The notes below the pieces were generated by a model. It did not search any database. It had not been told where the DNA came from and was given only the letters and a program-made list of their open reading frames with translations. 64,000 nt of DNA, from assembly GCF_000187895.1 (NCBI RefSeq), contig NZ_DS990130.1, positions 248,001 through 312,000 of the forward strand, written 5' to 3'. Below are positions 1 through 64,000 of the stretch, piece after piece. The stretch is from Phocaeicola plebeius DSM 17135. Its GTDB lineage: Bacteria > Bacteroidota > Bacteroidia > Bacteroidales > Bacteroidaceae. Position numbers and translations under genes: made by a program. Each line of letters begins with the position of its first letter. Position 1 is the stretch's first letter.

Positions 1-1
1 G

Positions 2-457
2 GGTAATGGTAACTTCATCATGAGTGGGGCCCGTCTTTCTCATGATGTGGAAGTGGGTAACCGTTGCATTATCGGTAACGGTTCACAGGTTTCAGGCAAC
101 TGTATTATCTATGACAATGCCATCCTTACTTCCAATGTGCTGATGCAGGGAAATACACGCCTGGGAAGTTTCTCAGTAGTGCAGGGTGGATGCCGTTTCA
201 TCAAGGACATTCCTCCATATATTGTAGCAGCCCATGAACCGATTGCATTCTATAGCATCAATACAAAGGTGCTGGAGCATACCGGTTTTTCTGAAACCAT
301 TATCAAACACATTGCACAAGCATATCGTATCCTTTATAAGGCCAATACTTCTTTGCATGATGCATTGGGACGTATTCGTGAACAGATTCCTAACGGACCG
401 GAAATTGAAAACATTATCCAGTTTGTGGAAACTTCAAAATTAGGAATTATTCATTGA
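2..457 (+). CDS. lpxA: Acyl-[ACP]--UDP-N-acetylglucosamine O-acyltransferase, 3' part
   Basis: This is the C-terminal part of LpxA, the cytoplasmic enzyme that transfers a hydroxyacyl chain from ACP to UDP-GlcNAc in the first step of lipid A synthesis. The frame is open from base 2, so the N-terminal half lies outside the window. The visible part has hexapeptide-repeat character (GNGSQVSGNCIIYDNAILTS), then the family's C-terminal helical segment, beginning around PPYIVAAHEPIAFYSIN, and the ending ETSKLGIIH. An internal ATG at base 20 is not a real start because the repeats continue upstream of it. The TetR gene follows after 8 bases. The family call is confident; completeness of the gene cannot be judged. 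Confidence 0.9.
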   Translation, partial: GNGNFIMSGARLSHDVEVGNRCIIGNGSQVSGNCIIYDNAILTSNVLMQGNTRLGSFSVVQGGCRFIKDIPPYIVAAHEPIAFYSINTKVLEHTGFSETIIKHIAQAYRILYKANTSLHDALGRIREQIPNGPEIENIIQFVETSKLGIIH

Positions 458-465
458 TATAGATA

Positions 466-1107
466 ATGGCAGGGCGAAGAAAGGAAAACGACCGTGAAGA
501 GTTAAAGTTGCGTGTGGTGGAAACAGCTTCCAAGTCTTTTATGACTTTGGGGATTAAGGCTGTGCACATGGACGATATAGCAAGTTCGCTTTCTATATCC
601 AAGCGTACGCTTTATGAGCTGTTTGGAGATAAAGAAGAACTTCTACTGGAAGTTTTCCGTTTCTATCGTCGTTGTATGAATGAGTATATGCAAGAGATTG
701 CTTCCAGCGCGAACAATGTGCTGGAAGTAATCCTTACATTTTATGAGCGTAAGTTCAATGAGTTATGTACGGTAAACCCTTTGTTTTTTCGTGACTTGCG
801 CAGATATTCCAAGGTGTTGGAATATATACACGATGACCGTCGCAGGGGAGATGCTGATGCGCTGGCCTATTTTCAAAAGGGGGTAGAGCAAGGTATTTTT
901 CGCAGCGACATTAATTTCCAGATTATAAATCAGGCCATGGCCATGCAGATGGACTTGTTGATTTATTCAGACATTACAGACCATTATCCGCTGGCTGAAA
1001 TCTATAGTGAAATCACTATCTTACACATGCGGGGGATTACCACAGAAAAAGGTTACCGCATGGTCGATGATTTTTTGAAGAATATTCGAGAAAAGCATAT
1101 CGGATAA
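466..1107 (+). CDS. TetR/AcrR family transcriptional regulator
   Basis: A 213-residue one-component repressor-type regulator. The N-terminal helix-turn-helix occupies about residues 15-60, with the typical core MDDIASSLSISKRTLYELFG followed by DKEELL. The remainder is an all-helical ligand-binding and dimerisation domain, as in TetR/AcrR proteins. It starts 8 bases after lpxA and is probably read through from it. TetR proteins next to envelope genes often control efflux or fatty acid genes, but the ligand and targets cannot be read from this sequence. No operator-like dyad was recognised in the short gap before it. Confidence 0.9.
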   Translation: MAGRRKENDREELKLRVVETASKSFMTLGIKAVHMDDIASSLSISKRTLYELFGDKEELLLEVFRFYRRCMNEYMQEIASSANNVLEVILTFYERKFNELCTVNPLFFRDLRRYSKVLEYIHDDRRRGDADALAYFQKGVEQGIFRSDINFQIINQAMAMQMDLLIYSDITDHYPLAEIYSEITILHMRGITTEKGYRMVDDFLKNIREKHIG

Positions 1108-1129
1108 TCTTTTTTACTTAAAATTCCTC

Positions 1130-1316
1130 TATCTTTGATTCCTTGAACATAGGATACGGTCCGGCAATATCTGTACTTAAAAGCAAGCTTTTGGCTTGGT
1201 ATTGCTCTCACCTTTCACTATCTTTGATTTCTCGAAGATAGGATGCGGTTCGGCAATACTTGCGCTTAAAAGCAAGCTTTTGGCTTGGTATTGCTCTCAC
1301 CTTTCACTATCTTTGC
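1130..1316 (+). repeat. Tandem ~90-base repeat carrying a promoter-like -7 box at each boundary
   Basis: Two near-identical units (about 1130-1218 and 1219-1308) are followed by the start of a third. Each junction carries TATCTTTG (1130-1137, 1219-1226, 1309-1316), a perfect match to the Bacteroides -7 consensus TAnnTTTG. In both units a TTG about 20 bases upstream of the following box can serve as the -33 element. The second half of each unit (aaaagcaagcttttggcttg and onwards) is unchanged, while the first half has drifted. The third box lies 23 bases before the ATG of the SGNH gene, so it is the probable operon promoter. Confidence 0.75.
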
Positions 1317-1338
1317 ACCCGGTTTTAGAGGAAAGTTC

Positions 1339-2715
1339 ATGAAGAATAAATTGTTATACACTTTTCTGTTCACCCTTCTGGTGGTGGCAGGTCTGTTTGC
1401 CATGCATTTTTTGCCGTCTGTTTCTTTTCGTGGCGAACCTTTGAGAAGGGTTGATTTGCTTTCAGATATTCGTATAAAGAAGGAAGTAGCAGAACCTATG
1501 GATTCTGATACACTGGTATTGCCGCCTCCCGTAAAGCCTGCTTTTGTGGATACCTGCAAGAGTGGAATGGTCTGCATTGAAGAATATGCCGATTCTGCGG
1601 GGCGTGGAATGGAGTATTTTTATGAGGCTTTGGGAAAGGTTTCTTCTTTAGGCCGCCCGGTACGTATTGCCTATTTCGGAGATTCATTTATTGAGGCCGA
1701 CATCTTGACCGGTGACTTACGTGAAATGTTGCAGAAACGTTTTGGCGGATGTGGGGTAGGATATGTGCCCATCACAACGAAAATAGCCGGCTTCCGCCCT
1801 ACGGTACATCATTCGTTTGGCGGATGGGGCAGTCATTCTATTACGGATTCCACCTATTTTGACCGTTCTCGTCAGGATATTTCCAATCATTATTTTATTC
1901 CTTCTTCGGGAGCTTATGTAAGCTTGAAAGGTGAGAAACGCTTCTTGTCGCATCTTGATACCTGCGAAGTGTCTACCTGTTATTTTCTGACTTCCGATTC
2001 TTTACGGCTGACTGCATCCGTCAATGGGGGAGAGGCACAGCCATTCTCTGTAGATGGAAAAGATGAATTACAAGCTGTGTCTGTGAACGGACGTATCGGC
2101 TCTGTGCGCTGGAAAGTGGAACAACTGGATTCTACGGCTTTGTTCTATGCCGTGACGATGGATCCGCGTCAAGGTGTGGTAGTCGATAACTTCAGTACCC
2201 GTGGAAGCAGCGGACAGCAGTTGGGTAATATTCCGATGTCGATACTTCGCCAATACAACCGTTTGCGTACATACGATTTGATTGTGTTGCAGTACGGGTT
2301 GAATGTGGCTTCAGACAAGGTAATGAACTATACCTATTACAAGGATGCGATGAAACCTATAGTGGAGCGTTTGAAGACGGCCTTTCCGGAGGCTTCTGTC
2401 CTGATTGTCGGTGTGGGAGATAGAGAAAACAAGGATGAAAACGGTGAATTGCGTACCATGCCGGGTGTGAAGCGTTTGATTCGTTACCAGCAGGCACTTG
2501 CGGCAGAAACGGGGGTGGCATTCTGGAATATGTTCGAAGCCATGGGAGGAGAAGGTAGTATGGTAGAGATGGTGAACCACAAGCCTCAGATGGCCAATTA
2601 TGATTATACTCACATCAATTTCAGAGGAGGAAAGCACATTGCCGGACTTCTGTTTGAGACCTTGATGTACGGCAAGGAACAGTACGAAAAACGAAAAGCT
2701 TATGAAATGGAGTGA
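1339..2715 (+). CDS. SGNH/GDSL-type hydrolase or acetyltransferase-like protein, membrane-anchored
   Basis: A 458-residue protein with an N-terminal hydrophobic segment (about residues 4-22) that places the rest in the periplasm. The SGNH signature is present: block I has Gly-Asp-Ser (IAYFGDSFIEAD), a Gly block precedes QYGLNVAS, and the C-terminal Asp-x-x-His pair is in DYTHINF. An upstream in-frame start at 1285 would put the promoter box inside the coding sequence, so 1339 is chosen. It overlaps the next SGNH gene by 14 bases, and an MBOAT gene follows. In such cassettes the MBOAT protein moves an acetyl group across the membrane and SGNH proteins pass it to a glycan. The acceptor polymer is unknown. 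Confidence 0.8.
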   Translation: MKNKLLYTFLFTLLVVAGLFAMHFLPSVSFRGEPLRRVDLLSDIRIKKEVAEPMDSDTLVLPPPVKPAFVDTCKSGMVCIEEYADSAGRGMEYFYEALGKVSSLGRPVRIAYFGDSFIEADILTGDLREMLQKRFGGCGVGYVPITTKIAGFRPTVHHSFGGWGSHSITDSTYFDRSRQDISNHYFIPSSGAYVSLKGEKRFLSHLDTCEVSTCYFLTSDSLRLTASVNGGEAQPFSVDGKDELQAVSVNGRIGSVRWKVEQLDSTALFYAVTMDPRQGVVVDNFSTRGSSGQQLGNIPMSILRQYNRLRTYDLIVLQYGLNVASDKVMNYTYYKDAMKPIVERLKTAFPEASVLIVGVGDRENKDENGELRTMPGVKRLIRYQQALAAETGVAFWNMFEAMGGEGSMVEMVNHKPQMANYDYTHINFRGGKHIAGLLFETLMYGKEQYEKRKAYEME

Positions 2716-3670
2716 GATACGTTTTTTGGGGATACTCTTCGGGTTCCTTTTGGGAGCATTGCCGCTTTTAGCGCAGGATGCTTTGCCGGAGAAATCGCGT
2801 CCTGACCGTCATTCCGGACATGTGTCCGACAGCGAGGCCATGCAGCAGCTGATGCGTTTTGTGGAAGTCAGCAATCCGATGCCTGCCGGATTTAAGGGAA
2901 CAACTGAAAATACGATTATAGACCCAACGCATGAACTGGAGCCTTTCTGGCAGAAGCTTTCCGTGCTCGACCGTCCGTTACGTATCGTGCACATCGGCGA
3001 TTCTCATGTGCGGGGGCATGTGTATCCTTATATTGTACGGCGTCAGCTGGAAGACGATTTCGGACGGGAAGCTGTACTCGATATGCAGGTGAGTTACCGT
3101 ACTTCGGGACTGGCGCAGGAAACGGGAGCCGCAGGGATTGTATATCACATCGTAGGAGTAAACGGAGCGACTTGTGCTTCTTTTGCTACCCCTGAGAACA
3201 TTCGTCAGATTATCGAACTGAATCCGGACTTGGTTATTCTTTCGTTCGGCACCAATGAAGCGCATGGTCGCCGTTATTCTTCGGCGGAGCATCTGGCGCA
3301 GATGGACAATCTGTTGGGAGAACTGAAGAAAGGATGTCCGCAGGCGGTATATCTGCTGACTACTCCTCCCGGAGCCTATGTCCGCAATGGCCGGCGGGGC
3401 GCAAGGGTAATCAATCCTCGCACGAAATTAGTGGTAAAGACAGAACTGGATTATGCGGCTTCACGGGAACTCGCTATATGGGATATGTATCACGTGGTAG
3501 GAGGTGAACGCTATGCCTGTCTGAACTGGAGTAACGGAAACTATTTCCAGCGCGACAAGATTCATTTTACGCAGGACGGATATATTTTACAGGGATTATT
3601 ATTACACGAAGCGATTATCAAATCATACAACAATTATGTGGAAACTCAACTGGACGGAACTTGGAATTGA
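2702..3670 (+). CDS. Second SGNH/GDSL-family periplasmic protein of the O-acetylation cassette
   Basis: A 322-residue exported protein with an N-terminal signal sequence (hydrophobic stretch FLGILFGFLLGALPLLAQ). Block I is IVHIGDSHVRGHV with Ser in GDS; SFGTNEAHG is the Asn block; the C-terminal Asp-x-x-His is in RDKIHFTQDGY. All four SGNH positions therefore look intact. The gene overlaps the preceding SGNH gene by 14 bases and the MBOAT gene by 35 bases, implying tight co-translation. It may be the acetyl acceptor/transferase or an esterase that trims acetyl groups; sequence alone does not decide. Confidence 0.82.
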   Translation: MKWSEIRFLGILFGFLLGALPLLAQDALPEKSRPDRHSGHVSDSEAMQQLMRFVEVSNPMPAGFKGTTENTIIDPTHELEPFWQKLSVLDRPLRIVHIGDSHVRGHVYPYIVRRQLEDDFGREAVLDMQVSYRTSGLAQETGAAGIVYHIVGVNGATCASFATPENIRQIIELNPDLVILSFGTNEAHGRRYSSAEHLAQMDNLLGELKKGCPQAVYLLTTPPGAYVRNGRRGARVINPRTKLVVKTELDYAASRELAIWDMYHVVGGERYACLNWSNGNYFQRDKIHFTQDGYILQGLLLHEAIIKSYNNYVETQLDGTWN

Positions 3671-5138
3671 CTGGGACAGACTTAAGGATGTGCTGACGTA
3701 CGATGCGTCGCAACCGATGATTTTCAGCAGTGGCTTCTTCTTGCTGCTTTTTCTCGGATTCAGCCTGATTTACCTGATTTTGCAGAAAAAGACTACGGCG
3801 CGTCTGCTGTTTGTTACCTTGTTTTCTTATTATTTCTATTATAAGAGCAGCGGGTTTTATTTCTTTCTGTTAGGCATTGTCACGGTGTCCGACTTCTTGC
3901 TGGCTCGCAGGATGGAACTGACCGTACAGCCTTGGAAACGGAAACTGTTGGTAGTATGCAGTTTGTGCATCAATCTCGGATTGCTTTGTTATTTCAAGTA
4001 CACCAATTTCTTTTATGAGATGCTGGCTCCGTTGTGGCACGGGCAGTTTGAACCGCTGGACATATTCCTTCCGGTGGGAATTTCCTTCTTTACCTTCCAG
4101 TCGCTGAGTTATACCATCGACGTGTATCGTCGTGACCTGAAACCGTTGACTAACTTGTTGGATTACGCGTTTTATGTGTCGTTCTTTCCACAGTTGGTGG
4201 CAGGGCCCATCGTGCGTGCCCGCGACTTTATCCCGCAAATCCGTCAGCCCTTGTTTGTATCATCTGAGATGTTCGGACAAGGCATCTTCTTCATTGTAAG
4301 CGGCTTGTTCAAGAAAGCGGTGATTTCAGACTATATCAGTGTGAACTTTGTAGAACGTATTTTCGATAATCCGGGGTTGTATTCCGGGTTGGAAAACCTG
4401 TTTGGCGTCTACGGATATGCCTTGCAGATATACTGTGACTTTTCGGGCTACAGTGACATGGCCATCGGTATTGCCTTGTTGCTGGGATTCCGTTTCCCGC
4501 TCAACTTCGACTCCCCTTATAAGTCGGACAGTGTGACCGACTTCTGGCACCGATGGCACATTTCCCTGTCGTCCTGGTTGCGCGACTATCTTTATATCTC
4601 CCTGGGGGGTAACCGGAAAGGAAAAGTCCGTACCTACATCAACCTGATACTGACCATGCTGTTAGGTGGTTTGTGGCACGGTGCTTCGTGGAACTTTGTG
4701 GTGTGGGGCGGATTGCATGGAGTGGCACTGGCCTTGCATAAGTTCTTCCGCAACCTGTTGGGCCGGCCCAAGCAATACCGCAGTCGGGGAGTACGCAAAT
4801 TCTTTGCCGTGGTGCTGACCTTCCATTTTGTGTGCTTCTGTTGGATATTCTTCCGAAACTCCACGTTTGAGGCTTCGGTGACCATGATTCGCCAGATATT
4901 TACAGCCTTCCATCCGGAATTGCTGGAGCAGCTCCTGACGGGCTATTGGAAGGTATTTGCACTGATGGGAGTAGGCTTCTTGCTTCATTTCTGTCCCGAC
5001 AGCTGGCAGAATGCGTGCAGCCGGGGCATGGTGCGTATGCCTCTCGTAGCCCAGGCACTGATAATGATTGCATTGATTTATCTGGTTATTCAGGTGAAAA
5101 GCAGCGATATTCAGCCGTTTATCTACTTTCAGTTCTGA
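3636..5138 (+). CDS. MBOAT family membrane-bound O-acyltransferase (AlgI-like)
   Basis: A 500-residue polytopic membrane protein of the MBOAT family, related to AlgI and DltB. Visible family features are PVGISFFTFQSLSYTIDVYR, the FPQLVAGPIVRARDF segment, DFWHRWHISLSSWLRDYLYI, and the catalytic-histidine region GLWHGASWNFVVWGGLHG. It probably uses cytoplasmic acetyl-CoA to present acetyl groups to the two upstream periplasmic SGNH proteins for O-acetylation of a cell-surface or exported glycan. The start at 3636 lies within the end of the preceding gene. The length is usual for the family and no break is seen. Confidence 0.92.
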   Translation: MWKLNWTELGIDWDRLKDVLTYDASQPMIFSSGFFLLLFLGFSLIYLILQKKTTARLLFVTLFSYYFYYKSSGFYFFLLGIVTVSDFLLARRMELTVQPWKRKLLVVCSLCINLGLLCYFKYTNFFYEMLAPLWHGQFEPLDIFLPVGISFFTFQSLSYTIDVYRRDLKPLTNLLDYAFYVSFFPQLVAGPIVRARDFIPQIRQPLFVSSEMFGQGIFFIVSGLFKKAVISDYISVNFVERIFDNPGLYSGLENLFGVYGYALQIYCDFSGYSDMAIGIALLLGFRFPLNFDSPYKSDSVTDFWHRWHISLSSWLRDYLYISLGGNRKGKVRTYINLILTMLLGGLWHGASWNFVVWGGLHGVALALHKFFRNLLGRPKQYRSRGVRKFFAVVLTFHFVCFCWIFFRNSTFEASVTMIRQIFTAFHPELLEQLLTGYWKVFALMGVGFLLHFCPDSWQNACSRGMVRMPLVAQALIMIALIYLVIQVKSSDIQPFIYFQF

Positions 5139-5233
5139 TGCGTGTGATTGTATAGGCGTGTAAGGGTACAACTATTTTAGTTTTCGTTCTCTATTTTTTC
5201 AGGAAAAAATTAGGAGAAAAGACTGAATAATTG

Positions 5234-5241
5234 TATTTTTG
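5234..5241 (+). promoter_or_regulatory. Promoter -7 box upstream of tRNA-Arg
   Basis: TATTTTTG matches the Bacteroides -7 consensus TAnnTTTG and lies about 60 bases before the tRNA. No convincing TTTG was seen 19-21 bases upstream, so this is a weak call based on one box and position. Confidence 0.4.
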
Positions 5242-5242
5242 T

Positions 5243-5288
5243 CACGCTTTCGAAATATCCTTTTTCAAAAAGGACGTTGGAAAGTGTG
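5243..5288 (+). other. Stem-loop in the leader of tRNA-Arg
   Basis: Outer arms cacgctttc (5243-5251) and gaaagtgtg (5280-5288) pair with one G-U, and an inner hairpin tcctttt/aaaagga (5258-5274) nests inside. The structure lies between the -7 box and the tRNA and ends 13 bases before the mature 5' end. It may be a processing or stability element; it is not followed by a T run. Confidence 0.5.
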
Positions 5289-5301
5289 CTTATTGATATT
5301 T

Positions 5302-5373
5302 GCGCCCGTAGTTCAATGGATAGAATAAAGGATTCCGGTTCCTTCGATTGGGGTTCGACTCCCCACGGGCGTA
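5302..5373 (+). tRNA. tRNA-Arg (anticodon CCG)
   Basis: A 72-base cloverleaf. The acceptor arm GCGCCCG pairs with CGGGCGT, with a G-U at the terminal pair; U8 and A9 follow, then the D arm gttc...gaat. The anticodon stem is AAGGA/TCCTT with loop TTCCGGT, giving anticodon CCG. The T arm is TGGGG-TTCGACT-CCCCA. CCA is not encoded. Confidence 0.93.
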
Positions 5374-5376
5374 CAT

Positions 5377-5419
5377 AAAGCTTATTAGACTGAAAAAGAA
5401 CGGTTTAATAAGCTTTTTT
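5377..5419 (+). terminator. Intrinsic terminator after tRNA-Arg
   Basis: Arms aaagcttatta and taataagcttt form an 11-bp stem and are followed by a T run (gctttttt). It begins 4 bases after the tRNA discriminator base. Confidence 0.85.
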
Positions 5420-5465
5420 GTTTATACTTACCTGCCTTCAGAAAACGAGGTCTGTACTTTCGGAG

Positions 5466-5573
5466 AAAAACGTTTCTGCGTTTGTGCTGAAACTCCTTTA
5501 CGTTTGATACAAAACGTACTTGTGTTTCAAGTAAAACGTACTTGCGTTTTGATTAAAACGTCAAAGCGTTTTC
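5466..5573. repeat. Intergenic cluster of AAAACGT / ACGTTT inverted motifs
   Basis: Within about 110 bases upstream of cutC the short core AAACG(T) and its reverse complement (A)CGTTT recur about nine times in alternating orientation, for example aaaacgtacttgtgtttcaag, then taaaacgtacttgcgtttt, then aaaacgtcaaagcgtttt. Adjacent copies can pair into several short hairpins. There is no constant spacer and no coding frame that fits a protein. It resembles three other clusters in this window, each with a different core (see 18536, 29203 and 46082). Confidence 0.65.
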
Positions 5574-5634
5574 CGGTAGATGCAAAGGCCTTTTCTGAGG
5601 GTGAAAAAAATCACTGTTAAAAGTTGACTGAGAG

Positions 5635-6384
5635 ATGAAAAACTACATGTTTGAAATTTGTGCCAACTCTGCAGAGAGTTGCGTGGCTGCCCAGCAGGGG
5701 GGCGCTCATCGGGTAGAATTGTGTGCCGGCATGCCGGAAGGTGGAACTACTCCGTCGTTGGGCGAGATAAAAGTGGCCCGTAAGTTGATTGACATCCGTC
5801 TGCATGTCATTATCCGTCCGCGTGGAGGAGATTTTCTGTACACACCTTCTGAACTGGAGATTATGGAAGAAGATATTCGGGCTGCCCGTCAGGCGGGAGC
5901 CGATGGAGTGGTGTTCGGTTGTCTTACACCGGAAGGCGAGCTGGACAAGCCGGCCATGCAGCGTCTGATGGAAGCTTCTAAAGGACTTTCGGTGACTTTC
6001 CATCGTGCGTTTGATTATGTCAAGTCACCCCGTGAGGCACTTGAAGAACTGATAGGCATGGGGGTGAACCGTGTGCTGACTTCCGGCCAGATGCCTACGG
6101 TCATGGAAGGGGCACCTTTGCTGGCTGAACTGGTGAAGCAGGCGGGCGATCGCATTATCATCATGCCGGGTTGCGGAGTGAACGAACATAACATTGCGGA
6201 ACTGGCTCGTGTGACGGGAGCCGGTGAGTTCCATTTTTCGGCGCGCGAACAAAAAGAAAGCCGGATGCTTCTTCGCAATCCGGCTTTGTCGATGGGAGGT
6301 ACGGATATGGATGAATATGCTCATCCGGTCACGACTCCCGAAAAGGTGCGTCGCACCATCGAGGCGCTTACAGTCCGTGGATAA
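5635..6384 (+). CDS. cutC: CutC family protein
   Basis: A 249-residue single-domain TIM-barrel protein of the CutC family, historically linked to copper homeostasis but of uncertain biochemical function. Characteristic stretches are FEICANSAESCVAAQQGGAH, RVELCAGMPEGGTTPS, IIRPRGGDFLYT, VTFHRAFDYV and GCGVNEHNI. The ATG at 5635 follows gagagatga, a plausible ribosome-binding region. The 3' end overlaps the convergent transglutaminase-like gene by 17 bases. An AAAACGT palindrome cluster lies directly upstream. The family call is secure; a role in copper handling is not shown here. Confidence 0.92.
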   Translation: MKNYMFEICANSAESCVAAQQGGAHRVELCAGMPEGGTTPSLGEIKVARKLIDIRLHVIIRPRGGDFLYTPSELEIMEEDIRAARQAGADGVVFGCLTPEGELDKPAMQRLMEASKGLSVTFHRAFDYVKSPREALEELIGMGVNRVLTSGQMPTVMEGAPLLAELVKQAGDRIIIMPGCGVNEHNIAELARVTGAGEFHFSAREQKESRMLLRNPALSMGGTDMDEYAHPVTTPEKVRRTIEALTVRG

Positions 6385-9004
6385 CATGGAGCAGTTGCTC
6401 GCCCATGCCGATGGTGTATCCGTGTGATTCGAAGACTACACGGTTGAACGTATCGCCCAGGATAATCACCGGCAGGGTGGGTTTGCTGCCCAGTTTCATA
6501 TTTTCAGCAATCATTTTCAGAATGCTTCCGTCCTTGTCTATACCAAATACTACGTTCGACGGAAGATTGGGGAATTCCTTGCGGTCGAATTTCTTGTAAG
6601 CTGCTTCGTCTGTGAAGAGCAGTACGATCGTACGTCCCCATTTCTCAAATTCTGCTTTCTTTACTTCGATGTCTTTCAGGGCATGGTTGGTCGGTTCCTG
6701 ACCTACGCCCAATACGCCGACAATGTAATATCCTCTTCCGGTAGTGTTGAGTACGGATACTTGTTCATCGGTGTCCGGACGGGTGTAGAGTGCTTCTGAA
6801 TTGAAGCTGCCGATAACACGTACTTCTTCCGTATTGTTGCGCATGCAGAGAGGAGTTACCGTGGTCTTTCCTTTGTCGACAGTGAAGAATGAAACCTGGC
6901 TCAATACGCCTCCGTTGGCCATACGGCTACCCGTTACCATCATGTAATAACCGGTCGACATGCTGCTTCCGTTTTTCAGCAGAGAAGCCCAGCTGGCATC
7001 TTCCGGATGGTTCTGTAACTGGAATGTGCCGTTGTCATATTTCGACAGGGTGAAGTGTGTGTAGTATTTCGGATTGTCCAGTCGCGGAATAGGCTGGTAA
7101 GTAGCTTTCAATACACCTTCCGACAGACTTCCACCTTCTGAACTTTCAAAGTCCACCAATACCGGTTTTCCGTTGAGGCGGTAGCAGATGTTACCGTTTA
7201 CTTCATCCTTCCAGGCGGGGATACCTAAGCTGCGGGCAGCAGCTACAAAGAAAATGTCTCTTGACTGTGAGTCAGTCACACGGCTGCGCCATACGCCTTC
7301 GGGTGAAGTAATGGTGAATATCGTACTCAGGTCGTTGCGGATAGACAAGCTGTCCTTACACCATTTCACGAGTACTTGCGGGTCAGCTTTGATTTGTGCG
7401 GCTAGTTCGGCAGACAAGGCTTTCTGCAGGTAAGTGCGGTAAGGAGTCAGCATTTCAGTGGCAATGCGCGGTGCAAGCACTTCTTTCACGTCAGCTTTCG
7501 CATCGGTAGCATACAAATGGTCTTCCAGGATGCTGCAAGGTGTATCGCGCAGGTCTTTATCAGCCAGTGTGCTGAGCAATTCCAATGCACGGGCACCCTG
7601 TCCCTTTTCTGCTGCATTCGACAGGAACTGCATGATGTCCGCATGGTTTCCTCTGGATTTCAGAATGTATGTGCTTGTCTGGTTCACATCCAGTTTCAGT
7701 CCTTCTGCAAAAGCTTTGGCCTTTTCTTCGGTCGGGAAGCTGGCTACGTAGGCGTTGCGGATAGAATCTTCCTGAGCCATGCGAAGGGTGTTTTCCTTAC
7801 GCTGTGCATCGGTCACTTCCGGGAAGTTGGCCTTTTCAGCCGGCGGCACGATGTGCAAGGTATCGGTAAATACATCTCCCGGACGGTGAGAAAGTGTCAA
7901 TGTGACTTCTTTATCTTTTCCGAAAGATACTTTCTGCAAGCCGAAGTGGTCATTTGCCGAAGCGTAGACTACCATGTCGCCCAATCCGGCAGAAAGCGAA
8001 GCTTTTCCTTGTGCGTCGGTCGTTTTGTTGGCTACGGTGAAGAATTCAGCGTAATTGTAAATCTTAAACTCTACGTGAGCGCCTTCTACAGCTTTACCCT
8101 GAGCATCTACCACCGTAACAGTGACGGGTGCACTCTGTCCGTAGTTGTCGATGATGTTGATTTCCGTATAGTTGGCAGTGGTTTTCATCACTTCTTCCGG
8201 TCCGTCGTATGCACCGAATACTTTGGTGTGCATCAGCATTCCTCTGCTGGCAGGAGCGTTGAACCATCCCAGATTCAGTACCGGTTCCGGTTCGCAGGCA
8301 CCAAGGAAGTACCATTTGCCGTCCACCCAGGCTTCTACCCAGGCATGGTTGTCGTCTGTGTGTGCCCAGCGCGGAGTGTACACCTGACGGGCAGGGATAC
8401 CTACGGCACGGAGAGCGGCTACCAGGAAGGTAGATTCTTCACCGCAGCGTCCGTAAGCCGTCTTGACAGTAGCCATCGGGGCACTGGTACGGATGTCGGT
8501 CGGGGTATAGATTACTTTTTCATGACACCAGTGGTTTACTTCCAGCACGGCATCGTACATGGACAGTTTTTCCACACGCGGCATCAGTTCCTGACGGAAT
8601 ACTTCGCGTGCATTGTCTAGGTTTTCGTTGTTCACTCTGACAGGGAGTACAAAGTGGCGGAATATCATGTCAGGAATTCCGGCTCCCCATGAAGTCTCTT
8701 TGCGGTTCTGAAGTGCCAGGCGTACATTTTTCAGGTAAAATTCTCCGGAATAGTCGGAAATATCGCCTGGAGTCATGTAGGCATACAGGAACATCATGGC
8801 TTCCCGTTCCTCCAGTGACATGTCTTCATTGAAAATGTCAAAAAGATTTCCCCGATTGAGAATCTCTTTCTTTTGTCCGAAATCAGCTTCCACCTTGTTG
8901 CGGTAATCGGCTTCTTTTAGAAAATGGTTGGGAGAAGTCGAGGTGCACGACGGGAAGAGGCAACTGAGCCAGAATGCAAATGCGGGTATAAGTAGTTTTT
9001 TCAT
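6368..9004 (-). CDS. Large transglutaminase-like lipoprotein with a second degenerate domain and thioredoxin-like tail
   Basis: An 878-residue lipoprotein; the lipobox LFPSC puts the lipid anchor at Cys20. Residues about 140-240 form a transglutaminase-like cysteine domain, with Cys187 in YGRCGEES and His220 in DDNHAWVEAW. The usual third Asp is not obvious: the corresponding stretch reads FLGACEPE. Residues about 290-385 look like a carboxypeptidase-regulatory or Ig-like beta domain (VTVVDAQGKAVEGAHVEF). Residues about 570-630 resemble a second transglutaminase-like domain in which the Cys is replaced (TDSQSRDIFFVAAARSLGIP). The last about 110 residues look thioredoxin-like. It probably acts at the cell surface or in the periplasm on proteins or peptides; substrate unknown. 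Confidence 0.8.
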   Translation of the reverse strand: MKKLLIPAFAFWLSCLFPSCTSTSPNHFLKEADYRNKVEADFGQKKEILNRGNLFDIFNEDMSLEEREAMMFLYAYMTPGDISDYSGEFYLKNVRLALQNRKETSWGAGIPDMIFRHFVLPVRVNNENLDNAREVFRQELMPRVEKLSMYDAVLEVNHWCHEKVIYTPTDIRTSAPMATVKTAYGRCGEESTFLVAALRAVGIPARQVYTPRWAHTDDNHAWVEAWVDGKWYFLGACEPEPVLNLGWFNAPASRGMLMHTKVFGAYDGPEEVMKTTANYTEINIIDNYGQSAPVTVTVVDAQGKAVEGAHVEFKIYNYAEFFTVANKTTDAQGKASLSAGLGDMVVYASANDHFGLQKVSFGKDKEVTLTLSHRPGDVFTDTLHIVPPAEKANFPEVTDAQRKENTLRMAQEDSIRNAYVASFPTEEKAKAFAEGLKLDVNQTSTYILKSRGNHADIMQFLSNAAEKGQGARALELLSTLADKDLRDTPCSILEDHLYATDAKADVKEVLAPRIATEMLTPYRTYLQKALSAELAAQIKADPQVLVKWCKDSLSIRNDLSTIFTITSPEGVWRSRVTDSQSRDIFFVAAARSLGIPAWKDEVNGNICYRLNGKPVLVDFESSEGGSLSEGVLKATYQPIPRLDNPKYYTHFTLSKYDNGTFQLQNHPEDASWASLLKNGSSMSTGYYMMVTGSRMANGGVLSQVSFFTVDKGKTTVTPLCMRNNTEEVRVIGSFNSEALYTRPDTDEQVSVLNTTGRGYYIVGVLGVGQEPTNHALKDIEVKKAEFEKWGRTIVLLFTDEAAYKKFDRKEFPNLPSNVVFGIDKDGSILKMIAENMKLGSKPTLPVIILGDTFNRVVFESHGYTIGMGEQLLHVIHGL

Positions 9005-9035
9005 GTAGGTAATAAAGATTTGGTAAAAACAGAAA

Positions 9036-9100
9036 TAAAAAAGACACGGAAACGAGAAGTTCTTCCTTGAGGATGGACTTCTACGTTTCTGTGTCTTTTG
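9036..9100 (-). terminator. Terminator of the nagB/deacetylase operon
   Basis: A long imperfect inverted repeat: aaaagacacggaaacg on the left pairs with cgtttctgtgtctttt on the right, extended inward by agaag/cttct. Read on the minus strand it ends in a T run, directly after the stop of the 9120-11105 gene. Confidence 0.8.
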
Positions 9101-9119
9101 CTTAAAATGTAATATGCAC

Positions 9120-11105
9120 TTAGATAGGTTTATATTCTACAAATGCTTCCATAGCTTCATAGCAAGCCAGGCCTAACTGGTCGTAAAGTGAAGCGGTTCC
9201 ACGGTTGCGGTCTTCACTTCTTTGCCAGAACAGACGTTCGTCATTGCCCAGGAACGGTGCGCTTTCCATCTGAGACTGATGTTTCAGGATAGAATTACGT
9301 TTTGCACGAAGTTCTTCCGGACTCAGGGGTACGGCCATTTCGATGTTTTCGATTTCCCATTCAGCCCATGCACCACGATACATCCAGATGCGGCAGTCGT
9401 TCAGCCATTCTGCACCGGCATTCTTCTCTTCATCAATAGCGGCAAAGACAGCGTCCGTACATACGCGGTGGGTACCGTGCGGGTCGGCCAAGTCACCAGC
9501 TACGTAAATCTGATGAGGTTTTACTTCGCGGAGCAGGTTCAGAACGATTTCTACATCGGCTTCGCTGATAGGATTCTTTTCAATCTTTCCGGTCTCATAG
9601 AACGGAAGGTCAAGGAAGTGGCAACGGCTGAGCGGAATATGGTTGAACGTACAAGCGGTACGAGCTTCACCACGGCGAATCAGACCTTTGATGGTCAGAA
9701 TATCGCGTGTATCCATGTCGCCTTCTTTCTTAGTAGAGAAGAACTGCTTGATTTCAGCGTATTTGTCGCAGATTACTTTATCTTCACTGTTTTCGAACAG
9801 CTGGTTAAAGCCATTGATGAAATGCATGAAGCGTACTACTTCTTCATCGCCTACGGCAATGTTTCCAGAAGTTTCGTAAGCTACGTGTACTTCATGTCCC
9901 TGCTGTACGAGACGGCGCAGTGTACCTCCCATGGAGATTACATCGTCATCCGGATGTGGAGAGAATACGACTACACGTTTCGGGAACGGTTTGGCACGTT
10001 CCGGACGGTATGTATCGTCAGCATTCGGTTTTCCGCCCGGCCATCCGGTAATGGTGTGCTGAAGGTCATTGAATACCTTGATGTTGGCATTGTAAGCAGA
10101 ACCGTAAAGAGCCAGCAGTTCACTTAAGCCATTTTCGTTGTAATCCTTGTTGGTCAGTTTCAGGATAGGTTTGTTCAAAGTAGTACATAACCATACGATA
10201 GCACTTCTCACCAGTTTGTCGTTCCATTCACAGCTGGTTACTAGCCATGGACGCTGGATACGGGTCAGATGGGCTGCTCCTGCCAGGTCTACACAAACGG
10301 TAGTATTTGTATGAAGTTGCAGGTAAGATGCAGGTAATGTGTCACTTACTTTATCTTCTACCGCGCTTCGGATAATGTCTGCTTTGTCTTCTCCCCAAGC
10401 CAGCATGTAAATCTTTCTTGCTCCCATAATGGTGTTGATACCCATGGTGATGGAGCAGGGAGGAAGATTGTCTACACCGATATTACGTGCGGCTTCAGAA
10501 CGGGAAGTGGCATCAACCAAAATCAGACGGGTGGTAGAGCTGGCATGTGAGCCTGGCTCATTCATACCGATGTTTCCTTCACGGCCGATACCCATAATGA
10601 CCATATCAAGACCTCCAAAAGTCTGTATGCGCTGTTCGTACAAGCGGCAGTGTTCAATGATAGCTTCCTGTGGAATGCTACCATCCATCGTAAAGATGTT
10701 TTGGTGGTCAATGTCTATCTGTGAAAGGAAAAGTTTGTTTAAATGGTTGAAGCTGCTTCCTGCCCCTTCAACCAATGGATAATATTCATATAGATTGAAG
10801 AAGACTACATTACGGAAGCTTACTCCTTCGTCTTTATGTTTACGGATGAGTTCTGTGAACAGTGGACGGAGGGAAGCTCCTGTACCTATGGCGATTGTAC
10901 AGAATTTTCCTTCATGTTGTCTGTCCTGTATTTTAGCTACGATTTCATTGGCAATTTGTTCTACACCTTCTTCAATTGTTTCAAAGATATTGGTAGGGAT
11001 TTTTTCCAATCGTGTAAGGACAGAACGTTCTACGGCGTTTCCCGGACGATAGTAGCGTGGGGAAACGCGGTTCAGTGAAATTTGAGAGCTAAGATTGGTT
11101 CTCAT
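9120..11105 (-). CDS. Degenerate NagB-like domain fused to a PIG-L/LmbE deacetylase
   Basis: A 661-residue two-domain protein. Residues about 30-320 align with glucosamine-6-phosphate deaminase, but key positions differ. The NagB motif FNMDEY reads FNLYEY (general base Asp to Tyr106), and DGHIAFNEP reads EGNIGMNEP (Asp to Glu176, His to Asn178), while Glu183 is kept. The deaminase half is thus probably inactive or altered. Residues about 376-640 are a PIG-L/LmbE zinc deacetylase with intact metal motifs: PHPDDD (His384, Asp386, Asp387) and DPHGTHR (His546). It sits 11 bases downstream of true nagB in the same direction. I infer an N-acetylamino-sugar deacetylase with a sugar-phosphate-binding regulatory half. 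Confidence 0.88.
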   Translation of the reverse strand: MRTNLSSQISLNRVSPRYYRPGNAVERSVLTRLEKIPTNIFETIEEGVEQIANEIVAKIQDRQHEGKFCTIAIGTGASLRPLFTELIRKHKDEGVSFRNVVFFNLYEYYPLVEGAGSSFNHLNKLFLSQIDIDHQNIFTMDGSIPQEAIIEHCRLYEQRIQTFGGLDMVIMGIGREGNIGMNEPGSHASSTTRLILVDATSRSEAARNIGVDNLPPCSITMGINTIMGARKIYMLAWGEDKADIIRSAVEDKVSDTLPASYLQLHTNTTVCVDLAGAAHLTRIQRPWLVTSCEWNDKLVRSAIVWLCTTLNKPILKLTNKDYNENGLSELLALYGSAYNANIKVFNDLQHTITGWPGGKPNADDTYRPERAKPFPKRVVVFSPHPDDDVISMGGTLRRLVQQGHEVHVAYETSGNIAVGDEEVVRFMHFINGFNQLFENSEDKVICDKYAEIKQFFSTKKEGDMDTRDILTIKGLIRRGEARTACTFNHIPLSRCHFLDLPFYETGKIEKNPISEADVEIVLNLLREVKPHQIYVAGDLADPHGTHRVCTDAVFAAIDEEKNAGAEWLNDCRIWMYRGAWAEWEIENIEMAVPLSPEELRAKRNSILKHQSQMESAPFLGNDERLFWQRSEDRNRGTASLYDQLGLACYEAMEAFVEYKPI

Positions 11106-11116
11106 GATTCAATGAA

Positions 11117-11908
11117 TTAAAGGTTGTTCTTTTCAATATCCTTGAAGTATTTGTAGGTGCCGACTTTCAATTCATCGGTAGCAGCTTCGTCACATACGAT
11201 GATACCGTGCTGGTGCATCTGCAATGCGCTGATGGTCCACATCTGTGTGATGCCGCCTTCTACTGCGTGCTGTAGAGCACGTGCTTTGTTATGACCGTTA
11301 CAGATAATCAGCACTTCTTTTGCAGAAAGTACAGTTCCGACTCCTACAGTCAAGGCAGTCTTAGGCACTTTATTTACGTCATTGTCAAAGAAACGTGAGT
11401 TAGCGATGATGGTATCTGTAGTCAGTGTTTTCACACGTGTGCGTGAAGTCAGTGAAGATCCCGGTTCGTTGAAAGCAATATGACCGTCAGGACCGATACC
11501 TCCTAAGAACAGGTCAATGCCGCCGAACTTTTCAATTTCTTTTTCATAGTTGGCGCATTCAGCTTCCAGATCGGCTGCATTACCGTTCAGGATGTGAATG
11601 TTTTCCTTGCAGATGTCAATATGGTTGAAGAAATTGTTGAACATAAATGAATGGTAGCTTTCAGGATGAGATTCCGGCAAACCTACGTATTCGTCCATAT
11701 TGAAAGTCACTACATTCTTGAATGATACCACTCCCTTTTTGTTTAATTCAATCAGGGCTTTATACATACCCAGAGGAGATGAACCTGTGGGAAGTCCTAA
11801 TACAAACGGTTTTTCTTTGGTTGGATTAGCTGCGTTGATTTTTTTTGCAACATAGTTTGCTGCCCAGTTGGACAGAGAACTGTAATCGGGTTCAATGATT
11901 AATCTCAT
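11117..11908 (-). CDS. nagB: Glucosamine-6-phosphate deaminase
   Basis: A 263-residue cytoplasmic enzyme converting glucosamine-6-phosphate to fructose-6-phosphate and ammonia. Catalytic motifs are intact: [10 protein letters not shown] with the general-base Asp, and [14 protein letters not shown] with Asp, His and Glu. The C-terminal allosteric-type region ([15 protein letters not shown]) is also recognisable. It is the first gene of a two-gene operon with the NagB/PIG-L fusion downstream, and is divergent from a ROK regulator across 182 bases. The promoter in that gap matches consensus at both boxes. Length and motifs are ordinary for the family. Confidence 0.97.
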
Positions 11909-11979
11909 GGTGGTTAGAATTTTGAATATTGAAATTAAATTAACTTGTTCCTTAATTGATAAGAAATTCTTACTCTATG

Positions 11980-12011
11980 CAAATATATCAAAGCTTATTC
12001 AGAAAGGCAAA
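11980..12011 (-). promoter_or_regulatory. nagB promoter
   Basis: On the minus strand TTTG (12008-12011) and TATATTTG (11980-11987) are separated by exactly 20 bases, a perfect Bacteroides -33/-7 pair. The -7 box lies 71 bases before the nagB ATG, leaving a leader of about 65 bases. The divergent ROK gene lies on the other side, so the regulator may act here. Confidence 0.75.
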
Positions 12012-12055
12012 TAAAAAAATAGATTTTTTATGTATGAGTTTTTAAAGAAAAATTC

Positions 12056-12063
12056 TACATTTG
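12056..12063 (+). promoter_or_regulatory. Putative -7 box of the ROK regulator gene
   Basis: TACATTTG fits TAnnTTTG and ends 27 bases before the ATG at 12091. No good -33 element is visible, so this is tentative. Confidence 0.4.
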
Positions 12064-12090
12064 TAAATGTTTCTATAAAAAATAACAAAT

Positions 12091-13296
12091 ATGGGTCAGA
12101 CTCTATTGACGAATATACAGAAAGGCGTTAAAAGTGCATTGGTGAAGCAACGTATCATTACGCACTTGATTTATGCGGGTAGCACTACAATTACAGATTT
12201 GTCCAAGTCGATGGGACTAAGTGTTCCTACCGTGACAAAATTTGTAGATGAAATGTGCAAGGAAGGATATGTGAATGATTGTGGAAAACTGGAAACCAGT
12301 GGAGGACGCCATCCAAGTTTGTATGGCTTGAATGCGGATTCTGCCTATTTTATAGGAGTCGCTCTGGCTGTACAGTCATTAAGTCTGGGGGCTATCAACT
12401 TTAAGGGAGAAGTACTTCAGACCAAAATGGAAATACCATTTAAGCTGGAAAATACACCGGAATGTTTGGAGCGTATCTGTCAGGAGATAGAAACGTTTAT
12501 CGATGAGCTTCCGTGTGATAAATCAAAGATTTTGAATATCTGTATTGGTATGACCGGAAGAGTAAATCCGGAAACAGGTTGCAGCTACACGCATCTGACT
12601 TATGGTGACAAACCTTTGGCTGAGATGTTCACAGAAAGAATGGGTATTAATGTATGTATTGATAACGATAGCCGTGCAATGGCTTACGGAGAATACATCA
12701 TGCGTTCAGAAAAATGTCCGAAAAACCTGATTTATGTGAATGTAAACTGGGGGCTGGGGCTTGCTATCATTATAGATGGTAAGTTGTATTCTGGTATGTC
12801 TGGCTTTGCCGGAGAATTTGGTCATAATTACGGATATGACAATCAGCAGATTTGTTATTGCGGTAAAAAAGGATGTATTGAAACGGAAGTGTCTTGCTCT
12901 GCTTTGTATCGTAAGTTTATTGCGCGTCTGCGTCAGGGAGAGAACTCTGTATTGTTGAAAGAAAAGACAATCGATGAGATTACATTGGCTGATATTATTT
13001 CTGCTGTTCGTCGTGAAGATGTGCTGGCGATTGAATTGGTGGAAGAAATCGGTGCAAAGCTGGGACGCCATATTGGTGACCTGATTAATGTCTTCAATCC
13101 GGAACAGGTAATTATTGGAGGAGAATTCTCGAAGGTGGGAGAGTATTTGTTGCCACCGGTTATTTCTGCAGTTCGTAAGTATACGTTGAATTTGATGTAT
13201 AAAGACTCAGATATTGTGTTGTCTGAACTGAAAGAAAAGGCAAATGTTATAGGCTCTTCTCTACTGTCAAGAAGCAAGCTGTTTGCTTTGGAATAA
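12091..13296 (+). CDS. ROK family transcriptional regulator (NagC/Mlc type)
   Basis: A 401-residue protein with an N-terminal winged helix-turn-helix (about residues 20-70, including TITDLSKSMGLSVPTVTKFV) and a ROK sugar-kinase-like domain (about 85-395). The ROK zinc motif is present as CYCGKKGCIETEVS, and the sugar-binding region reads GFAGEFGHNYG, with the Glu and His expected in this fold. Divergent placement opposite nagB points to control of the amino-sugar operon, probably by an amino-sugar phosphate or N-acetyl amino sugar. It could regulate other sites as well. Confidence 0.92.
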   Translation: MGQTLLTNIQKGVKSALVKQRIITHLIYAGSTTITDLSKSMGLSVPTVTKFVDEMCKEGYVNDCGKLETSGGRHPSLYGLNADSAYFIGVALAVQSLSLGAINFKGEVLQTKMEIPFKLENTPECLERICQEIETFIDELPCDKSKILNICIGMTGRVNPETGCSYTHLTYGDKPLAEMFTERMGINVCIDNDSRAMAYGEYIMRSEKCPKNLIYVNVNWGLGLAIIIDGKLYSGMSGFAGEFGHNYGYDNQQICYCGKKGCIETEVSCSALYRKFIARLRQGENSVLLKEKTIDEITLADIISAVRREDVLAIELVEEIGAKLGRHIGDLINVFNPEQVIIGGEFSKVGEYLLPPVISAVRKYTLNLMYKDSDIVLSELKEKANVIGSSLLSRSKLFALE

Positions 13297-13312
13297 GTAA
13301 TTTATTTGGCAT

Positions 13313-13364
13313 AAAAAATCCACGGGAAACTGAAATGTTAGTTTTAGTTTTCCGTGGATTTTTC
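13313..13364. terminator. Bidirectional terminator between the ROK gene and the HAD gene
   Basis: Arms aaaaatccacgggaaact and agttttccgtggattttt are almost fully complementary, with an A run on the left and a T run on the right. It therefore serves the convergent genes ending at 13296 (+) and 13366 (-). Confidence 0.88.
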
Positions 13365-13365
13365 T

Positions 13366-14106
13366 TTATAGAGATACTTCTTGTAAACTTTGGCGGCAAG
13401 TTTCCCAATTCTCATTAAACGCAGACATGGACGGAAACAAGATGTTGGCACCTTCTTGCAGAAGTACGTTGTCTGGAAGCGGACCGGTGTTCAATGCGAT
13501 GGTGAAGATTCCGGCAGCTACTCCCGCTCTGACTCCTAACGGCGCATTCTCAATGACTACTGCTTCGTTGGCTTGTATGCCGGCTTTCTGCAAAGCCATC
13601 AGGTAAGGTTCGGGATTGGGTTTTCCGTATTTTACATCGAAAGCAGTCACCATCAGTTCCCGCTGGAAAATGCCTGGGAAATAATGGTTCAGTTTATCTA
13701 ATAAGGAAAGTTGTCCGGAACCGGTAACCACCATTGGAGTCAGTCCGGCTTCTTTTATTTTCTTCAGCACCTCGAAAGCACCGGGCATAGGGTCGGCTTT
13801 GGGCAACTGATTGAATATATCACTCTTTGTCTGATAGATTTGTTTGATTTCTTTTTCATCGGCCTCATAGCCTCTTTCTCTTTGGCTGACGATGTTGATG
13901 GTTGCCGCACCGGTACGTCCTTCGTGGAGGTAGGCTTCCTCTTTGCTAAGGCTCATTCCGTATTGCTTCATTGCCTCATGCCAGGCGGTGGCATGGTTCT
14001 TCATGGAGTCGAACAATACTCCGTCCATATCGAACAATACGGCCTTTAAATTAATGCGTGTATAATGATGGGTGGTAAGATATTGGTTGATTTCTTGTTG
14101 GAACAT
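13366..14106 (-). CDS. HAD-superfamily phosphatase / beta-phosphoglucomutase-like protein
   Basis: A protein of about 246 residues using the ATG at 14106 (MFQQEINQ...). The longer frame to 14199 would run through a large hairpin and is not preferred. HAD motif I is LFDMDGVLFDS, motif II is VVTGSG, and the motif III region is KYGKPNPEPYLMAL followed by VIENAPLGVRAG. The cap type resembles beta-phosphoglucomutase and sugar-phosphate phosphatases. It lies downstream of pgi on the same strand, so a role in hexose-phosphate metabolism is plausible. The exact substrate cannot be read from sequence. Confidence 0.85.
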   Translation of the reverse strand: MFQQEINQYLTTHHYTRINLKAVLFDMDGVLFDSMKNHATAWHEAMKQYGMSLSKEEAYLHEGRTGAATINIVSQRERGYEADEKEIKQIYQTKSDIFNQLPKADPMPGAFEVLKKIKEAGLTPMVVTGSGQLSLLDKLNHYFPGIFQRELMVTAFDVKYGKPNPEPYLMALQKAGIQANEAVVIENAPLGVRAGVAAGIFTIALNTGPLPDNVLLQEGANILFPSMSAFNENWETCRQSLQEVSL

Positions 14107-14127
14107 GATGATATGGTTTATAATATT

Positions 14128-14195
14128 CAGGCACGCATTACATGAATGCACTTTCCTTGTAGAAGAAAGAGTGCTTTTCATGTAATTCGTGCCTG
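14128..14195. repeat. Long imperfect hairpin between pgi and the HAD gene
   Basis: The left arm begins caggcacgcattacatgaa and the right arm ends ttcatgtaattcgtgcctg; the arms run about 28-30 bases with few mismatches around a short loop near cttgtaga. No T run follows on either strand, so it is not a typical intrinsic terminator. It may be an RNA-processing or attenuation element, or a remnant of a small mobile palindrome. Confidence 0.75.
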
Positions 14196-14230
14196 TCAAT
14201 CAAAAAACGGAGTGATAAACTCTCGTTTAT

Positions 14231-15580
14231 TTATTTTTTCAGACGAGCCTGGATTGCTTCAGATTCTTTTTCGTATCCCGGCTTGTTCAGAAGAGCAAAC
14301 ATGTTTTTCTTGTAAGCTTCTACACCCGGCTGGTTGAACGGATTTACTTCGAGCAGGTATCCGCTGATTCCGCAAGCCTTTTCGAAGAAATAGATAAGCT
14401 GTCCCAGGTAGTATTCGTTCAGTGAAGGAACGCTTACACGCAGGTTAGGAACTCCACCGTCTACGTGTGCAAGCTGTGTACCGAGTTCGGCCATCTTGTT
14501 TACTTCATCGATGCGTTTGCCTGCCAGGAAGTTCAGACCATCCAGATTTTCTTCATCGCTCGGGAAGTGAAGTTCATGGCTTGGAGTTTCTACAGAAACT
14601 ACTGTTTCGAAGATGCTGCGTTCACCCTGCTGAATCCACTGTCCCATAGAGTGCAGGTCAGTAGAGAAGTCTACAGAGCTCGGATAGATACCTTTCAGGT
14701 CTTTACCTTCGGATTCACCATACAGCTGTTTCCACCATTCCATGAAGTAGTGAAGTTTCGGCTGGAAGTTTACTAAGATTTCAATTTTCTTTCCGCTCTG
14801 ATACAGTTCGTTACGAGTAGCAGCATACAAAGCAGCCGGGTTTTCGTACATGTTTTCGTTGGCACAAACTTTTTCCATTTCGCAAGCACCGGCAACCAGC
14901 TTGTCAATGTCGATTCCAGCTACTGCAATAGGAAGCAAGCCTACCGGAGTCAATACAGAGAAACGTCCGCCTACATTGTCAGGAATAATAAATGATTTGT
15001 AACCTTCCTTGTCGGCTGTTGTACGGGCTGCACCTTTCTTTGCATCTGTAACAGCTACGATAACCTTGCGAGCCATTTCTTTACCTCTTTGGTCTTCGCA
15101 CTGCTTTTTCAGCAAACGGAAAGCAAGAGCAGTTTCTGTAGTTGTTCCAGATTTAGATATGTTGATTACACCAAATTTTTTGTCTTTCAGGAATTCAGTC
15201 AGTTCGAACAAGTAGTCTTCGCTGATGTTGTGTCCGGCAAAAATAATAGTAGGCTGTCCGGCTTTTTTCTCCTGCAACCAAGCAAAGCTGTTTGACATCG
15301 CTTCAATGACCGCACGTGCGCCCAGGTAACTTCCTCCGATACCAGCTACGATTACTACGTCGCAGTTTTCGCGAAGTGTCTGTGCAGTAGCTTTCAGGTC
15401 ATTCAAGTGTTCCTTTGTGATGGAAGAAGGTAAATGCAACCAACCCAAGAAGTCGTTTCCTAAGCCTGTGCCTTTTTCCAGCGTTTCCATACAAGCTTTT
15501 ACCTTTGGTTCATAAGAAGCCAATTTTTCCTTAGATATAAAATCTAAAGTCTTTTCAATGTTCAGTTTAATGTTTTCCAT
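14231..15580 (-). CDS. pgi: Glucose-6-phosphate isomerase
   Basis: A 449-residue glycolytic enzyme interconverting glucose-6-phosphate and fructose-6-phosphate in the cytoplasm. Recognisable features are [17 protein letters not shown], the phosphate-binding [33 protein letters not shown], and the C-terminal catalytic stretch ending [19 protein letters not shown]. The length matches the shorter bacterial Pgi type. gpsA lies 15 bases upstream on the same strand, so gpsA and pgi are likely co-transcribed, with the HAD gene distal beyond a large hairpin. Confidence 0.97.
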
Positions 15581-15595
15581 AACTGTTTTCTGATT

Positions 15596-16591
15596 TTATC
15601 TAAATGAGTCAGTTAATAATTTGATTTCTATCATTGGTGATATACGTTCGTAAAGAATATTATAGACGGCATCCACAATGGGCATATTGACATGCAGGTG
15701 CTTGTTCAGCTCCTTGATACATTTGGTGCCATAATATCCTTCGGCAATCATTTCCATTTCAATCTGTGCGCTTTTTACAGAATATCCCTTACCAATCATG
15801 GTACCGAACACGCGGTTACGGCTGAAATTGGAATAAGAAGTCACGAGAAGGTCGCCCAGATAGGCTGAATCGTTTGTACAACGGTTTACGGGATGTACGG
15901 TGTCTAAGAACCGGTTCATTTCCTGTAGGGCATTGGATACCAGTACGGCCTGGAAGTTGTCTCCATATTTCAGACCGCTGCAGATTCCGGCTGCAATGGC
16001 ATATACATTCTTCAGCACGGAAGCATATTCAATGCCGGCTACGTCCGTATTGACCGAAGTCTTGATGTAGTGACCGGCCAGTTGCCGTGCGAACATCTTG
16101 GCTTTTTCAATATCTTTGCATCCTACGGTGAGGTAAGAAAGCCGTTCCAATGCCACTTCTTCCGCATGACAGGGACCTGCCAGTACGGCTATGTTGTTTT
16201 CTGGAACGTCATAAATCTTGTGGAAATAATCGGATACGATAAGGTTTTCGTCGGGTACGATACCCTTGATAGCAGTAACGATGAATTTATCCTTCAGTTT
16301 GGTTTTTAGCTTTTTGAGGTGACTTTTCAGATACGGTGAGGGGGTGACAAAAATCAGTGTGTCTGACTCTCTCACTACCTTGTTGATGTCTGATGAAAAG
16401 TTGATGCATTTCATGTCGAAACGCACACTTGTCAGATAGGCTGGATTGTGACCCAGACGCTTGAATTCTTCAATTCGGTCGTCACGGCGCATGTACCAGT
16501 TTATGGATTCAGCCTGGGTTAAAATGATTTTAGCTATAGCAGTGGCCCAGCTGCCTCCCCCCATAATCGCTATTTTCCCGGGTAATTTCAT
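15596..16591 (-). CDS. gpsA: NAD(P)H-dependent glycerol-3-phosphate dehydrogenase
   Basis: A 331-residue enzyme reducing dihydroxyacetone phosphate to sn-glycerol-3-phosphate for phospholipid synthesis. The Rossmann motif is IAIMGGGSWATAIAK; VTAIKGI and AGPCHAEEVALERLSYLT are family blocks. The active-site Lys is in YASVLKNVYAIAAG, followed by the LGDLLVT region. The start at 16591 (MKLPGKIAIMGGG) is chosen because the longer frame would extend into the hairpin after lysS. It forms an operon with pgi downstream. Confidence 0.95.
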   Translation of the reverse strand: MKLPGKIAIMGGGSWATAIAKIILTQAESINWYMRRDDRIEEFKRLGHNPAYLTSVRFDMKCINFSSDINKVVRESDTLIFVTPSPYLKSHLKKLKTKLKDKFIVTAIKGIVPDENLIVSDYFHKIYDVPENNIAVLAGPCHAEEVALERLSYLTVGCKDIEKAKMFARQLAGHYIKTSVNTDVAGIEYASVLKNVYAIAAGICSGLKYGDNFQAVLVSNALQEMNRFLDTVHPVNRCTNDSAYLGDLLVTSYSNFSRNRVFGTMIGKGYSVKSAQIEMEMIAEGYYGTKCIKELNKHLHVNMPIVDAVYNILYERISPMIEIKLLTDSFR

Positions 16592-16617
16592 ACTCTTATA
16601 TTTAATGAAAAACAGAT

Positions 16618-16649
16618 ATGAAGGACAAGACATGTGCTTTGTCCTTCAT
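16618..16649 (-). terminator. Hairpin between lysS and gpsA
   Basis: Perfect 11-bp arms atgaaggacaa and ttgtccttcat around a 10-base loop. On the minus strand it follows the lysS stop and ends in atctgttttt, a weak T tract. Confidence 0.65.
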
Positions 16650-16663
16650 ACACTTTCATTCAT

Positions 16664-18391
16664 TTATTTAATCTTTTCTATCCAGCCAGCAACTTCGTCT
16701 ACTGTGGGGTTGGCAAGTTCCAGTTTGTATTTCTTGTTGATGCCACAAATGTCCTGATGAAGTTTCTGCGGATTCACTTCCTTCATATCAGTCACAAGAT
16801 TATATCCGGCTTTCTGAATTACCGGAACCCACTCTTCTGCGATTCCTAATTCCATGAATTTAGCAGGTGCATCTTTCGGGATTACTTTTTCCGGACGCAT
16901 CTGCGGGAAGAATAACACTTCCTGAATAGTGCTTTGGCCAGTCATCAGCATCACCAGACGGTCCATACCGATACCCATACCCGAAGTAGGAGGCATACCG
17001 TATTCCAATGCGCGAACGAAGTCCTTGTCGATAATCATCGCTTCGTCGTCTCCCTTTTCGCTCAGTCTCATCTGCTCTTCGAAGCGTTCCAGCTGGTCAA
17101 TCGGGTCATTCAATTCAGAGTAAGCGTTACACAGTTCTTTACCGTTCACCATCAGCTCAAAGCGTTCTGTCAGATCCGGATTGCTGCGGTGTTTCTTTGT
17201 CAGCGGAGACATTTCGATAGGATAGTCAGTGATGAAAGTCGGCTGAATGTAGTTGCCTTCGCAGAATTCGCCGAAGATTTCGTCAATCAGCTTGCCCTTA
17301 CCCATGGTGTCATCAATTTCCATGTTGAGCTTCTTGCAAACTTCACGAATCTGTTCTTCGTTCATGCCTGTCAGGTCATAGCCGGTGAATTCCTTGATAG
17401 AATCCAGCATGGTTACACGTTTGAACGGAGCTTTGAAGTTGATTACGTTGTCGCCTACCTGTACTTCTGTAGTACCGTTTACATCCAGGCAGATTTTTTC
17501 AATCATGTTTTCTGTAAACTTCATCATCCAGTTGTAATCCTTGTAAGCTACGTAGATTTCCATACAGGTAAATTCCGGATTGTGTGTGCGGTCCATACCT
17601 TCGTTACGGAAGTTCTTACCGATTTCATACACACCTTCGAAACCACCCACAATCAGTCTCTTCAGGTACAACTCACTGGCAATACGCATGTACAATGGAA
17701 TATCCAACGCATTGTGGTGAGTGATAAACGGACGTGCTGCAGCACCTCCGGCAATTGACTGAAGAATCGGAGTTTCTACTTCGATATATCCTTTGGAGTT
17801 GAAATACTCTCTCATAGAGTTGTAGACCTTGTTCCGTTTCAGGAAGATTTCTTTTACTCCGTCGTTTACTACCAGGTCTACATAGCGCTGACGGTAACGG
17901 AGTTCAGGGTCTTCAAACTTATCGTAAGCTACTCCGTCTTTGTATTTTACAATCGGGAGCGGACGAATTGATTTCGACAATACAGTCAGTTTTTGTGCAT
18001 GGATAGAGATTTCGCCCATCTGGGTGCGGAATACAAAACCTTCGATTCCTACAAAGTCACCTAAATCCAGCAAACGTTTGAAAACTACATTATATAAATC
18101 TTTGTTTTCATCCGGACAGATATCATCGCGGGTTATATATACTTGTATACGGCCTTTAGAATCCTGTAATTCAATGAAAGACGCTTTTCCCATTACACGA
18201 CGAGACATGATACGTCCTGCAACGGATACTTTGCGAGGTTCAGCATCATCTTTGAATTCGGCTTTTATGTCAGTCGAAAAAGCGTTGGTTACATACTCGG
18301 CAGCAGGGTATGGTTCAATCCCCATTGCTCTCAACTCATTCAGGCTGTTGCGTCTGATTATTTCCTGTTCGCTTAATTCTAATACGTTCAT
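16664..18391 (-). CDS. lysS: Lysine--tRNA ligase (class II)
   Basis: A 575-residue class II LysRS. It has an N-terminal OB-fold anticodon-binding domain (about residues 55-150) and a catalytic core with motif 2 ([21 protein letters not shown]) and motif 3 ([16 protein letters not shown]). The C-terminus extends about 70 residues beyond the core ([19 protein letters not shown] and onward), longer than the E. coli enzyme and common in Bacteroidales. A -7 box (TATTTTTG on the minus strand, 18420-18427) lies just upstream of the start. A palindrome cluster separates it from the divergent omega-amidase operon. Confidence 0.97.
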
Positions 18392-18535
18392 TTGTTAGTA
18401 TATTAACTCATTCTGGGCACAAAAATAAAAAACATTTTGCAAATAATCCCTATTTATAAGGTTCTTTTAGGATAAAAAGCCACGACTCTTTCATGAAAAA
18501 CAGACAGCAGGCTGGGGTTTTATCATCATGTTCTT

Positions 18536-18634
18536 GACGTTTTTACCTCGACACGTACGTGACGAGGTCTTGACACGTTTGTGCGGATGTCTCGTCACGT
18601 TCGAGTCGAGACCTTAACAGCAACGTGTCGAGGT
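18536..18634. repeat. Intergenic cluster of CTCGACACGT / ACGTGTCGAG inverted motifs
   Basis: Around seven variants of a 10-base core occur within 100 bases in both orientations: cttgacgt, cctcgacacgt, acgtgacgagg, tcttgacacgt, tctcgtcacgt, cgagtcgagacc and acgtgtcgaggt. Several pairs can form hairpins. Spacing is irregular and no T run follows, so it is neither a CRISPR array nor a terminator. Confidence 0.7.
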
Positions 18635-18700
18635 ATTTTTGTATAAGCGTTTGCAAAAATATACAAATACGTATGCCTTTGAAGTATTTTGATGCTAATT

Positions 18701-18731
18701 TTTGGTTTCTATGATTAATTTGTTACCTTTG
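18701..18731 (+). promoter_or_regulatory. Promoter of the omega-amidase/IOR operon
   Basis: TTTG (18701-18704) and TACCTTTG (18724-18731) are separated by 19 bases, matching the Bacteroides promoter consensus. The -7 box ends 14 bases before the ATG at 18746, so the leader is very short. Confidence 0.75.
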
Positions 18732-18745
18732 GGCGTTTCTAATGA

Positions 18746-19519
18746 ATGAAAAGCATGAAAGTTATTTTACTACAGACAGATATTCGTTGGGCCGATCCTG
18801 CAGCCAATGTGGCTTACATGGATAAACTTATTAGTGCCCACGCACAAGGAACAGACTTGTTTGTTCTTCCGGAAATGTTTTCCACCGGATTTTGTACTTC
18901 GCCGGAAGGTATTGCCGAATCATCTGATAGTGCTACCCTTCAGTGGATGAAGCAAAAAGCTGCCGAACGTAATTGTGCCATTGCCGGAAGTGTTTCAGTC
19001 GAGGAAAATGGAAAATTCTATAACCGCTTCTACTTTGTGCATCCTGACGGAAACGTGCAGTGGTACAATAAAAAGCATCTGTTTACGTATGGAGGGGAAG
19101 ACAAACACTATACAGCCGGACAGGAACGGGTGGTTGTGAACTTCCGTGGCGTGCGTTTCCTGCTGGAGGTCTGCTATGACCTGCGTTTCCCGGTATGGTC
19201 ACGTAACCGGGGCGATTATGATGCGGCGATTTATGTAGCCAGCTGGCCTTCGCCCAGAGTGGAAGCCTGGAAAGCTTTGTTGCGTGCCCGTGCCATCGAG
19301 AACCAGTGCTATGTACTCGGGGTAAACCGGGTAGGGAAAGATCCTTATTGCGAATATAGCGGAGGAACAGCAGGAATAGACCCGTATGGTAGAACACTTT
19401 CTGCTTGTGCGGATGGGAAAGAAGGTTTTGCAGAAGTTGTGATTGATATGGAGGAACTGCAGTCGTTCCGGAAAAAATTCCCGGTATTGAACGATGCCGA
19501 CTCTTTTACACTGAATTAA
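18746..19519 (+). CDS. Omega-amidase (nitrilase-superfamily, YafV-like)
   Basis: A 257-residue carbon-nitrogen hydrolase with the nitrilase triad: Glu in LFVLPEMFSTGF, Lys in YNKKHLF and Cys in LLEVCYDLRFP. This subfamily deamidates 2-oxoglutaramate and 2-oxosuccinamate, the keto acids left when glutamine or asparagine donates its amino group in transamination. It heads an operon with IorA, IorB and an aminotransferase, so it may pull a glutamine-dependent transamination of arylpyruvates forward. The alternative start is the second Met, three residues in. The family call is strong; the specific substrate is inferred. Confidence 0.88.
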   Translation: MKSMKVILLQTDIRWADPAANVAYMDKLISAHAQGTDLFVLPEMFSTGFCTSPEGIAESSDSATLQWMKQKAAERNCAIAGSVSVEENGKFYNRFYFVHPDGNVQWYNKKHLFTYGGEDKHYTAGQERVVVNFRGVRFLLEVCYDLRFPVWSRNRGDYDAAIYVASWPSPRVEAWKALLRARAIENQCYVLGVNRVGKDPYCEYSGGTAGIDPYGRTLSACADGKEGFAEVVIDMEELQSFRKKFPVLNDADSFTLN

Positions 19520-19531
19520 TTTCTATATTAT

Positions 19532-21145
19532 ATGAAAAATAAACGCTTATTGTTGGGCGACCAGGCTATTGCGCTGGGAGCCATTCACGCGGGGATTTCG
19601 GGAGTGTATGCTTATCCGGGAACTCCCTCTACTGAAATTACGGAATATATTCAAAACTCTCCGATAGCAAAAGAACGTGGTTTGCACAGTAGCTGGTGTA
19701 CCAATGAAAAAACAGCCATGGAAGCTGCCTTGGGTGTTTCTTATGTAGGGAAACGTGCCTTGGTTTGCATGAAACACGTGGGAATGAACGTCTGTGCCGA
19801 TGCCTTTGTCAATTCGGCCATTACAGGCGTGAACGGAGGGGTAGTGGTACTGGCTGCTGATGACCCGTCCATGCACTCTTCTCAGAATGAGCAGGATTCC
19901 CGTTTTTACGGCAAGTTTGCCCTGATTCCGATTTTGGAACCGTCTTCTCAGCAGGAAGCTTACGACATGATGTCGTATGCATACGATCTTTCGGAACAAA
20001 TGCGTACGCCGGTACTGATGCGCATTACTACCCGCATGGCACACTCTCGTGCGGCAGTCGAAGTGCAGGAATCAGGAAAGGAAGTGACTTGCACGGGGCG
20101 TCCGTCGGTTCCTTCTGATTGGGTACTTTTACCCGGTAATGCCCGCCGCCGGTATGTGGAAGCCATCGCTACTCAGGAAAAGTTACGCGATGAGGCTGAA
20201 CAGTCTGCATTTAATCGGTTGGCAGGTCAGGAAGGTGTAGCTGAGAAAGGAATCGTGGCTTGTGGAATTGGCTACAACTACGTGATGGAAACCTATCCGG
20301 ATGGATGTCCGTATCCTTTGCTGAAGATTTCACAGTATCCTTTACCGGTGGAAACCTTGACCCGTCTGGCCGACTCTTGCAAAGAGATTCTGGTAGTGGA
20401 AGACGGACAGCCTTTTGTTGAAGAACAGCTGAAAGGTATTCTTCCTTCTAGATATGTGGTGAAAGGCCGTTTAAGCGGTGAGTTACCTCGTACGGGAGAA
20501 TTGACGCCGGATAATGTGCGTCAGGCTTTGGGACTTTCTTGCGAACAGGTTTATGCTGCTGCTCAAAATGTAGTTCCTCGTCCTCCTGCCTTGTGCAAGG
20601 GATGCGGACACCGTGATGTGTATGATGCTCTGAATAAAGTAGCTGCCGAATATCCGGATGCCAAGATTTTCGGTGATATCGGTTGCTATACACTGGGCGC
20701 ACTTCCTCCGTTCCGTACGTTGAGCAGTTGCGTGGATATGGGAGCTTCCATTACCATGGCCAAAGGGGCTGCGGATGCAGGCTTGTTCCCGTCTATTGCA
20801 GTGATTGGCGACTCCACATTTACTCACTCTGGAATGACCGGTCTGCTGGATGCCGTGAATGACAAGTCCAATATCACGGTGGTTATTTCTGATAACTTGA
20901 CTACTGCCATGACCGGAGGACAGGATTCAGCCGGAACCAATAAGTTCGAAGCCATTTGTCTGGGCTTGGGAGTAGAACCGGAACATGTGCGGGTGGTCGT
21001 GCCGCTTCCTAAGAACATGGAAGAAATTACCCGTGTCATTCGTGAGGAAATAGAATACAACGGTGTATCTGTCATTATTCCGCGCAGGGAATGTATGCAG
21101 ACTTTGAACCGGAAACTGAAACAGCAAAAAGCACAGAAACAATGA
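19532..21145 (+). CDS. iorA: Indolepyruvate:ferredoxin oxidoreductase alpha subunit lacking the ferredoxin tail
   Basis: A 537-residue thiamine-diphosphate subunit that interconverts arylpyruvate and arylacetyl-CoA plus CO2 with ferredoxin. The N-terminal pyrimidine-binding half begins MKNKRLLLGDQAIALGAIHA and includes YAYPGTPSTEITEYI. The C-terminal diphosphate-binding half contains CKGCGHRDVYDAL, GDIGCYTLGALPPF and GDSTFTHSGMTGLLDAV. Classical IorA proteins carry about 60-80 more residues with two 4Fe-4S motifs. Here the protein ends in RRECMQTLNRKLKQQ with no CxxCxxC. iorB overlaps its stop by ATGA, so the end is not a sequencing break. The electron carrier must be supplied in trans. Confidence 0.92.
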   Translation: MKNKRLLLGDQAIALGAIHAGISGVYAYPGTPSTEITEYIQNSPIAKERGLHSSWCTNEKTAMEAALGVSYVGKRALVCMKHVGMNVCADAFVNSAITGVNGGVVVLAADDPSMHSSQNEQDSRFYGKFALIPILEPSSQQEAYDMMSYAYDLSEQMRTPVLMRITTRMAHSRAAVEVQESGKEVTCTGRPSVPSDWVLLPGNARRRYVEAIATQEKLRDEAEQSAFNRLAGQEGVAEKGIVACGIGYNYVMETYPDGCPYPLLKISQYPLPVETLTRLADSCKEILVVEDGQPFVEEQLKGILPSRYVVKGRLSGELPRTGELTPDNVRQALGLSCEQVYAAAQNVVPRPPALCKGCGHRDVYDALNKVAAEYPDAKIFGDIGCYTLGALPPFRTLSSCVDMGASITMAKGAADAGLFPSIAVIGDSTFTHSGMTGLLDAVNDKSNITVVISDNLTTAMTGGQDSAGTNKFEAICLGLGVEPEHVRVVVPLPKNMEEITRVIREEIEYNGVSVIIPRRECMQTLNRKLKQQKAQKQ

Positions 21146-21729
21146 AAACAGATATTATACTTTCAGGAGTCGGCGGACAGGGAATCTTGTCCATCGCTAC
21201 GATTATCGGAGAAGCAGCTCTTCATTTAGGGTTGAACTTGAAACAGGCAGAAGTACACGGAATGAGCCAGCGTGGAGGGGATGTGCAGTCTAACCTTCGC
21301 TTGTCGGATGCCCCGATTGCTTCCGACCTGATTGCCTTGGGAACGGCTGATATGATTATCTCACTGGAGCCGATGGAAGCTTTGCGCTACCTGCCGTATC
21401 TATCAAAAGACGGATGGATTATTACTTCGGCTGCTCCTTTCAAAAACATACCGAACTATCCGGAGGAAGAAAAGCTGATGCAGGAATTGAAGTCACAGCC
21501 TCATGTAGTCGTGCTGGATGTGGAAAATCTGGCGAAAGAAAATCACATGCCCAAATCGGCCAATGTCATTCTGTTAGGGGCTGCCGCTCCTTTCCTGAAA
21601 ATCCTGGATGCAGAAGTCTTGCGCGAAAGTGTAGGCCGTATTTTTGCGTCAAAAGGCGAAGAAGTGGTGCAGATGAACTATCGTGCCTTCGATATAGGTC
21701 ATGAATATGTCAAACAGTTGAAATTCTGA
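21142..21729 (+). CDS. iorB: Indolepyruvate:ferredoxin oxidoreductase beta subunit
   Basis: A 195-residue gamma-domain-type subunit. The typical N-terminus is MKTDIILSGVGGQGILSIA, followed by AEVHGMSQRGGDVQSNLR. The start at 21142 is chosen over 21091 because this motif should be at the very N-terminus and because the ATG overlaps the iorA stop (ATGA), implying translational coupling. It pairs with IorA to form the arylpyruvate oxidoreductase. The aminotransferase gene follows after 6 bases. Confidence 0.94.
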   Translation: MKTDIILSGVGGQGILSIATIIGEAALHLGLNLKQAEVHGMSQRGGDVQSNLRLSDAPIASDLIALGTADMIISLEPMEALRYLPYLSKDGWIITSAAPFKNIPNYPEEEKLMQELKSQPHVVVLDVENLAKENHMPKSANVILLGAAAPFLKILDAEVLRESVGRIFASKGEEVVQMNYRAFDIGHEYVKQLKF

Positions 21730-21735
21730 GAGCCT

Positions 21736-23052
21736 ATGAGTCGCGTGTTTAGTGAAGAGCTGGTAAATTCCGTAGCGAAGGAAATGAAAGTGGCCGACTT
21801 GGCCAATGCCACCATAGGGGATGTGTTGCTGGTAGCTTCCCGCCTGGAAGAACTGACAGGTATTCCTTTTATCCGGATGGACCAGGGATCTCCCGGTCTT
21901 CCGGCCAATAAAATAGGTATTGAGGCAGAGAAGAAAGCTCTCGATAGAGGAGTCGGTTCGCAATATCCGGCAGCTGCCGGAGTGGCAGAACTGAAACAGG
22001 CTGCTTCACGTTTCGTGAAAGCCTTTATCGATATTGATATTTCTCCGCGGGCATGTCTGCCCACTACCGGTTCTGTGGCAGCTTCTTTCGGTGCCTTTAT
22101 CGCCTGTACCCAGCGAATTCCGGGAAAGAACAAGGTCTTGTTTATCGACCCAGGTTTCCCGATACAAAAATCTCAGTTGCGTATTTTGGGTATTGGATGG
22201 GAGTTGTTCGACATTCATGATTTCCGTGGCGAACCGCTGCGTGCCAAGCTGGAAAGTTTCCTGTCAAAAGGAGATATTGCCGCTGTAGTATATTCTAACC
22301 CTAATAATCCGGCATGGATTTGTCTGGAAGAAAGTGAATTGAAGATTATTGGAGAGCTGGCTACGAAGTACGATGTAATTGTGCTGGAAGACCAGGCTTA
22401 TTTCTGCATGGACTTCCGTCATGCGTTCGGCCGTCCTTACCAGCCACCTTTTGTACCTACGGTTGCACGTTATACCGATAATTATATTCTGATGTTGTCG
22501 GCGTCCAAGATTTTCAGCTATGCCGGCCAGCGTATAGCTTTAGCCTGCGTGTCCGATAAATTGTTTGATACGCAGTATCCGGCCCTGGCAGCCCGTTATG
22601 AAGATTCTGGCGTATTCGGACCGACTTTCATCGCTTCTATCATGTACATGATTACCTCCGGTTGTACGGCTACTACTCAGTATGCCATGGCCGAGATGTT
22701 GGAGAAATCCATTTCAGGAGAAATCAACTTCGTAGAAGATGTGCGCGAGTATGAACGTCGGGCACGCCGGATGAAGCAGATTTTTACTGACCACGGTTTC
22801 TCGATTGTGTATGATAAGGATGTCACTCAGCAGGTGGGCGATGGTTTCTTCTTCACCTTGGGATACCCCGGACTGACAGGAGGCGAATTGCTGCGTGAAC
22901 TGATGATGTATGGCGTGAGCAGTATTTCCTTGTCTACCACTGGAAGTGAACAGCAAGGAGTGAGAGCCTGTACGTCGCGCATGCGTGAAGAACTTTATCC
23001 GGTGCTGGAGGAACGTATGAAAGCGTTTCAGGAAGACCATCCGCTGAAATAA
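21736..23052 (+). CDS. PLP-dependent aminotransferase, class I/II
   Basis: A 438-residue fold-type I aminotransferase. The PLP Lys is in LMLSASKIFSYAGQRIALAC, the Asn/Asp region is YSNPNNPAWICLEESEL with VVLEDQAYF, and a C-terminal Arg is in GVRACTSRMREE. Position directly after iorAB suggests it converts arylpyruvates to aromatic amino acids or the reverse, with glutamine as a possible donor because omega-amidase is in the same operon. The exact donor and acceptor are inferred from context only. Confidence 0.88.
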   Translation: MSRVFSEELVNSVAKEMKVADLANATIGDVLLVASRLEELTGIPFIRMDQGSPGLPANKIGIEAEKKALDRGVGSQYPAAAGVAELKQAASRFVKAFIDIDISPRACLPTTGSVAASFGAFIACTQRIPGKNKVLFIDPGFPIQKSQLRILGIGWELFDIHDFRGEPLRAKLESFLSKGDIAAVVYSNPNNPAWICLEESELKIIGELATKYDVIVLEDQAYFCMDFRHAFGRPYQPPFVPTVARYTDNYILMLSASKIFSYAGQRIALACVSDKLFDTQYPALAARYEDSGVFGPTFIASIMYMITSGCTATTQYAMAEMLEKSISGEINFVEDVREYERRARRMKQIFTDHGFSIVYDKDVTQQVGDGFFFTLGYPGLTGGELLRELMMYGVSSISLSTTGSEQQGVRACTSRMREELYPVLEERMKAFQEDHPLK

Positions 23053-23094
23053 GAAATCACAAAACTACTACTGAAATAAAGAAAAACACAGCTT

Positions 23095-24396
23095 ATGATT
23101 TGGAATCCGAACAAAGAATGTATGCCGCGTGAACAGATGCGCGAGCTGCAAGGAAAACGCTTATGCAAACTGGTGCAGTATGTATACCATAATGTACCTT
23201 TCTATCGTCATAAAATGCAGGAAATGGACCTGACTCCAGATGATATACGGAGTATAGACGATATTACCAAATTGCCTTTTACTACCAAACAGGATTTACG
23301 TGACAATTATCCTTACGGACTGATGGCGGCTCCTCCTTCAGAGGTGGTGCGTGTACATGCTTCTTCCGGTACAACGGGTAATCCGACGATTGTGGGGTAT
23401 ACACGTCGCGACTTGTCCATCTGGTCGGAAGTGATGTCACGCTGTCTGTCGGCATACGGGGTGACCCGTGACGATACTTTCTCCGTAAGCTATGGCTATG
23501 GATTGTTTACCGGAGGATTGGGCGCACATTATGGAGTAGAGAACTTAGGAGCTACCGTAATTCCGGCTTCTACAGGAAATACGGAAAAACATGTACGTTT
23601 GATTCGTGATTTGCACATCACGGGGATTGCCTGTACCCCTTCGTATGCCTTGTATCTGGCAGAGGTAGTGGAAAAGATGGGTATCCGAAAAGAGGAATTA
23701 GGACTGCGTATCGGTGCGTTCGGAGCAGAGCCTTGGACAGAAAACATGCGTCAGGAAATACAGAATCGTTTGGGTTTGAAGGGATACAATATTTATGGGC
23801 TAAGTGAGATTATGGGCCCGGGTGTATCTTACGAATGTCAGGAACAGTTTGGCTCTCACATCAACGAGGATCATTTTTATCCGGAAATTATTGATCCGGT
23901 TACCCTGGAATCCCTTCCATACGGCACACAGGGAGAACTGGTATTTACCACATTGACCAAAGAAGGCATGCCGTTGTTGCGTTACCGTACGAAGGACCTG
24001 ACTTCACTGATTGCTGATGCGTGTTCGTGCGGCCGTACCAGTGTGCGTATGACGCCGATTATGGGCCGAAGCGATGATATGCTGATTATCCGTGGTATCA
24101 ATGTCTTCCCGTCGCAGGTAGAAAGTGTTATCCTGGGTATGAAAGAGTTCGAACCGCAATATATGTTGGTGGTAGACCGCAAGAACAATCTGGATACCCT
24201 GGAAGTACAGGTAGAAGTGCGTCGTGATTTCTTCAGTGATGACATCGGTTCTATGCTGAAACTGAAGAAAACACTGTCCGACCGCTTGAAGAGTGTATTG
24301 TCCATCAGTGCCGACGTGAAACTGGTAGAACCGAACAGCATTACCCGCAGCGAAGGGAAGTCCAAGCGTGTGATAGATAAACGAGTATTGGTATAA
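23095..24396 (+). CDS. paaK: Phenylacetate--CoA ligase family protein
   Basis: A 433-residue AMP-forming acyl-CoA ligase of the PaaK group. The ATP-binding loop is VHASSGTTGNPTIVGYT; other core motifs are GAFGAEPWTENMR, YNIYGLSEIMGPGVSYEC, and the C-terminal hinge and lid with GRSDDMLIIRGINVFPSQVE and SEGKSKRVIDKR. It joins arylacetates such as phenylacetate or indoleacetate to CoA, or runs in reverse to make ATP from arylacetyl-CoA. It follows the IOR and aminotransferase genes and precedes an ACT protein. The PaaK family is certain; direction and preferred acid are not. Confidence 0.93.
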   Translation: MIWNPNKECMPREQMRELQGKRLCKLVQYVYHNVPFYRHKMQEMDLTPDDIRSIDDITKLPFTTKQDLRDNYPYGLMAAPPSEVVRVHASSGTTGNPTIVGYTRRDLSIWSEVMSRCLSAYGVTRDDTFSVSYGYGLFTGGLGAHYGVENLGATVIPASTGNTEKHVRLIRDLHITGIACTPSYALYLAEVVEKMGIRKEELGLRIGAFGAEPWTENMRQEIQNRLGLKGYNIYGLSEIMGPGVSYECQEQFGSHINEDHFYPEIIDPVTLESLPYGTQGELVFTTLTKEGMPLLRYRTKDLTSLIADACSCGRTSVRMTPIMGRSDDMLIIRGINVFPSQVESVILGMKEFEPQYMLVVDRKNNLDTLEVQVEVRRDFFSDDIGSMLKLKKTLSDRLKSVLSISADVKLVEPNSITRSEGKSKRVIDKRVLV

Positions 24397-24413
24397 CTAA
24401 AGCAAAAAGAACT

Positions 24414-24830
24414 ATGATAATTAAGCAATTGTCTGTTTTTTTGGAAAACAAGACCGGAAGAATCAATGATGTAGTGCATACTTTGGGAGCAAACGGTATC
24501 AATATGCACGCTTTTAGTATGGCCGAAACAGCAGATTTTGGTATTCTGCGACTGATTGTGTCTGATGTGGACAAGGCGGTAGAAGTATTGCGTGAAAAGA
24601 ATTTTGCCGTGATGTCGACTGATGTGGTTTGTCTTTCGTGTGCCAATGTGCCCGGCTCGTTGGCTGTGGTATTGGAATACTTGGCCGAAGAGCAGATTTT
24701 CATTGAGTATATGTATGCGTTTGCACAAGCCGATCAGGCTCATGTGGTTATCAAGCCGAATGACATGTCACAGTGTCTGAAAGTGCTTGAGGCGCATAAT
24801 TGTCATGTATTGGCAAAAGAAGAATTGTAA
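24414..24830 (+). CDS. Tandem ACT-domain protein
   Basis: A 138-residue protein made of two ACT domains (about residues 1-68 and 69-138). The first has KQLSVFLENKTGRINDVVHT and the second CLSCANVPGSLAVVLEYLAE. ACT domains bind amino acids. As the last gene of the operon with PaaK and IOR, it probably senses or feeds back an aromatic amino acid; comparable ACT genes are commonly paired with phenylacetate-CoA ligases. It has no catalytic domain and no DNA-binding domain. A strong terminator follows. Confidence 0.9.
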   Translation: MIIKQLSVFLENKTGRINDVVHTLGANGINMHAFSMAETADFGILRLIVSDVDKAVEVLREKNFAVMSTDVVCLSCANVPGSLAVVLEYLAEEQIFIEYMYAFAQADQAHVVIKPNDMSQCLKVLEAHNCHVLAKEEL

Positions 24831-24850
24831 TACCCTTACACATAATAAGA

Positions 24851-24888
24851 AGGGCCGTTTCATCTGGATGGTGAGACGGCCTTTTTTG
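24851..24888 (+). terminator. Terminator of the omega-amidase/IOR/PaaK operon
   Basis: Arms ggccgtttca and tgagacggcc (one G-U) are followed by a T run (ccttttttg), 20 bases after the ACT gene stop. Confidence 0.88.
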
Positions 24889-24973
24889 TGCTTTTAAAGA
24901 GAGGAGTCTTTTGGTTTCATTTGGTATTTTTTGTAATTGTTGTTGATTATGTTAGAACTTTATGTGGATAAAG

Positions 24974-25005
24974 GTTGTTTTGTAAATGCTATTGTTTTAC
25001 GTTTG
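24974..25005 (+). promoter_or_regulatory. Promoter of the IdeS/Mac-like protease gene
   Basis: GTTG (24974-24977) and TACGTTTG (24998-25005) are 20 bases apart, close to the Bacteroides consensus. The -7 box lies 43 bases before the ATG, leaving a leader of about 36 bases. Confidence 0.6.
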
Positions 25006-25048
25006 CAGACGTTTTATACAACCAATATAGAATCTTTAATAAAGCTTT

Positions 25049-26740
25049 ATGGGTATTGAAACATTGAATTTACGAAAAAATGTGTGGTGGATGTGTGTGA
25101 TGGTGTGGGCCTTTTTATTTTCTTCCTGTTCGACGGAGGATGATATCACATCATCGAGTGATGAATATTTGTCGTTGACTTTTACGAAAACACTTTCGCG
25201 TGCTGATTTGTCGCAAGAGGGTGCCGGAAGTTTCAGTGAAGGAGACTGCATTGGGCTTTATGTAGCATGTGAAGGAAACGTCTCTTATCGGGAACTAACC
25301 TTGACGGATGGTGAGTGGTATCCTCGTCTGAAGCGTTCCGAATTTGGGAAAGGACGTTTGACTTTATCGGCGCATTATCCTGTTTTATCGGAATCTTCAA
25401 GAATATCTCCTGAATCTTCTTCATTTTCGGTAGCTTCCGTACAGTCGGGAACTGGAAAGGATGCTTCCGATTTATTGTTTGCCCAAACCGTATTGGAAGA
25501 AGGAAGTTATCGATCAGCATTGATGTTTAACCATGTTTTACACCGTTTGAAAATACAACTTCAAAATGATGCGGAAGATGTAGAGGTCTTTGTGCGCAGT
25601 AAGGTCGATGGAAAGGTAAACTTGCTGACAGGTGAAACCTCTGTGAGCACTGACGAATATCAGTGGATTACTCCATGGAAAAATTCGGATGGAAATTGGG
25701 AGGCCGTTATATATCCACAGGAGACTACTCCTTATCGAGAAGGAGAAGGGTTGTTGAAAATTGTGACGCAGGGAAAAGAATCTTTTTTTAAGGCTCCTGA
25801 TAATGCCTCGGATGGAACCGTGTTGTCTGATTTTGAGTCAGGTAAGCAAGTGACTATTCGTTTGTCGCTCAAGGAAGGCGATGTGCAGTGGGCAAATAAA
25901 AAAGTATGGGTTTATGGAATTACCTCTCCCGATGAAAAGGACTGGAAGTTACTTTATCCCGGATTGTTTACATCTACTGCTTTGGTTTGGAAGAAAGAAT
26001 ATGGTTGGTATGATTGTAATAAACTAAATCCTACAGCGAATCCCGATGGAGTGCCCGATGGGTATATGTGTTGGGCTGCTACAGCGTCAAATATGTTGCA
26101 ATGGTGGATTGACCAGAATAAACGTTATATCGACATGTATGGGGATAAGTATACAGGACCGGATTATACATACCCATCTGGTAAAAAACAGGAAAGTAAT
26201 ATTTTTCAGTGTTTTTTAGATGCATTTCCCAATGAGGCTGGAAAGGGGGATGAAGGTGCTAACTGGTTCATACATGGAATAGCTCCTTCGTATCCTCATA
26301 ATAAGCCTTTAAATCCAGCAGGATATTTCAAGGATGTTTTTCCGGAAGGTGTACGTTTGGGAACCAATGTAGGAGGTCTTAGTAAGGAGCGTTTCAATGA
26401 AGTGATAAAAGATGCTTTGAGTACCAAGAAGGCGATAGGACTTTCTGTGGGACCGATAAGAGAGGGACATGTAATAACCATGTGGGGAGCGGAGTTTGAT
26501 GAAAATGGTGATGTATCTCATATTTATGTAGCGGACAATAATGACCGGGATACTTATGAATTTTTTAAAGGAGTAGGATGTTTCAAGTATCAGATTAGTT
26601 ATGAAAAATATCCTGAAGGTGCCACCTATACTTGTTATAAGGAGGGATATATTCCTTATGATAGACCTATTGTGATAAATCGCTTAGTATTTCTTGATTT
26701 AGGTGAGAAATACTGGAAGCAATATTTAGGTATTGAATAA
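25049..26740 (+). CDS. Surface lipoprotein with fimbrillin-like domain and IdeS/Mac-like cysteine protease domain
   Basis: A 563-residue lipoprotein. The N-terminus is a lipoprotein signal with lipobox FSSC (Cys27), followed by STEDD, an acidic stretch that fits the Bacteroidetes surface-export signal. Residues about 40-275 look like a fimbrillin-type beta domain. Residues about 285-545 resemble the IdeS/Mac (peptidase C66) family: YDCNK, then CWAATASNMLQWWIDQN with catalytic Cys341, then GHVITMWGAEFDENG with His474, and IYVADNND with Asp496. The His-to-Asp distance of 22 equals that recalled for IdeS (His262, Asp284). IdeS-family enzymes cleave immunoglobulins at the hinge; whether this one does is unknown. 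It is a single-gene unit. Confidence 0.87.
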   Translation: MGIETLNLRKNVWWMCVMVWAFLFSSCSTEDDITSSSDEYLSLTFTKTLSRADLSQEGAGSFSEGDCIGLYVACEGNVSYRELTLTDGEWYPRLKRSEFGKGRLTLSAHYPVLSESSRISPESSSFSVASVQSGTGKDASDLLFAQTVLEEGSYRSALMFNHVLHRLKIQLQNDAEDVEVFVRSKVDGKVNLLTGETSVSTDEYQWITPWKNSDGNWEAVIYPQETTPYREGEGLLKIVTQGKESFFKAPDNASDGTVLSDFESGKQVTIRLSLKEGDVQWANKKVWVYGITSPDEKDWKLLYPGLFTSTALVWKKEYGWYDCNKLNPTANPDGVPDGYMCWAATASNMLQWWIDQNKRYIDMYGDKYTGPDYTYPSGKKQESNIFQCFLDAFPNEAGKGDEGANWFIHGIAPSYPHNKPLNPAGYFKDVFPEGVRLGTNVGGLSKERFNEVIKDALSTKKAIGLSVGPIREGHVITMWGAEFDENGDVSHIYVADNNDRDTYEFFKGVGCFKYQISYEKYPEGATYTCYKEGYIPYDRPIVINRLVFLDLGEKYWKQYLGIE

Positions 26741-26765
26741 ATCATACTTCTTGTGAAGACATGAA

Positions 26766-26816
26766 AATGCCCCGAATCTGACAGCTTGATTAGCTTACGG
26801 ATTCGGGGTATTTTGC
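26766..26816. terminator. Bidirectional terminator between the protease gene and hppA
   Basis: Arms ccccgaatc and gattcgggg around a 21-base loop, flanked by A-rich sequence on the left and ttttgctttt on the right. It separates two convergent genes. Confidence 0.75.
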
Positions 26817-26831
26817 TTTTATCCTAGTTTA

Positions 26832-29036
26832 TCAGAATAAGCTCCATGAAACGGTCAGACCAGCCATGACGATGGCTACCATGCTCATCAGTTTAATCAG
26901 GATGTTCAGGCTGGGACCGGAGGTATCTTTAAACGGGTCACCTACCGTATCGCCTACTACTGTGGCCCGATGTACTTCACTGCCTTTCCCGCCAAAGTTT
27001 CCTTCTTCCACGTATTTCTTGGCATTGTCCCAGGCACCTCCGGAATTGGCCATGAAAATTGCTAGAATGAAGCCTGAAGAAAGTCCACCTATCAGCAGAC
27101 CGATGACGCCCGGCACACCAAACAGCAGACCTGTCACAATGGGGGCGATGATGGCCAACAGTGACGGGAATACCATTTCTTTCTGTGCGCCAAGGGTGGA
27201 AATCTGTACACAGCGTGCGTAGTCAGGTTCAGTCTTTCCTTCCAGAATACCTTTGATTTCACGGAACTGCCGGCGTACTTCCTCTACCATGTGGGCAGCT
27301 GCTCTTCCTACAGCATTCATGGTCAGTCCGCAGAACAGAAAGGCCATCATGCTACCGATAAACATTCCCGAAAGTACCTTGGGATTCATAAGCGTGACAT
27401 CGTAGAACATCATGAAGTCCGTGAATCCGGCTTCCTGAATCATTACTTCCAGTCCGTTGGGAAGTTCCAGTACGGTGGTACCGATACGTTCCAGTCCGAT
27501 GCGTATTTCTTCAATGTAAGAAGCCAGTAGTGCCAGTCCGGTCAGGGCGGCAGAACCGATGGCGAAACCTTTACCCGTAGCGGCTGTGGTATTGCCCAGT
27601 GAATCCAGTGCATCTGTGCGTTTGCGGACTTCTGCTCCCAAACCACTCATTTCCGCATTACCGCCGGCATTGTCGGCAATCGGTCCGTAGGCATCCGTGG
27701 CTAATGTGATGCCCAAAGTGGACAGCATACCCACGGCAGCGATACCGATGCCATAAAGTCCCATGCTGATGTTGGTGAAATCGAAACCAGAGGCCAGCCA
27801 GTAAGACAGGATGATGCCGGCTACAACTGCAATGACCGGAATCGTAGTGGATACCATTCCTAATCCGATGCCCGAAATGATGACGGTAGCCGGACCTGTT
27901 TTTCCGCTTTCCGCCAGTTTTTGAGTGGGCTTGTAGGATTGGGAAGTGTAGAATTCAGTAGATTGTCCGATGACGATGCCTACAATCAGTCCGATGACTA
28001 CAGCCAGTGAAATATACAGCCAGTTATCAATTTGCAGTACCCAAAGAATGCTAAAGGTGGCGATGACAATCAATCCCGCACTGAGGTTGGTGCCTGTAGA
28101 CAAAGCCTTGAGCAATTCTCTCATGCCTGCATTTTCTTTGGTGCGCACGGCAAAAATGCCGATGATGGACAAGATAATACCTACGGCTGCAATCAGCATC
28201 GGGGCGATGACGGCTTTAAACTGCATGGCGGTATCTCCCGTGCCGATATAGGCAGCAGCTCCCAGGGCAGCGGTAGCCAGAATCGAACCGCAGTAGGATT
28301 CATAGAGATCGGCTCCCATTCCGGCCACATCACCTACGTTATCGCCTACATTGTCGGCAATCGTAGCCGGGTTGCGTGGGTCGTCTTCCGGAATGCCCGC
28401 TTCTACTTTTCCCACCAGGTCAGCTCCCACATCGGCCGCCTTGGTATAAATACCTCCTCCTACACGTGCAAACAAAGCTTGGGTGGAGGCGCCCATTCCG
28501 AAAGTCAGCATCGTGGTGGTAATGACGCATAACTTGGCAGTGGGGTTCAGTGCATCTTCCGGAATGCAGAAATCCAACAGCAGGTACCAGAAAGAAATAT
28601 CAAACAATCCCAGTCCTACGACCACAAGTCCCATAACCGCTCCACTGCGAAATGCCACCTTTAATCCTTTGTTCAGAGAGTTGCGTGCGGCATTTGCGGT
28701 ACGTGCAGAGGCATACGTAGCGGTTTTCATACCTAAGTAACCCGACAGACCGGAGAAGAAACCTCCAGTGAGGAATGCTACGGGTACCCACGGATTTTGC
28801 AAGTTGAACCCATAGGCCATGATGGCAAACAAGGCAGCCAGTCCGATAAATACAAGGGTAACTATTTTATATTGCTGTTTCAGGTAAGACATGGCTCCTT
28901 TCCGGACATACGATGCAATGCGTGCCATGGTGGGGGTACCTTCGCTTTCCTGCTTCATTTGCCGGTAGAAGTATCCGGCAAGTGCCAATGCCAGCAGCGA
29001 TGCCGCCGGGACCAGCCAGAATAGATATGTTTCCAT
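26832..29036 (-). CDS. hppA: Membrane-bound ion-pumping pyrophosphatase, K+-dependent type
   Basis: A protein of about 734 residues with 16 or so membrane segments that pumps Na+ and/or H+ using pyrophosphate hydrolysis. The PPi-binding loop is [20 protein letters not shown] with [15 protein letters not shown]. The start at 29036 ([10 protein letters not shown]) is preferred over one nine residues upstream. The segment [14 protein letters not shown] has Ala where K+-independent enzymes have Lys, the accepted sign of a K+-dependent enzyme, and K+-dependent enzymes from Bacteroides are known to pump Na+ or both Na+ and H+. A minus-strand -7 box (TAAGTTTG, 29061-29068) lies just upstream. Confidence 0.95.
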
Positions 29037-29202
29037 AATATAGTTGAATAAGAGTTTCTCCAAACTTACAAAAAATCCCGAAGAAAACGAATAAAATGCG
29101 GGAGATTCTACTGGCAGAAAAGGCGGATAATTTGGCTTTTATGTGATGGCTCTGCTTTTTTCTAAATTCGGTAAGTTTATTCGGAAACTTTTCAAGTTTT
29201 TT

Positions 29203-29293
29203 TATGTTTCCCGTCGCGGAACCGTATGTTTTCCGTTCGGGAACCCTACGTTTTTGCGACGGGAAACATAGGGTTTGCAGTAGGAAAACGTAG
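29203..29293. repeat. Intergenic palindrome cluster with core TATGTTTCCCGTCGC
   Basis: TATGTTTCCCGTCGC (29203-29217) and its exact reverse complement GCGACGGGAAACATA (29256-29270) form a 15-bp perfect inverted repeat. Between and after them are shorter variants: cgtatgttttccg, ttcgggaaccctacgttttt and taggaaaacgtag. It resembles the clusters at 5466, 18536 and 46082 in layout but has a different core. Confidence 0.7.
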
Positions 29294-29471
29294 AAAACGA
29301 ACAAGGAAAATAGCAAGAATATGCAGGGAATTTTCAATTTAAGGATAATGGCATGTCAAAAAGCTTTCCGGAATGCGGTAAAAACCAGCCCTCTGTTATA
29401 AAGAAATGAGGTTTTGTGGCAGATTGTTGTTTTTTATTTGATATAAGTGTGATATTGTGAGATATTTTCAA

Positions 29472-29479
29472 TATATTTG
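29472..29479 (+). promoter_or_regulatory. -7 box upstream of the acn-icd-gltA operon
   Basis: TATATTTG matches TAnnTTTG and ends 27 bases before the aconitase ATG. A clear -33 element was not found at the usual spacing. Confidence 0.5.
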
Positions 29480-29506
29480 CGCACGAAGTTATAAAAGATT
29501 GTTCAG

Positions 29507-31762
29507 ATGATTTACGACATGGAAATGCAGAAGACGTTCTATGCGTCGTATGCAGAAAAAGTAGAAAAGGCCCGTAAGAAACTGGGGCGTGCCATGACTT
29601 TGGCTGAAAAAATATTGTATGCACATTTATACGACGAAAACACGGTGGCAGCTTTCCGTCGGGGGGAAGAGTATGTTAACTTCCGTCCGGACCGCGTAGC
29701 CATGCAGGATGCGACGGCCCAGATGGCGCTGTTGCAGTTTATGAATGCGGGAAAATCCGTTTCAGCTGTTCCTGCTACCGTACATTGTGACCATTTGATT
29801 CAAGCATATAAAGGAGTGGAAGAGGATTTGCCTTCTGCTTGCACTACCAATAAAGAGGTATACGATTTTCTGAAAAGTGTGGCTTCGAAGTACGGCATCG
29901 GCTTCTGGAAACCGGGAGCAGGTATCATTCATCAGGTTGTACTCGAGAACTATGCGTTTCCGGGTGGCATGATGGTGGGAACCGACTCACACACCCCGAA
30001 TGCCGGTGGATTGGGTATGATTGCCATTGGTGTGGGCGGTGCCGACGCAGTGGACGTAATGACTGGCATGGAATGGGAACTGAAGATGCCAAAACTGATT
30101 GGGGTGAAGCTGACCGGTGCGTTGAACGGATGGGCTTCACCAAAAGATGTGATTTTGAAACTGGCAGGTATTCTCACCGTGAAGGGAGGAACGAATGCCA
30201 TTATTGAATATTTCGGAGAGGGAACCCGCTCGTTGTCTGCTACCGGCAAGGCTACTATCTGTAACATGGGAGCTGAGGTGGGAGCTACGACTTCTGTTTT
30301 CCCTTACGATGAGGAGATGAAGCGCTACCTTTGTGCTACCGGACGTGAAGATATTGCCGAACTAGCTGAGGCTAATGCGGCCGATTTGCGGGCGGATGCG
30401 GAAGTGGCACTGCAGCCGGAAAAGTATTACGACCGTTTGATTGAAATTGACCTTTCTGCACTGGAACCGTATGTGAACGGACCGTTTACGCCCGATGCAG
30501 CTTGTCCGGTATCGGAATTTGCTGCCCGTGTGAAGAAGGAAGGGTTCCCGCAGAAGATGGAAGTGGGATTGATTGGTTCTTGTACCAACTCTTCTTATCA
30601 GGATTTGAGTCGTGCAGCTTCGGTAGCCCGTCAGGTAAAGGCAAAAGGTTTGAAGATGCAGGCTTCGCTGATTATCAATCCGGGTTCGGAACAGGTATAT
30701 TGCACGGCTCAGCGCGACGGCATGATTGAGGATTTGAAGAGCATCGGCGGTGTAGTGATGACCAATGCCTGCGGTCCTTGTATCGGACAGTGGAAGCGAG
30801 TGACCGACGATCCGCTTCGGGCCAATTCTATCGTGACTTCGTTCAACCGTAACTTTGCCAAGCGTGCCGATGGCAATCCGAACACGCATGCGTTCATTGC
30901 TTCACCGGAAATGGCTGTGGCGTTTGCTATTGCGGGCGACCTGTGCTTTAATCCGCTGACGGATACCCTGAAGAATGAGAAGGGAGAAGAGGTCAGACTT
31001 GATCCGCCGATAGGGGAAACACTGCCACAGAAAGGATTTACAGTAGATGACAATGGTTATGTGGCTCCTTCGGCCGACGGAGGAAAGGTAGAAGTGACCA
31101 TTCAGCCGGACTCACAGCGCTTGCAGAAACTGGAACCGTTTGCTGCATGGAATGGAGAAGACTTCATGGAACTTCCGCTGCTGATTAAGACGCAGGGAAA
31201 ATGTACTACCGACCACATCTCTATGGCCGGACCATGGTTGCGCTTCCGCGGACACCTGGAAAATATTTCCGATAATATGCTGATGGGTGCTGTCAATGCA
31301 TTCAACGGTAAGACTAACTGCGTATGGAATCAGTTGACTGGCGAATATGAAGCCGTTTCGGCAGTGGCCAAGCAGTACAAGGCAAAGGGCATGGGCTCTA
31401 TCGTAGTGGCAGAAGAAAACTACGGAGAGGGTTCCAGTCGTGAACATGCCGCCATGGAACCGCGCTTTCTGAACGTGCGGGTAATCCTGGCCAAGAGTTT
31501 TGCCCGTATTCATGAAACAAACTTGAAGAAACAGGGTATGCTGGCACTGACTTTTGCCGACAAGAACGATTACGACAAGGTACGTGAGCACGACCGGATT
31601 TCTATCTTGGGATTGCAACGCTTTGCTCCGGGTAAACCGTTGCATGCCGTATTGACGCACGAAGACGGCACGACAGAAACATTCGAAGTGCTTCATACCT
31701 ATAATGAAATGCAAATTAACTGGTTTAAGGCCGGTTCAGCCTTGAACACCTTTAAAAAATGA
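29507..31762 (+). CDS. acn: Aconitate hydratase
   Basis: A 751-residue aconitase interconverting citrate and isocitrate. The 4Fe-4S ligands are in [10 protein letters not shown] and [22 protein letters not shown] and [20 protein letters not shown] are substrate-binding blocks, and the C-terminal swivel domain is complete. The mitochondrial-like form is the one usually seen in Bacteroidales. It overlaps icd by 4 bases (ATGA), and gltA follows, so the whole oxidative route from oxaloacetate and acetyl-CoA to 2-oxoglutarate is one operon. The likely role in this anaerobe is glutamate synthesis. Confidence 0.97.
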
Positions 31763-33030
31763 GAGAAATGAGCAATAAGATGTATATGCAGGACGGGAAA
31801 CTAGTGGTTCCCGATCACGTAGTGATTCCTTTTATCGAAGGGGATGGAGTAGGAGCAGAAATCACTCCGGTTTGTCAGAAAATTGTCAATACAGCAGTAG
31901 AGCTGGCCTACGTAGGCAAGCGCCGCATTGAATGGAAAGAGGTGCTGGCCGGCGGAAAGGCTTTTGAGCAGACTGGTGAATGGTTGCCGGAGGCTACGCT
32001 GGAAGCATTCAAGGAATATCTGGTAGGTATCAAAGGTCCGTTGACCACTCCGGTAGGCGGTGGTATCCGTTCGCTGAACGTGGCATTGCGTCAGACGCTT
32101 GATTTGTATGTCTGCCTGCGTCCGGTACGCTGGTTCAAAGGAGTCGTTTCTCCGGTGAAAGAGCCGCACAAGGTGAACATGCACATTTTCCGCGAAAATA
32201 CGGAAGACATTTATGCGGGTATCGAATGGGAACAAGGTACACCGGAAGCACAGAAATTCTATGCTTTCCTTCGTGATGAGATGGGTGTGACCAAGGTACG
32301 TTTCCCGGAAACCTCTTCATTTGGTGTGAAACCCGTGTCAAAGGAAGGTACCCAGCGACTGGTACGTGCAGCCATTGAATACGCGTTGCAACACGGCTTG
32401 CCGTCAGTGACACTGGTACACAAGGGAAATATCATGAAGTTTACGGAAGGAGGTTTCAAGCGCTGGGGATACGAAGTGGCTGAAACTGAGTTCAAGGACC
32501 AGACTTTCACCATGAACGAATATGACCGCTTGAAGAAAGAGTTGGGTGAAGAGTCGGCCAAGGCTGCCGTAGCCAAAGCCATCAACGATGGAAAAGTGGT
32601 GGTGAAGGATTGTATTGCAGATGCTTTCCTGCAAAACACCCTGCTCATTCCGGAAGAATATTCAGTCATTGCTACGCTGAACCTGAACGGTGATTATGTG
32701 TCCGACCAGCTGGCAGCCATGGTGGGTGGTATCGGTATCGCACCGGGAGCCAATATCAATTACAAGAGCGGACATGCCATCTTTGAAGCTACTCACGGCA
32801 CGGCACCGAACATTGCCGGAAAGAATGTGGTGAATCCGTGTTCCTTGCTGCTCTCTTCTGTCATGATGCTGGAGTACATGGGCTGGAAAGAAGCTGCCCA
32901 ACTGATTGTGAATGCCTTGGAGAAAGCTTTTTCGAAAGGGGAGGCTACTCATGATTTGGCGCGTTTCATGCCGAATGGTCACGCGTTGGGCACGAATGAA
33001 TTTGGACAGGAAATCATTTCTTTGCTGTAA
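31759..33030 (+). CDS. icd: NADP-dependent isocitrate dehydrogenase
   Basis: A 423-residue enzyme oxidising isocitrate to 2-oxoglutarate and CO2. Family blocks are [40 protein letters not shown] (substrate-binding Ser and Arg), [27 protein letters not shown] and [21 protein letters not shown] homodimeric E. coli-like Icd is indicated by length and motifs. It starts within the aconitase stop; an alternative start is [10 protein letters not shown] three codons later. gltA starts 53 bases downstream. Confidence 0.95.
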
Positions 33031-33083
33031 TAGTCAGAGGATTTTCTTGTCGGAGTGTTTTTAATGGATAAAAAGAGAAGTTT

Positions 33084-34424
33084 ATGAAGAAAGAATATAT
33101 AGTTTACAAACTTTCCGAGTGTGCCAAGCAGGCATGCCGCATCGACAACGAACTGTTCACGAAATACAATGTAAAGCGAGGTCTGCGTAACGAAGATGGT
33201 ACGGGTGTGCTCGTGGGACTGACAAAGATTGGTAATGTGGTGGGCTATGAACGTACCGACCAGGGATTGAAGGCTATTCCGGGTAAGTTGTTCTATCGTG
33301 GATACGATTTGGATGACATTGCTCATGCCTTGCTGCGCGAGAAGCGTTTCGGCTTTGAGGAAGTGGCTTATCTGCTGTTGTCGGGTGAACTTCCGGACAG
33401 CGAACAACTGGCTTCGTTCAAGGAACTCATCAATGACAATATGCCGCTGGACAAGAAGACGACCATGAACATTATCGATCTGGAAGGGCAGAACATCATG
33501 AACATCCTGGCACGTAGCGTGCTCGAAATGTACACGTTCGACCCAAATCCGGATGATATTTCACGCGACAACCTGATGCGTCAGTCCATCGAACTGATTT
33601 CAAAGTTCCCGACCATCATTGCGTATGCGTATAGCATCTATCGTCATAGCATACACGGACGTTCGCTGCACATTCGCCATCCGCACGAGAATCTGTCGCT
33701 GGCCGAAAACTTCCTTTACATGATTAAGAAAGAATACACTCCACTGGAAGCGCGTATGCTCGACTTGTTGCTGGTGCTTCAGGCAGAGCATGGAGGTGGT
33801 AACAACTCTACATTTACCGTACGTGTCACCAGTTCTACTCGCACGGATACTTATTCCAGCATTGCAGCCGGAATCGGTTCGTTGAAAGGTCCTCTGCACG
33901 GAGGTGCCAACATTCAGGTGGTAAAGATGTTCCATCACTTGAAAGAGGTAATTTCTGACTGGACGAATGTAGACGAAATCGATACCTATCTGACCCGTAT
34001 GCTGAATAAAGAAGCCTACGATGGCAGTGGGTTGATTTACGGTATCGGTCATGCGGTATACACGATTTCCGATCCGCGTGCCGTATTGCTGAAAGAACTG
34101 GCTGGTGAACTGGTGGCAGAAAAGGGGTGTGAGAAAGAATTTGCCTTCCTTGAACTGTTGGAACAGCGTGCCATCGAATGCTTCAAGAAAGTGAAAGGAA
34201 CCAAGAAGCAGGTTTGCTCGAATGTGGATTTCTATTCAGGCTTTATCTACGAACTGATGGGTTTGCCGCATGAAATCTATACGCCGCTGTTTGCCATGGC
34301 CCGTATTGTAGGATGGACGGCACACCGTATTGAGGAACTGAACTTCGAAGGTCGTCGCATTATCCGTCCGGCGTACAAGAATGTGCTGGAGGAAGTGGAC
34401 TACAAGCCGATAGGAGAACGATAA
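33084..34424 (+). CDS. gltA: Citrate synthase
   Basis: A 446-residue citrate synthase condensing oxaloacetate and acetyl-CoA. The active-site His and Asp regions are LQAEHGGGNNSTFTVRV, GPLHGGANIQVVKM and GIGHAVYTISDPRA. The N-terminal about 60 residues precede the usual IPGKLFYRGYDLDDIA block, as in the larger Bacteroidales form. It is the third gene of the acn-icd-gltA operon and is followed by a terminator. Confidence 0.96.
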   Translation: MKKEYIVYKLSECAKQACRIDNELFTKYNVKRGLRNEDGTGVLVGLTKIGNVVGYERTDQGLKAIPGKLFYRGYDLDDIAHALLREKRFGFEEVAYLLLSGELPDSEQLASFKELINDNMPLDKKTTMNIIDLEGQNIMNILARSVLEMYTFDPNPDDISRDNLMRQSIELISKFPTIIAYAYSIYRHSIHGRSLHIRHPHENLSLAENFLYMIKKEYTPLEARMLDLLLVLQAEHGGGNNSTFTVRVTSSTRTDTYSSIAAGIGSLKGPLHGGANIQVVKMFHHLKEVISDWTNVDEIDTYLTRMLNKEAYDGSGLIYGIGHAVYTISDPRAVLLKELAGELVAEKGCEKEFAFLELLEQRAIECFKKVKGTKKQVCSNVDFYSGFIYELMGLPHEIYTPLFAMARIVGWTAHRIEELNFEGRRIIRPAYKNVLEEVDYKPIGER

Positions 34425-34440
34425 GTTGTAGAATCTTATA

Positions 34441-34491
34441 GAAGCGAAGTCGTGAGAGCTAGATGAAAGGTTCTTGCGGCTTCGCTTTTTT
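34441..34491 (+). terminator. Terminator of the acn-icd-gltA operon
   Basis: Arms agcgaagtc and ggcttcgct (one G-U) are followed by ttttttat, about 20 bases after the gltA stop. Confidence 0.8.
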
Positions 34492-34565
34492 ATGCCCTGA
34501 ATAAATAAGTCAGAAAATATCCATATAAAATCATTCTGTCTAAATTCGGATATTGTATTGTCGCC

Positions 34566-34573
34566 TAAATTTG
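34566..34573 (+). promoter_or_regulatory. -7 box upstream of the GH78-like gene
   Basis: TAAATTTG fits TAnnTTTG and lies about 47 bases before the preferred ATG at 34620. No consensus -33 was found, which would suit an activator-dependent promoter, and an AraC gene lies beside it. Confidence 0.45.
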
Positions 34574-34619
34574 CAAATGGAAATAAAGACGTTTTACAAT
34601 GTATGAAGGAAAAAATTAT

Positions 34620-36950
34620 ATGAAAAGATTTTTTATTTTGTTGTTATGTTTGTTGGTCACAAATGTATGTTCGTTGTATGCGGTTTGTGAAGGGAGTGCT
34701 GATTTAAAAGGGATTAAATGGATTTCTGTAAATTCTGAACAACAAACTCCTAATCAATGGTTGTGCTTTAGAAAAGTAGTATATATGGATGCGCAACCTG
34801 ATAAAGTATATATGGATATAGCTGTAGATTCCAAATACTGGTTATGGGTAAATGAGGAATTGGTCATTTTTGAAGGAGGATTGAAGAGAGGACCCAATCC
34901 AACTGATACATATTATGACGTAGTAGACCTTTCCAAATACTTGAAAAGGGGAAAGAACATTGTTTCAGTATTAGTATGGTATTGGGGCAAAGATGGTTTT
35001 TGCCATAAAAATAGCGGGATGTGTGGCTTATTGGCTAATATAAGATGGGGAAAAGAATCTGTAGGAACAGATTCATCGTGGAAAGTACACGTGCATCCGT
35101 CATTTGGAGAGAGTAATGAGCCTAAACCTAATTATAGACTACCGGAATATAATGTACATTTTGATGCGCGTAAAGGTTTAGGAAATTGGAAAAAATTGAA
35201 TTATGATGATAGTTCATGGCAGCAAGCTTCTGTGTTGGGAGAATATCCATGTGCACCATGGAACTTATTGCATAAAAGGCCATTCCCTAACTGGAAAGAT
35301 TCAGGAATCGTGAAATACGAAAAGGTGGAATCTGAGGAGAAAAAAGATACAGTATTGATAACCGGAACACTTCCTAAAAATATAACAGTAACTCCTTATA
35401 TTTGCTTAAAAGCTGAGGCTGGTCAGCTGATTGATATCCGGAGTGACAATTACAAGGGAGGAAGTGAATACAATGTCCGTGCCGAATATATCACAAAGAA
35501 GGGAGTGCAGGAGTTTGAGATGCCTAATTATATCAATGGGCATCGTATCTTCTATACTCTTCCCAAAGGAGTGAAATGCTTGAAAGTGGGGTATCGGGAA
35601 ACTCGTTTTAATACAGAGATAATCGGGAAGTTTACTTGTAATGATGAGTTTTATAATCGTTTATGGGAGAAATCCTTGAATACGATGAATCTTAATATGA
35701 GAGATGCCATACAAGACCCTGATAGGGAACGATCTCAGTGGTGGGGAGATGCGGCCATTATTCTGAATGAGATTTTCTACTCCTGTGATACGAATGGGAT
35801 TTCGGCGGTGCGAAAAGCCATGCTAAACTTGGTGGATTGGCAGAAAGAGGATGGGACTTTATACTCTCCTGTGCCTGCAGGCTCATGGGATAAAGAATTG
35901 CCTTTGCAAATGTTGGCTGCTATCGGGAAATATGGATTCTGGAATTATTATCAGTATACAGGGGACTTGCACACGATAGAATATGTGTATCCTAAAATGA
36001 AAAAATATCTTTCTTTATGGAATATTGATGAAAAAGGACTGGTAAAGCACAGAGCTGGAGGATGGGATTGGGCTGATTGGGGTGATAATATTGATGTGGC
36101 TGTATTGGATAACGCATGGTATTGTTTGGCACTGGAATCAGCCATTGGTATGGGAAAACTGTTAAATGACACCTCTTTTGTAAATTATTATACTTTTCAA
36201 CTGGAACTTGTCAGAACTTCTGCTTCTAACGCTTTTTGGACAGGAGAAAATTTTAGGTCGGCTGGTTATAAGGGAATTACGGATGACCGTGCCAATGGTA
36301 TGGCTTTACTGGCAGGCTTTGCAGATAAAAGTCAGTGGGATAAAGTGCGTGATTTCTTGATGAAGCGAAAAGGAGCCAGTCCGTATATGGAAAAATATAT
36401 ACAAGAAGCTCTGTTATCGAAAGGATATGTAAAAGATGCTTTACAAAGAATGAAACAGCGATATACCGTGATGGTAGAAAGTCCGTTGACTACTTTATGG
36501 GAAGACTGGACCGTAGGGGGAGCTGGAGGTGGAAGTATTAACCATGGCTGGGCTGGCGGAGCATTGTCCTTGTTGCCACAGTATGTAGCTGGAGTATATC
36601 CTTTTACGCCGGGGTGGGATACCATTATGGTGAAACCTCAATTGGGAGGCTTGTCGTGGATTGATTGTACAGTTCCCGTGGGAAATTCTCGGATAGAAGT
36701 TCAAGTAACTTCTAATAAAAGTGAGTATGAGATTAAAGTGAAGAATCATACCCGGAAAGCTTGTTTGGTTGGCTTCCCGAAGAATAGAATTGATGCTCAT
36801 TTACAAGTGAATAAGCAGCGTATTTCTATAAAGAATATGCAATTGTCGGATAATCCTTATGTGAAATTGACACATTCAGATGATGAATATGTGTATTTTC
36901 AACTGAAAACAGATGAAGTACTTATTTCTAATGATTTATTCAAAAAATGA
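34620..36950 (+). CDS. GH78-like alpha-L-rhamnosidase, secreted
   Basis: A 776-residue protein starting MKRFFILLLCLLVTNVCSL, a signal peptide; the frame extends seven codons upstream but those residues do not suit an export signal. The N-terminal half has the beta-sandwich binding domains of GH78 enzymes (VYMDIAVDSKYWLWVNEELV). The (alpha/alpha)6 catalytic domain contains DPDRERSQWWGDAAIILNE and WEDWTVGGAGGGSINHGWAG, and a C-terminal beta domain follows. GH78 enzymes release terminal alpha-L-rhamnose from plant glycans. Base composition looks more AT-rich than in neighbouring genes, which hints at acquisition. The convergent AraC gene overlaps its end by 15 bases. Confidence 0.82.
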   Translation: MKRFFILLLCLLVTNVCSLYAVCEGSADLKGIKWISVNSEQQTPNQWLCFRKVVYMDAQPDKVYMDIAVDSKYWLWVNEELVIFEGGLKRGPNPTDTYYDVVDLSKYLKRGKNIVSVLVWYWGKDGFCHKNSGMCGLLANIRWGKESVGTDSSWKVHVHPSFGESNEPKPNYRLPEYNVHFDARKGLGNWKKLNYDDSSWQQASVLGEYPCAPWNLLHKRPFPNWKDSGIVKYEKVESEEKKDTVLITGTLPKNITVTPYICLKAEAGQLIDIRSDNYKGGSEYNVRAEYITKKGVQEFEMPNYINGHRIFYTLPKGVKCLKVGYRETRFNTEIIGKFTCNDEFYNRLWEKSLNTMNLNMRDAIQDPDRERSQWWGDAAIILNEIFYSCDTNGISAVRKAMLNLVDWQKEDGTLYSPVPAGSWDKELPLQMLAAIGKYGFWNYYQYTGDLHTIEYVYPKMKKYLSLWNIDEKGLVKHRAGGWDWADWGDNIDVAVLDNAWYCLALESAIGMGKLLNDTSFVNYYTFQLELVRTSASNAFWTGENFRSAGYKGITDDRANGMALLAGFADKSQWDKVRDFLMKRKGASPYMEKYIQEALLSKGYVKDALQRMKQRYTVMVESPLTTLWEDWTVGGAGGGSINHGWAGGALSLLPQYVAGVYPFTPGWDTIMVKPQLGGLSWIDCTVPVGNSRIEVQVTSNKSEYEIKVKNHTRKACLVGFPKNRIDAHLQVNKQRISIKNMQLSDNPYVKLTHSDDEYVYFQLKTDEVLISNDLFKK

Positions 36951-37829
36951 TTTTCGATACTCTGAGGGACGTTTCCCTGTGTGTCGTTTGAATAATTTGA
37001 TGAAATAGGCTATATCTTCATATCCAAGGTGATAGGCAATTTCTTTTATTTGAATGTGGGAGGTAGTTAAGCATATTTTAGCCTCCTGCATTTTTAATTC
37101 TTGAATATACTGAGAGGGAGTAACTCCTGTATAATCTTTAAAGATCTTTCTAAACCATGAATAACTTAGTTTGATTTGAGCTGCTGTTTTTTCGGGAGAT
37201 ATTCCGTTGAGAAGTTCCTCTTTCATGATAATTTTGGCCTTGTTGATGATATCCTCAGTTGCTGGATCAAAACTCCGGTTATTATTGTAATAGGGAATCA
37301 TGCAGAAGATAAGGTTGGCAATACCTGCTAAATATTGCTGATATCCTGATTTCTCTTCGTTGGCTATACGTATGGCTTCTTCGTATAAATTGATGATTTT
37401 ATCCTGTATACCAATTCGATAGATCTTTTTGTTCTTGTTAAATAGATTGTGTTTCAAGCAATTTTCTATATGCGGACAGTCGAATCCAATCCAATATTCT
37501 TTCCATCCCGTGCTTTTGTGGGGAAGATAGCTATGCCATGTGTAGGGAGGTATGAGAATTAAATCTCCTTCTTTGATTTCCATACTTTCATTGGGAGAAG
37601 AAAAGAATATACCTTTTCCTTTAGCGATGTAAAGCTGTACAAATATGGGCAGAAGTCTGCCTTTGGATGGGTTGAAAGTAAATTCTGTGGGATGTCCGCA
37701 TATTGGAGGATAACTTTCATAGTTTGGGTGAATTATAGCCGAGCCTACAGTCTGTACTGTGAAACCCCAGTTGTGGTCATGACGGCCGTTTATGATGTAT
37801 TTGAAGTTGTGAGTCGGAATGTTTTTCAT
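36936..37829 (-). CDS. AraC family transcriptional regulator
   Basis: A protein of about 297 residues. The N-terminal cupin-type sensor (about residues 10-130) includes EGDLILIPPYTWHSYLPH. The C-terminal pair of helix-turn-helix motifs (about 200-297) includes KTAAQIKLSYSWFRKIFKDY and IKEIAYHLGYEDIAYFIKLF, then RHTGKRPSEYRKSF. The start at 37829 (MKNIPTHNFK) is preferred; the longer frame to 37895 adds a hydrophobic stretch untypical of the family. Convergent with the GH78-like gene, so it probably senses a plant sugar such as rhamnose and activates that gene. The ligand is inferred. Confidence 0.9.
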   Translation of the reverse strand: MKNIPTHNFKYIINGRHDHNWGFTVQTVGSAIIHPNYESYPPICGHPTEFTFNPSKGRLLPIFVQLYIAKGKGIFFSSPNESMEIKEGDLILIPPYTWHSYLPHKSTGWKEYWIGFDCPHIENCLKHNLFNKNKKIYRIGIQDKIINLYEEAIRIANEEKSGYQQYLAGIANLIFCMIPYYNNNRSFDPATEDIINKAKIIMKEELLNGISPEKTAAQIKLSYSWFRKIFKDYTGVTPSQYIQELKMQEAKICLTTSHIQIKEIAYHLGYEDIAYFIKLFKRHTGKRPSEYRKSFFE

Positions 37830-37926
37830 GATGATGCTTCTTGTATCACAAAGAAAAGAAAAAAGAATGGATATTGAAAAAATATTGTAGGTCAAGTTTT
37901 ATGTAAAAATATCATGGTAATTTGTT

Positions 37927-37934
37927 TACCTTTG
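37927..37934 (+). promoter_or_regulatory. -7 box upstream of the EamA transporter gene
   Basis: TACCTTTG is a clean match to TAnnTTTG and ends 29 bases before the ATG. The -33 region is AT-rich without an obvious TTTG. Confidence 0.5.
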
Positions 37935-37963
37935 CAAACTCATTTTTATTGTAAGTTAAGTAT

Positions 37964-38881
37964 ATGAATAGTTTGAAAGGTTTTTTCTATGGGATTGCCA
38001 CTTCGGTAACATTTGGTTTGATACCCTTGTTTACGCTGCCTTTGATGCAGAAAGGGATGATGTTTGATTCGATTCTTTTTTATCGTTTTCTCTTTGCCAC
38101 CTTTGCATTGGGGGCCATGATGAAAGTAAAGAAGGAGTCATTTCGTATAGAGAGCCGTGATATTCCGATGTTTCTTTTGTTGGGACTGCTGTATACTGGT
38201 TCAGCCATGTTTCTGTTCTGGGGATATGGGTTTATGGGAGCCGGGGTAGCCACGACGCTTCATTTTACCTATCCCGTGTTTGTGACTTTGCTGATGTTGG
38301 TCTTGTTCCGTGAGAAAGCTTCCTGGGTAACGTGGGTAGCTATTCTACTGGCAATATATGGTGTATCTGAACTTTCATTGAAAGGAGATGAGCTGTCGGC
38401 CGATGCGACGGGAGTGGTTATTGTTCTGCTTTCGGCTGTATGTTATGCCGGATACATTGTGGCAGTCAATAAATCAAGATTGCGTGATATGAGTGGGCGG
38501 AAATTAGCTTTTTATGTATTTATCGTAAGTACGGTGCTGTTTGCCATAAAGGCATTAACCAATCAGGGAATACAGCCGGTACCGGATGCAGTTTCAATCG
38601 GTAATCTGTTCTTGCTGGCGGTGGTGCCTACTGTTATTTCCAATATTACCTTGGTATTGGCCGTACAGAATATTGGTGGAACAATGACTTCGGTATTAGG
38701 AGCCATGGAACCGGTGACGGCTGTATGTATCGGTGCCTTGATTTTTGGGGAAGAGTTTACCATGCAGGAAGGCTGGGGAATATTCCTTATCTTGGTGGCC
38801 GTTACCTTGATTGTGTTGACCCGGACCATTCAGAAAAGTCTGTCGGCTGTAGTACGTAAAATTCGTCCGCGTCATGCTTGA
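37964..38881 (+). CDS. EamA/DMT family transporter
   Basis: A 305-residue inner-membrane protein with ten predicted helices arranged as two EamA repeats. The first includes FFYGIATSVTFGLIPLFTLP and the second VVIVLLSAVCYAGYIVAVNK. The C-terminal half carries LGAMEPVTAVCIGALIFGE, a common EamA block. The family exports or imports small metabolites; the substrate cannot be inferred. It stands alone between an AraC gene and the convergent YgiQ gene, whose stop is 25 bases away. Confidence 0.88.
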   Translation: MNSLKGFFYGIATSVTFGLIPLFTLPLMQKGMMFDSILFYRFLFATFALGAMMKVKKESFRIESRDIPMFLLLGLLYTGSAMFLFWGYGFMGAGVATTLHFTYPVFVTLLMLVLFREKASWVTWVAILLAIYGVSELSLKGDELSADATGVVIVLLSAVCYAGYIVAVNKSRLRDMSGRKLAFYVFIVSTVLFAIKALTNQGIQPVPDAVSIGNLFLLAVVPTVISNITLVLAVQNIGGTMTSVLGAMEPVTAVCIGALIFGEEFTMQEGWGIFLILVAVTLIVLTRTIQKSLSAVVRKIRPRHA

Positions 38882-38906
38882 CACGGACGAATTTTGCTGT
38901 GAAAAA

Positions 38907-40760
38907 TCATGATTTCCCGTATAGCTTGTTGATAAGGTCGTTTCGACCAATTTTTCGTAATTCGTTGATAATGGCTTTCCGTTCCTCAGGTTTATACCAG
39001 AAGAAGAACATACGCTGAGCCAGTTTTTCACGAGGGGTTTTGGCCGAGAATACCGGTTCCAGTGTGTAGGGATGTACGCCTGTGTACCATGCTTCCGTAG
39101 AGACGGTCATGGGGGTAGGCGTAAAGTCCTGTACCTGCTCCAGGTGGAAGTCCAGTTTCTTGGTGATGACCGCCAGTTCGGCCATGTCCTCTTCCGTACA
39201 GCCAGGGTGACTGCTGATGAAGTAGGGGATAATCTGTTGCCTTAATCCCGCTTCTTTGTTGATTTTGTCAAAGATACGCTTGAACTCGTAGAACTGCTCG
39301 AACGGTGGCTTGCGCATCAGGTATAGCACTTTGTCACTGGTATGTTCCGGAGCTACTTTCAGTCGTCCGCTTACGTGACGTGTAATCAGTTCGCGAGTAT
39401 ATTCCTTGGTACTCTGGTTGGTCTTTGCATCTTTACTCTGATGCAGAAGCAGGTCGTAACGCACTCCACTGCCGATAAAGCTTTTCTTGATGCCTGGCAA
39501 ACTGTCTACTGCATGGTATATCTCTAATAACGGCTGGTGGTCAGTGTTCAGATTCGGGCAGACTTTGGGATGGATGCACGACGGACGTTTGCAGCGACGG
39601 CAAAGAGCCGTATCTTTTCCACCCATTTGGTACATGTTGGCCGAAGGACCTCCCAAATCGCTCAGATACCCTTTGAAGTCGGGCATTTCAGCGATGGCTT
39701 TCACTTCCTTGAGAATACTTTCCTTGCTTCGGCTGACAATGAACTTTCCCTGATGGGCCGAGATGGTACAGAAAGCACATCCGCCAAAGCATCCCCGGTG
39801 GATGTTGACAGAGAACTTGATCATTTCATAGGCCGGAATCCGCTTGTTTTTGTATTTAGGATGCGGAAGACGGGTGTAAGGAAGGTCGAACGACATGTCC
39901 AGCTCTCCTTGCGTCATGGGAGGATAAGGCGGATTGGTTACCACCGCCTGCTTTCCTACCTGCTGAAGGATGCGAGCTGCCGCATAGCGGTTGGATTCTT
40001 CCTCGATGTGTCGGAAGTTCTGTGCCTGCTTTTTCTTATCCTTCAGGCATTCTTCATGCGAATAGAGTGTCAGGTCGCCTTGGCCGTTCGGGTTTTCCGG
40101 CAGAGCAGCTACCTCTTTCTGTGAAATCAGGTAGGCTGTTTGTGGAATGTCATGCGGCAAGTCTCCAGCATGAACTTCTCCTTCTACTTCAAGCAAGCGC
40201 TCGCTCAGTTCCGTAATGGGTTTTTCTCCCATTCCGTAAATAAGCAGGTCGGCTCCTGATTCTACTAAGATGGAAGGGCGTAATTTCTCTTCCCAATAGT
40301 CATAGTGCGTCAGGCGTCGAAGAGAGGCTTCGATACCGCCTAAAACCACTGGTACGTCAGGGTACAGTTTTTTCAGAATCTGCGTATAGACAATGCTGGG
40401 ATACTCAGGGCGCATGTCATGGCGTCCATCAGGTGTATAGGCATCTTCGCTTCTCAGCCGTCGGTTGGCAGTGTACTTGTTGACCATGCTGTCCATACAT
40501 CCGGCAGATACGCCGAAGAACAGTCTTGGTCTTCCTAGTTTCTTGAAGTCGCGCAGGTCATCGCGCCAATTAGGTTGGGGGATGATGGCTACTTTCAGTC
40601 CTTTAGCTTCGAGCATTCGTCCGATGACGGCAGCACCGAAAGATGGATGGTCCACGTACGCATCTCCACTGAAGATGATGACGTCAAGTTCGTTCCATCC
40701 CCTCAGTTCAGCCTCTTTCTTGGTAGTAGGCAACCAGTCGGTCAGCTTGTATTCTTTCAA
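38907..40760 (-). CDS. YgiQ family radical SAM protein
   Basis: A 617-residue protein. After an N-terminal cobalamin-binding-like region (VIFSGDAYVDHPSFGAAVIG), the radical SAM core has the cluster motif CFGGCAFCTI within VNIHRGCFGGCAFCTISAHQ. A second Cys-rich stretch (CRRCKRPSCIHPKVCPN) and the conserved VAPEHTSDKVLYLMRKP follow. The family is widespread and of unknown reaction. It lies 9 bases downstream of a small hypothetical gene and is probably co-transcribed with it. Confidence 0.92.
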   Translation of the reverse strand: MKEYKLTDWLPTTKKEAELRGWNELDVIIFSGDAYVDHPSFGAAVIGRMLEAKGLKVAIIPQPNWRDDLRDFKKLGRPRLFFGVSAGCMDSMVNKYTANRRLRSEDAYTPDGRHDMRPEYPSIVYTQILKKLYPDVPVVLGGIEASLRRLTHYDYWEEKLRPSILVESGADLLIYGMGEKPITELSERLLEVEGEVHAGDLPHDIPQTAYLISQKEVAALPENPNGQGDLTLYSHEECLKDKKKQAQNFRHIEEESNRYAAARILQQVGKQAVVTNPPYPPMTQGELDMSFDLPYTRLPHPKYKNKRIPAYEMIKFSVNIHRGCFGGCAFCTISAHQGKFIVSRSKESILKEVKAIAEMPDFKGYLSDLGGPSANMYQMGGKDTALCRRCKRPSCIHPKVCPNLNTDHQPLLEIYHAVDSLPGIKKSFIGSGVRYDLLLHQSKDAKTNQSTKEYTRELITRHVSGRLKVAPEHTSDKVLYLMRKPPFEQFYEFKRIFDKINKEAGLRQQIIPYFISSHPGCTEEDMAELAVITKKLDFHLEQVQDFTPTPMTVSTEAWYTGVHPYTLEPVFSAKTPREKLAQRMFFFWYKPEERKAIINELRKIGRNDLINKLYGKS

Positions 40761-40769
40761 GGCGTTTCT

Positions 40770-41108
40770 TTAATTGTGGTTTTCTTCAGTTTCTTCTTGT
40801 TCCTCTTTCTCTTCTTTTTCTCTTTCCCATTTGATATAAAGAAGGATGAGCTGGTGTAAGCCGAACGCTTTCATGTTGTTGTGATAAATCACGTCAATGC
40901 ACAAATCGAGCAAGTCCTTGCTGTTTTCTTCCATGGACGCAATGAGCGAACGAATGTTCAGTTTCAGTTTGTCAAGTACGGTTTCGTCCACAATTCCGTT
41001 GCTGTCAATAAGCTGTTGGAAGAGCGAATATTTTTCGATAGTTTCCAGATGCTTTTCAGAAATTTCCATGCTGCGTGTGCCGGAAGCGTTGGTCTGTATG
41101 GTATACAT
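40770..41108 (-). CDS. Small hypothetical protein upstream of YgiQ
   Basis: A 112-residue protein I do not recognise. It is predicted to be mostly helical, starts MYTIQTNASGTRSMEISEKH, and ends in a Glu/Lys-rich tail (KWEREKEEKEEQEETEENHN) likely to be disordered or a short coiled coil. There is no signal peptide or membrane segment. A consensus -7 box (TACCTTTG, minus strand, 41136-41143) lies 28 bases upstream of the ATG, and YgiQ follows after 9 bases. Both facts support a real gene. Confidence 0.65.
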   Translation of the reverse strand: MYTIQTNASGTRSMEISEKHLETIEKYSLFQQLIDSNGIVDETVLDKLKLNIRSLIASMEENSKDLLDLCIDVIYHNNMKAFGLHQLILLYIKWEREKEEKEEQEETEENHN

Positions 41109-41263
41109 AATATGATAATTTTAAAGTTTATGTAACAAAGGTATTTTTTTTCTGGATATGATGGCTCGTTTTCTCTCTTTTCTTTAGGGATTTTTGTGTA
41201 TTTTCGACTGGTAGAAATGCGGTGCCTGCCTTATCTTTGCCTGACAGATATGTTTCAGACAAT

Positions 41264-41289
41264 ATACCTACAAATGGTGATTGCGGGTG
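41264..41289 (+). promoter_or_regulatory. Dyad operator-like element, copy 1, at the hemerythrin/LuxR promoter
   Basis: A 26-base element beginning ATACCTACA and ending ATTGCGGGTG. It contains an inverted repeat (ACCTACAA and TTGCGGGT, 6 of 8 positions complementary) and shares 22 of 26 bases with 42674-42699. Its end overlaps the probable -33 position; a -7-like box (TATTTTG, 41305-41311) lies about 24 bases on. The likely binder is the LuxR-type protein encoded downstream (inferred). Confidence 0.65.
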
Positions 41290-41359
41290 TTGAAAGGATT
41301 CTCTTATTTTGCAATGTGAATTTATGAATACGATATTTATGTGTAACAATACTACGCGA

Positions 41360-42040
41360 ATGTATAAACCCACCGACAAGATGGGCGACTTGATTTGTGA
41401 GAATTATGCTCTTCTGCAGGTGATGAGCCGTTTTGGCATTTCATTAGGGTTTGGTGACAAGTCCGTGCAGGAAGTGTGCGACATGAATCAGGTGGATTGC
41501 AATACATTCCTGATAGTGGTCAATTTCCTGGGCGAGGAGAGCAATCATATTCACGACCATTTGCAGGGGCTTTCCATTCCTGCACTGGTAGAATACCTTA
41601 AAAAGGCTCATTCCTATTTTCTGGATTTCCAGTTGCCTTCTATCCGCCGGAAACTGATAGAGGCAATCGATTGTTCATCGGAGAATGAAGTCGCTTTTCT
41701 GATTGTGAAGTTCTTCGATGCGTACGTGCACGAGGTACGCAAGCACATGGAATATGAGAATGAAAAGGTATTTACTTATGTGGAACATTTGCTGAAGGGA
41801 GAACGGCTGAAAGATTACAGCATCGGAGTTTTTGCCCGTCACCATGACCAGATCAATGCCAAGTTGACCGAGCTGAAAAATATCATTATCAAATATTATC
41901 CGTCGGGCGGGGATAACCAGCTGTTGAATGCTACCTTGTTCGATATATTTAGTTGTGAGGAGGATTTGGCTTCGCACAACCGGGTGGAAGACTTTATCTT
42001 CGTGCCCGCAATCATGGAGTTGGAAAAGGAGATAAAATGA
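41360..42040 (+). CDS. Hemerythrin-like / ScdA-type protein with an altered N-terminal domain
   Basis: A protein of about 226 residues (start MYKPTDKMGDLI; upstream in-frame ATGs at 41324 and 41339 lie too near the presumed transcription start but cannot be excluded). The N-terminal about 60 residues resemble the ScdA/RIC domain, but the usual Cys-Cys is replaced (SLGFGDKSVQEVCD). The rest is a four-helix hemerythrin-like bundle with candidate iron ligands in KKAHSYF, HEVRKHMEYENEKVF, RHHDQINAKL and SHNRVEDFIF. It overlaps the LuxR gene by 4 bases. RIC proteins repair Fe-S clusters under nitrosative stress; with a regulator partner it may instead sense oxygen or NO. Confidence 0.78.
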   Translation: MYKPTDKMGDLICENYALLQVMSRFGISLGFGDKSVQEVCDMNQVDCNTFLIVVNFLGEESNHIHDHLQGLSIPALVEYLKKAHSYFLDFQLPSIRRKLIEAIDCSSENEVAFLIVKFFDAYVHEVRKHMEYENEKVFTYVEHLLKGERLKDYSIGVFARHHDQINAKLTELKNIIIKYYPSGGDNQLLNATLFDIFSCEEDLASHNRVEDFIFVPAIMELEKEIK

Positions 42041-42645
42041 AACCGCAGGAAACAATATACATTGCTGTGGCAGATACGTCGATGATTATTCGCAGCGGAC
42101 TCGTGTCTGTGTTGAGGCGTCTGCCTGATTTGCCGGTACAGGTAATCGAGGTTTCTTCAGAAGAGGGCCTGAAGCATTGTATGGAGGCACATACTCCACA
42201 AATTTTGATTATCAACCCTCAGTTTGGAGGATGGTTCGATGTGGCTGCTTTCAAGCAGGAATATCCGGAAGCTGCCATGAAATTCGTATCGCTGATTTAC
42301 ACGATGGTGGATGCCAACCAGCTCAAAGGCTACGATGACTCGGTCAATTTATTTGACGACGTGGATTCTTTGTCGCATAAAATTTCGTTGCTGATGAACG
42401 TAGCGAATGAGAAAGAAAGCGATCAGGACTCATTGAGCCAGCGGGAAAAAGAAATCGTAGGTTGTGTGGTGAGAGGAATGACCAATAAGGAAATTGCCGA
42501 AAAACTCTATATTTCCGTGCATACGGTCATTACGCATCGCCGGAACATTACGCGAAAATTACAGATTCACTCGGCTGCCGGACTGACCATTTATGCCATC
42601 GTAAATAAGTTGGTAGAGTTGAGTGAAGTGAAAATGAATCTTTAG
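42037..42645 (+). CDS. LuxR-type regulator with a non-phosphorylatable receiver-like domain
   Basis: A 202-residue protein. Residues about 7-120 have the receiver fold but not its active site: the phospho-accepting Asp is replaced by Asn (ILIINPQFGG), and the acidic pair reads Ala-Asp (IAVADTSMIIRSG). Residues about 135-195 are a clear LuxR helix-turn-helix: LSQREKEIVGCVVRGMTNKE, IAEKLYISVHTVITHRRNI. Its start overlaps the hemerythrin-like gene (ATGA), so the two are made together. Signal input is therefore probably by protein contact rather than phosphorylation. The twin dyads at 41264 and 42674 are its likely sites. Confidence 0.88.
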   Translation: MKPQETIYIAVADTSMIIRSGLVSVLRRLPDLPVQVIEVSSEEGLKHCMEAHTPQILIINPQFGGWFDVAAFKQEYPEAAMKFVSLIYTMVDANQLKGYDDSVNLFDDVDSLSHKISLLMNVANEKESDQDSLSQREKEIVGCVVRGMTNKEIAEKLYISVHTVITHRRNITRKLQIHSAAGLTIYAIVNKLVELSEVKMNL

Positions 42646-42673
42646 AAAGGTTGTTATTTGGATTAATTCTAAA

Positions 42674-42699
42674 ATACCTACATTTGGGTATTGCGGGTG
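42674..42699 (+). promoter_or_regulatory. Dyad operator-like element, copy 2, after the LuxR gene
   Basis: Same 26-base element as at 41264-41289 (22 of 26 identical, same start ATACCTACA and same end ATTGCGGGTG), placed at the -33 position of the promoter at 42691-42721. Confidence 0.65.
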
Positions 42700-42721
42700 C
42701 AGCCTTTAACACCTATCTTTG
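42691..42721 (+). promoter_or_regulatory. Promoter downstream of the LuxR gene
   Basis: ATTG (42690-42693) and TATCTTTG (42714-42721) are 20 bases apart, close to consensus; the -33 element lies inside the dyad copy 2. Confidence 0.65.
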
Positions 42722-42727
42722 CAGTGT

Positions 42728-42824
42728 TAGTCATATAGAAATTACGTAAACCACAAAAGTAAAAGAAGTTAGTTATTAGTTGGGTGCGCCCTGCGAAGTG
42801 ATTCGCGGGGCGCACGCATTTTTT
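42728..42824 (+). ncRNA. Candidate small RNA between the LuxR gene and lutA
   Basis: A perfect -7 box (42714-42721) is followed within about 100 bases by a strong intrinsic terminator (42784-42824), and no ORF of any length fits between. The predicted transcript is about 97 nt: an A-rich single-stranded 5' part (cacaaaagtaaaagaagtta) and a 14-bp GC-rich 3' hairpin with a U tail, the classical shape of a bacterial small RNA. The dyad at its -33 box suggests control by the neighbouring LuxR protein. Alternatively it is an attenuated leader of lutABC. Confidence 0.5.
42784..42824 (+). terminator. Strong intrinsic terminator before lutA
   Basis: Arms gtgcgccctgcgaa and ttcgcggggcgcac pair over 14 bp with one G-U, loop gtga, followed by a T run (gcatttttt). 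Confidence 0.92.
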
Positions 42825-42895
42825 ACATTTTGTTATGGTGGTTTAAATCGTTTTCAAAATCTGAAATAAAGTTTTCATTTCCGGAGAAAACCTTT

Positions 42896-42903
42896 TACTT
42901 TTG
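42896..42903 (+). promoter_or_regulatory. lutABC promoter -7 box
   Basis: TACTTTTG fits TAnnTTTG; a TTTC lies 19 bases upstream as a -33-like element. It ends 33 bases before the lutA ATG. Confidence 0.55.
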
Positions 42904-42936
42904 CTCGAAAGAAGACGAATAACAGATTTTAAGTAT

Positions 42937-43677
42937 ATGAAAGTAGGATTATTTATTCCCTGTTATATCAATGCCGTTTATCCGCAGGTGGGAGTGGCTT
43001 CTTTTAAGTTGCTGAAAAGCCTGGGGGTGGATGTAGATTATCCGCTGGACCAGACTTGCTGCGGACAACCGATGGCGAATGCAGGATTTGAAGAAGAGTC
43101 AGTAGAATTGGCCAAACGTTTTGACCGTCTTTTTGAACAGTATGATTACATTGTAGGCCCGTCGGCCAGCTGTGTGGTATTTGTGCGTGATCATTATGGA
43201 CAGCTATTAGCCAAGGAACCTCATCGTTGTGCCAGCGAAGGCAAAATTTATGATATCTGCGAATTTATTCATGACGTGGTGAAACCCACTTCCTTGCAGG
43301 CTTCTTTCCCTCACAAGGTCAGTATCCAGAACAGTTGTCATGGAGTGCGTCTGATGCACCTTTCTTCACCGAGCGAATTGAATATCCCGTATTATAATAA
43401 GCTTCGTGATTTGCTTTCCTTGGTGAAAGACATTGAAGTGGTAGAGCCGGAAAGACCGGATGAGTGTTGTGGATTTGGAGGTATGTTTGCGGTGGAAGAA
43501 CACGCCGTATCCGGACAGATGGGACGTGATAAGGTGAAACGTCACATGGATACGGGTGCAGAATATATCGTAGGTGCCGATGGCTCCTGTCTGATGCATC
43601 AGAACGGGATAATTGCCAGAGAGAAGTTGCCTATCAAAACCATTCATATTGTAGAAGTTTTAGCTGCAGGACTATGA
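42937..43677 (+). CDS. lutA: Lactate utilisation protein A (CCG-domain subunit)
   Basis: A 246-residue soluble Fe-S subunit with two cysteine-rich CCG domains: DQTCCGQPMANAG in the first half and DECCGFGGMF in the second. The start at 42937 (MKVGLFIPCYINA) is the family N-terminus; the longer frame begins with a TTG inside the promoter box. With LutB and LutC it forms the L-lactate oxidation complex (or a related hydroxy-acid oxidase). The gene overlaps lutB by 4 bases. Confidence 0.93.
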   Translation: MKVGLFIPCYINAVYPQVGVASFKLLKSLGVDVDYPLDQTCCGQPMANAGFEEESVELAKRFDRLFEQYDYIVGPSASCVVFVRDHYGQLLAKEPHRCASEGKIYDICEFIHDVVKPTSLQASFPHKVSIQNSCHGVRLMHLSSPSELNIPYYNKLRDLLSLVKDIEVVEPERPDECCGFGGMFAVEEHAVSGQMGRDKVKRHMDTGAEYIVGADGSCLMHQNGIIAREKLPIKTIHIVEVLAAGL

Positions 43678-45041
43678 GTACGAAACATTCAAAAGCCGCC
43701 GAGAAGTTTCAGGAAAATAAGGAACTGGCGGGATGGCATGACCAGACCTTGTGGATGATGCGTGCCAAACGAGATAAGATTAGCCGGGAGGTACCGGAAT
43801 GGGAACAGTTGCGCGACATGGCTTCTGCCATCAAGATGTACAGCAACAGTCACCTGGATTTGCTTTTGCAGGAGTTCGAAAAGAACGCACAGGCAAATGG
43901 AGCCCATGTATATTGGGCGAAAGATGCCGATGAGTATTGTTCTATAATCTATAATATTCTGCACGGACACAATGTGCATCGCTTTATCAAGAGTAAATCT
44001 ATGCTGGCCGAAGAATGCGGACTGAATGAATTCCTGATTCAGAAAGGGATTGATGTGGTAGAAAGTGATTTAGGAGAAAGAATTCTTCAGCTGATGCATA
44101 AGAAACCCAGTCACATCGTGGTGCCGGCCATCCACATCAAGAAGGAAGAAATCGGTGAACTGTTTGTGAAAGAGATGGGTACGGAGCCGGGCAACAATGA
44201 CCAGACTTATTTGACCCATGCGGCGCGTAAGAATCTGCGTCATAAGTTTATTGAAGCAGAAGCTGCCATGACAGGTGCTAATTTTGCCGTGGCTTCTACG
44301 GGTGAGTTTGTGGTGTGTACCAATGAAGGTAATGCGGATATGGGTACCTCGCAACCTAAATTGCAGATTGCTGCTTTCGGATTGGAAAAGATTGTGCCCG
44401 ACCGTGAAGCACTGGGTGTATTTACCCGCTTGCTGGCACGTTCTGGTACTGGACAACCCATCACTACCTATACTTCACATTATCGCAAACCCCGCAAAGG
44501 AGGTGAACTGCACATCATTATCGTAGATAACGGACGTAGTAATATTCTGGCCGATCAGGAGCATGTGAAGACGCTGAACTGTCTGCGTTGTGGAGCTTGT
44601 ATGAATACGTGTCCGGTGTATCGTCGTTCTGGCGGATATTCTTATACCTATTTTATTCCAGGCCCGATTGGCATTAACTTGGGAATGCTGAAAGCACCTC
44701 TACATTATTATGATAATGTGTCGGCTTGCTCTTTGTGTTACTCTTGTCAGAATGTGTGTCCGGCGAAAGTAGATTTGGCAGACCAGATTTATCGTTGGAG
44801 ACAAAAACTGGATGGTTTGGGAGTAGCCAGCTCGTCCAAGCGTTTGATGTCGGGTGGAATGAAAGTGCTGATGGAACATCCGTCTTTATTTAATTTGGCT
44901 CTGGCACGGGCATCGTGGGTGAATTCTTTCCCTCGTTCATTGGTGTACAATGGGTTGAATGACTGGGGAAAAGAGCATGAAATGCCACAGTTTGCCAAGG
45001 AAAGTTTTAATGAAATGTGGAAAAAGGGTAAAGTAAAATAG
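43674..45041 (+). CDS. lutB: Lactate utilisation protein B (iron-sulfur subunit)
   Basis: A 455-residue protein. The N-terminal LUD domain (about residues 50-290) contains TGANFAVASTGEFVVCTNEG. Two ferredoxin-type 4Fe-4S motifs follow: CLRCGACMNTCPVYR and CSLCYSCQNVCPAKV. It overlaps lutA by 4 bases and is followed after 7 bases by lutC. Length and domain order match LutB. The complex feeds electrons from lactate into the respiratory or fermentative chain. Confidence 0.95.
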   Translation: MSTKHSKAAEKFQENKELAGWHDQTLWMMRAKRDKISREVPEWEQLRDMASAIKMYSNSHLDLLLQEFEKNAQANGAHVYWAKDADEYCSIIYNILHGHNVHRFIKSKSMLAEECGLNEFLIQKGIDVVESDLGERILQLMHKKPSHIVVPAIHIKKEEIGELFVKEMGTEPGNNDQTYLTHAARKNLRHKFIEAEAAMTGANFAVASTGEFVVCTNEGNADMGTSQPKLQIAAFGLEKIVPDREALGVFTRLLARSGTGQPITTYTSHYRKPRKGGELHIIIVDNGRSNILADQEHVKTLNCLRCGACMNTCPVYRRSGGYSYTYFIPGPIGINLGMLKAPLHYYDNVSACSLCYSCQNVCPAKVDLADQIYRWRQKLDGLGVASSSKRLMSGGMKVLMEHPSLFNLALARASWVNSFPRSLVYNGLNDWGKEHEMPQFAKESFNEMWKKGKVK

Positions 45042-45048
45042 GGAAGCT

Positions 45049-45636
45049 ATGAGTAGTAGAGAAGATATATTGCAGAACATACGTCGTAATACGCGAGTAC
45101 GTTATGAAAAGCCGGACTTGTCTGCATTGGAGCAAGGGGCAATTACGTACGCTGATCCGGTAGCACAATTCTGTAAGGTTGTGGCAGAGGTCGGCGGACG
45201 TGTGGTGACGGTCAATGAGGGAGAAGATGTCAACGAGTTGGTTTGTAAATTGTATCCGGATGCCAAACGCATCGCTTCCAATCTGAAGAATATTACCTGT
45301 GCCACTTTTCACCCTGATGATGTGGCTGCTTCTGCCGATTTGGATGGCACAGACCTGGCTGTAGTAGACGGACGTATCGGAGTGTGTGAGAATGGGGCTG
45401 TCTGGGTGCAGCAGGATGTGGAACAGCGTGCGGTGTATTTTATTTCTGAAGCTTTAATTCTTCTGCTTGACCGGAAAAATCTGGTAAATAACATGCACGA
45501 GGCCTATCAGAAAATAGATACAGGAGAGTATGGTTACGGCGTTTTCATTTCAGGTCCTTCAAAAACTGCAGATATTGAACAAGCGTTGGTAATGGGAGCA
45601 CATGGAGCTCGTGAACTGACAGTCTTGTTGCTGTAG
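45049..45636 (+). CDS. lutC: Lactate utilisation protein C (LUD domain)
   Basis: A 195-residue LUD-domain protein completing the lutABC operon. The C-terminal LUD signature is present: VDGRIGVCENGAVWVQQDV and VFISGPSKTADIEQALVMGA, with the ending HGARELTVLLL. A bidirectional terminator follows after 15 bases. Confidence 0.94.
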   Translation: MSSREDILQNIRRNTRVRYEKPDLSALEQGAITYADPVAQFCKVVAEVGGRVVTVNEGEDVNELVCKLYPDAKRIASNLKNITCATFHPDDVAASADLDGTDLAVVDGRIGVCENGAVWVQQDVEQRAVYFISEALILLLDRKNLVNNMHEAYQKIDTGEYGYGVFISGPSKTADIEQALVMGAHGARELTVLLL

Positions 45637-45651
45637 ATGCTAATAGAATAC

Positions 45652-45700
45652 AAAAAAAAAGTCCTGGCATTTTGAGTTGAGGTGCCAGGACTTCTTTTTT
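45652..45700. terminator. Bidirectional terminator after lutC
   Basis: Perfect 11-bp arms aagtcctggca and tgccaggactt, with nine As on the left and six Ts on the right. The A side implies a minus-strand gene ending nearby, consistent with the small membrane protein at 45721-45948. Confidence 0.9.
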
Positions 45701-45720
45701 GCCTTTTTCCTTGAAAAGGG

Positions 45721-45948
45721 TTATTTGTGCTGCATGGCCTGTTGGCTAAAAGGTCTTGCAGTTTCTGTTATATTGTGGTTATTGTTCAACTCCAAGAACT
45801 GGGTACCTGTCCACCACAATATATTCATGACGATTACAGCCAATATAATGGTGAAAGCTGTAATTTTTGCTTCCAGCTGTTTACTGGAAATTCTTTTTGA
45901 ATTTTCTTTTCCCATCTCGGTACTGTTCACTAACCTTATTTTTTCCAT
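45721..45948 (-). CDS. Small single-pass membrane protein, unknown
   Basis: A 75-residue protein I do not recognise. It has a charged N-terminus (MEKIRLVNSTEMGKENSKRI), one hydrophobic helix of about 20 residues (AFTIILAVIVMNILWWTGT), and a polar C-terminal tail. Support for it being real is the bidirectional terminator directly after its stop. A competing plus-strand frame over the same bases has no features of a protein and is rejected. A cluster of AGTACT motifs lies upstream. Confidence 0.5.
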   Translation of the reverse strand: MEKIRLVNSTEMGKENSKRISSKQLEAKITAFTIILAVIVMNILWWTGTQFLELNNNHNITETARPFSQQAMQHK

Positions 45949-46081
45949 ATAGTAATTATAGTCTTATTGTTTCTTGTTGTTTGTATAATAAATGAAACAT
46001 AGATGTAATTACTGCATGGAGATGATAAATTTTTTCAGAAAAAGTTGTGACTTTCTGTTTTACGCGGTTAGGAATGGTCTC

Positions 46082-46168
46082 AGTACTTCCTAAAAAGTAC
46101 CGTAGTACTGCCGGGGAAGTACTTCAGTACTTGCTTGAAAGTACTATAGTACTTCTTAAGAAGTACTG
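46082..46168. repeat. Intergenic cluster of seven AGTACT palindromes
   Basis: AGTACT, itself a perfect palindrome, occurs seven times in about 87 bases, usually as AAGTACT or AGTACTT, plus one AAGTACC variant. Spacing between copies varies from about 2 to 15 bases. It lies in the gap between pflA and the small membrane protein gene. It is like the clusters at 5466, 18536 and 29203 in design but with a different core. Confidence 0.8.
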
Positions 46169-46198
46169 GGGATGAATAAGGCATTGTAAACTAATTTG

Positions 46199-46927
46199 TT
46201 AGTTTACGTAAACTGTCTTGAAATACTTTTCGAACAACTCTTTCGCTTCGACCAATTGAACTTGCGTGTTGAGTTTCACATCCTTCAACTGATAGTCCAG
46301 TTTCATAGCTTCGTATTTGTGTACGCCTAAGGTGTGATAGGGAAGTATTTCAACCCGTTCAATCATGCGATAATTTTTGAAATGTTCACCAAGTGCTTCT
46401 ATGTCTTCTTTAAAATAACTGTATTTCTGTACCAATACATAGCGCAGCCAGAACGGTTTCTGATTTTCTTCAAGCCAAGCAGCAGTTTTCAGGGTCTGTG
46501 CATTGCTTCTGGCAGTGAGTGCTTTATGGCGTTCGTCATTAAATTCTTTTACGTCAAGCAGAACGAGGTCTGCCAGCGAAAGCAGTTCCTTTACATCTTC
46601 GTTCCAGATTCCTCCATTTGTGTCCACGCAGATATGAATGCCCGCTTCTTTCAGCATGCGGAATAAGGGAACCAAGGCTTTGGCCTGAAAGGTCGGTTCT
46701 CCTCCACTGAAAGTAATACCTCCTTTCTTCCCGAAAAAAGGTTTCTGACTTACAGCCATCTTGAGAATCTCTTCAGGAGCAGTTTCTTTACTTTCTCCTT
46801 TGGCGTCAATGGTATCGGGGTTGGCACAATAAAGGCATCGGAAATTACAGCCTTGCAAGAAAACAACGAGACGTATTCCCGGACCGTCGTAAGTGCCTAA
46901 TGATTCGTATGAATGTACTCTAATCAT
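46199..46927 (-). CDS. pflA: Pyruvate formate-lyase activating enzyme
   Basis: A 242-residue radical SAM enzyme that installs the glycyl radical on PflB. The cluster motif is CNFRCLYC, preceded by GPGIRLVVFLQG and followed by GGITFSGGEPTFQAKAL and DTNGG. It lies 88 bases downstream of pflB on the same strand, beyond a hairpin that may set relative expression. The identity follows from both motif and neighbour. Confidence 0.95.
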   Translation of the reverse strand: MIRVHSYESLGTYDGPGIRLVVFLQGCNFRCLYCANPDTIDAKGESKETAPEEILKMAVSQKPFFGKKGGITFSGGEPTFQAKALVPLFRMLKEAGIHICVDTNGGIWNEDVKELLSLADLVLLDVKEFNDERHKALTARSNAQTLKTAAWLEENQKPFWLRYVLVQKYSYFKEDIEALGEHFKNYRMIERVEILPYHTLGVHKYEAMKLDYQLKDVKLNTQVQLVEAKELFEKYFKTVYVN

Positions 46928-46945
46928 GACAGGATAAAAATAATA

Positions 46946-46984
46946 GACACAAACTACCGGACTGAAATCCGGGTAGTTTGTGTC
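46946..46984 (-). other. Hairpin between pflB and pflA
   Basis: Arms gacacaaactaccgga and tccgggtagtttgtgtc form a stem of about 16 bp around a short loop. On the minus strand it is followed by tattattttt, a weak T tract, so it may terminate part of the pflB transcripts before pflA. Confidence 0.65.
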
Positions 46985-47015
46985 CAGTTAAAATTATATA
47001 CTCTTTATGCAAGAA

Positions 47016-49238
47016 TTACATGCGTTCGTGGAAACTGCGTGAAATTACTTCCAGCTGATGCTCACGGCTCAGTTTGATGAAGTTCACCGCATAACCAGAT
47101 ACACGAATTGTCAGCTGAGGATATTTTTCCGGATGCTCCATGGCATCTTCCAGCATTTCCCGGTTCAATACGTTTACGTTCAGGTGGTGCGCACCTTTCA
47201 CGAAGTAACCGTCCATCATCGTTACCAGGTTCTCGATACGGTTTTCCATATCTACTCCCAAAGATTTCGGTACGATAGAGAAGGTGTTACTGATACCATC
47301 CTGTGAGTCGCGGTAGCGCAATTTAGCTACAGAACTCAGAGAAGCAATGGCACCGTTCTTGTCGCGTCCGTGCATCGGGTTGGCTCCAGGAGCGAATGCC
47401 ACACCTTTGGCACGGCCATCGGGAGTTGCACCAGTTTTCTTACCATACATCACATTTGAAGTAATGGTCAGGATAGACAAGGTCGGTTTGGCATTCTTGT
47501 AAACCGGCAATTTCTTCAGCTCTTCGTCGAAGTAGTAAATCAAGTCTACAGCCAGGTGGTCTACACGGTCATCGTCATTTCCGAAGCAAGGGAATTCACC
47601 TTCGATGTCGAATCCTTCTGTCAGTCCGATGTCGTTACGACGAGCTGTTACCTTCGCATACTTGATGGCAGAAAGTGAATCCACAGCGATAGACATACCT
47701 GCTACACCGTAAGCCAGGTTGATGACCGGATCAGTATCTACGAAAGCCATCTGAGCCTTTTCGTAATAATACTTGTCGTGCATGTAGTGGATGATGTTCA
47801 TGGCTTCGTTGTACACGCGTGCCATTTCTTTCAGCACTTTCTTATAGTTGGCAAGCACTTCTTCAAAGTTCAATACATCACCGCTCAATGCCGGAATATC
47901 CTTCACCATCAGTGTACCGGTGTTTTCACAGCGTCCGCCGTTGATAGCCAGCAGCAATGCCTTGGCCAGGTTACAGCGTGCACCGAAGAACTGGATGTGA
48001 CGGCCGATGTCCTGATAAGATACACAGCAAGCGATACCGTAGTCGTCAGAGTTACGTACTTCACGCATCAGGTCGTCGTTCTCGTACTGGATAGAAGATG
48101 TATCGATAGAAACCTGTGCGCAGAAGTTCTTGAAACCTTCCGGCAGTTCCGGGCTCCACAGTACGGTCAAGTTCGGTTCTGGTGAAGGACCGAGGTTGTA
48201 CAATGTCTGCAAGAAACGGAATGAAGTCTTGGTTACTTTTGTACGTCCGTCGTTGAAGCGTCCACCGATGGATTCTGTAACCCATGTCGGATCACCGGCA
48301 AAGATGTCAGTATAAGCCTGCATACGCAAGTGGCGTACCATACGCAGTTTGATGACAAACTGGTCAATCAATTCCTGAGCGTGTGCTTCATCAATCAGGC
48401 CATGAGCCATATCGTATTCGATGTAAATATCCAGGAAAGACGATACGTTACCCAATGACATGGCAGCACCATCCTGTTCTTTTACGGCAGCTAGGTAAGC
48501 CATGTATACCCACTGAACAGCTTCCTGTGCATTGTGAGCCGGACGTCCCAGTTCAAGACCATATTGCTCTCCCATGACCTTGATTTCCTTCAGCGCCTTA
48601 ATCTGCTCAGCTACTTCTTCGCGAAGGCGGATACGGGCATCGGTCATTGGGCCTGTCAGATGACGTAAATCATTCTGTTTAGCTTCAATCAGTCTGTCCA
48701 GACCGTACAGTGCCAGACGACGGTAGTCACCGATGATTCGTCCACGTGCATAGTTGTCAGGAAGTCCTGTCAAGAAACCAAGTGAGCGGAAAGAACGGAT
48801 TTCTTCTGTGTATGCATCGAAGACCCCATCGTTATGAGTTTTGCGATAATGAGTGAAAATATCTTTAACCTTCGGGTCAACTTCTACTCCGTTTTCACGG
48901 CAAGCTTTTTCTACTACCTTGATACCTCCAAAAGGTTTGATTGCGCGGCGCAACACTTCGTCAGTCTGCAAGCCGACAATAACTTCGTTTTCCTTATCAA
49001 TATATCCCGGTGCGAAAGAAGTGATGGTTGATACTGTGGACGGATCGAGTGAGCGTACACCATTGTTTGCACGTTCTTCAGCTAGCGCTTCCAAACATTT
49101 GTTCCAAACAGCTTTTGTACGTTCAGTAGGACCGACCAGGAATGAAGCGTCGCCCTCGTAAGGCGTAATGTTTGTCTTTACGAAATCGGTGACGTTGATT
49201 TCATGGTTCCAACGACCTTCTTTAAAATTCATTGCCAT
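47016..49238 (-). CDS. pflB: Formate C-acetyltransferase (pyruvate formate-lyase)
   Basis: A 740-residue glycyl-radical enzyme converting pyruvate and CoA to acetyl-CoA and formate. The catalytic Cys pair is in [15 protein letters not shown]. The radical Gly is in the C-terminal [32 protein letters not shown] and [19 protein letters not shown] are further family blocks. The length is standard. A minus-strand -7 box (TACCTTTG, 49289-49296) with ATTG 20 bases upstream lies just before the start. The gene identity is further fixed by pflA downstream. Confidence 0.98.
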
Positions 49239-49288
49239 AAATTTGAAATATTAAAAAGTTATGTAAATGTGGTTTTCTAAACCGAGTG

Positions 49289-49320
49289 CAAAGGTAGTGA
49301 AAAACCTTGTTTTGTACAAT
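49289..49320 (-). promoter_or_regulatory. pflB promoter
   Basis: On the minus strand ATTG and TACCTTTG are 20 bases apart. The -7 box ends about 50 bases before the pflB ATG. Confidence 0.6.
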
Positions 49321-49424
49321 ACCTAGTTTGTGGTATATTATCATTTTGCATTAATTACAAAGTGGTATAAGATTTAGAATAAAGCTGGAAGTAAAATGTG
49401 TTTGTGAAAAAATCTCGGCAAAAG

Positions 49425-49456
49425 TTTGCACAACTCAAAAACTCGCTCTATCTTTG
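49425..49456 (+). promoter_or_regulatory. tRNA array promoter
   Basis: TTTG (49425-49428) and TATCTTTG (49449-49456) are exactly 20 bases apart, a perfect Bacteroides -33/-7 pair, 38 bases before the first tRNA. Confidence 0.85.
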
Positions 49457-49494
49457 CACCGCATTTGAGAGAAAATGCGTTCCCAAAGAAGATT

Positions 49495-49581
49495 GGAAGT
49501 TTGGGTGAGTGGCTGAAACCAGCAGTTTGCTAAACTGCCGTACGGGTAACCGTACCGGGGGTTCGAATCCCCCAGCTTCCG
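49495..49581 (+). tRNA. tRNA-Ser (anticodon GCT), copy 1
   Basis: An 87-base class II tRNA. The acceptor GGAAGTT pairs with AGCTTCC (T6-G67 pairs as U-G); the anticodon stem is GCAGT/ACTGC with loop TTGCTAA, anticodon GCT; a long variable arm (gtacgggtaaccgtac) and T arm GGGGG-TTCGAAT-CCCCC follow. Confidence 0.95.
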
Positions 49582-49602
49582 CTTCGGTTGAGAAAAGAGA
49601 AT

Positions 49603-49675
49603 GGCGCTTTCGTCTAGTGGCCTAGGACGCGGCCCTCTCACGGCTGAAACACGGGTTCGATTCCCGTATGCGCTA
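49603..49675 (+). tRNA. tRNA-Glu (anticodon CTC)
   Basis: A 73-base tRNA. The anticodon stem CGGCC/GGCTG (with a wobble) carries loop CTCTCAC, anticodon CTC. The D arm is gtct...ggac and the T arm ACGGG-TTCGATT-CCCGT. The acceptor GGCGCTT/ATGCGCT has one T-T mismatch and a G-U end pair. Confidence 0.9.
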
Positions 49676-49687
49676 CAGTCGGCTACT

Positions 49688-49774
49688 GGAAGTTTGGGTG
49701 AGTGGCTGAAACCAGCAGTTTGCTAAACTGCCGTACGGGTAACCGTACCGGGGGTTCGAATCCCCCAGCTTCCG
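49688..49774 (+). tRNA. tRNA-Ser (anticodon GCT), copy 2
   Basis: Identical in all 87 bases to the copy at 49495-49581, located 193 bases downstream with tRNA-Glu in between. One base (c) after the discriminator also matches. Confidence 0.95.
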
Positions 49775-49786
49775 CTTTTGTTATAG

Positions 49787-49814
49787 AACTCCGCTAATTG
49801 GCGGAGTTTTTTTA
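49787..49814 (+). terminator. Terminator of the tRNA array
   Basis: Arms aactccgc and gcggagtt around taattg, followed by seven Ts. Confidence 0.9.
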
Positions 49815-49859
49815 TGTCCTTTTGTAGGCTAATTATAATAGAAATGTTTGAAAATTTGC

Positions 49860-49867
49860 TATATTTG
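49860..49867 (+). promoter_or_regulatory. -7 box upstream of the fucosidase/PNGase operon
   Basis: TATATTTG fits TAnnTTTG. It lies about 130 bases before the fucosidase ATG, leaving a long leader of about 120 bases with no recognised riboswitch. A clear -33 was not seen. Confidence 0.4.
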
Positions 49868-49996
49868 CCATATATAGAATATTTCTATGATTTGGATAGA
49901 TGCTTTGTTTAACCTTATGTTTAAGCAGTTTTTGGAATAACAGAGGTTCCTTGTGGTTTGTCGATTGAATTGTATTAATCTTTTATTTTTATCAAT

Positions 49997-51346
49997 ATGC
50001 TAAACAAGCAAATTATAGCTTTATGTACGGCTCTTTGTTGTTCGGTTGCGCCTGCCATTAGTCAGACACCGGAAAAAACGCAGCAGGATGCTATGAAAGA
50101 AAAAAGGATGGAGTGGTTCTCAAATGCTAAGTTGGGTATTTTTATTCATTGGGGTATTTATTCGGTGAAGGGGGTTTCCGAAAGCTGGTCTTTCTTCAAT
50201 AAGTATCTGCCTTATGAGGAATATATGAGTCAAAAAGATGGTTTTACTGCCTCAAAATACGACCCTAAGGCTTGGGTGGACTTGATTAAAGAAAGTGGAG
50301 CCCGTTATACGGTGATTACAACGAAGCATCATGATGGGATGGCTTTATGGGATACAAAAGCGGGTGAGCTGAGTACGGTTAAGTGTACACCGGCTAAAAG
50401 AGATTTAATCAGTCCATTTGTAAAGGAGGTCCGCAAGCAGGGGTTGAAGTTGGGATTCTATTATTCCTTGTTGGACTGGTCGCATCCTGATTATCCGAAC
50501 ATGACACGTACGGAGGTGCGTTATACGAATGACCCTGTACGTTGGCAGCGCTTCGTGGATTTTAATATGGCACAATTGGCAGAGTTGAACAAGACTTGGA
50601 AGCCGGACTTGTATTGGTTCGATGGAGATTGGGAGCAAACTGCGGAGGCATGGAACTCTAAAGGAATTGTAGATTTGCTTCGGTCGGACAATAAGAATGT
50701 GATCATCAACTCACGTATTCAGGGATATGGTGATTATGCTACGCCAGAGCAAGGTGTTCCTATTGTGCGTCCTGAGGATAAATATTGGGAGCTGTGCATG
50801 ACCATGAATGATTCTTGGGGCTACCAACATACAGATTCCAACTATAAATCACCCTATATTTTATTACGGACTTTTGTGGATTGCCTGAGCATGGGAGGTA
50901 ATTTGTTATTGGATATCGGACCGAAAGAGGACGGTACAATTCCAGAAGAGCAGGTAGCTATTTTGAAAGAGTTCGGGCGTTGGACGAAAAAGCACAAGGA
51001 GGCGATTTATGATACCCGTGCCGGTATTCCAGCAGAACACTTCCAGGGATATACAACACTGAATAAAGGGGGAGATATCTTGTATCTTTACTTACCTTAT
51101 AAGCCTAATGGCCCCATTGAAGTGAAAGGGCTGATGAATAAAGTCAACCGGGTATGGGTAGTAGGTAATGGTTCCATGTTGTCTTATAAGGTATATAATA
51201 AGAACTATTGGAGTGAGGTGCCTGGTAATCTTTATATTGATGTGCCCGATCATGTGCTTGATTCACAAATTACGGTAATTGCCGTATTGCTGGATGGACC
51301 GGTTAAATTGTATCGGGGGGCGGGACAAGTTATTGAAAGTAATTAA
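49997..51346 (+). CDS. Alpha-L-fucosidase, GH29, secreted
   Basis: A 449-residue enzyme with a signal peptide (IIALCTALCCSVAPAIS). GH29 features are WFSNAKLGIFIHWGIYSVKG near the N-terminus, TTKHHDGMALWDT, and the nucleophile region DLYWFDGDWEQ with Asp209 as the probable nucleophile. It removes alpha-linked L-fucose from glycans. It leads a three-gene operon with a CBM9/GH-like protein and a PNGase F-like amidase (gaps of 15 and 12 bases). That context suggests N-glycans as substrate, with fucose on the core or antennae. No SusC/SusD genes are in the window. Confidence 0.94.
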   Translation: MLNKQIIALCTALCCSVAPAISQTPEKTQQDAMKEKRMEWFSNAKLGIFIHWGIYSVKGVSESWSFFNKYLPYEEYMSQKDGFTASKYDPKAWVDLIKESGARYTVITTKHHDGMALWDTKAGELSTVKCTPAKRDLISPFVKEVRKQGLKLGFYYSLLDWSHPDYPNMTRTEVRYTNDPVRWQRFVDFNMAQLAELNKTWKPDLYWFDGDWEQTAEAWNSKGIVDLLRSDNKNVIINSRIQGYGDYATPEQGVPIVRPEDKYWELCMTMNDSWGYQHTDSNYKSPYILLRTFVDCLSMGGNLLLDIGPKEDGTIPEEQVAILKEFGRWTKKHKEAIYDTRAGIPAEHFQGYTTLNKGGDILYLYLPYKPNGPIEVKGLMNKVNRVWVVGNGSMLSYKVYNKNYWSEVPGNLYIDVPDHVLDSQITVIAVLLDGPVKLYRGAGQVIESN

Positions 51347-51361
51347 TGAAAAAAACTGATT

Positions 51362-53410
51362 ATGAGAAAACAATTGATAGGTAGTTTGTTTGCATTTGCA
51401 ATGGCAGGACAGCTCTGGGGGCAGGGGTTGTATGAAAAGTATGAACGTATGCTGACGCTTCCCGAAGGCTATGTATGCTATCGTGTGGATGGAAAAATTA
51501 AAGTAGATGGAAAACTGAATGAGGCAGACTGGCAAAAGGCGCAGTCCACTTCTTCTTTTGTAGATATAAGTGGGGAAGGATTTGCCAAACCTTGTTATGA
51601 TACTTCTGCCAAAATGTTGTGGGATGATAATTATCTCTATGTAGGAGCCGTGTTGCAGGAGGATGACATCAAGGCGAAACTCAGTCAGCGGGATACGATT
51701 ATTTATTATGATAATGACTTTGAAGTTTTCCTGGATCCGGATGGAGACGGGCAGAATTACTTTGAAATAGAAACCAATGCGAAGGGAGTTATTTTTGACT
51801 TGATGCTGGACAAACCTTACCGTTCGGGGGGTAATTTTATGATTCAGTGGGATTGTCCGGGACTTCAGCTGGCTATTCATCGTGAAGGAACCTTGAACAA
51901 GTCGAAAGATAAGGACAAACAGTGGAGTGTGGAGATGGCTATTCCTCATAAAGCGTTGACAGTGAATTTCTCTAACCCGGCTCAGGTTGGAAACTGCTGG
52001 CGTATCAACTTCTCACGTGTACAGTGGTTGAAGCCTGGACAGCGTGAAGAAAACTGGGTATGGATGCCTACCGGACGCATCGATATGCATATGCCCGACA
52101 GATGGGGGTTCTTGTATCTGTCGGATAAGGTGGTAGGAAAGGGTACTGATTCCTTCAAGTATCCTTACAATATGGCTGCCTATAAGTTGCTTTGGGCTAT
52201 GTTCTATGCACAATTGGATAATTATGCCAAGGAGAAAAATTACATTCGTTCCAAAGAGAATTTCTTCCTGACCGAGGCGGAATTGAAGGACTTGCCCGCT
52301 GGTGCTGAAATCTTGGTAGAGGCTACACAGCGTACATTCTGTATGTCAGTAAGCGTGCCTGAAGAGAAAGTGCGTTATGTGGTAGACCATAACGGTAGGT
52401 TTACTCGTGAAGCCATTACTCCCCGTCAGGTAAAGAACTGGGTATGGATGCGCATTAATAAGGAAAAGGGAGATACGTACTATAAGAAATACTTTGCTCT
52501 GATGAAAGAATGCGGCATCAGTGGAGTAATGTTTGAAGGCTATGATGAGGCTACTTACCGGATGTGTAAGGAAGCGGGTCTGGAGGCACATTATTGGAAG
52601 TGGACCATGAACCGCAGAGAAGTGCGTGAGACACATCCCGACTGGTTTGCCGTGAACCGTAAAGGGGAGTCATGCTATGACAAACCTGCTTATGTAGATT
52701 ATTACCGCTTCTTGTGTCCGAACCATGAAGGTGTGGCTGAATATTTGGCTGCAGATTACCTGAAAGAAGCGAATCTGCCTTATGTGGATGGAGTGCATTT
52801 GGATTATGTGCGTTTCCCAGATGTCGTGTTACCGGTAAGCTTATGGAAGAATTACGGAATTGAGCAGACTTCTGAATTGCCGGAATATGATTATTGTTAT
52901 TGTGAGGTATGCCGGAAGATGTTTAAGGAGCAGACCGGAAAAGACCCGCTGGAATTGAAGTATCCAATGGAAGACCAGTCATGGATAAATTTCCGTCTGG
53001 ATGCCATTACACGTGTGGTCAATAAGATTACGCAGACCATCAAGGCAGATGGCAAATGTATCTCTGCTGCGGTATTCCCGGGACCTTCTATGGCTCGCAA
53101 AATGGTGCGTCAGGATTGGGGACAGTGGTCGCTCGATGCATACTTCCCGATGATTTACAATGGCTTTTATTATGAAGGGCCGGAGTGGATTGGACGTTCG
53201 GTGAAGGAAAGTGTACAGACAATCAATGGCCGGGCTAAAATTTATGCCGGATTGATGTTCCCTGATATTAAGAATACCTTTGAGCAGGCATTGGATGAGG
53301 CTTTCAACAATGGAGCTTCAGGGGTTTCCTTCTTTGACGGGCCGGACGAAGAGTATCTGCATAAGTTTAAGGCTTATTTGGATAAAAGAGGTTTTGATGT
53401 TGCAAAATAA
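51362..53410 (+). CDS. CBM9-like plus glycosidase-like (GHL10/COG1649-type) secreted protein
   Basis: A 682-residue secreted protein with signal peptide QLIGSLFAFAMAGQLWG. Residues about 35-255 form a CBM9-type binding domain (GKIKVDGKLNEADWQKAQ, DNDFEVFLDPDGDGQNYFE). Residues about 350-670 form a TIM-barrel glycosidase-like domain with MFEGYDEATYRMCKEAGLEA, YVDGVHLDYVRFPD, and YFPMIYNGFYYEG. Barrel-like proteins of this type are known from COG1649 and the GHL10 family; several activities are possible. The acids Asp in HLDYVRFPD and Glu in MFEGYD are candidate catalytic residues. It is second in the GH29/PNGase operon. Confidence 0.75.
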   Translation: MRKQLIGSLFAFAMAGQLWGQGLYEKYERMLTLPEGYVCYRVDGKIKVDGKLNEADWQKAQSTSSFVDISGEGFAKPCYDTSAKMLWDDNYLYVGAVLQEDDIKAKLSQRDTIIYYDNDFEVFLDPDGDGQNYFEIETNAKGVIFDLMLDKPYRSGGNFMIQWDCPGLQLAIHREGTLNKSKDKDKQWSVEMAIPHKALTVNFSNPAQVGNCWRINFSRVQWLKPGQREENWVWMPTGRIDMHMPDRWGFLYLSDKVVGKGTDSFKYPYNMAAYKLLWAMFYAQLDNYAKEKNYIRSKENFFLTEAELKDLPAGAEILVEATQRTFCMSVSVPEEKVRYVVDHNGRFTREAITPRQVKNWVWMRINKEKGDTYYKKYFALMKECGISGVMFEGYDEATYRMCKEAGLEAHYWKWTMNRREVRETHPDWFAVNRKGESCYDKPAYVDYYRFLCPNHEGVAEYLAADYLKEANLPYVDGVHLDYVRFPDVVLPVSLWKNYGIEQTSELPEYDYCYCEVCRKMFKEQTGKDPLELKYPMEDQSWINFRLDAITRVVNKITQTIKADGKCISAAVFPGPSMARKMVRQDWGQWSLDAYFPMIYNGFYYEGPEWIGRSVKESVQTINGRAKIYAGLMFPDIKNTFEQALDEAFNNGASGVSFFDGPDEEYLHKFKAYLDKRGFDVAK

Positions 53411-53422
53411 TAAAATGAGTAT

Positions 53423-54661
53423 ATGAAGATAGTTAGTATGTTTGTTTCCTTATTCGTGGCGTTGAACGTATGTGCGGCAGGACATAAGGAACTTCCTGCA
53501 AAAGGAGATTTGAATTTGACGGTATTTGACAAGGAGAATATTCATTTTGTACCAGATACCTATGCAGGGTATTCTACAGCGGGTGCGGATGGAGTTATTC
53601 ACCTGGTGAACGGTCGTATTATTTTGAAGAAGATTCAGATTCCCGATTACCAGCGGGATGTGACAGTCAGCTTGAAGCTGACCGTAGCCTCTAATGGTGA
53701 CCGTTGGGATAAGTCCGGTTCTTGTTTTGTGCTTCCCAAGAATTCGGCTGTGAATTTGCTGAGTATTGCACAGGGAAAGAGAAAATTTCCGGAAATAGAC
53801 AGTTTGAAACTGGAAAATATGATTGGAATTGTACCGGGAAAGGACTATTTGCCTACAATAGAGCTGATGCGTTTCATGACACCTTTCGGGGTAGGGCATT
53901 TCAGTGAAGATGATGATTCTTTGTCCAGCAAGCGTCGTCCGGTTTATATTCCTAAGTGGGAGAAATGTGTACAATGGGAGCAGGACATTACCGATTTATA
54001 TTCGGCCCTTAAAGGTGAAGTGTATGTCGGTATCTTTATTGACACATGGACAAAAGAAGGTTATGTAGCTAGCATGGAACTGAAAATCAAGGAGACTCCG
54101 GTTACATGTGAAAAGCTTGTCCGTCGTCATGTGGAACCTCTGATGAATACGGTATATTATATCGGTCAGTCTTATCCGGACATTTTTGCCCGTAAATCTG
54201 TTTCTACTGATTTTCTGCTTCCGAAGAACGCGAAGAATGTGCGTTTGAAATATATTGTAACCGGTCATGGAGGCCATTCCGGTGGTGATGAATTTGTGCA
54301 GAAGCGCAATATTCTTTCCGTGGATGGAAAAGAGGTTTATAGCTTTGTTCCTTGGAGAGATGACTGTGCTTCTTTCCGTCGTTTCAATCCGGCTACTGGT
54401 GTCTGGCTTATCAAACGTCTGGCGGCCTATATTAGTGAAGATGGTTATAAGACCAAGGAGGTAGAGGAACCATTGGCATCTTCTGATTTATCGCGTTCTA
54501 ACTGGTGTCCCGGGTCGGATGTATTGCCGGAGGTAATTGAGCTTCCAGGCTTGCAAGCAGGAAAGCACACATTTACTGTCAGCATACCTGAAGCCCAGCC
54601 TGTAAATAAGGATGAATTGAATCATTGGCTGGTGTCTGCTTATCTGGTATGGGAAGAATGA
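53423..54661 (+). CDS. PNGase F-like glycoasparagine amidase, secreted
   Basis: A 412-residue protein with signal peptide [17 protein letters not shown]. It aligns with both domains of Elizabethkingia PNGase F, which cuts N-glycans from Asn. The [11 protein letters not shown] block matches RFITPYWVGT, and SRSNWCPG matches RAGWCPG. Of the three acids known from PNGase F, Asp60 is kept as Asp96 (DRWDKS) and Glu206 as Glu290 (SGGDEFV). Glu118, in the ETW motif, is replaced by Asp207 (IDTWTKEG). Activity may thus be preserved or shifted. As last gene of the GH29 operon it probably works on host or plant glycoproteins at the cell exterior. Confidence 0.85.
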
Positions 54662-54690
54662 GACTATGTTTGAATCATAGATGATTTCAT

Positions 54691-54735
54691 AAAAAAGTTC
54701 GCCAGATTCTTTTACGGAGTCTGGCGAACTTTTTT
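54691..54735. terminator. Bidirectional terminator after the PNGase-like gene
   Basis: Perfect 16-bp arms aaaaaagttcgccaga and tctggcgaactttttt; A and T runs at both ends serve this gene and the convergent S41 protease gene. Confidence 0.93.
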
Positions 54736-54744
54736 ATTGAACCA

Positions 54745-56247
54745 TTATTTGGAGTGTGAAGCAACGAATGATGGAATCAGCTGGATACGTTTTCCAAAAA
54801 GTGGTGTTTTTACAGGCGGAAGTGCCTTGAAGTGTGGGGAAACCGCACTACGGCTGCGTACGCCGTCAGTTTCGTATGAACGTCCGGCTTCCGTGAGTGC
54901 CTGTTTCAAAAGAGGCTCATTGACATCTCCTATTTGATAAGCCTGTATCGGGTCATCCTCAATTTGGATATCCGGAATGAGCCCATCAGGCATACAGGGA
55001 GTTTTTCCATCGGCATTCTGGTAAATGCTGACCATTACATAGATTCCCCAGTTCTTCAGCTCTTGCGGACATTTTTCATACATATCTTCTGCGCTGAGCA
55101 TCCATCCGGTGCAGTACTTGCCGTGTGTCTGTGTACCGATGAGTCGTACGTTTGTATAAGGCATTAATCCACCAAGCAGTGCTTCGGAGGCCGATGCTGA
55201 TCCGGAACCGATTAATCCATAGATTTTCTTTAATCCGATGTTGGCATCTTTGGTGCTTGCATTGACTTCCACTTCCGGATAATTGAATTCTGTGGTGAAA
55301 CGGGTTTCCAGATTTTCTCCTTGTTTCTGGTAGATTTCGCTCAAATAGCTGTTGTAGATTTCTTTTTCGAATACTTTCTTGCTGCTGACAGCTTCTTGCG
55401 GAGCAAACATGGAGGCTAACACATTTTCAGTAATAACATAACCTCCTCCGTTGTACCGGAGGTCTAAAACCAGTTCCTCTATACCTTCGGCTTTAAACTT
55501 TTTTCCGATTTCAATTAGTGGATTGATGGATTTCAGGTCAAAGCCGGTATAGGCCAGATAGCCCACTTTCTTTCCGTTGAATTCATATACGGAGTCACAG
55601 ATGATGGGATTCTCGTACATGTTGACGGCTGTTAGCTCTATTGACTTGTTTTGGCTGACGATGGTATTTTCTTTCAGTTCTCCGAGGGAAACCTTTAAGG
55701 TAGGTTTGTAGTATAAATCCGTATAGTTGTCGGGGGTAATTTTTTCATCGTTTATAGAAAGGATAATGTTTCCTCGTTTAAATCCTGCTTTTGCGGCAGG
55801 AGTCCCTTCATGAACGAAGTTTACTACTGCTACATATTGATTCGTTTCTTTTTCTACCAAGTAAAAGGTCAGATTCCATCCAAATGTAGTAGAAACACCT
55901 TCCACACTGCTGTTGAAGGAAGCCATGTCATCGGTGAGCATGGACCATTTGTCAATGTATTTATCCCCTTGGTGGTACCTTATCCGGTCAACGGTGCCGA
56001 TTGGGTCATTGTTGGTCTCGATGTTCCAGTTGTCCAGGTCACTACTGATTTCCTTATTCCAGTAATAGTAGGTACTCATAGCCTCCTTGCCGAACATGTT
56101 GGCATAATAGAGTTCTGTGGGGTTCTTCAATGTGGGATTCTGATCACCTTCTCCGTTTGTCGGTTTTGGATTTTCTTCCGAACATCCGGTTAGTACGGCT
56201 CCTCCCAATAAAGTGGAAAGCAGTAGCCATGATAGTTTTTTGTTCAT
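54745..56247 (-). CDS. S41 family peptidase, PDZ-containing lipoprotein
   Basis: A 500-residue lipoprotein; the lipobox LTGC places the anchor at Cys22, followed by SEENPKPTNGEGD, an acidic linker that fits surface export. A PDZ domain lies at about residues 130-190 (GTPAAKAGFKRGNIILSIND). The S41 peptidase domain follows, with ELVLDLRYNGGGYVITENVL and the catalytic-Ser region LIGSGSASASEALLGG. C-terminal-processing-type peptidases cut exposed peptides at C-termini. The substrate is unknown. It has its own minus-strand -7 box (TATTTTTG, 56286-56293). Confidence 0.9.
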   Translation of the reverse strand: MNKKLSWLLLSTLLGGAVLTGCSEENPKPTNGEGDQNPTLKNPTELYYANMFGKEAMSTYYYWNKEISSDLDNWNIETNNDPIGTVDRIRYHQGDKYIDKWSMLTDDMASFNSSVEGVSTTFGWNLTFYLVEKETNQYVAVVNFVHEGTPAAKAGFKRGNIILSINDEKITPDNYTDLYYKPTLKVSLGELKENTIVSQNKSIELTAVNMYENPIICDSVYEFNGKKVGYLAYTGFDLKSINPLIEIGKKFKAEGIEELVLDLRYNGGGYVITENVLASMFAPQEAVSSKKVFEKEIYNSYLSEIYQKQGENLETRFTTEFNYPEVEVNASTKDANIGLKKIYGLIGSGSASASEALLGGLMPYTNVRLIGTQTHGKYCTGWMLSAEDMYEKCPQELKNWGIYVMVSIYQNADGKTPCMPDGLIPDIQIEDDPIQAYQIGDVNEPLLKQALTEAGRSYETDGVRSRSAVSPHFKALPPVKTPLFGKRIQLIPSFVASHSK

Positions 56248-56353
56248 AGTTTAATTTTTGAGAATTAGTACAAGGTTTTACTTGACAAAAATAACAAAAA
56301 CTATCTGTTTTCTTTCTAATAAGAAGGGGAAAGTAAAGTTTTTTTAAGGTTAA

Positions 56354-56396
56354 CTTCTGGCTTCTCTTCTTTTTTGTGCAAAGGAGAAGCCAGAAG
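56354..56396. other. Perfect hairpin downstream of the OmpP1 gene
   Basis: 13-bp arms cttctggcttctc and gagaagccagaag around a 17-base loop, just after the OmpP1 stop. No clean T run follows on the minus strand, so terminator function is likely but not certain. Confidence 0.55.
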
Positions 56397-56406
56397 AGGG
56401 GGGTAA

Positions 56407-57735
56407 TTAGAATTTATAGTTCAGACTTAATCCGAATACTTTGTTCGTGCGGTTGTAAATGTCGGTTCCTTTCAGACCTGTACCATTGTAGTTATCTGTT
56501 TCTTTGGTGTATTTGTTGTAATGTGTCCAGAAATAGGCTACATCAATACTCCATGCCTGTGTAAGGTTGACTCTGGCACCAAATCCCAATGAATAAGAGT
56601 CGCATGAGAAACTGGTGTCGGTTTGGAAATCATCGCTCAAACCATAGTTCGTCTTTTGGAAACCACCACTGACGGTCAGTCGTTTGGTAATGTCCCATTC
56701 CATACCGGCAAGGTATTCGTGAGTACCGTGCTTGAGGGTTTTCTGTCGGTCGTTCAGCATACCTGCATGTTTGTCATCGTAGAAATGATATTCTACAGAA
56801 GCACGAAGATTAGGCAAAATTTCGTATCCGGCAGCTACGCTCAGGTAAGCGGGAATATCGCTGGGAGTTTGTTCTCCGTCTGCATAAGGTTTTATGACTG
56901 CTTCTGGAGTACCTGTAGGCACTTCCAGCGTGTGAGTCTGGTTCTCAATGTTCAGGTTTGTCTTGAATTCATATTTGGCAGCCAAGTTCCAGCGTCCTAG
57001 TTTGGCATCTACACCAATGATGGGAGTCAGTCCCCATCCGCTTTGGTCACAGTCCAGTTCTAGGTTTGCTAACTGAGCTCCGCCTAAATTCTCTTTCATG
57101 TAGGCTTTCAGGTAACCTTCATAACCACTTTTTACGTAGTTCATTCGGCCGCCGGCAAACACACTCAGCCAGTCATTGATTTTGTAGCTCAATCCCAACT
57201 GTACTCCGTAAATGTATTGTTTTCCATCCATAGAAGTATTAATGTCATACATCTGGGGAGTTACTTGTCCGCCAGTTTGTTGGTGAATCATTCCCATAGC
57301 TAATGCATCGAACATTGGAAGACCGTTGCTGAATGAGGCTTTTCCTCCACCACCGGTAATGGCAAAGCTGGCAGAGATTACCCAATTGTCCTTTTTATAT
57401 AGTCCTTGAAAGCTTGGAATGAAAGGGGCAGAGGCCGTTCCTTTGTACAGTCGGCTGCCGTTGGTTCCGTCAGCTTGCTGAAAGAGTGGGAAAGTAGCGT
57501 CAATTTCACGGGTCTGGTAGGCACTTTGTCCGGTCAGTGACAGGTAGAATCCCTCGTGCGAAAGGAAAGAAAGTCCTGCGGGGTTACTGTACACGCCATC
57601 TATATCAATAGAAGCTCCTCGCGCTATCATTCGGAGGAATGCGGCATTTTGATTGGTGTTGGTCAGATAATCTCCCGCGAAAGTCGGGAAAGAGATACAC
57701 AGTGTCGCTGCACTGATGAATAGAAGTTTTTTCAT
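56407..57735 (-). CDS. OmpP1/FadL/TodX family outer membrane protein
   Basis: A 442-residue beta-barrel protein with a signal peptide (MKKLLFISAATLCISFPTFA). The N-terminal hatch typical of FadL-like proteins is visible (NTNQNAAFLRMIARGASIDI, YSNPAGLSFLSH), and the C-terminus ends in an aromatic-rich strand with terminal Phe (FGLSLNYKF), the barrel-assembly signal. FadL proteins carry hydrophobic compounds across the outer membrane. A minus-strand -7 box (TATTTTTG, 57768-57775) with GTTG 20 bases upstream lies before the start. Confidence 0.92.
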   Translation of the reverse strand: MKKLLFISAATLCISFPTFAGDYLTNTNQNAAFLRMIARGASIDIDGVYSNPAGLSFLSHEGFYLSLTGQSAYQTREIDATFPLFQQADGTNGSRLYKGTASAPFIPSFQGLYKKDNWVISASFAITGGGGKASFSNGLPMFDALAMGMIHQQTGGQVTPQMYDINTSMDGKQYIYGVQLGLSYKINDWLSVFAGGRMNYVKSGYEGYLKAYMKENLGGAQLANLELDCDQSGWGLTPIIGVDAKLGRWNLAAKYEFKTNLNIENQTHTLEVPTGTPEAVIKPYADGEQTPSDIPAYLSVAAGYEILPNLRASVEYHFYDDKHAGMLNDRQKTLKHGTHEYLAGMEWDITKRLTVSGGFQKTNYGLSDDFQTDTSFSCDSYSLGFGARVNLTQAWSIDVAYFWTHYNKYTKETDNYNGTGLKGTDIYNRTNKVFGLSLNYKF

Positions 57736-57899
57736 TCGTTTCTAGGTTGTTTGTTAAAAATCGGCTGCAAAAATAGTGTTAAATTGCACACAAACCAACG
57801 AAATGAGTAAAAATTATTCTATTTGAAATTGTTTTATTTGAAACTAAGTGGTAGGGAAGGTATTTAAGTGCTTTTTGTGTAGTTCTGGTTTTAAAAGTG

Positions 57900-57907
57900 T
57901 ATCTTTG
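57900..57907 (+). promoter_or_regulatory. -7 box upstream of the first MATE transporter gene
   Basis: TATCTTTG is a perfect -7 match; TTTG/TTGT lies 21-22 bases upstream. It ends 41 bases before the ATG. Confidence 0.6.
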
Positions 57908-57948
57908 CAAAAGTATGCAATTCCCAATCATTTTTATTATTTTGAAAT

Positions 57949-59271
57949 ATGTACACCAATAAGGAAATTTGGCGTGTTACTTATCCTATTTTTCTGGGCT
58001 TATTGGCGCAAAATGTGATAAATGTGACCGATACGGCCTTCTTAGGACGTGTGGGTGAAGTCGCTTTGGGGGCAGCTGCCATGGGCGGATTGCTCTACAT
58101 TTGTGTTTATACTATTGCTTTTGGTTTTAGTGTCGGTTCGCAGATTCTGATAGCCCGTCGCAATGGAGAAGGAAACTATCGGGCGGTGGGCCCTATCATG
58201 TGGCAGGGAACGGCTTTCAGTTTCGGGATGGCGGTTTGTCTGCTGATACTGATGTATTTTTCTGCCGCTCCGTTGATTCGGTTACTGATTACTTCTGATT
58301 CTATTTACGGGGCTACGTATGAATTTTTTACCTGGCGTATCTGGGGGTTCCTTTTTGCTTTTGTAAACGTGATGTTTCGTGGACTTTATATCGGCATTAC
58401 GCGTACCAAAGTGCTGACCATGAATGCGGTGGTGATGGCTTTGGTGAATGTGGTACTTGATTACGCTTTGGTATTCGGAGAGTTAGGTTTACCGGAAATG
58501 GGGGTGCGTGGTGCCGCCTTGGCGTCTGTCATAGCCGAAGCTTCTTCGTTGCTCTTCTTTTTGCTTTATACCTATTATAAAGTAGACCTGAAAAAATATG
58601 GACTGAATCGTTTTGGACAGTTTGATTTAAGTATGGTGCTGCGTATCCTTCGCATATCTTGTTTTACGATGGTACAGTATTTTCTGGCCATGGCCATCTG
58701 GTTTGTCTTCTTTATGGCCCTTGAACGACTCGGACAGCGGCAGCTGGCGGTGGCTAATATCGTGCGAAGTGTATATGTAGTACTGCTGATTCCCGTGCAG
58801 GCACTTTCCACTACAGCCAATACGCTGGTGAGCAATCTGATAGGTGCCGGTGGTTCATCTGGGGTAGTCACCTTATTGCATAAAATATCCCGGATGTCGT
58901 TCTTGATTATGGTAGTGTGCGTAGGCTTGTGCGTGGCGTTTCCCGGAAGTATCTTGTCGGTCTATACAAATGAAGAAGCCTTGCTGGTAGAATCTGTGTC
59001 GGCATTGTACGTGGTATGTGGGGCCATGTTGATTGCTTCACTGGCCAATGTGTACTTCAATGGCATATCTGGAACAGGCAATACACAGGCGGCGCTGGTA
59101 TTGGAAATTTTTGTACAAGTTTTTTATGCACTTTATATCATTGTAGTGGGCATGGTCATCCAGGCTCCAGTGGACGTATGTTTCACTACGGAAGTAATTT
59201 ATTACGTATTGATGTTAGGTTCCAGTCTCATTTATCTGAAAAAAGCAAAATGGCAGAACAAAAAGATTTGA
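57949..59271 (+). CDS. MATE family efflux transporter
   Basis: A 440-residue inner-membrane protein with 12 predicted helices and two MatE repeats. The N-terminal repeat starts IWRVTYPIFLGLLAQNVINV and TAFLGRVGEVALGAAAMGG; the second includes QYFLAMAIWFVFFMALERLG and VQALSTTANTLVSNLIGAGG. It uses a Na+ or H+ gradient to expel cationic or hydrophobic compounds. It is probably monocistronic: a new promoter for ffh begins at its end. Confidence 0.92.
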   Translation: MYTNKEIWRVTYPIFLGLLAQNVINVTDTAFLGRVGEVALGAAAMGGLLYICVYTIAFGFSVGSQILIARRNGEGNYRAVGPIMWQGTAFSFGMAVCLLILMYFSAAPLIRLLITSDSIYGATYEFFTWRIWGFLFAFVNVMFRGLYIGITRTKVLTMNAVVMALVNVVLDYALVFGELGLPEMGVRGAALASVIAEASSLLFFLLYTYYKVDLKKYGLNRFGQFDLSMVLRILRISCFTMVQYFLAMAIWFVFFMALERLGQRQLAVANIVRSVYVVLLIPVQALSTTANTLVSNLIGAGGSSGVVTLLHKISRMSFLIMVVCVGLCVAFPGSILSVYTNEEALLVESVSALYVVCGAMLIASLANVYFNGISGTGNTQAALVLEIFVQVFYALYIIVVGMVIQAPVDVCFTTEVIYYVLMLGSSLIYLKKAKWQNKKI

Positions 59272-59288
59272 GCATACTGATTTTTTTG

Positions 59289-59296
59289 TAATTTTG
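59289..59296 (+). promoter_or_regulatory. ffh promoter -7 box
   Basis: TAATTTTG fits TAnnTTTG; TTTG lies 18 bases upstream, inside the last codons of the MATE gene. It ends 41 bases before the ffh ATG. Confidence 0.6.
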
Positions 59297-59337
59297 CACG
59301 TTGGAAATTTTTGATAATAAATAAAAAAGCAACATAT

Positions 59338-60669
59338 ATGTTCGATAATTTAAGTGAAAGACTAGAACGGTCGTTTAAGATATTGAAAGGTGAAGGTAAA
59401 ATCACCGAAATCAATGTGGCCGAAACCTTGAAGGATGTACGTCGTGCATTGCTGGATGCGGACGTGAATTATAAAGTAGCCAAGAACTTTACAGATACGG
59501 TAAAGGAAAAGGCATTGGGACAGAATGTATTGACAGCTGTCAAGCCCAGTCAGTTGATGGTGAAGATTGTACACGATGAGCTGACTACCTTGATGGGTGG
59601 GGATACTGCCGAAATTGAATTGAAAGGTCGTCCGGCTGTTATCTTGATGTCAGGTTTGCAGGGTTCAGGTAAGACTACCTTCTCTGGTAAGCTGGCCCGT
59701 ATGATGAAGTCAAAGAAGAACCGTAAACCTTTGCTGGTAGCGTGTGACGTATATCGTCCGGCTGCAATTGAGCAGTTGAAAGTGCTCGGCCAGCAGATAG
59801 AAGTTCCTGTATATAGTGAACTGGACAGCAAAGATCCTGTACAGATTGCCTTGAATGCCATTCAGGAAGCAAAAGCAAAAGGGTATGACTTGGTAATTGT
59901 TGATACTGCCGGACGTCTGGCTATTGATGAACAGATGATGAACGAGATTGAAGCTATCAAGAAAGCTATCAATCCGGATGCTACGCTGTTCGTGGTAGAT
60001 GCCATGACCGGACAGGATGCGGTAAATACAGCTCGTGAGTTTAATGAACGCTTGGATTTCACCGGTGTAGTATTGACTAAGTTGGATGGTGATACCCGTG
60101 GTGGTGCGGCCCTGTCTATCCGTACGGTAGTCAACAAGCCGATTATGTTCGTGGGTACCGGGGAGAAACTGGATGCCGTAGATCAGTTCCACCCGGCTCG
60201 TATGGCCGACCGTATCTTGGGTATGGGTGATATCGTGTCACTGGTAGAACGTGCGCAGGAACAGTACGATGAGGAAGAAGCGAAACGTTTGCAGAAGAAG
60301 ATTCAGAAAAACCAGTTCGACTTCAATGACTTCCTGACTCAGATTCACCAGATTAAGAAGATGGGTAACCTGAAGGAATTGGCTTCCATGATTCCGGGTG
60401 TAGGAAAAGCCATTAAGGACATTGATATCGACGACAATGCGTTCAAGAGCATTGAAGCCATTATTTATTCTATGACTCCAGAAGAACGTACTCATCCGGA
60501 AATTCTGAACGGAACACGCCGTACACGTATCGCAAAGGGTAGTGGAACAAGTATTCAGGAAGTAAACCGTCTTCTGAAGCAGTTCGACCAGACTCGTAAG
60601 ATGATGAAGATGGTAACTGGCAGCAAGATGGCTGGTATGATGCAGAAGATGAAAAAGAATAACTACTAA
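59338..60669 (+). CDS. ffh: Signal recognition particle protein
   Basis: A 443-residue SRP54 GTPase that binds signal sequences of nascent membrane proteins together with 4.5S RNA. The N domain runs from MFDNLSERLERSFKILKG. The G domain has P-loop GLQGSGKTTFSGKLARMM, DTAGRLAIDEQMM and TKLDGDTRGGAALSI. The C-terminal Met-rich M domain ends MAGMMQKMKKNNY. The start at 59338 is the standard N-terminus; the longer frame uses a TTG upstream. The length and domains are normal. Confidence 0.98.
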   Translation: MFDNLSERLERSFKILKGEGKITEINVAETLKDVRRALLDADVNYKVAKNFTDTVKEKALGQNVLTAVKPSQLMVKIVHDELTTLMGGDTAEIELKGRPAVILMSGLQGSGKTTFSGKLARMMKSKKNRKPLLVACDVYRPAAIEQLKVLGQQIEVPVYSELDSKDPVQIALNAIQEAKAKGYDLVIVDTAGRLAIDEQMMNEIEAIKKAINPDATLFVVDAMTGQDAVNTAREFNERLDFTGVVLTKLDGDTRGGAALSIRTVVNKPIMFVGTGEKLDAVDQFHPARMADRILGMGDIVSLVERAQEQYDEEEAKRLQKKIQKNQFDFNDFLTQIHQIKKMGNLKELASMIPGVGKAIKDIDIDDNAFKSIEAIIYSMTPEERTHPEILNGTRRTRIAKGSGTSIQEVNRLLKQFDQTRKMMKMVTGSKMAGMMQKMKKNNY

Positions 60670-60898
60670 GGGTTTATTATGAAAGAGAGGCTGTCTTCAT
60701 TCTGTGAGGTGGCTCCAAAGTGGATATGTTAAATATTATACCATAGTAGAAGGAGGGTAGTGTAAAGATAACTGTGTCACGCATTATTTTCCATTAAAAA
60801 ACTCATTGTCTGGGGAACGTCCAATGTGTCGGGGCGAGACTACCCGTCCCGACGCGCATAAAATTACAATAATTTAAATCGTTCTCTAAACTTTATGG
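60670..60898. other. Gene-free stretch between ffh and the transposase remnants
   Basis: No credible ORF. It contains a hairpin at 60825-60857 (arms gtcggggcg and cgtcccgac, 9 bp with one G-U) and a segment near 60757-60780 (gtagtgtaaagataactgtg) that could be an insertion-sequence end, though the partner end was not found. Confidence 0.4.
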
Positions 60899-61490
60899 TC
60901 AGTTGCTGTGAGATTGTAGCCTAATTGGCAAAGGGTATACTCCACTTTTTCCGTATATTGCGGTATGCAAGATAAACCGGTTCCTCAAGAGCTGTATCCG
61001 ACGGGAACACGCCCTTGTTTCTTGTTGTTTTACGGATTTGATGGTGCTACCCTTCAACAGTATTTGTGTATATATGACTTTACGGATGACTGGAGTGTAC
61101 TGGAAGTATTCGGGTAGCTTATCCCAATTATTCTGCCAGGAACAAATAACGATAGGATACTGTTCGCCCCATTTTTCTTCCAACTTAAGAAGTTCATATT
61201 CTGCCGCTTCTTTATTTACAGCCTGATAAACGCATTTCAAATCCTTCAGAAATTCCTTTTGATTATATTTGATGGAATTACGAATTTGATGTACAAAACA
61301 AAGCAGACGTATTGGGATAAACACTTTGGATTGCTTCAGTAAAACCTTTCTCAAGCATACGTGATTTCCATGCCTTTATTTCCGGAAGTACACGGTCTGT
61401 AATGGTACTGATTGTATCTACCGATATACGATTACCAAGGTTCTCTTCTAATCCAATCACTAATCTTACGTGTGCTGTTACTAAGAGCAT
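60899..61490 (-). pseudogene. IS256-family transposase remnant (deleted core, frameshifts)
   Basis: Two overlapping minus-strand frames carry consecutive parts of an IS256/mutator transposase. 61278-61490 holds SVDTISTITDRVLPEIKAWK joined directly to KGFTEAIQSVYPN, so about 90 residues with the first catalytic acids are missing. After a frameshift near 61300, 60899-61354 continues with CFVHQIRNSIKYN, VYQAVNKEAAE, LEEKWGEQYPIVICSWQNNW and VIRKVIYTQ, then a further frameshift garbles the C-terminus. It cannot encode an active enzyme. Confidence 0.85.
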
Positions 61491-61508
61491 ACAAGCTGAT
61501 ACAACCTA

Positions 61509-61751
61509 TTGTGTACCAGTAATTTCAGAGCTGTATGGTTGAGTTATATATACGAAAGTCATGTCCATGATAAAAAGATTTTTGAAATCAGAATTAAAGT
61601 GGAGCATGCCATAGGTGGTATGAAAAAAGGCCGTATTGTCAAAGAACAATTTAGATGCCATAAATTCAGTTTCGAAAATATGGTGATTCTTATTGCTTGT
61701 GGATTACACAACTTCAGAATCAGTCACAAAATGAATTATATAACAAACTAA
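61509..61751 (+). pseudogene. C-terminal fragment of a DDE transposase, IS5-like
   Basis: An 80-residue frame whose middle (KVEHAIGGMKKGRIVKEQFR, then ENMVILIACGLHNFRISH) matches the C-terminal Glu-containing region of IS5-type/DDE_4 transposases. The catalytic Asp residues would lie upstream and are absent. It runs opposite to the IS256 remnant and begins 19 bases from it, so two elements decayed or recombined here. The family name is approximate. Confidence 0.7.
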
Positions 61752-61777
61752 TCTATATAATGTTTACTGAATATCTT

Positions 61778-62407
61778 CTATAGTTTAAGTTTTAATTTGA
61801 CAAAATTCTTGATGAATTCCACGGTACCATCAATACCTAATACAGAAGAATCGATGCATAGATGATAGGTAGCAGCGGATCCCCATGTCTTGTAACTATA
61901 GTAGTTGTAGTAAGACGAACGTTTCTTATCTGCTTTTTCCATTAAGTCTTCTGCATCTTCCGCACTGATGTGGTGCAGTTTCATCAGTCGTTCAATGCGG
62001 GCTTCCGGTGAAGCTGACACGAAAATGTTGGCACATCTGGGATGGTCGCGCAAAATGTAGTCGGCACATCTTCCCACGAAAAGACACGATTGTTTTTCTG
62101 CCAGATGGCGGATGACATCACTCTGAATTTTGAACAGAGAATCGTTGCTGAGATAAGAGTTGTACGGATAAGCTCCTTCTGTAATAAACGGGAAGCGGGT
62201 TCCGAATAATCCTCCTAAAATAGTTTGAGAAGCTTTTTCATCGGCTTTTTCGAAAAATTCCTTGCAAAGTCCGCTCTCTTCAGAAGCTAAGTTGATAAGC
62301 TCTTTATCGTAAAAGGCAATGCCTAAGTCATTCGCTAATTTTTCACCTATTTCTTTTCCGCCGCTGCCCAGCTGGCGTCCGAGATTGATAACATAGTGTC
62401 CGTCCAT
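61778..62407 (-). CDS. Cytidylate kinase-like family protein
   Basis: A 209-residue P-loop protein of the cytidylate-kinase-like family. The start MDGHYVINLGRQLGSGGKEI at 62407 gives the usual N-terminus with an altered P-loop (GRQLGSGGKEIGEKLA). FYDKELINLASEESGL and CLFVGRCADYILRDHP are further family blocks. It is distinct from true Cmk and its substrate is not established. A minus-strand -7 box (TATATTTG, 62434-62441) lies just upstream. The next MATE gene starts 1.4 kb away on the same strand. Confidence 0.88.
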   Translation of the reverse strand: MDGHYVINLGRQLGSGGKEIGEKLANDLGIAFYDKELINLASEESGLCKEFFEKADEKASQTILGGLFGTRFPFITEGAYPYNSYLSNDSLFKIQSDVIRHLAEKQSCLFVGRCADYILRDHPRCANIFVSASPEARIERLMKLHHISAEDAEDLMEKADKKRSSYYNYYSYKTWGSAATYHLCIDSSVLGIDGTVEFIKNFVKLKLKL

Positions 62408-62476
62408 AGTGTAACTCTTTAGTTGATACACAACAAATATAATTCTTTCTGCGGAAAAATGTCACTTTTTTGTCTT

Positions 62477-63850
62477 TTATTTTATTTCGATTCCAGTTTC
62501 GGCAGCGTGTCGTTTGAATTTCTGGAACTGACTGTAGAGCATGCTTCCGGCAATGATGCTGGCGGTTATGTCAGAAATCGGCATACTGTACCACACTCCG
62601 TCTACTCCCCAGAAAAGTGGAAGGATAAGCAGGCAGGGAATCAGAATCAGTACCTGACGGCTTAAAGAAAGTATGATGGCTTTCTTGGCCATTCCGATAC
62701 TTTGGAAAAAGTTTGAAGTAACCATCTGGAAGCCGATGATAGGGAAGAACATGACCACTACCCTTAGACCTTTGGCGCTTAGCTGGATGAGCTGTGAATC
62801 GGTGGTGAAGGCGGCTACGGCCAGCTCCGGCATCAGTTCGCCCACTAAGAAGCCACTGGTGGTAACGATGGTAGCAGCAATGACGGTATATTTCATTACC
62901 TGGTTTACACGGTGATAATTCTGTGCACCAAAGTTGTATCCGGCAATGGGTTGCATTCCTTGGTTGAGCCCCATCACAATCATGACAAATAAAAATACGA
63001 TGCGGTTGACGATTCCAAACGCACCGATGGCCAAATCTCCGTCGTATAGTTTTAACCCTTTGTTTATCAGAATGACGATAAAACAGGAGGCCAGGTTCAT
63101 GAAAAACGGAGCCAGCCCGATACCGATGATATTTTCTACCAGTATTCTTTTTAGGCGATAAATCCCTCTCCGGAAGTGAAGCAGTTCATTCTTGTTGCAG
63201 AAAATTCGGATAAGCCAGCAGAGTGAAATCACCTGAGCCAGGACAGTTGCCACGGCTGCTCCTTTTATTCCCATGTGGAAGGTGTAGATGAACAAGGGGT
63301 CCAGCAAAGTGTTGACGATAACGGTCAGTATGGTGGCGGCCATGGCCTTTTGAGGATGTCCGGCAGAACGCAACACAGAGTTGAGTCCTAAATACATGTG
63401 GGTGATTACATTTCCTAATAAAATGGTTACCATGTAATCCTTGGCATAGGGCAGTGTAGCCTCACTGGCGCCGAAGAAATATAGGATGGGGTCTAGAAAC
63501 AAGAGGCAGACAATGGTAAACAGCACCCCGATAATCAGGTTTAATGATACGACGTTTCCTAAAATCTGCTGGGCGGTAGTATAATCCTTCTGACCTAGTT
63601 TAACAGAGATAAGGGTAGAGGCACCGACTCCCACCAGCGAACCGAAAGCAGCGGCCAAGTTCATCAGCGGAAAGGTGATGGCCAGTCCCGATATGGCCAA
63701 GGGACCTACTCCGTGTCCGATAAAAATACTGTCTACCATGTTGTAAAGCGAAGAAGCAGTCATGGCAATAATGGCCGGAATGGCATATTGCATCAATAGT
63801 TTTCCAATTCGTTCAGTGCCAAGTTCTGTGGCTGTTCCTTTTTGCGACAT
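62477..63850 (-). CDS. MATE family efflux transporter (DinF/MepA-like)
   Basis: A 457-residue inner-membrane protein with 12 predicted helices. It starts MSQKGTATELGTERIGKLLM and has the MATE blocks IPAIIAMTASSLYNMVDSIF, GLAITFPLMNLAAAFGSLVG, and GMQPIAGYNFGAQNYHRVNQ in the second half. The last resembles MepA/DinF proteins more than NorM. It probably exports toxic cations or drugs. A -7 box and TTTC at 20-base spacing precede it on the minus strand (63908-63939). Confidence 0.92.
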   Translation of the reverse strand: MSQKGTATELGTERIGKLLMQYAIPAIIAMTASSLYNMVDSIFIGHGVGPLAISGLAITFPLMNLAAAFGSLVGVGASTLISVKLGQKDYTTAQQILGNVVSLNLIIGVLFTIVCLLFLDPILYFFGASEATLPYAKDYMVTILLGNVITHMYLGLNSVLRSAGHPQKAMAATILTVIVNTLLDPLFIYTFHMGIKGAAVATVLAQVISLCWLIRIFCNKNELLHFRRGIYRLKRILVENIIGIGLAPFFMNLASCFIVILINKGLKLYDGDLAIGAFGIVNRIVFLFVMIVMGLNQGMQPIAGYNFGAQNYHRVNQVMKYTVIAATIVTTSGFLVGELMPELAVAAFTTDSQLIQLSAKGLRVVVMFFPIIGFQMVTSNFFQSIGMAKKAIILSLSRQVLILIPCLLILPLFWGVDGVWYSMPISDITASIIAGSMLYSQFQKFKRHAAETGIEIK

Positions 63851-63907
63851 AATTATTTACCTTATTAATTGTTATCCAGAAATCTTTAGATTTTCTAAAA
63901 AATCGTG

Positions 63908-63939
63908 CAAAGGTAAACTTTTTTCCGCATTCAGGGAAA
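63908..63939 (-). promoter_or_regulatory. Promoter of the second MATE gene
   Basis: On the minus strand TTTC and TACCTTTG (63908-63915) are 20 bases apart, close to consensus. Confidence 0.6.
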
Positions 63940-63947
63940 ACTTTGTG

Positions 63948-63955
63948 TATCTTTG
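63948..63955 (+). promoter_or_regulatory. Promoter -7 box of the gene at the window end
   Basis: TATCTTTG is a perfect -7 match; it ends 18 bases before the ATG at 63974. TTTC lies 22 bases upstream. Confidence 0.6.
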
Positions 63956-63973
63956 CGCTCCAAAATAAAAGCT

Positions 63974-64000
63974 ATGTGGATGAAAGTGAATAGAATAGGA
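63974..64000 (+). CDS. Start of an unidentified gene, truncated by the window
   Basis: Only nine codons (MWMKVNRIG) are visible, 18 bases after a consensus -7 box. The second Met could also be the start. Function cannot be assigned. Confidence 0.45.

Follow-up and report, generated by a model that had tools for sequence, protein, structure and literature searches.

Peptidase family C66 is the Mac-1 family of Pfam (PF09028; PMC10318531). Pathogens are known to make Mac/IdeS proteases, and those family members that have been studied cut host antibodies or complement. IdeS/Mac-1 of Streptococcus pyogenes (PDB 2AU1, 1Y08, 2AVW and 8A47) is described in PMC9759587 as a secreted, IgG-specific enzyme whose specificity depends on extensive contacts with Fc, and imlifidase, a Mac/IdeS protease, is a drug (PMC9759587). 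According to PMC12418751, Tyr255 and Asp286 hold Lys84 in IdeS-type enzymes, and IdeC of Streptococcus canis (9HB1 and 9HB2) is IgG-specific; the PDB gives "IgM protease" as the molecule name of these two entries, both of which PMC12418751 lists as IgG protease IdeC. T-Mac (TDE0362) of Treponema denticola (9ARC, 9MDK, 9MDM and 9MDO), as reported in PMC11833123, carries a C-terminal Mac-1 domain on a surface lipoprotein behind beta-sandwich modules, is both surface-anchored and released, has Asn585 and no equivalent of Tyr255, and cuts C3, C3b, C4 and factor H, leaving IgG and IgA uncut. For Bacteroid- homologues of Mac-1/IdeS, the literature searched, as far as its accessible text goes, yielded only one sentence of PMC11833123 on homologues in the CFB group, and the main text of PMC10318531 contained no word starting with "bacteroid". 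A protein encoded on a Bacteroides finegoldii plasmid (WP_022274958.1 on NZ_OY725919.1) is already annotated as "IdeS/Mac family cysteine endopeptidase". The type V pili of Bacteroidia (FimA/Mfa1) are built, as PMC11316588 and PMC5954841 describe them, from lipoprotein precursors with fimbrillin-like domains that are matured at Arg and encoded in clustered pilin genes, with Arg-gingipains trimming FimA and Mfa1. The identity of C66 with Mac-1, the annotated Bacteroides homologue and the mention of CFB-group homologues were thus known; what is new here is a partner gene, an orphan copy of it, and a pattern of short versus complete pilin ends. In the literature searched, which consisted chiefly of open-access texts, we came across neither the fimbrillin fusion nor the partner gene.

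The locus studied here lies in a stretch of 64,000 nucleotides from Phocaeicola plebeius DSM 17135, called the window below, and has the following features.

24414..24830, forward strand: upstream neighbour, gene for an ACT-domain protein; flank of the site, outside the system
25049..26740, forward strand: whole gene for a lipoprotein with a fimbrillin-like domain and a Mac-1 domain; open reading frame with ATG start, 563 aa (Pfam)
25049..25129, forward strand: signal sequence closing in the lipobox FSSC, with predicted lipidated Cys27 (read from the sequence)
25130..25144, forward strand: STEDD after the lipid Cys, which we take to be an acidic lipoprotein-export-like signal (read from the sequence; putative function)
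25199..25201, forward strand: Arg51 (Arg-Ala), candidate pilin-maturation cleavage site (alignment column; putative role by analogy with type V pilins)
25226..25876, forward strand: fimbrillin-like domain Mfa_like_1 (PF13149), profile positions 6-233 of 246, last segment unmatched (Pfam)
25901..26737, forward strand: Mac-1/C66-type cysteine protease domain, residues 285-563, the Pfam stretch being 316-503 (Pfam, PDB alignments, profile)
26021..26023, forward strand: Lys325, which aligns with Lys84 in the oxyanion hole of IdeS; Lys in 67 of 70 rows
26069..26071, forward strand: Cys341, predicted nucleophile (alignment); Cys in 67 of 70 rows
26468..26470, forward strand: His474 (alignment); His in 70 of 70 rows
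26534..26536, forward strand: Asp496, aligned with Asp284 of IdeS; Asp in 67 and Glu in 3 of 70 rows
26540..26542, forward strand: Asn498, which occupies the position of Asp286 in IdeS and of Asn585 in T-Mac; the 70 rows have Asn 48 times, Asp 21 times and Ala once
26764..26814, no strand: inverted repeat after the stop codon, between convergent genes, with 23-nt arms that are 83% complementary; probably a terminator
26832..29036, reverse strand: downstream neighbour, gene for an H+-pyrophosphatase; flank of the site, outside the system

A sequence-only reading of this DNA had proposed an IdeS/Mac-like cysteine protease fused to a fimbrillin-like domain behind a lipobox and an acidic export signal, and each of these elements was recovered. 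In the 563-aa protein, Pfam places Mac-1 at residues 316-503 with 82.3 bits (E 4.5e-23), 62 bits above the curated cut-off of 20.3, and Mfa_like_1 at residues 60-276 with 62.4 bits; Pfam gave nothing beyond these two domains and NCBIfam gave zero matches. The gene is the single Mac-1 match in the whole 4.42-Mb genome, the same profile search had matches in 0 of 14 control genomes, and a spaced pattern modelled on the protein's own motifs was found 0 times in 20,000 shuffles of the domain. When the isolated Mac domain was compared with the PDB by phmmer, T-Mac came first with 71.5 bits and IdeS next with 66.4 bits, the chains below E 0.001 being exclusively T-Mac and streptococcal Ide/Mac proteases. 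A profile of 36 Mac domains matched IdeS with 129.4, T-Mac with 125.8 and IdeC with 111.4 bits, and covered IdeS (2au1) over positions 1-275 of 281; the match to IdeC suggests the same fold family and active site there also. This profile (alignment A4) was built from 36 of the 38 rows of alignment A3, two Treponema rows being left out, and A3 consists of the window protein and 37 of 45 locus proteins (omitted were L056, L078, L103, two of L105, two of L109 and L112). The lipid-bearing Cys27 is nearly invariant (90% or more) in alignment A1, for which 21 of 25 sequences (the window protein and 24 selected hits) were used, without L006, L009 (Arg for Cys), L011 and L019. The resemblance to Mac/C66 proteases at the level of profiles is solid, and, judged by its sequence, the gene is a real and intact gene of the Mac-1/C66 protease type for a fimbrillin-like lipoprotein.

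The Cys, His and Asp blocks, with a His-to-Asp distance of 22, are all present as the earlier reading had them: Cys341, His474 and Asp496 align with Cys94, His262 and Asp284 of IdeS, as Lys325 does with Lys84, and the position of Cys341 is occupied by Ala in 2avw and by Ser in 9mdm, as for catalytic-Cys variants. Because the input of A3 was filtered on Cys/WW and His/WG motifs, the invariance of Cys and His in that alignment is by selection, and the conservation counts given above and the tree were taken from 70 rows that cover more than 180 profile positions, with no motif selection. At Lys325 and at Cys341, two of the three exceptions are in each case truncated pieces, and the remaining ones are Gln for Lys325 in a Treponema MAG row and Arg for Cys341 in Phocaeicola coprophilus. 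In the P. coprophilus copy (L045:8307-9749, L009) the N-terminal half is also split, and split frames occur in the further relatives L067, L061 and L039.

Around this triad the window protein resembles T-Mac in two respects. Both have Asn at the position 498/585 and both are without an equivalent of Tyr255. The network of Lys84, Asp286 and Tyr255 in IdeS is not preserved here, Lys being kept and the other two being replaced by Val467 and Asn498 in an alignment that is gapped near 467. The 48 rows with Asn498 are the window, 45 Bacteroidota and two Treponema rows, and all six rows with Tyr467 are Bacillota with Asp498, in the same gapped loop. An unrooted tree of the 70 rows joins the window with 45 Bacteroidota and 2 Treponema rows on a branch supported at 97/92, separate from Bacillota; T. 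denticola TDE0362 and IdeS are not among the rows sampled for this tree, and a third Treponema row (L080) is placed elsewhere than on this branch. T-Mac differs in having N-terminal bacterial Ig-like domains in place of the fimbrillin-like domain and Glu583 in place of Asp496, and a pilin partner is not mentioned for it in the accessible text of PMC11833123. The protein of the B. finegoldii plasmid aligns with residues 280-560, 50% of the query, at 33.2% identity and does not match the fimbrillin half.

These comparisons bear directly on the substrate, for which the sequence-only reading had put forward IgA, IgM or IgG first. That the domain is an IdeS-like immunoglobulin protease, cutting IgA, IgG, IgM or avian IgY, appears to us quite unlikely, even if it belongs to the same family, its triad and oxyanion Lys align with those of IdeS, and the whole-domain match to IdeS is slightly higher than that to T-Mac, which also speaks against the caution over antibody cleavage; the gut surface, moreover, is bathed in IgA. 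Against it, the best single-sequence match in the PDB, T-Mac, spares IgG and IgA, and the pair Tyr255/Asp286 of IdeS is missing, with the reservation that the loop around 467 is gapped. Many relatives bear poultry-derived names, and to our knowledge birds have no hinged IgG; among the best 80 of 97 stretches, the relatives whose titles give a source come from guts of birds, ruminants or other animals, or from the mouth. The extensive Fc contacts on which IdeS depends are also unlikely to persist at such distance. We consider a host immune protein to be the most likely substrate, with a complement component and an antibody equally good guesses. Cleavage of antibodies is thus possible and unproven rather than the favoured default, and an IgG protease is no longer the default reading, the present clues not having proved any substrate.

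In relatives, a stand-alone gene for a fimbrillin-like lipoprotein of 282-321 aa often stands next after the fusion gene on the same strand, its frame starting anywhere from 59 bp ahead of the end of the protease frame to 84 bp past it. Of 97 stretches that were confirmed, the best 80 were kept, giving 79 loci. In these, counted as loci and not as independent events, the partner gene adjoins 26 of 40 fimbrillin-Mac fusions and is absent beside the other 14; it also stands beside 2 of 39 other loci, where the N-terminal half lies outside the frame (L068) or off the contig (L081). The profile of the partner matches PDB entries 4k4k and 3ufi, and the N-terminal half of the window protein gave only a chance-level Fab match in the PDB (E 0.84). 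The window gene and its 76%-identical relative L034 have no partner at the locus. The description of the window gene as a stand-alone gene accordingly holds within the window, where the neighbours encode the ACT-domain protein and the H+-pyrophosphatase, but fails for the family, in which the partner is frequent and of which an orphan partner exists in this very genome.

This orphan is a complete partner gene (G000:C3:217708-218562, 324 bits) and shares 63% identity with the B. mediterraneensis partner. There, in L043 and L067, the genes stand in the order of an SDR-like gene (a function assigned by reading the sequence), the protease and the partner, and in the genome of the window it is the SDR-like gene, 250 bp and the partner; blastn against L043, L067 and L045 revealed no protease remnants between the two. 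The orphan belongs to the L043 type and is 33% identical to the partner in L035, which was found with the window's own clade. Because the orphan locus has no protease trace where L043 and L067 carry the gene, it seems that the resident protease either disappeared or never existed, and a protease of another subclade occupies the window site. About 1.3 kb from the orphan (L149:736-5401, G000:C3), a CHAT-domain protein, a 249-aa protein, a sigma-factor-like ORF, for which no Pfam match was obtained, and a caspase-domain (C14) peptidase are encoded consecutively. The genome also encodes a GH16 stretch of 177 residues that is identical to PDB 8ep4.

A further reading is that the enzyme is decaying, having been left as a partnerless orphan that has ceased to function. 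Such decay would fit the partnerless locus and the damaged copies of relatives (Arg for Cys in P. coprophilus L045 and the broken frame of L067), but the frame in the window is intact, the active-site residues are kept, and the 76%-identical copy at the same site in another genome has an open frame too, so that we regard decay as highly improbable.

The earlier suggestion that the gene may have been acquired gains support from an empty site in relatives and from transfer of the protein family between bacterial families elsewhere. PF09028 was found in 14 of 60 genomes of the genus, 20 of 298 of the family sample, 11 of 392 of the order sample and 3 of 392 of the phylum sample, the samples overlapping and the genome studied being counted in each. 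The protease stands between the ACT and H+-pyrophosphatase genes in this genome; in another (G040) it likewise follows the ACT gene, and in the named copy of that contig (L034) the pyrophosphatase gene comes after it. Among 30 loci of the site, taken from matches in 34 of 38 genomes, two have the protease, seven have the flanks 85-220 bp apart and one has them 1,318 bp apart, all eight protease-free, and 20 have neither a pyrophosphatase gene in reach nor the protease. In the clade of the window (100/100), which has 9 rows, members of Bacteroidaceae, Rikenellaceae and Muribaculaceae stand intermingled, as named in the submitters' titles, mostly of MAGs. Alistipes sp. An66 and Barnesiella sp. 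An55 share 3,355 bp of the protease-partner unit at 99.7% identity; the An66 contig is only 4.9 kb, so that contamination is possible for that record. An55 likewise shares 3,136 bp of the unit with Muribaculum sp. An289, at 98.5% identity, and the flanks differ in both cases. These near-identities indicate that the protease-partner pair moves between families of Bacteroidales.

In the records L054, L056, L059 and L081, the unit is 96-99.7% identical at the DNA level across Alistipes, Barnesiella, Muribaculum and Cryptobacteroides, and some of these adjoin transposase-like and AraC-type regulator ORFs. At the ends of the shared unit of 3.1-3.4 kb, inspection by eye showed a common left edge and transposase-like ORFs nearby, and no clean terminal repeats were found; the ends of the window gene showed only short, imperfect families of direct repeats. 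Phage records gave zero matches and plasmid records one distant match. On the B. finegoldii plasmid (L155, NZ_OY725919.1), the gene for the Mac-family endopeptidase adjoins a transposase gene. Base composition was rejected as a sign of transfer, the 40.6% G+C of the gene being too weak a deviation from the mean of 45.9% (sd 3.5) of 21 window ORFs taken as genes. A scan of the window with what we presume to be the Bacteroides promoter consensus gave three matches, none near the gene, with 0.93 expected by chance, and was discarded as well.

The same distribution is relevant to the idea that the enzyme acts on something other than the immune system, whether other surface proteins, mucus or dietary protein, proteins of competitors, or pilins in maturation. 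The family occurs also in diverse commensals, including Akkermansia and Clostridia (best 80 of 97 stretches), as this idea would lead one to expect; in the descriptions cited at the outset, however, T-Mac, IdeS and IdeC all cut host immune proteins, and patchy distribution, transfer and loss suit a niche-specific factor better than housekeeping processing. A non-immune substrate is thus, in our estimation, unlikely.

The pilin-like half hints at how the protease might be displayed. The Mfa_like_1 profile has 246 positions. Its match stops at 233-238 in 11 of 11 fusions (the window and 10 of the 40 fusion loci), leaving the final 8-13 positions uncovered, and is complete (246/246) in 14 of 14 partners (the orphan and 13 of 28 locus partners); as a local alignment may end early, the lack of a match to the final pilin segment is no more than suggestive. 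In the window protein, the match ends at 233 of 246, and the C-terminal segment left unmatched would be the donor strand. A short end of this kind is what a pilus cap would need: a pilin with a groove and no last strand to offer could only terminate a chain, which is why we propose a cap or tip for the fusions. At position 51, the 38 rows have Arg in 23, Lys in 6, another residue in 2 and a gap in 7, so that 29 of 31 lettered rows (among them two from Treponema, which have no fimbrillin domain) have Arg or Lys. This residue lies near what we take to be the trimming positions of FimA and Mfa1. With type V pili the window protein shares the predicted lipoprotein precursor and the fimbrillin-like domain, and Arg51 is a candidate for their maturation at Arg; it differs in the unmatched end of its pilin profile and in the protease domain that comes next.

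The other pilin-like proteins of this genome fit the cap pattern less neatly, and the rule is not clean. Its 16 Mfa_like_1 matches include 8 that reach 246, 6 that end at 227-242 and 2 that end earlier, and in L156, L161 and L164 the profile reaches 246, yet about 200 or more residues follow. As these ends are complete despite long C-terminal parts, a following domain alone does not shorten the match; by the same token, a complete end is compatible with C-terminal cargo.

Taking these lines together, we favour, with a probability of roughly 0.55, a surface-anchored Mac-1/C66 cysteine endopeptidase on a type V pilin-like module, most likely cutting a host immune protein. The precursor would be exported and then lipidated at Cys27, and the acidic signal would direct flipping onto the outer surface. 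Trimming at Arg51 may then free the groove of the pilin module for the last strand of a partner pilin, after which the protease domain would sit exposed as a cap or tip, and Cys341, His474 and Asp496, with Lys325 in the oxyanion hole, would cleave passing substrate, whose nature is the least certain element of the scheme.

The genome encodes other fimbrillin-like lipoproteins with enzyme domains. One (L150:3132-6692, G000:C17:4131-7691) bears a DNA/RNA non-specific endonuclease domain with the motif DRGH, and its Mfa_like_1 match ends at 234 of 246; 30 bp after it comes a gene for a fimbrillin-like lipoprotein with a complete Mfa_like_1 match and a weak MAM-like match, the same two-gene layout as in the Mac pair. 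Another (L165:415-2394, G000:C14:207613-209592) bears Peptidase_M64, a family named for IgA cleavage; its profile match ends at 242, its zinc motif is HEYGGH, not an exact HEXXH, and it is the last of four consecutive Mfa_like_1 genes. A 1,192-aa protein of a Cruoricaptor MAG (L078:5229-8804) combines M12B metalloprotease and GEVED domains with a C-terminal Mac-1 domain. We tentatively propose that gut Bacteroidales may use pilin-like lipoproteins as interchangeable carriers of enzymes, the Mac protease being one cargo and the endonuclease and M64-family domains being others; a strandless cap would be paired with a neighbouring complete pilin, the pair would be mobile, and the protease in the window would have replaced a lost resident and would borrow the orphan pilin. 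As a joint proposal this is rather unlikely to hold in full, and we lowered its odds slightly because the three complete-ended pilins also bear long C-terminal parts.

If the favoured reading of a surface-anchored Mac-1/C66 protease is true, a mobile Mac family would be placed on the surface of gut commensals, where it could cut immune proteins locally. The layout of a pilin module with a separate partner bears directly on whether type V pilin parts serve to display enzymes. The Mac members of Bacteroidales, moreover, are numerous, and their active site differs from the one found in the IgG-specific enzymes of streptococci.
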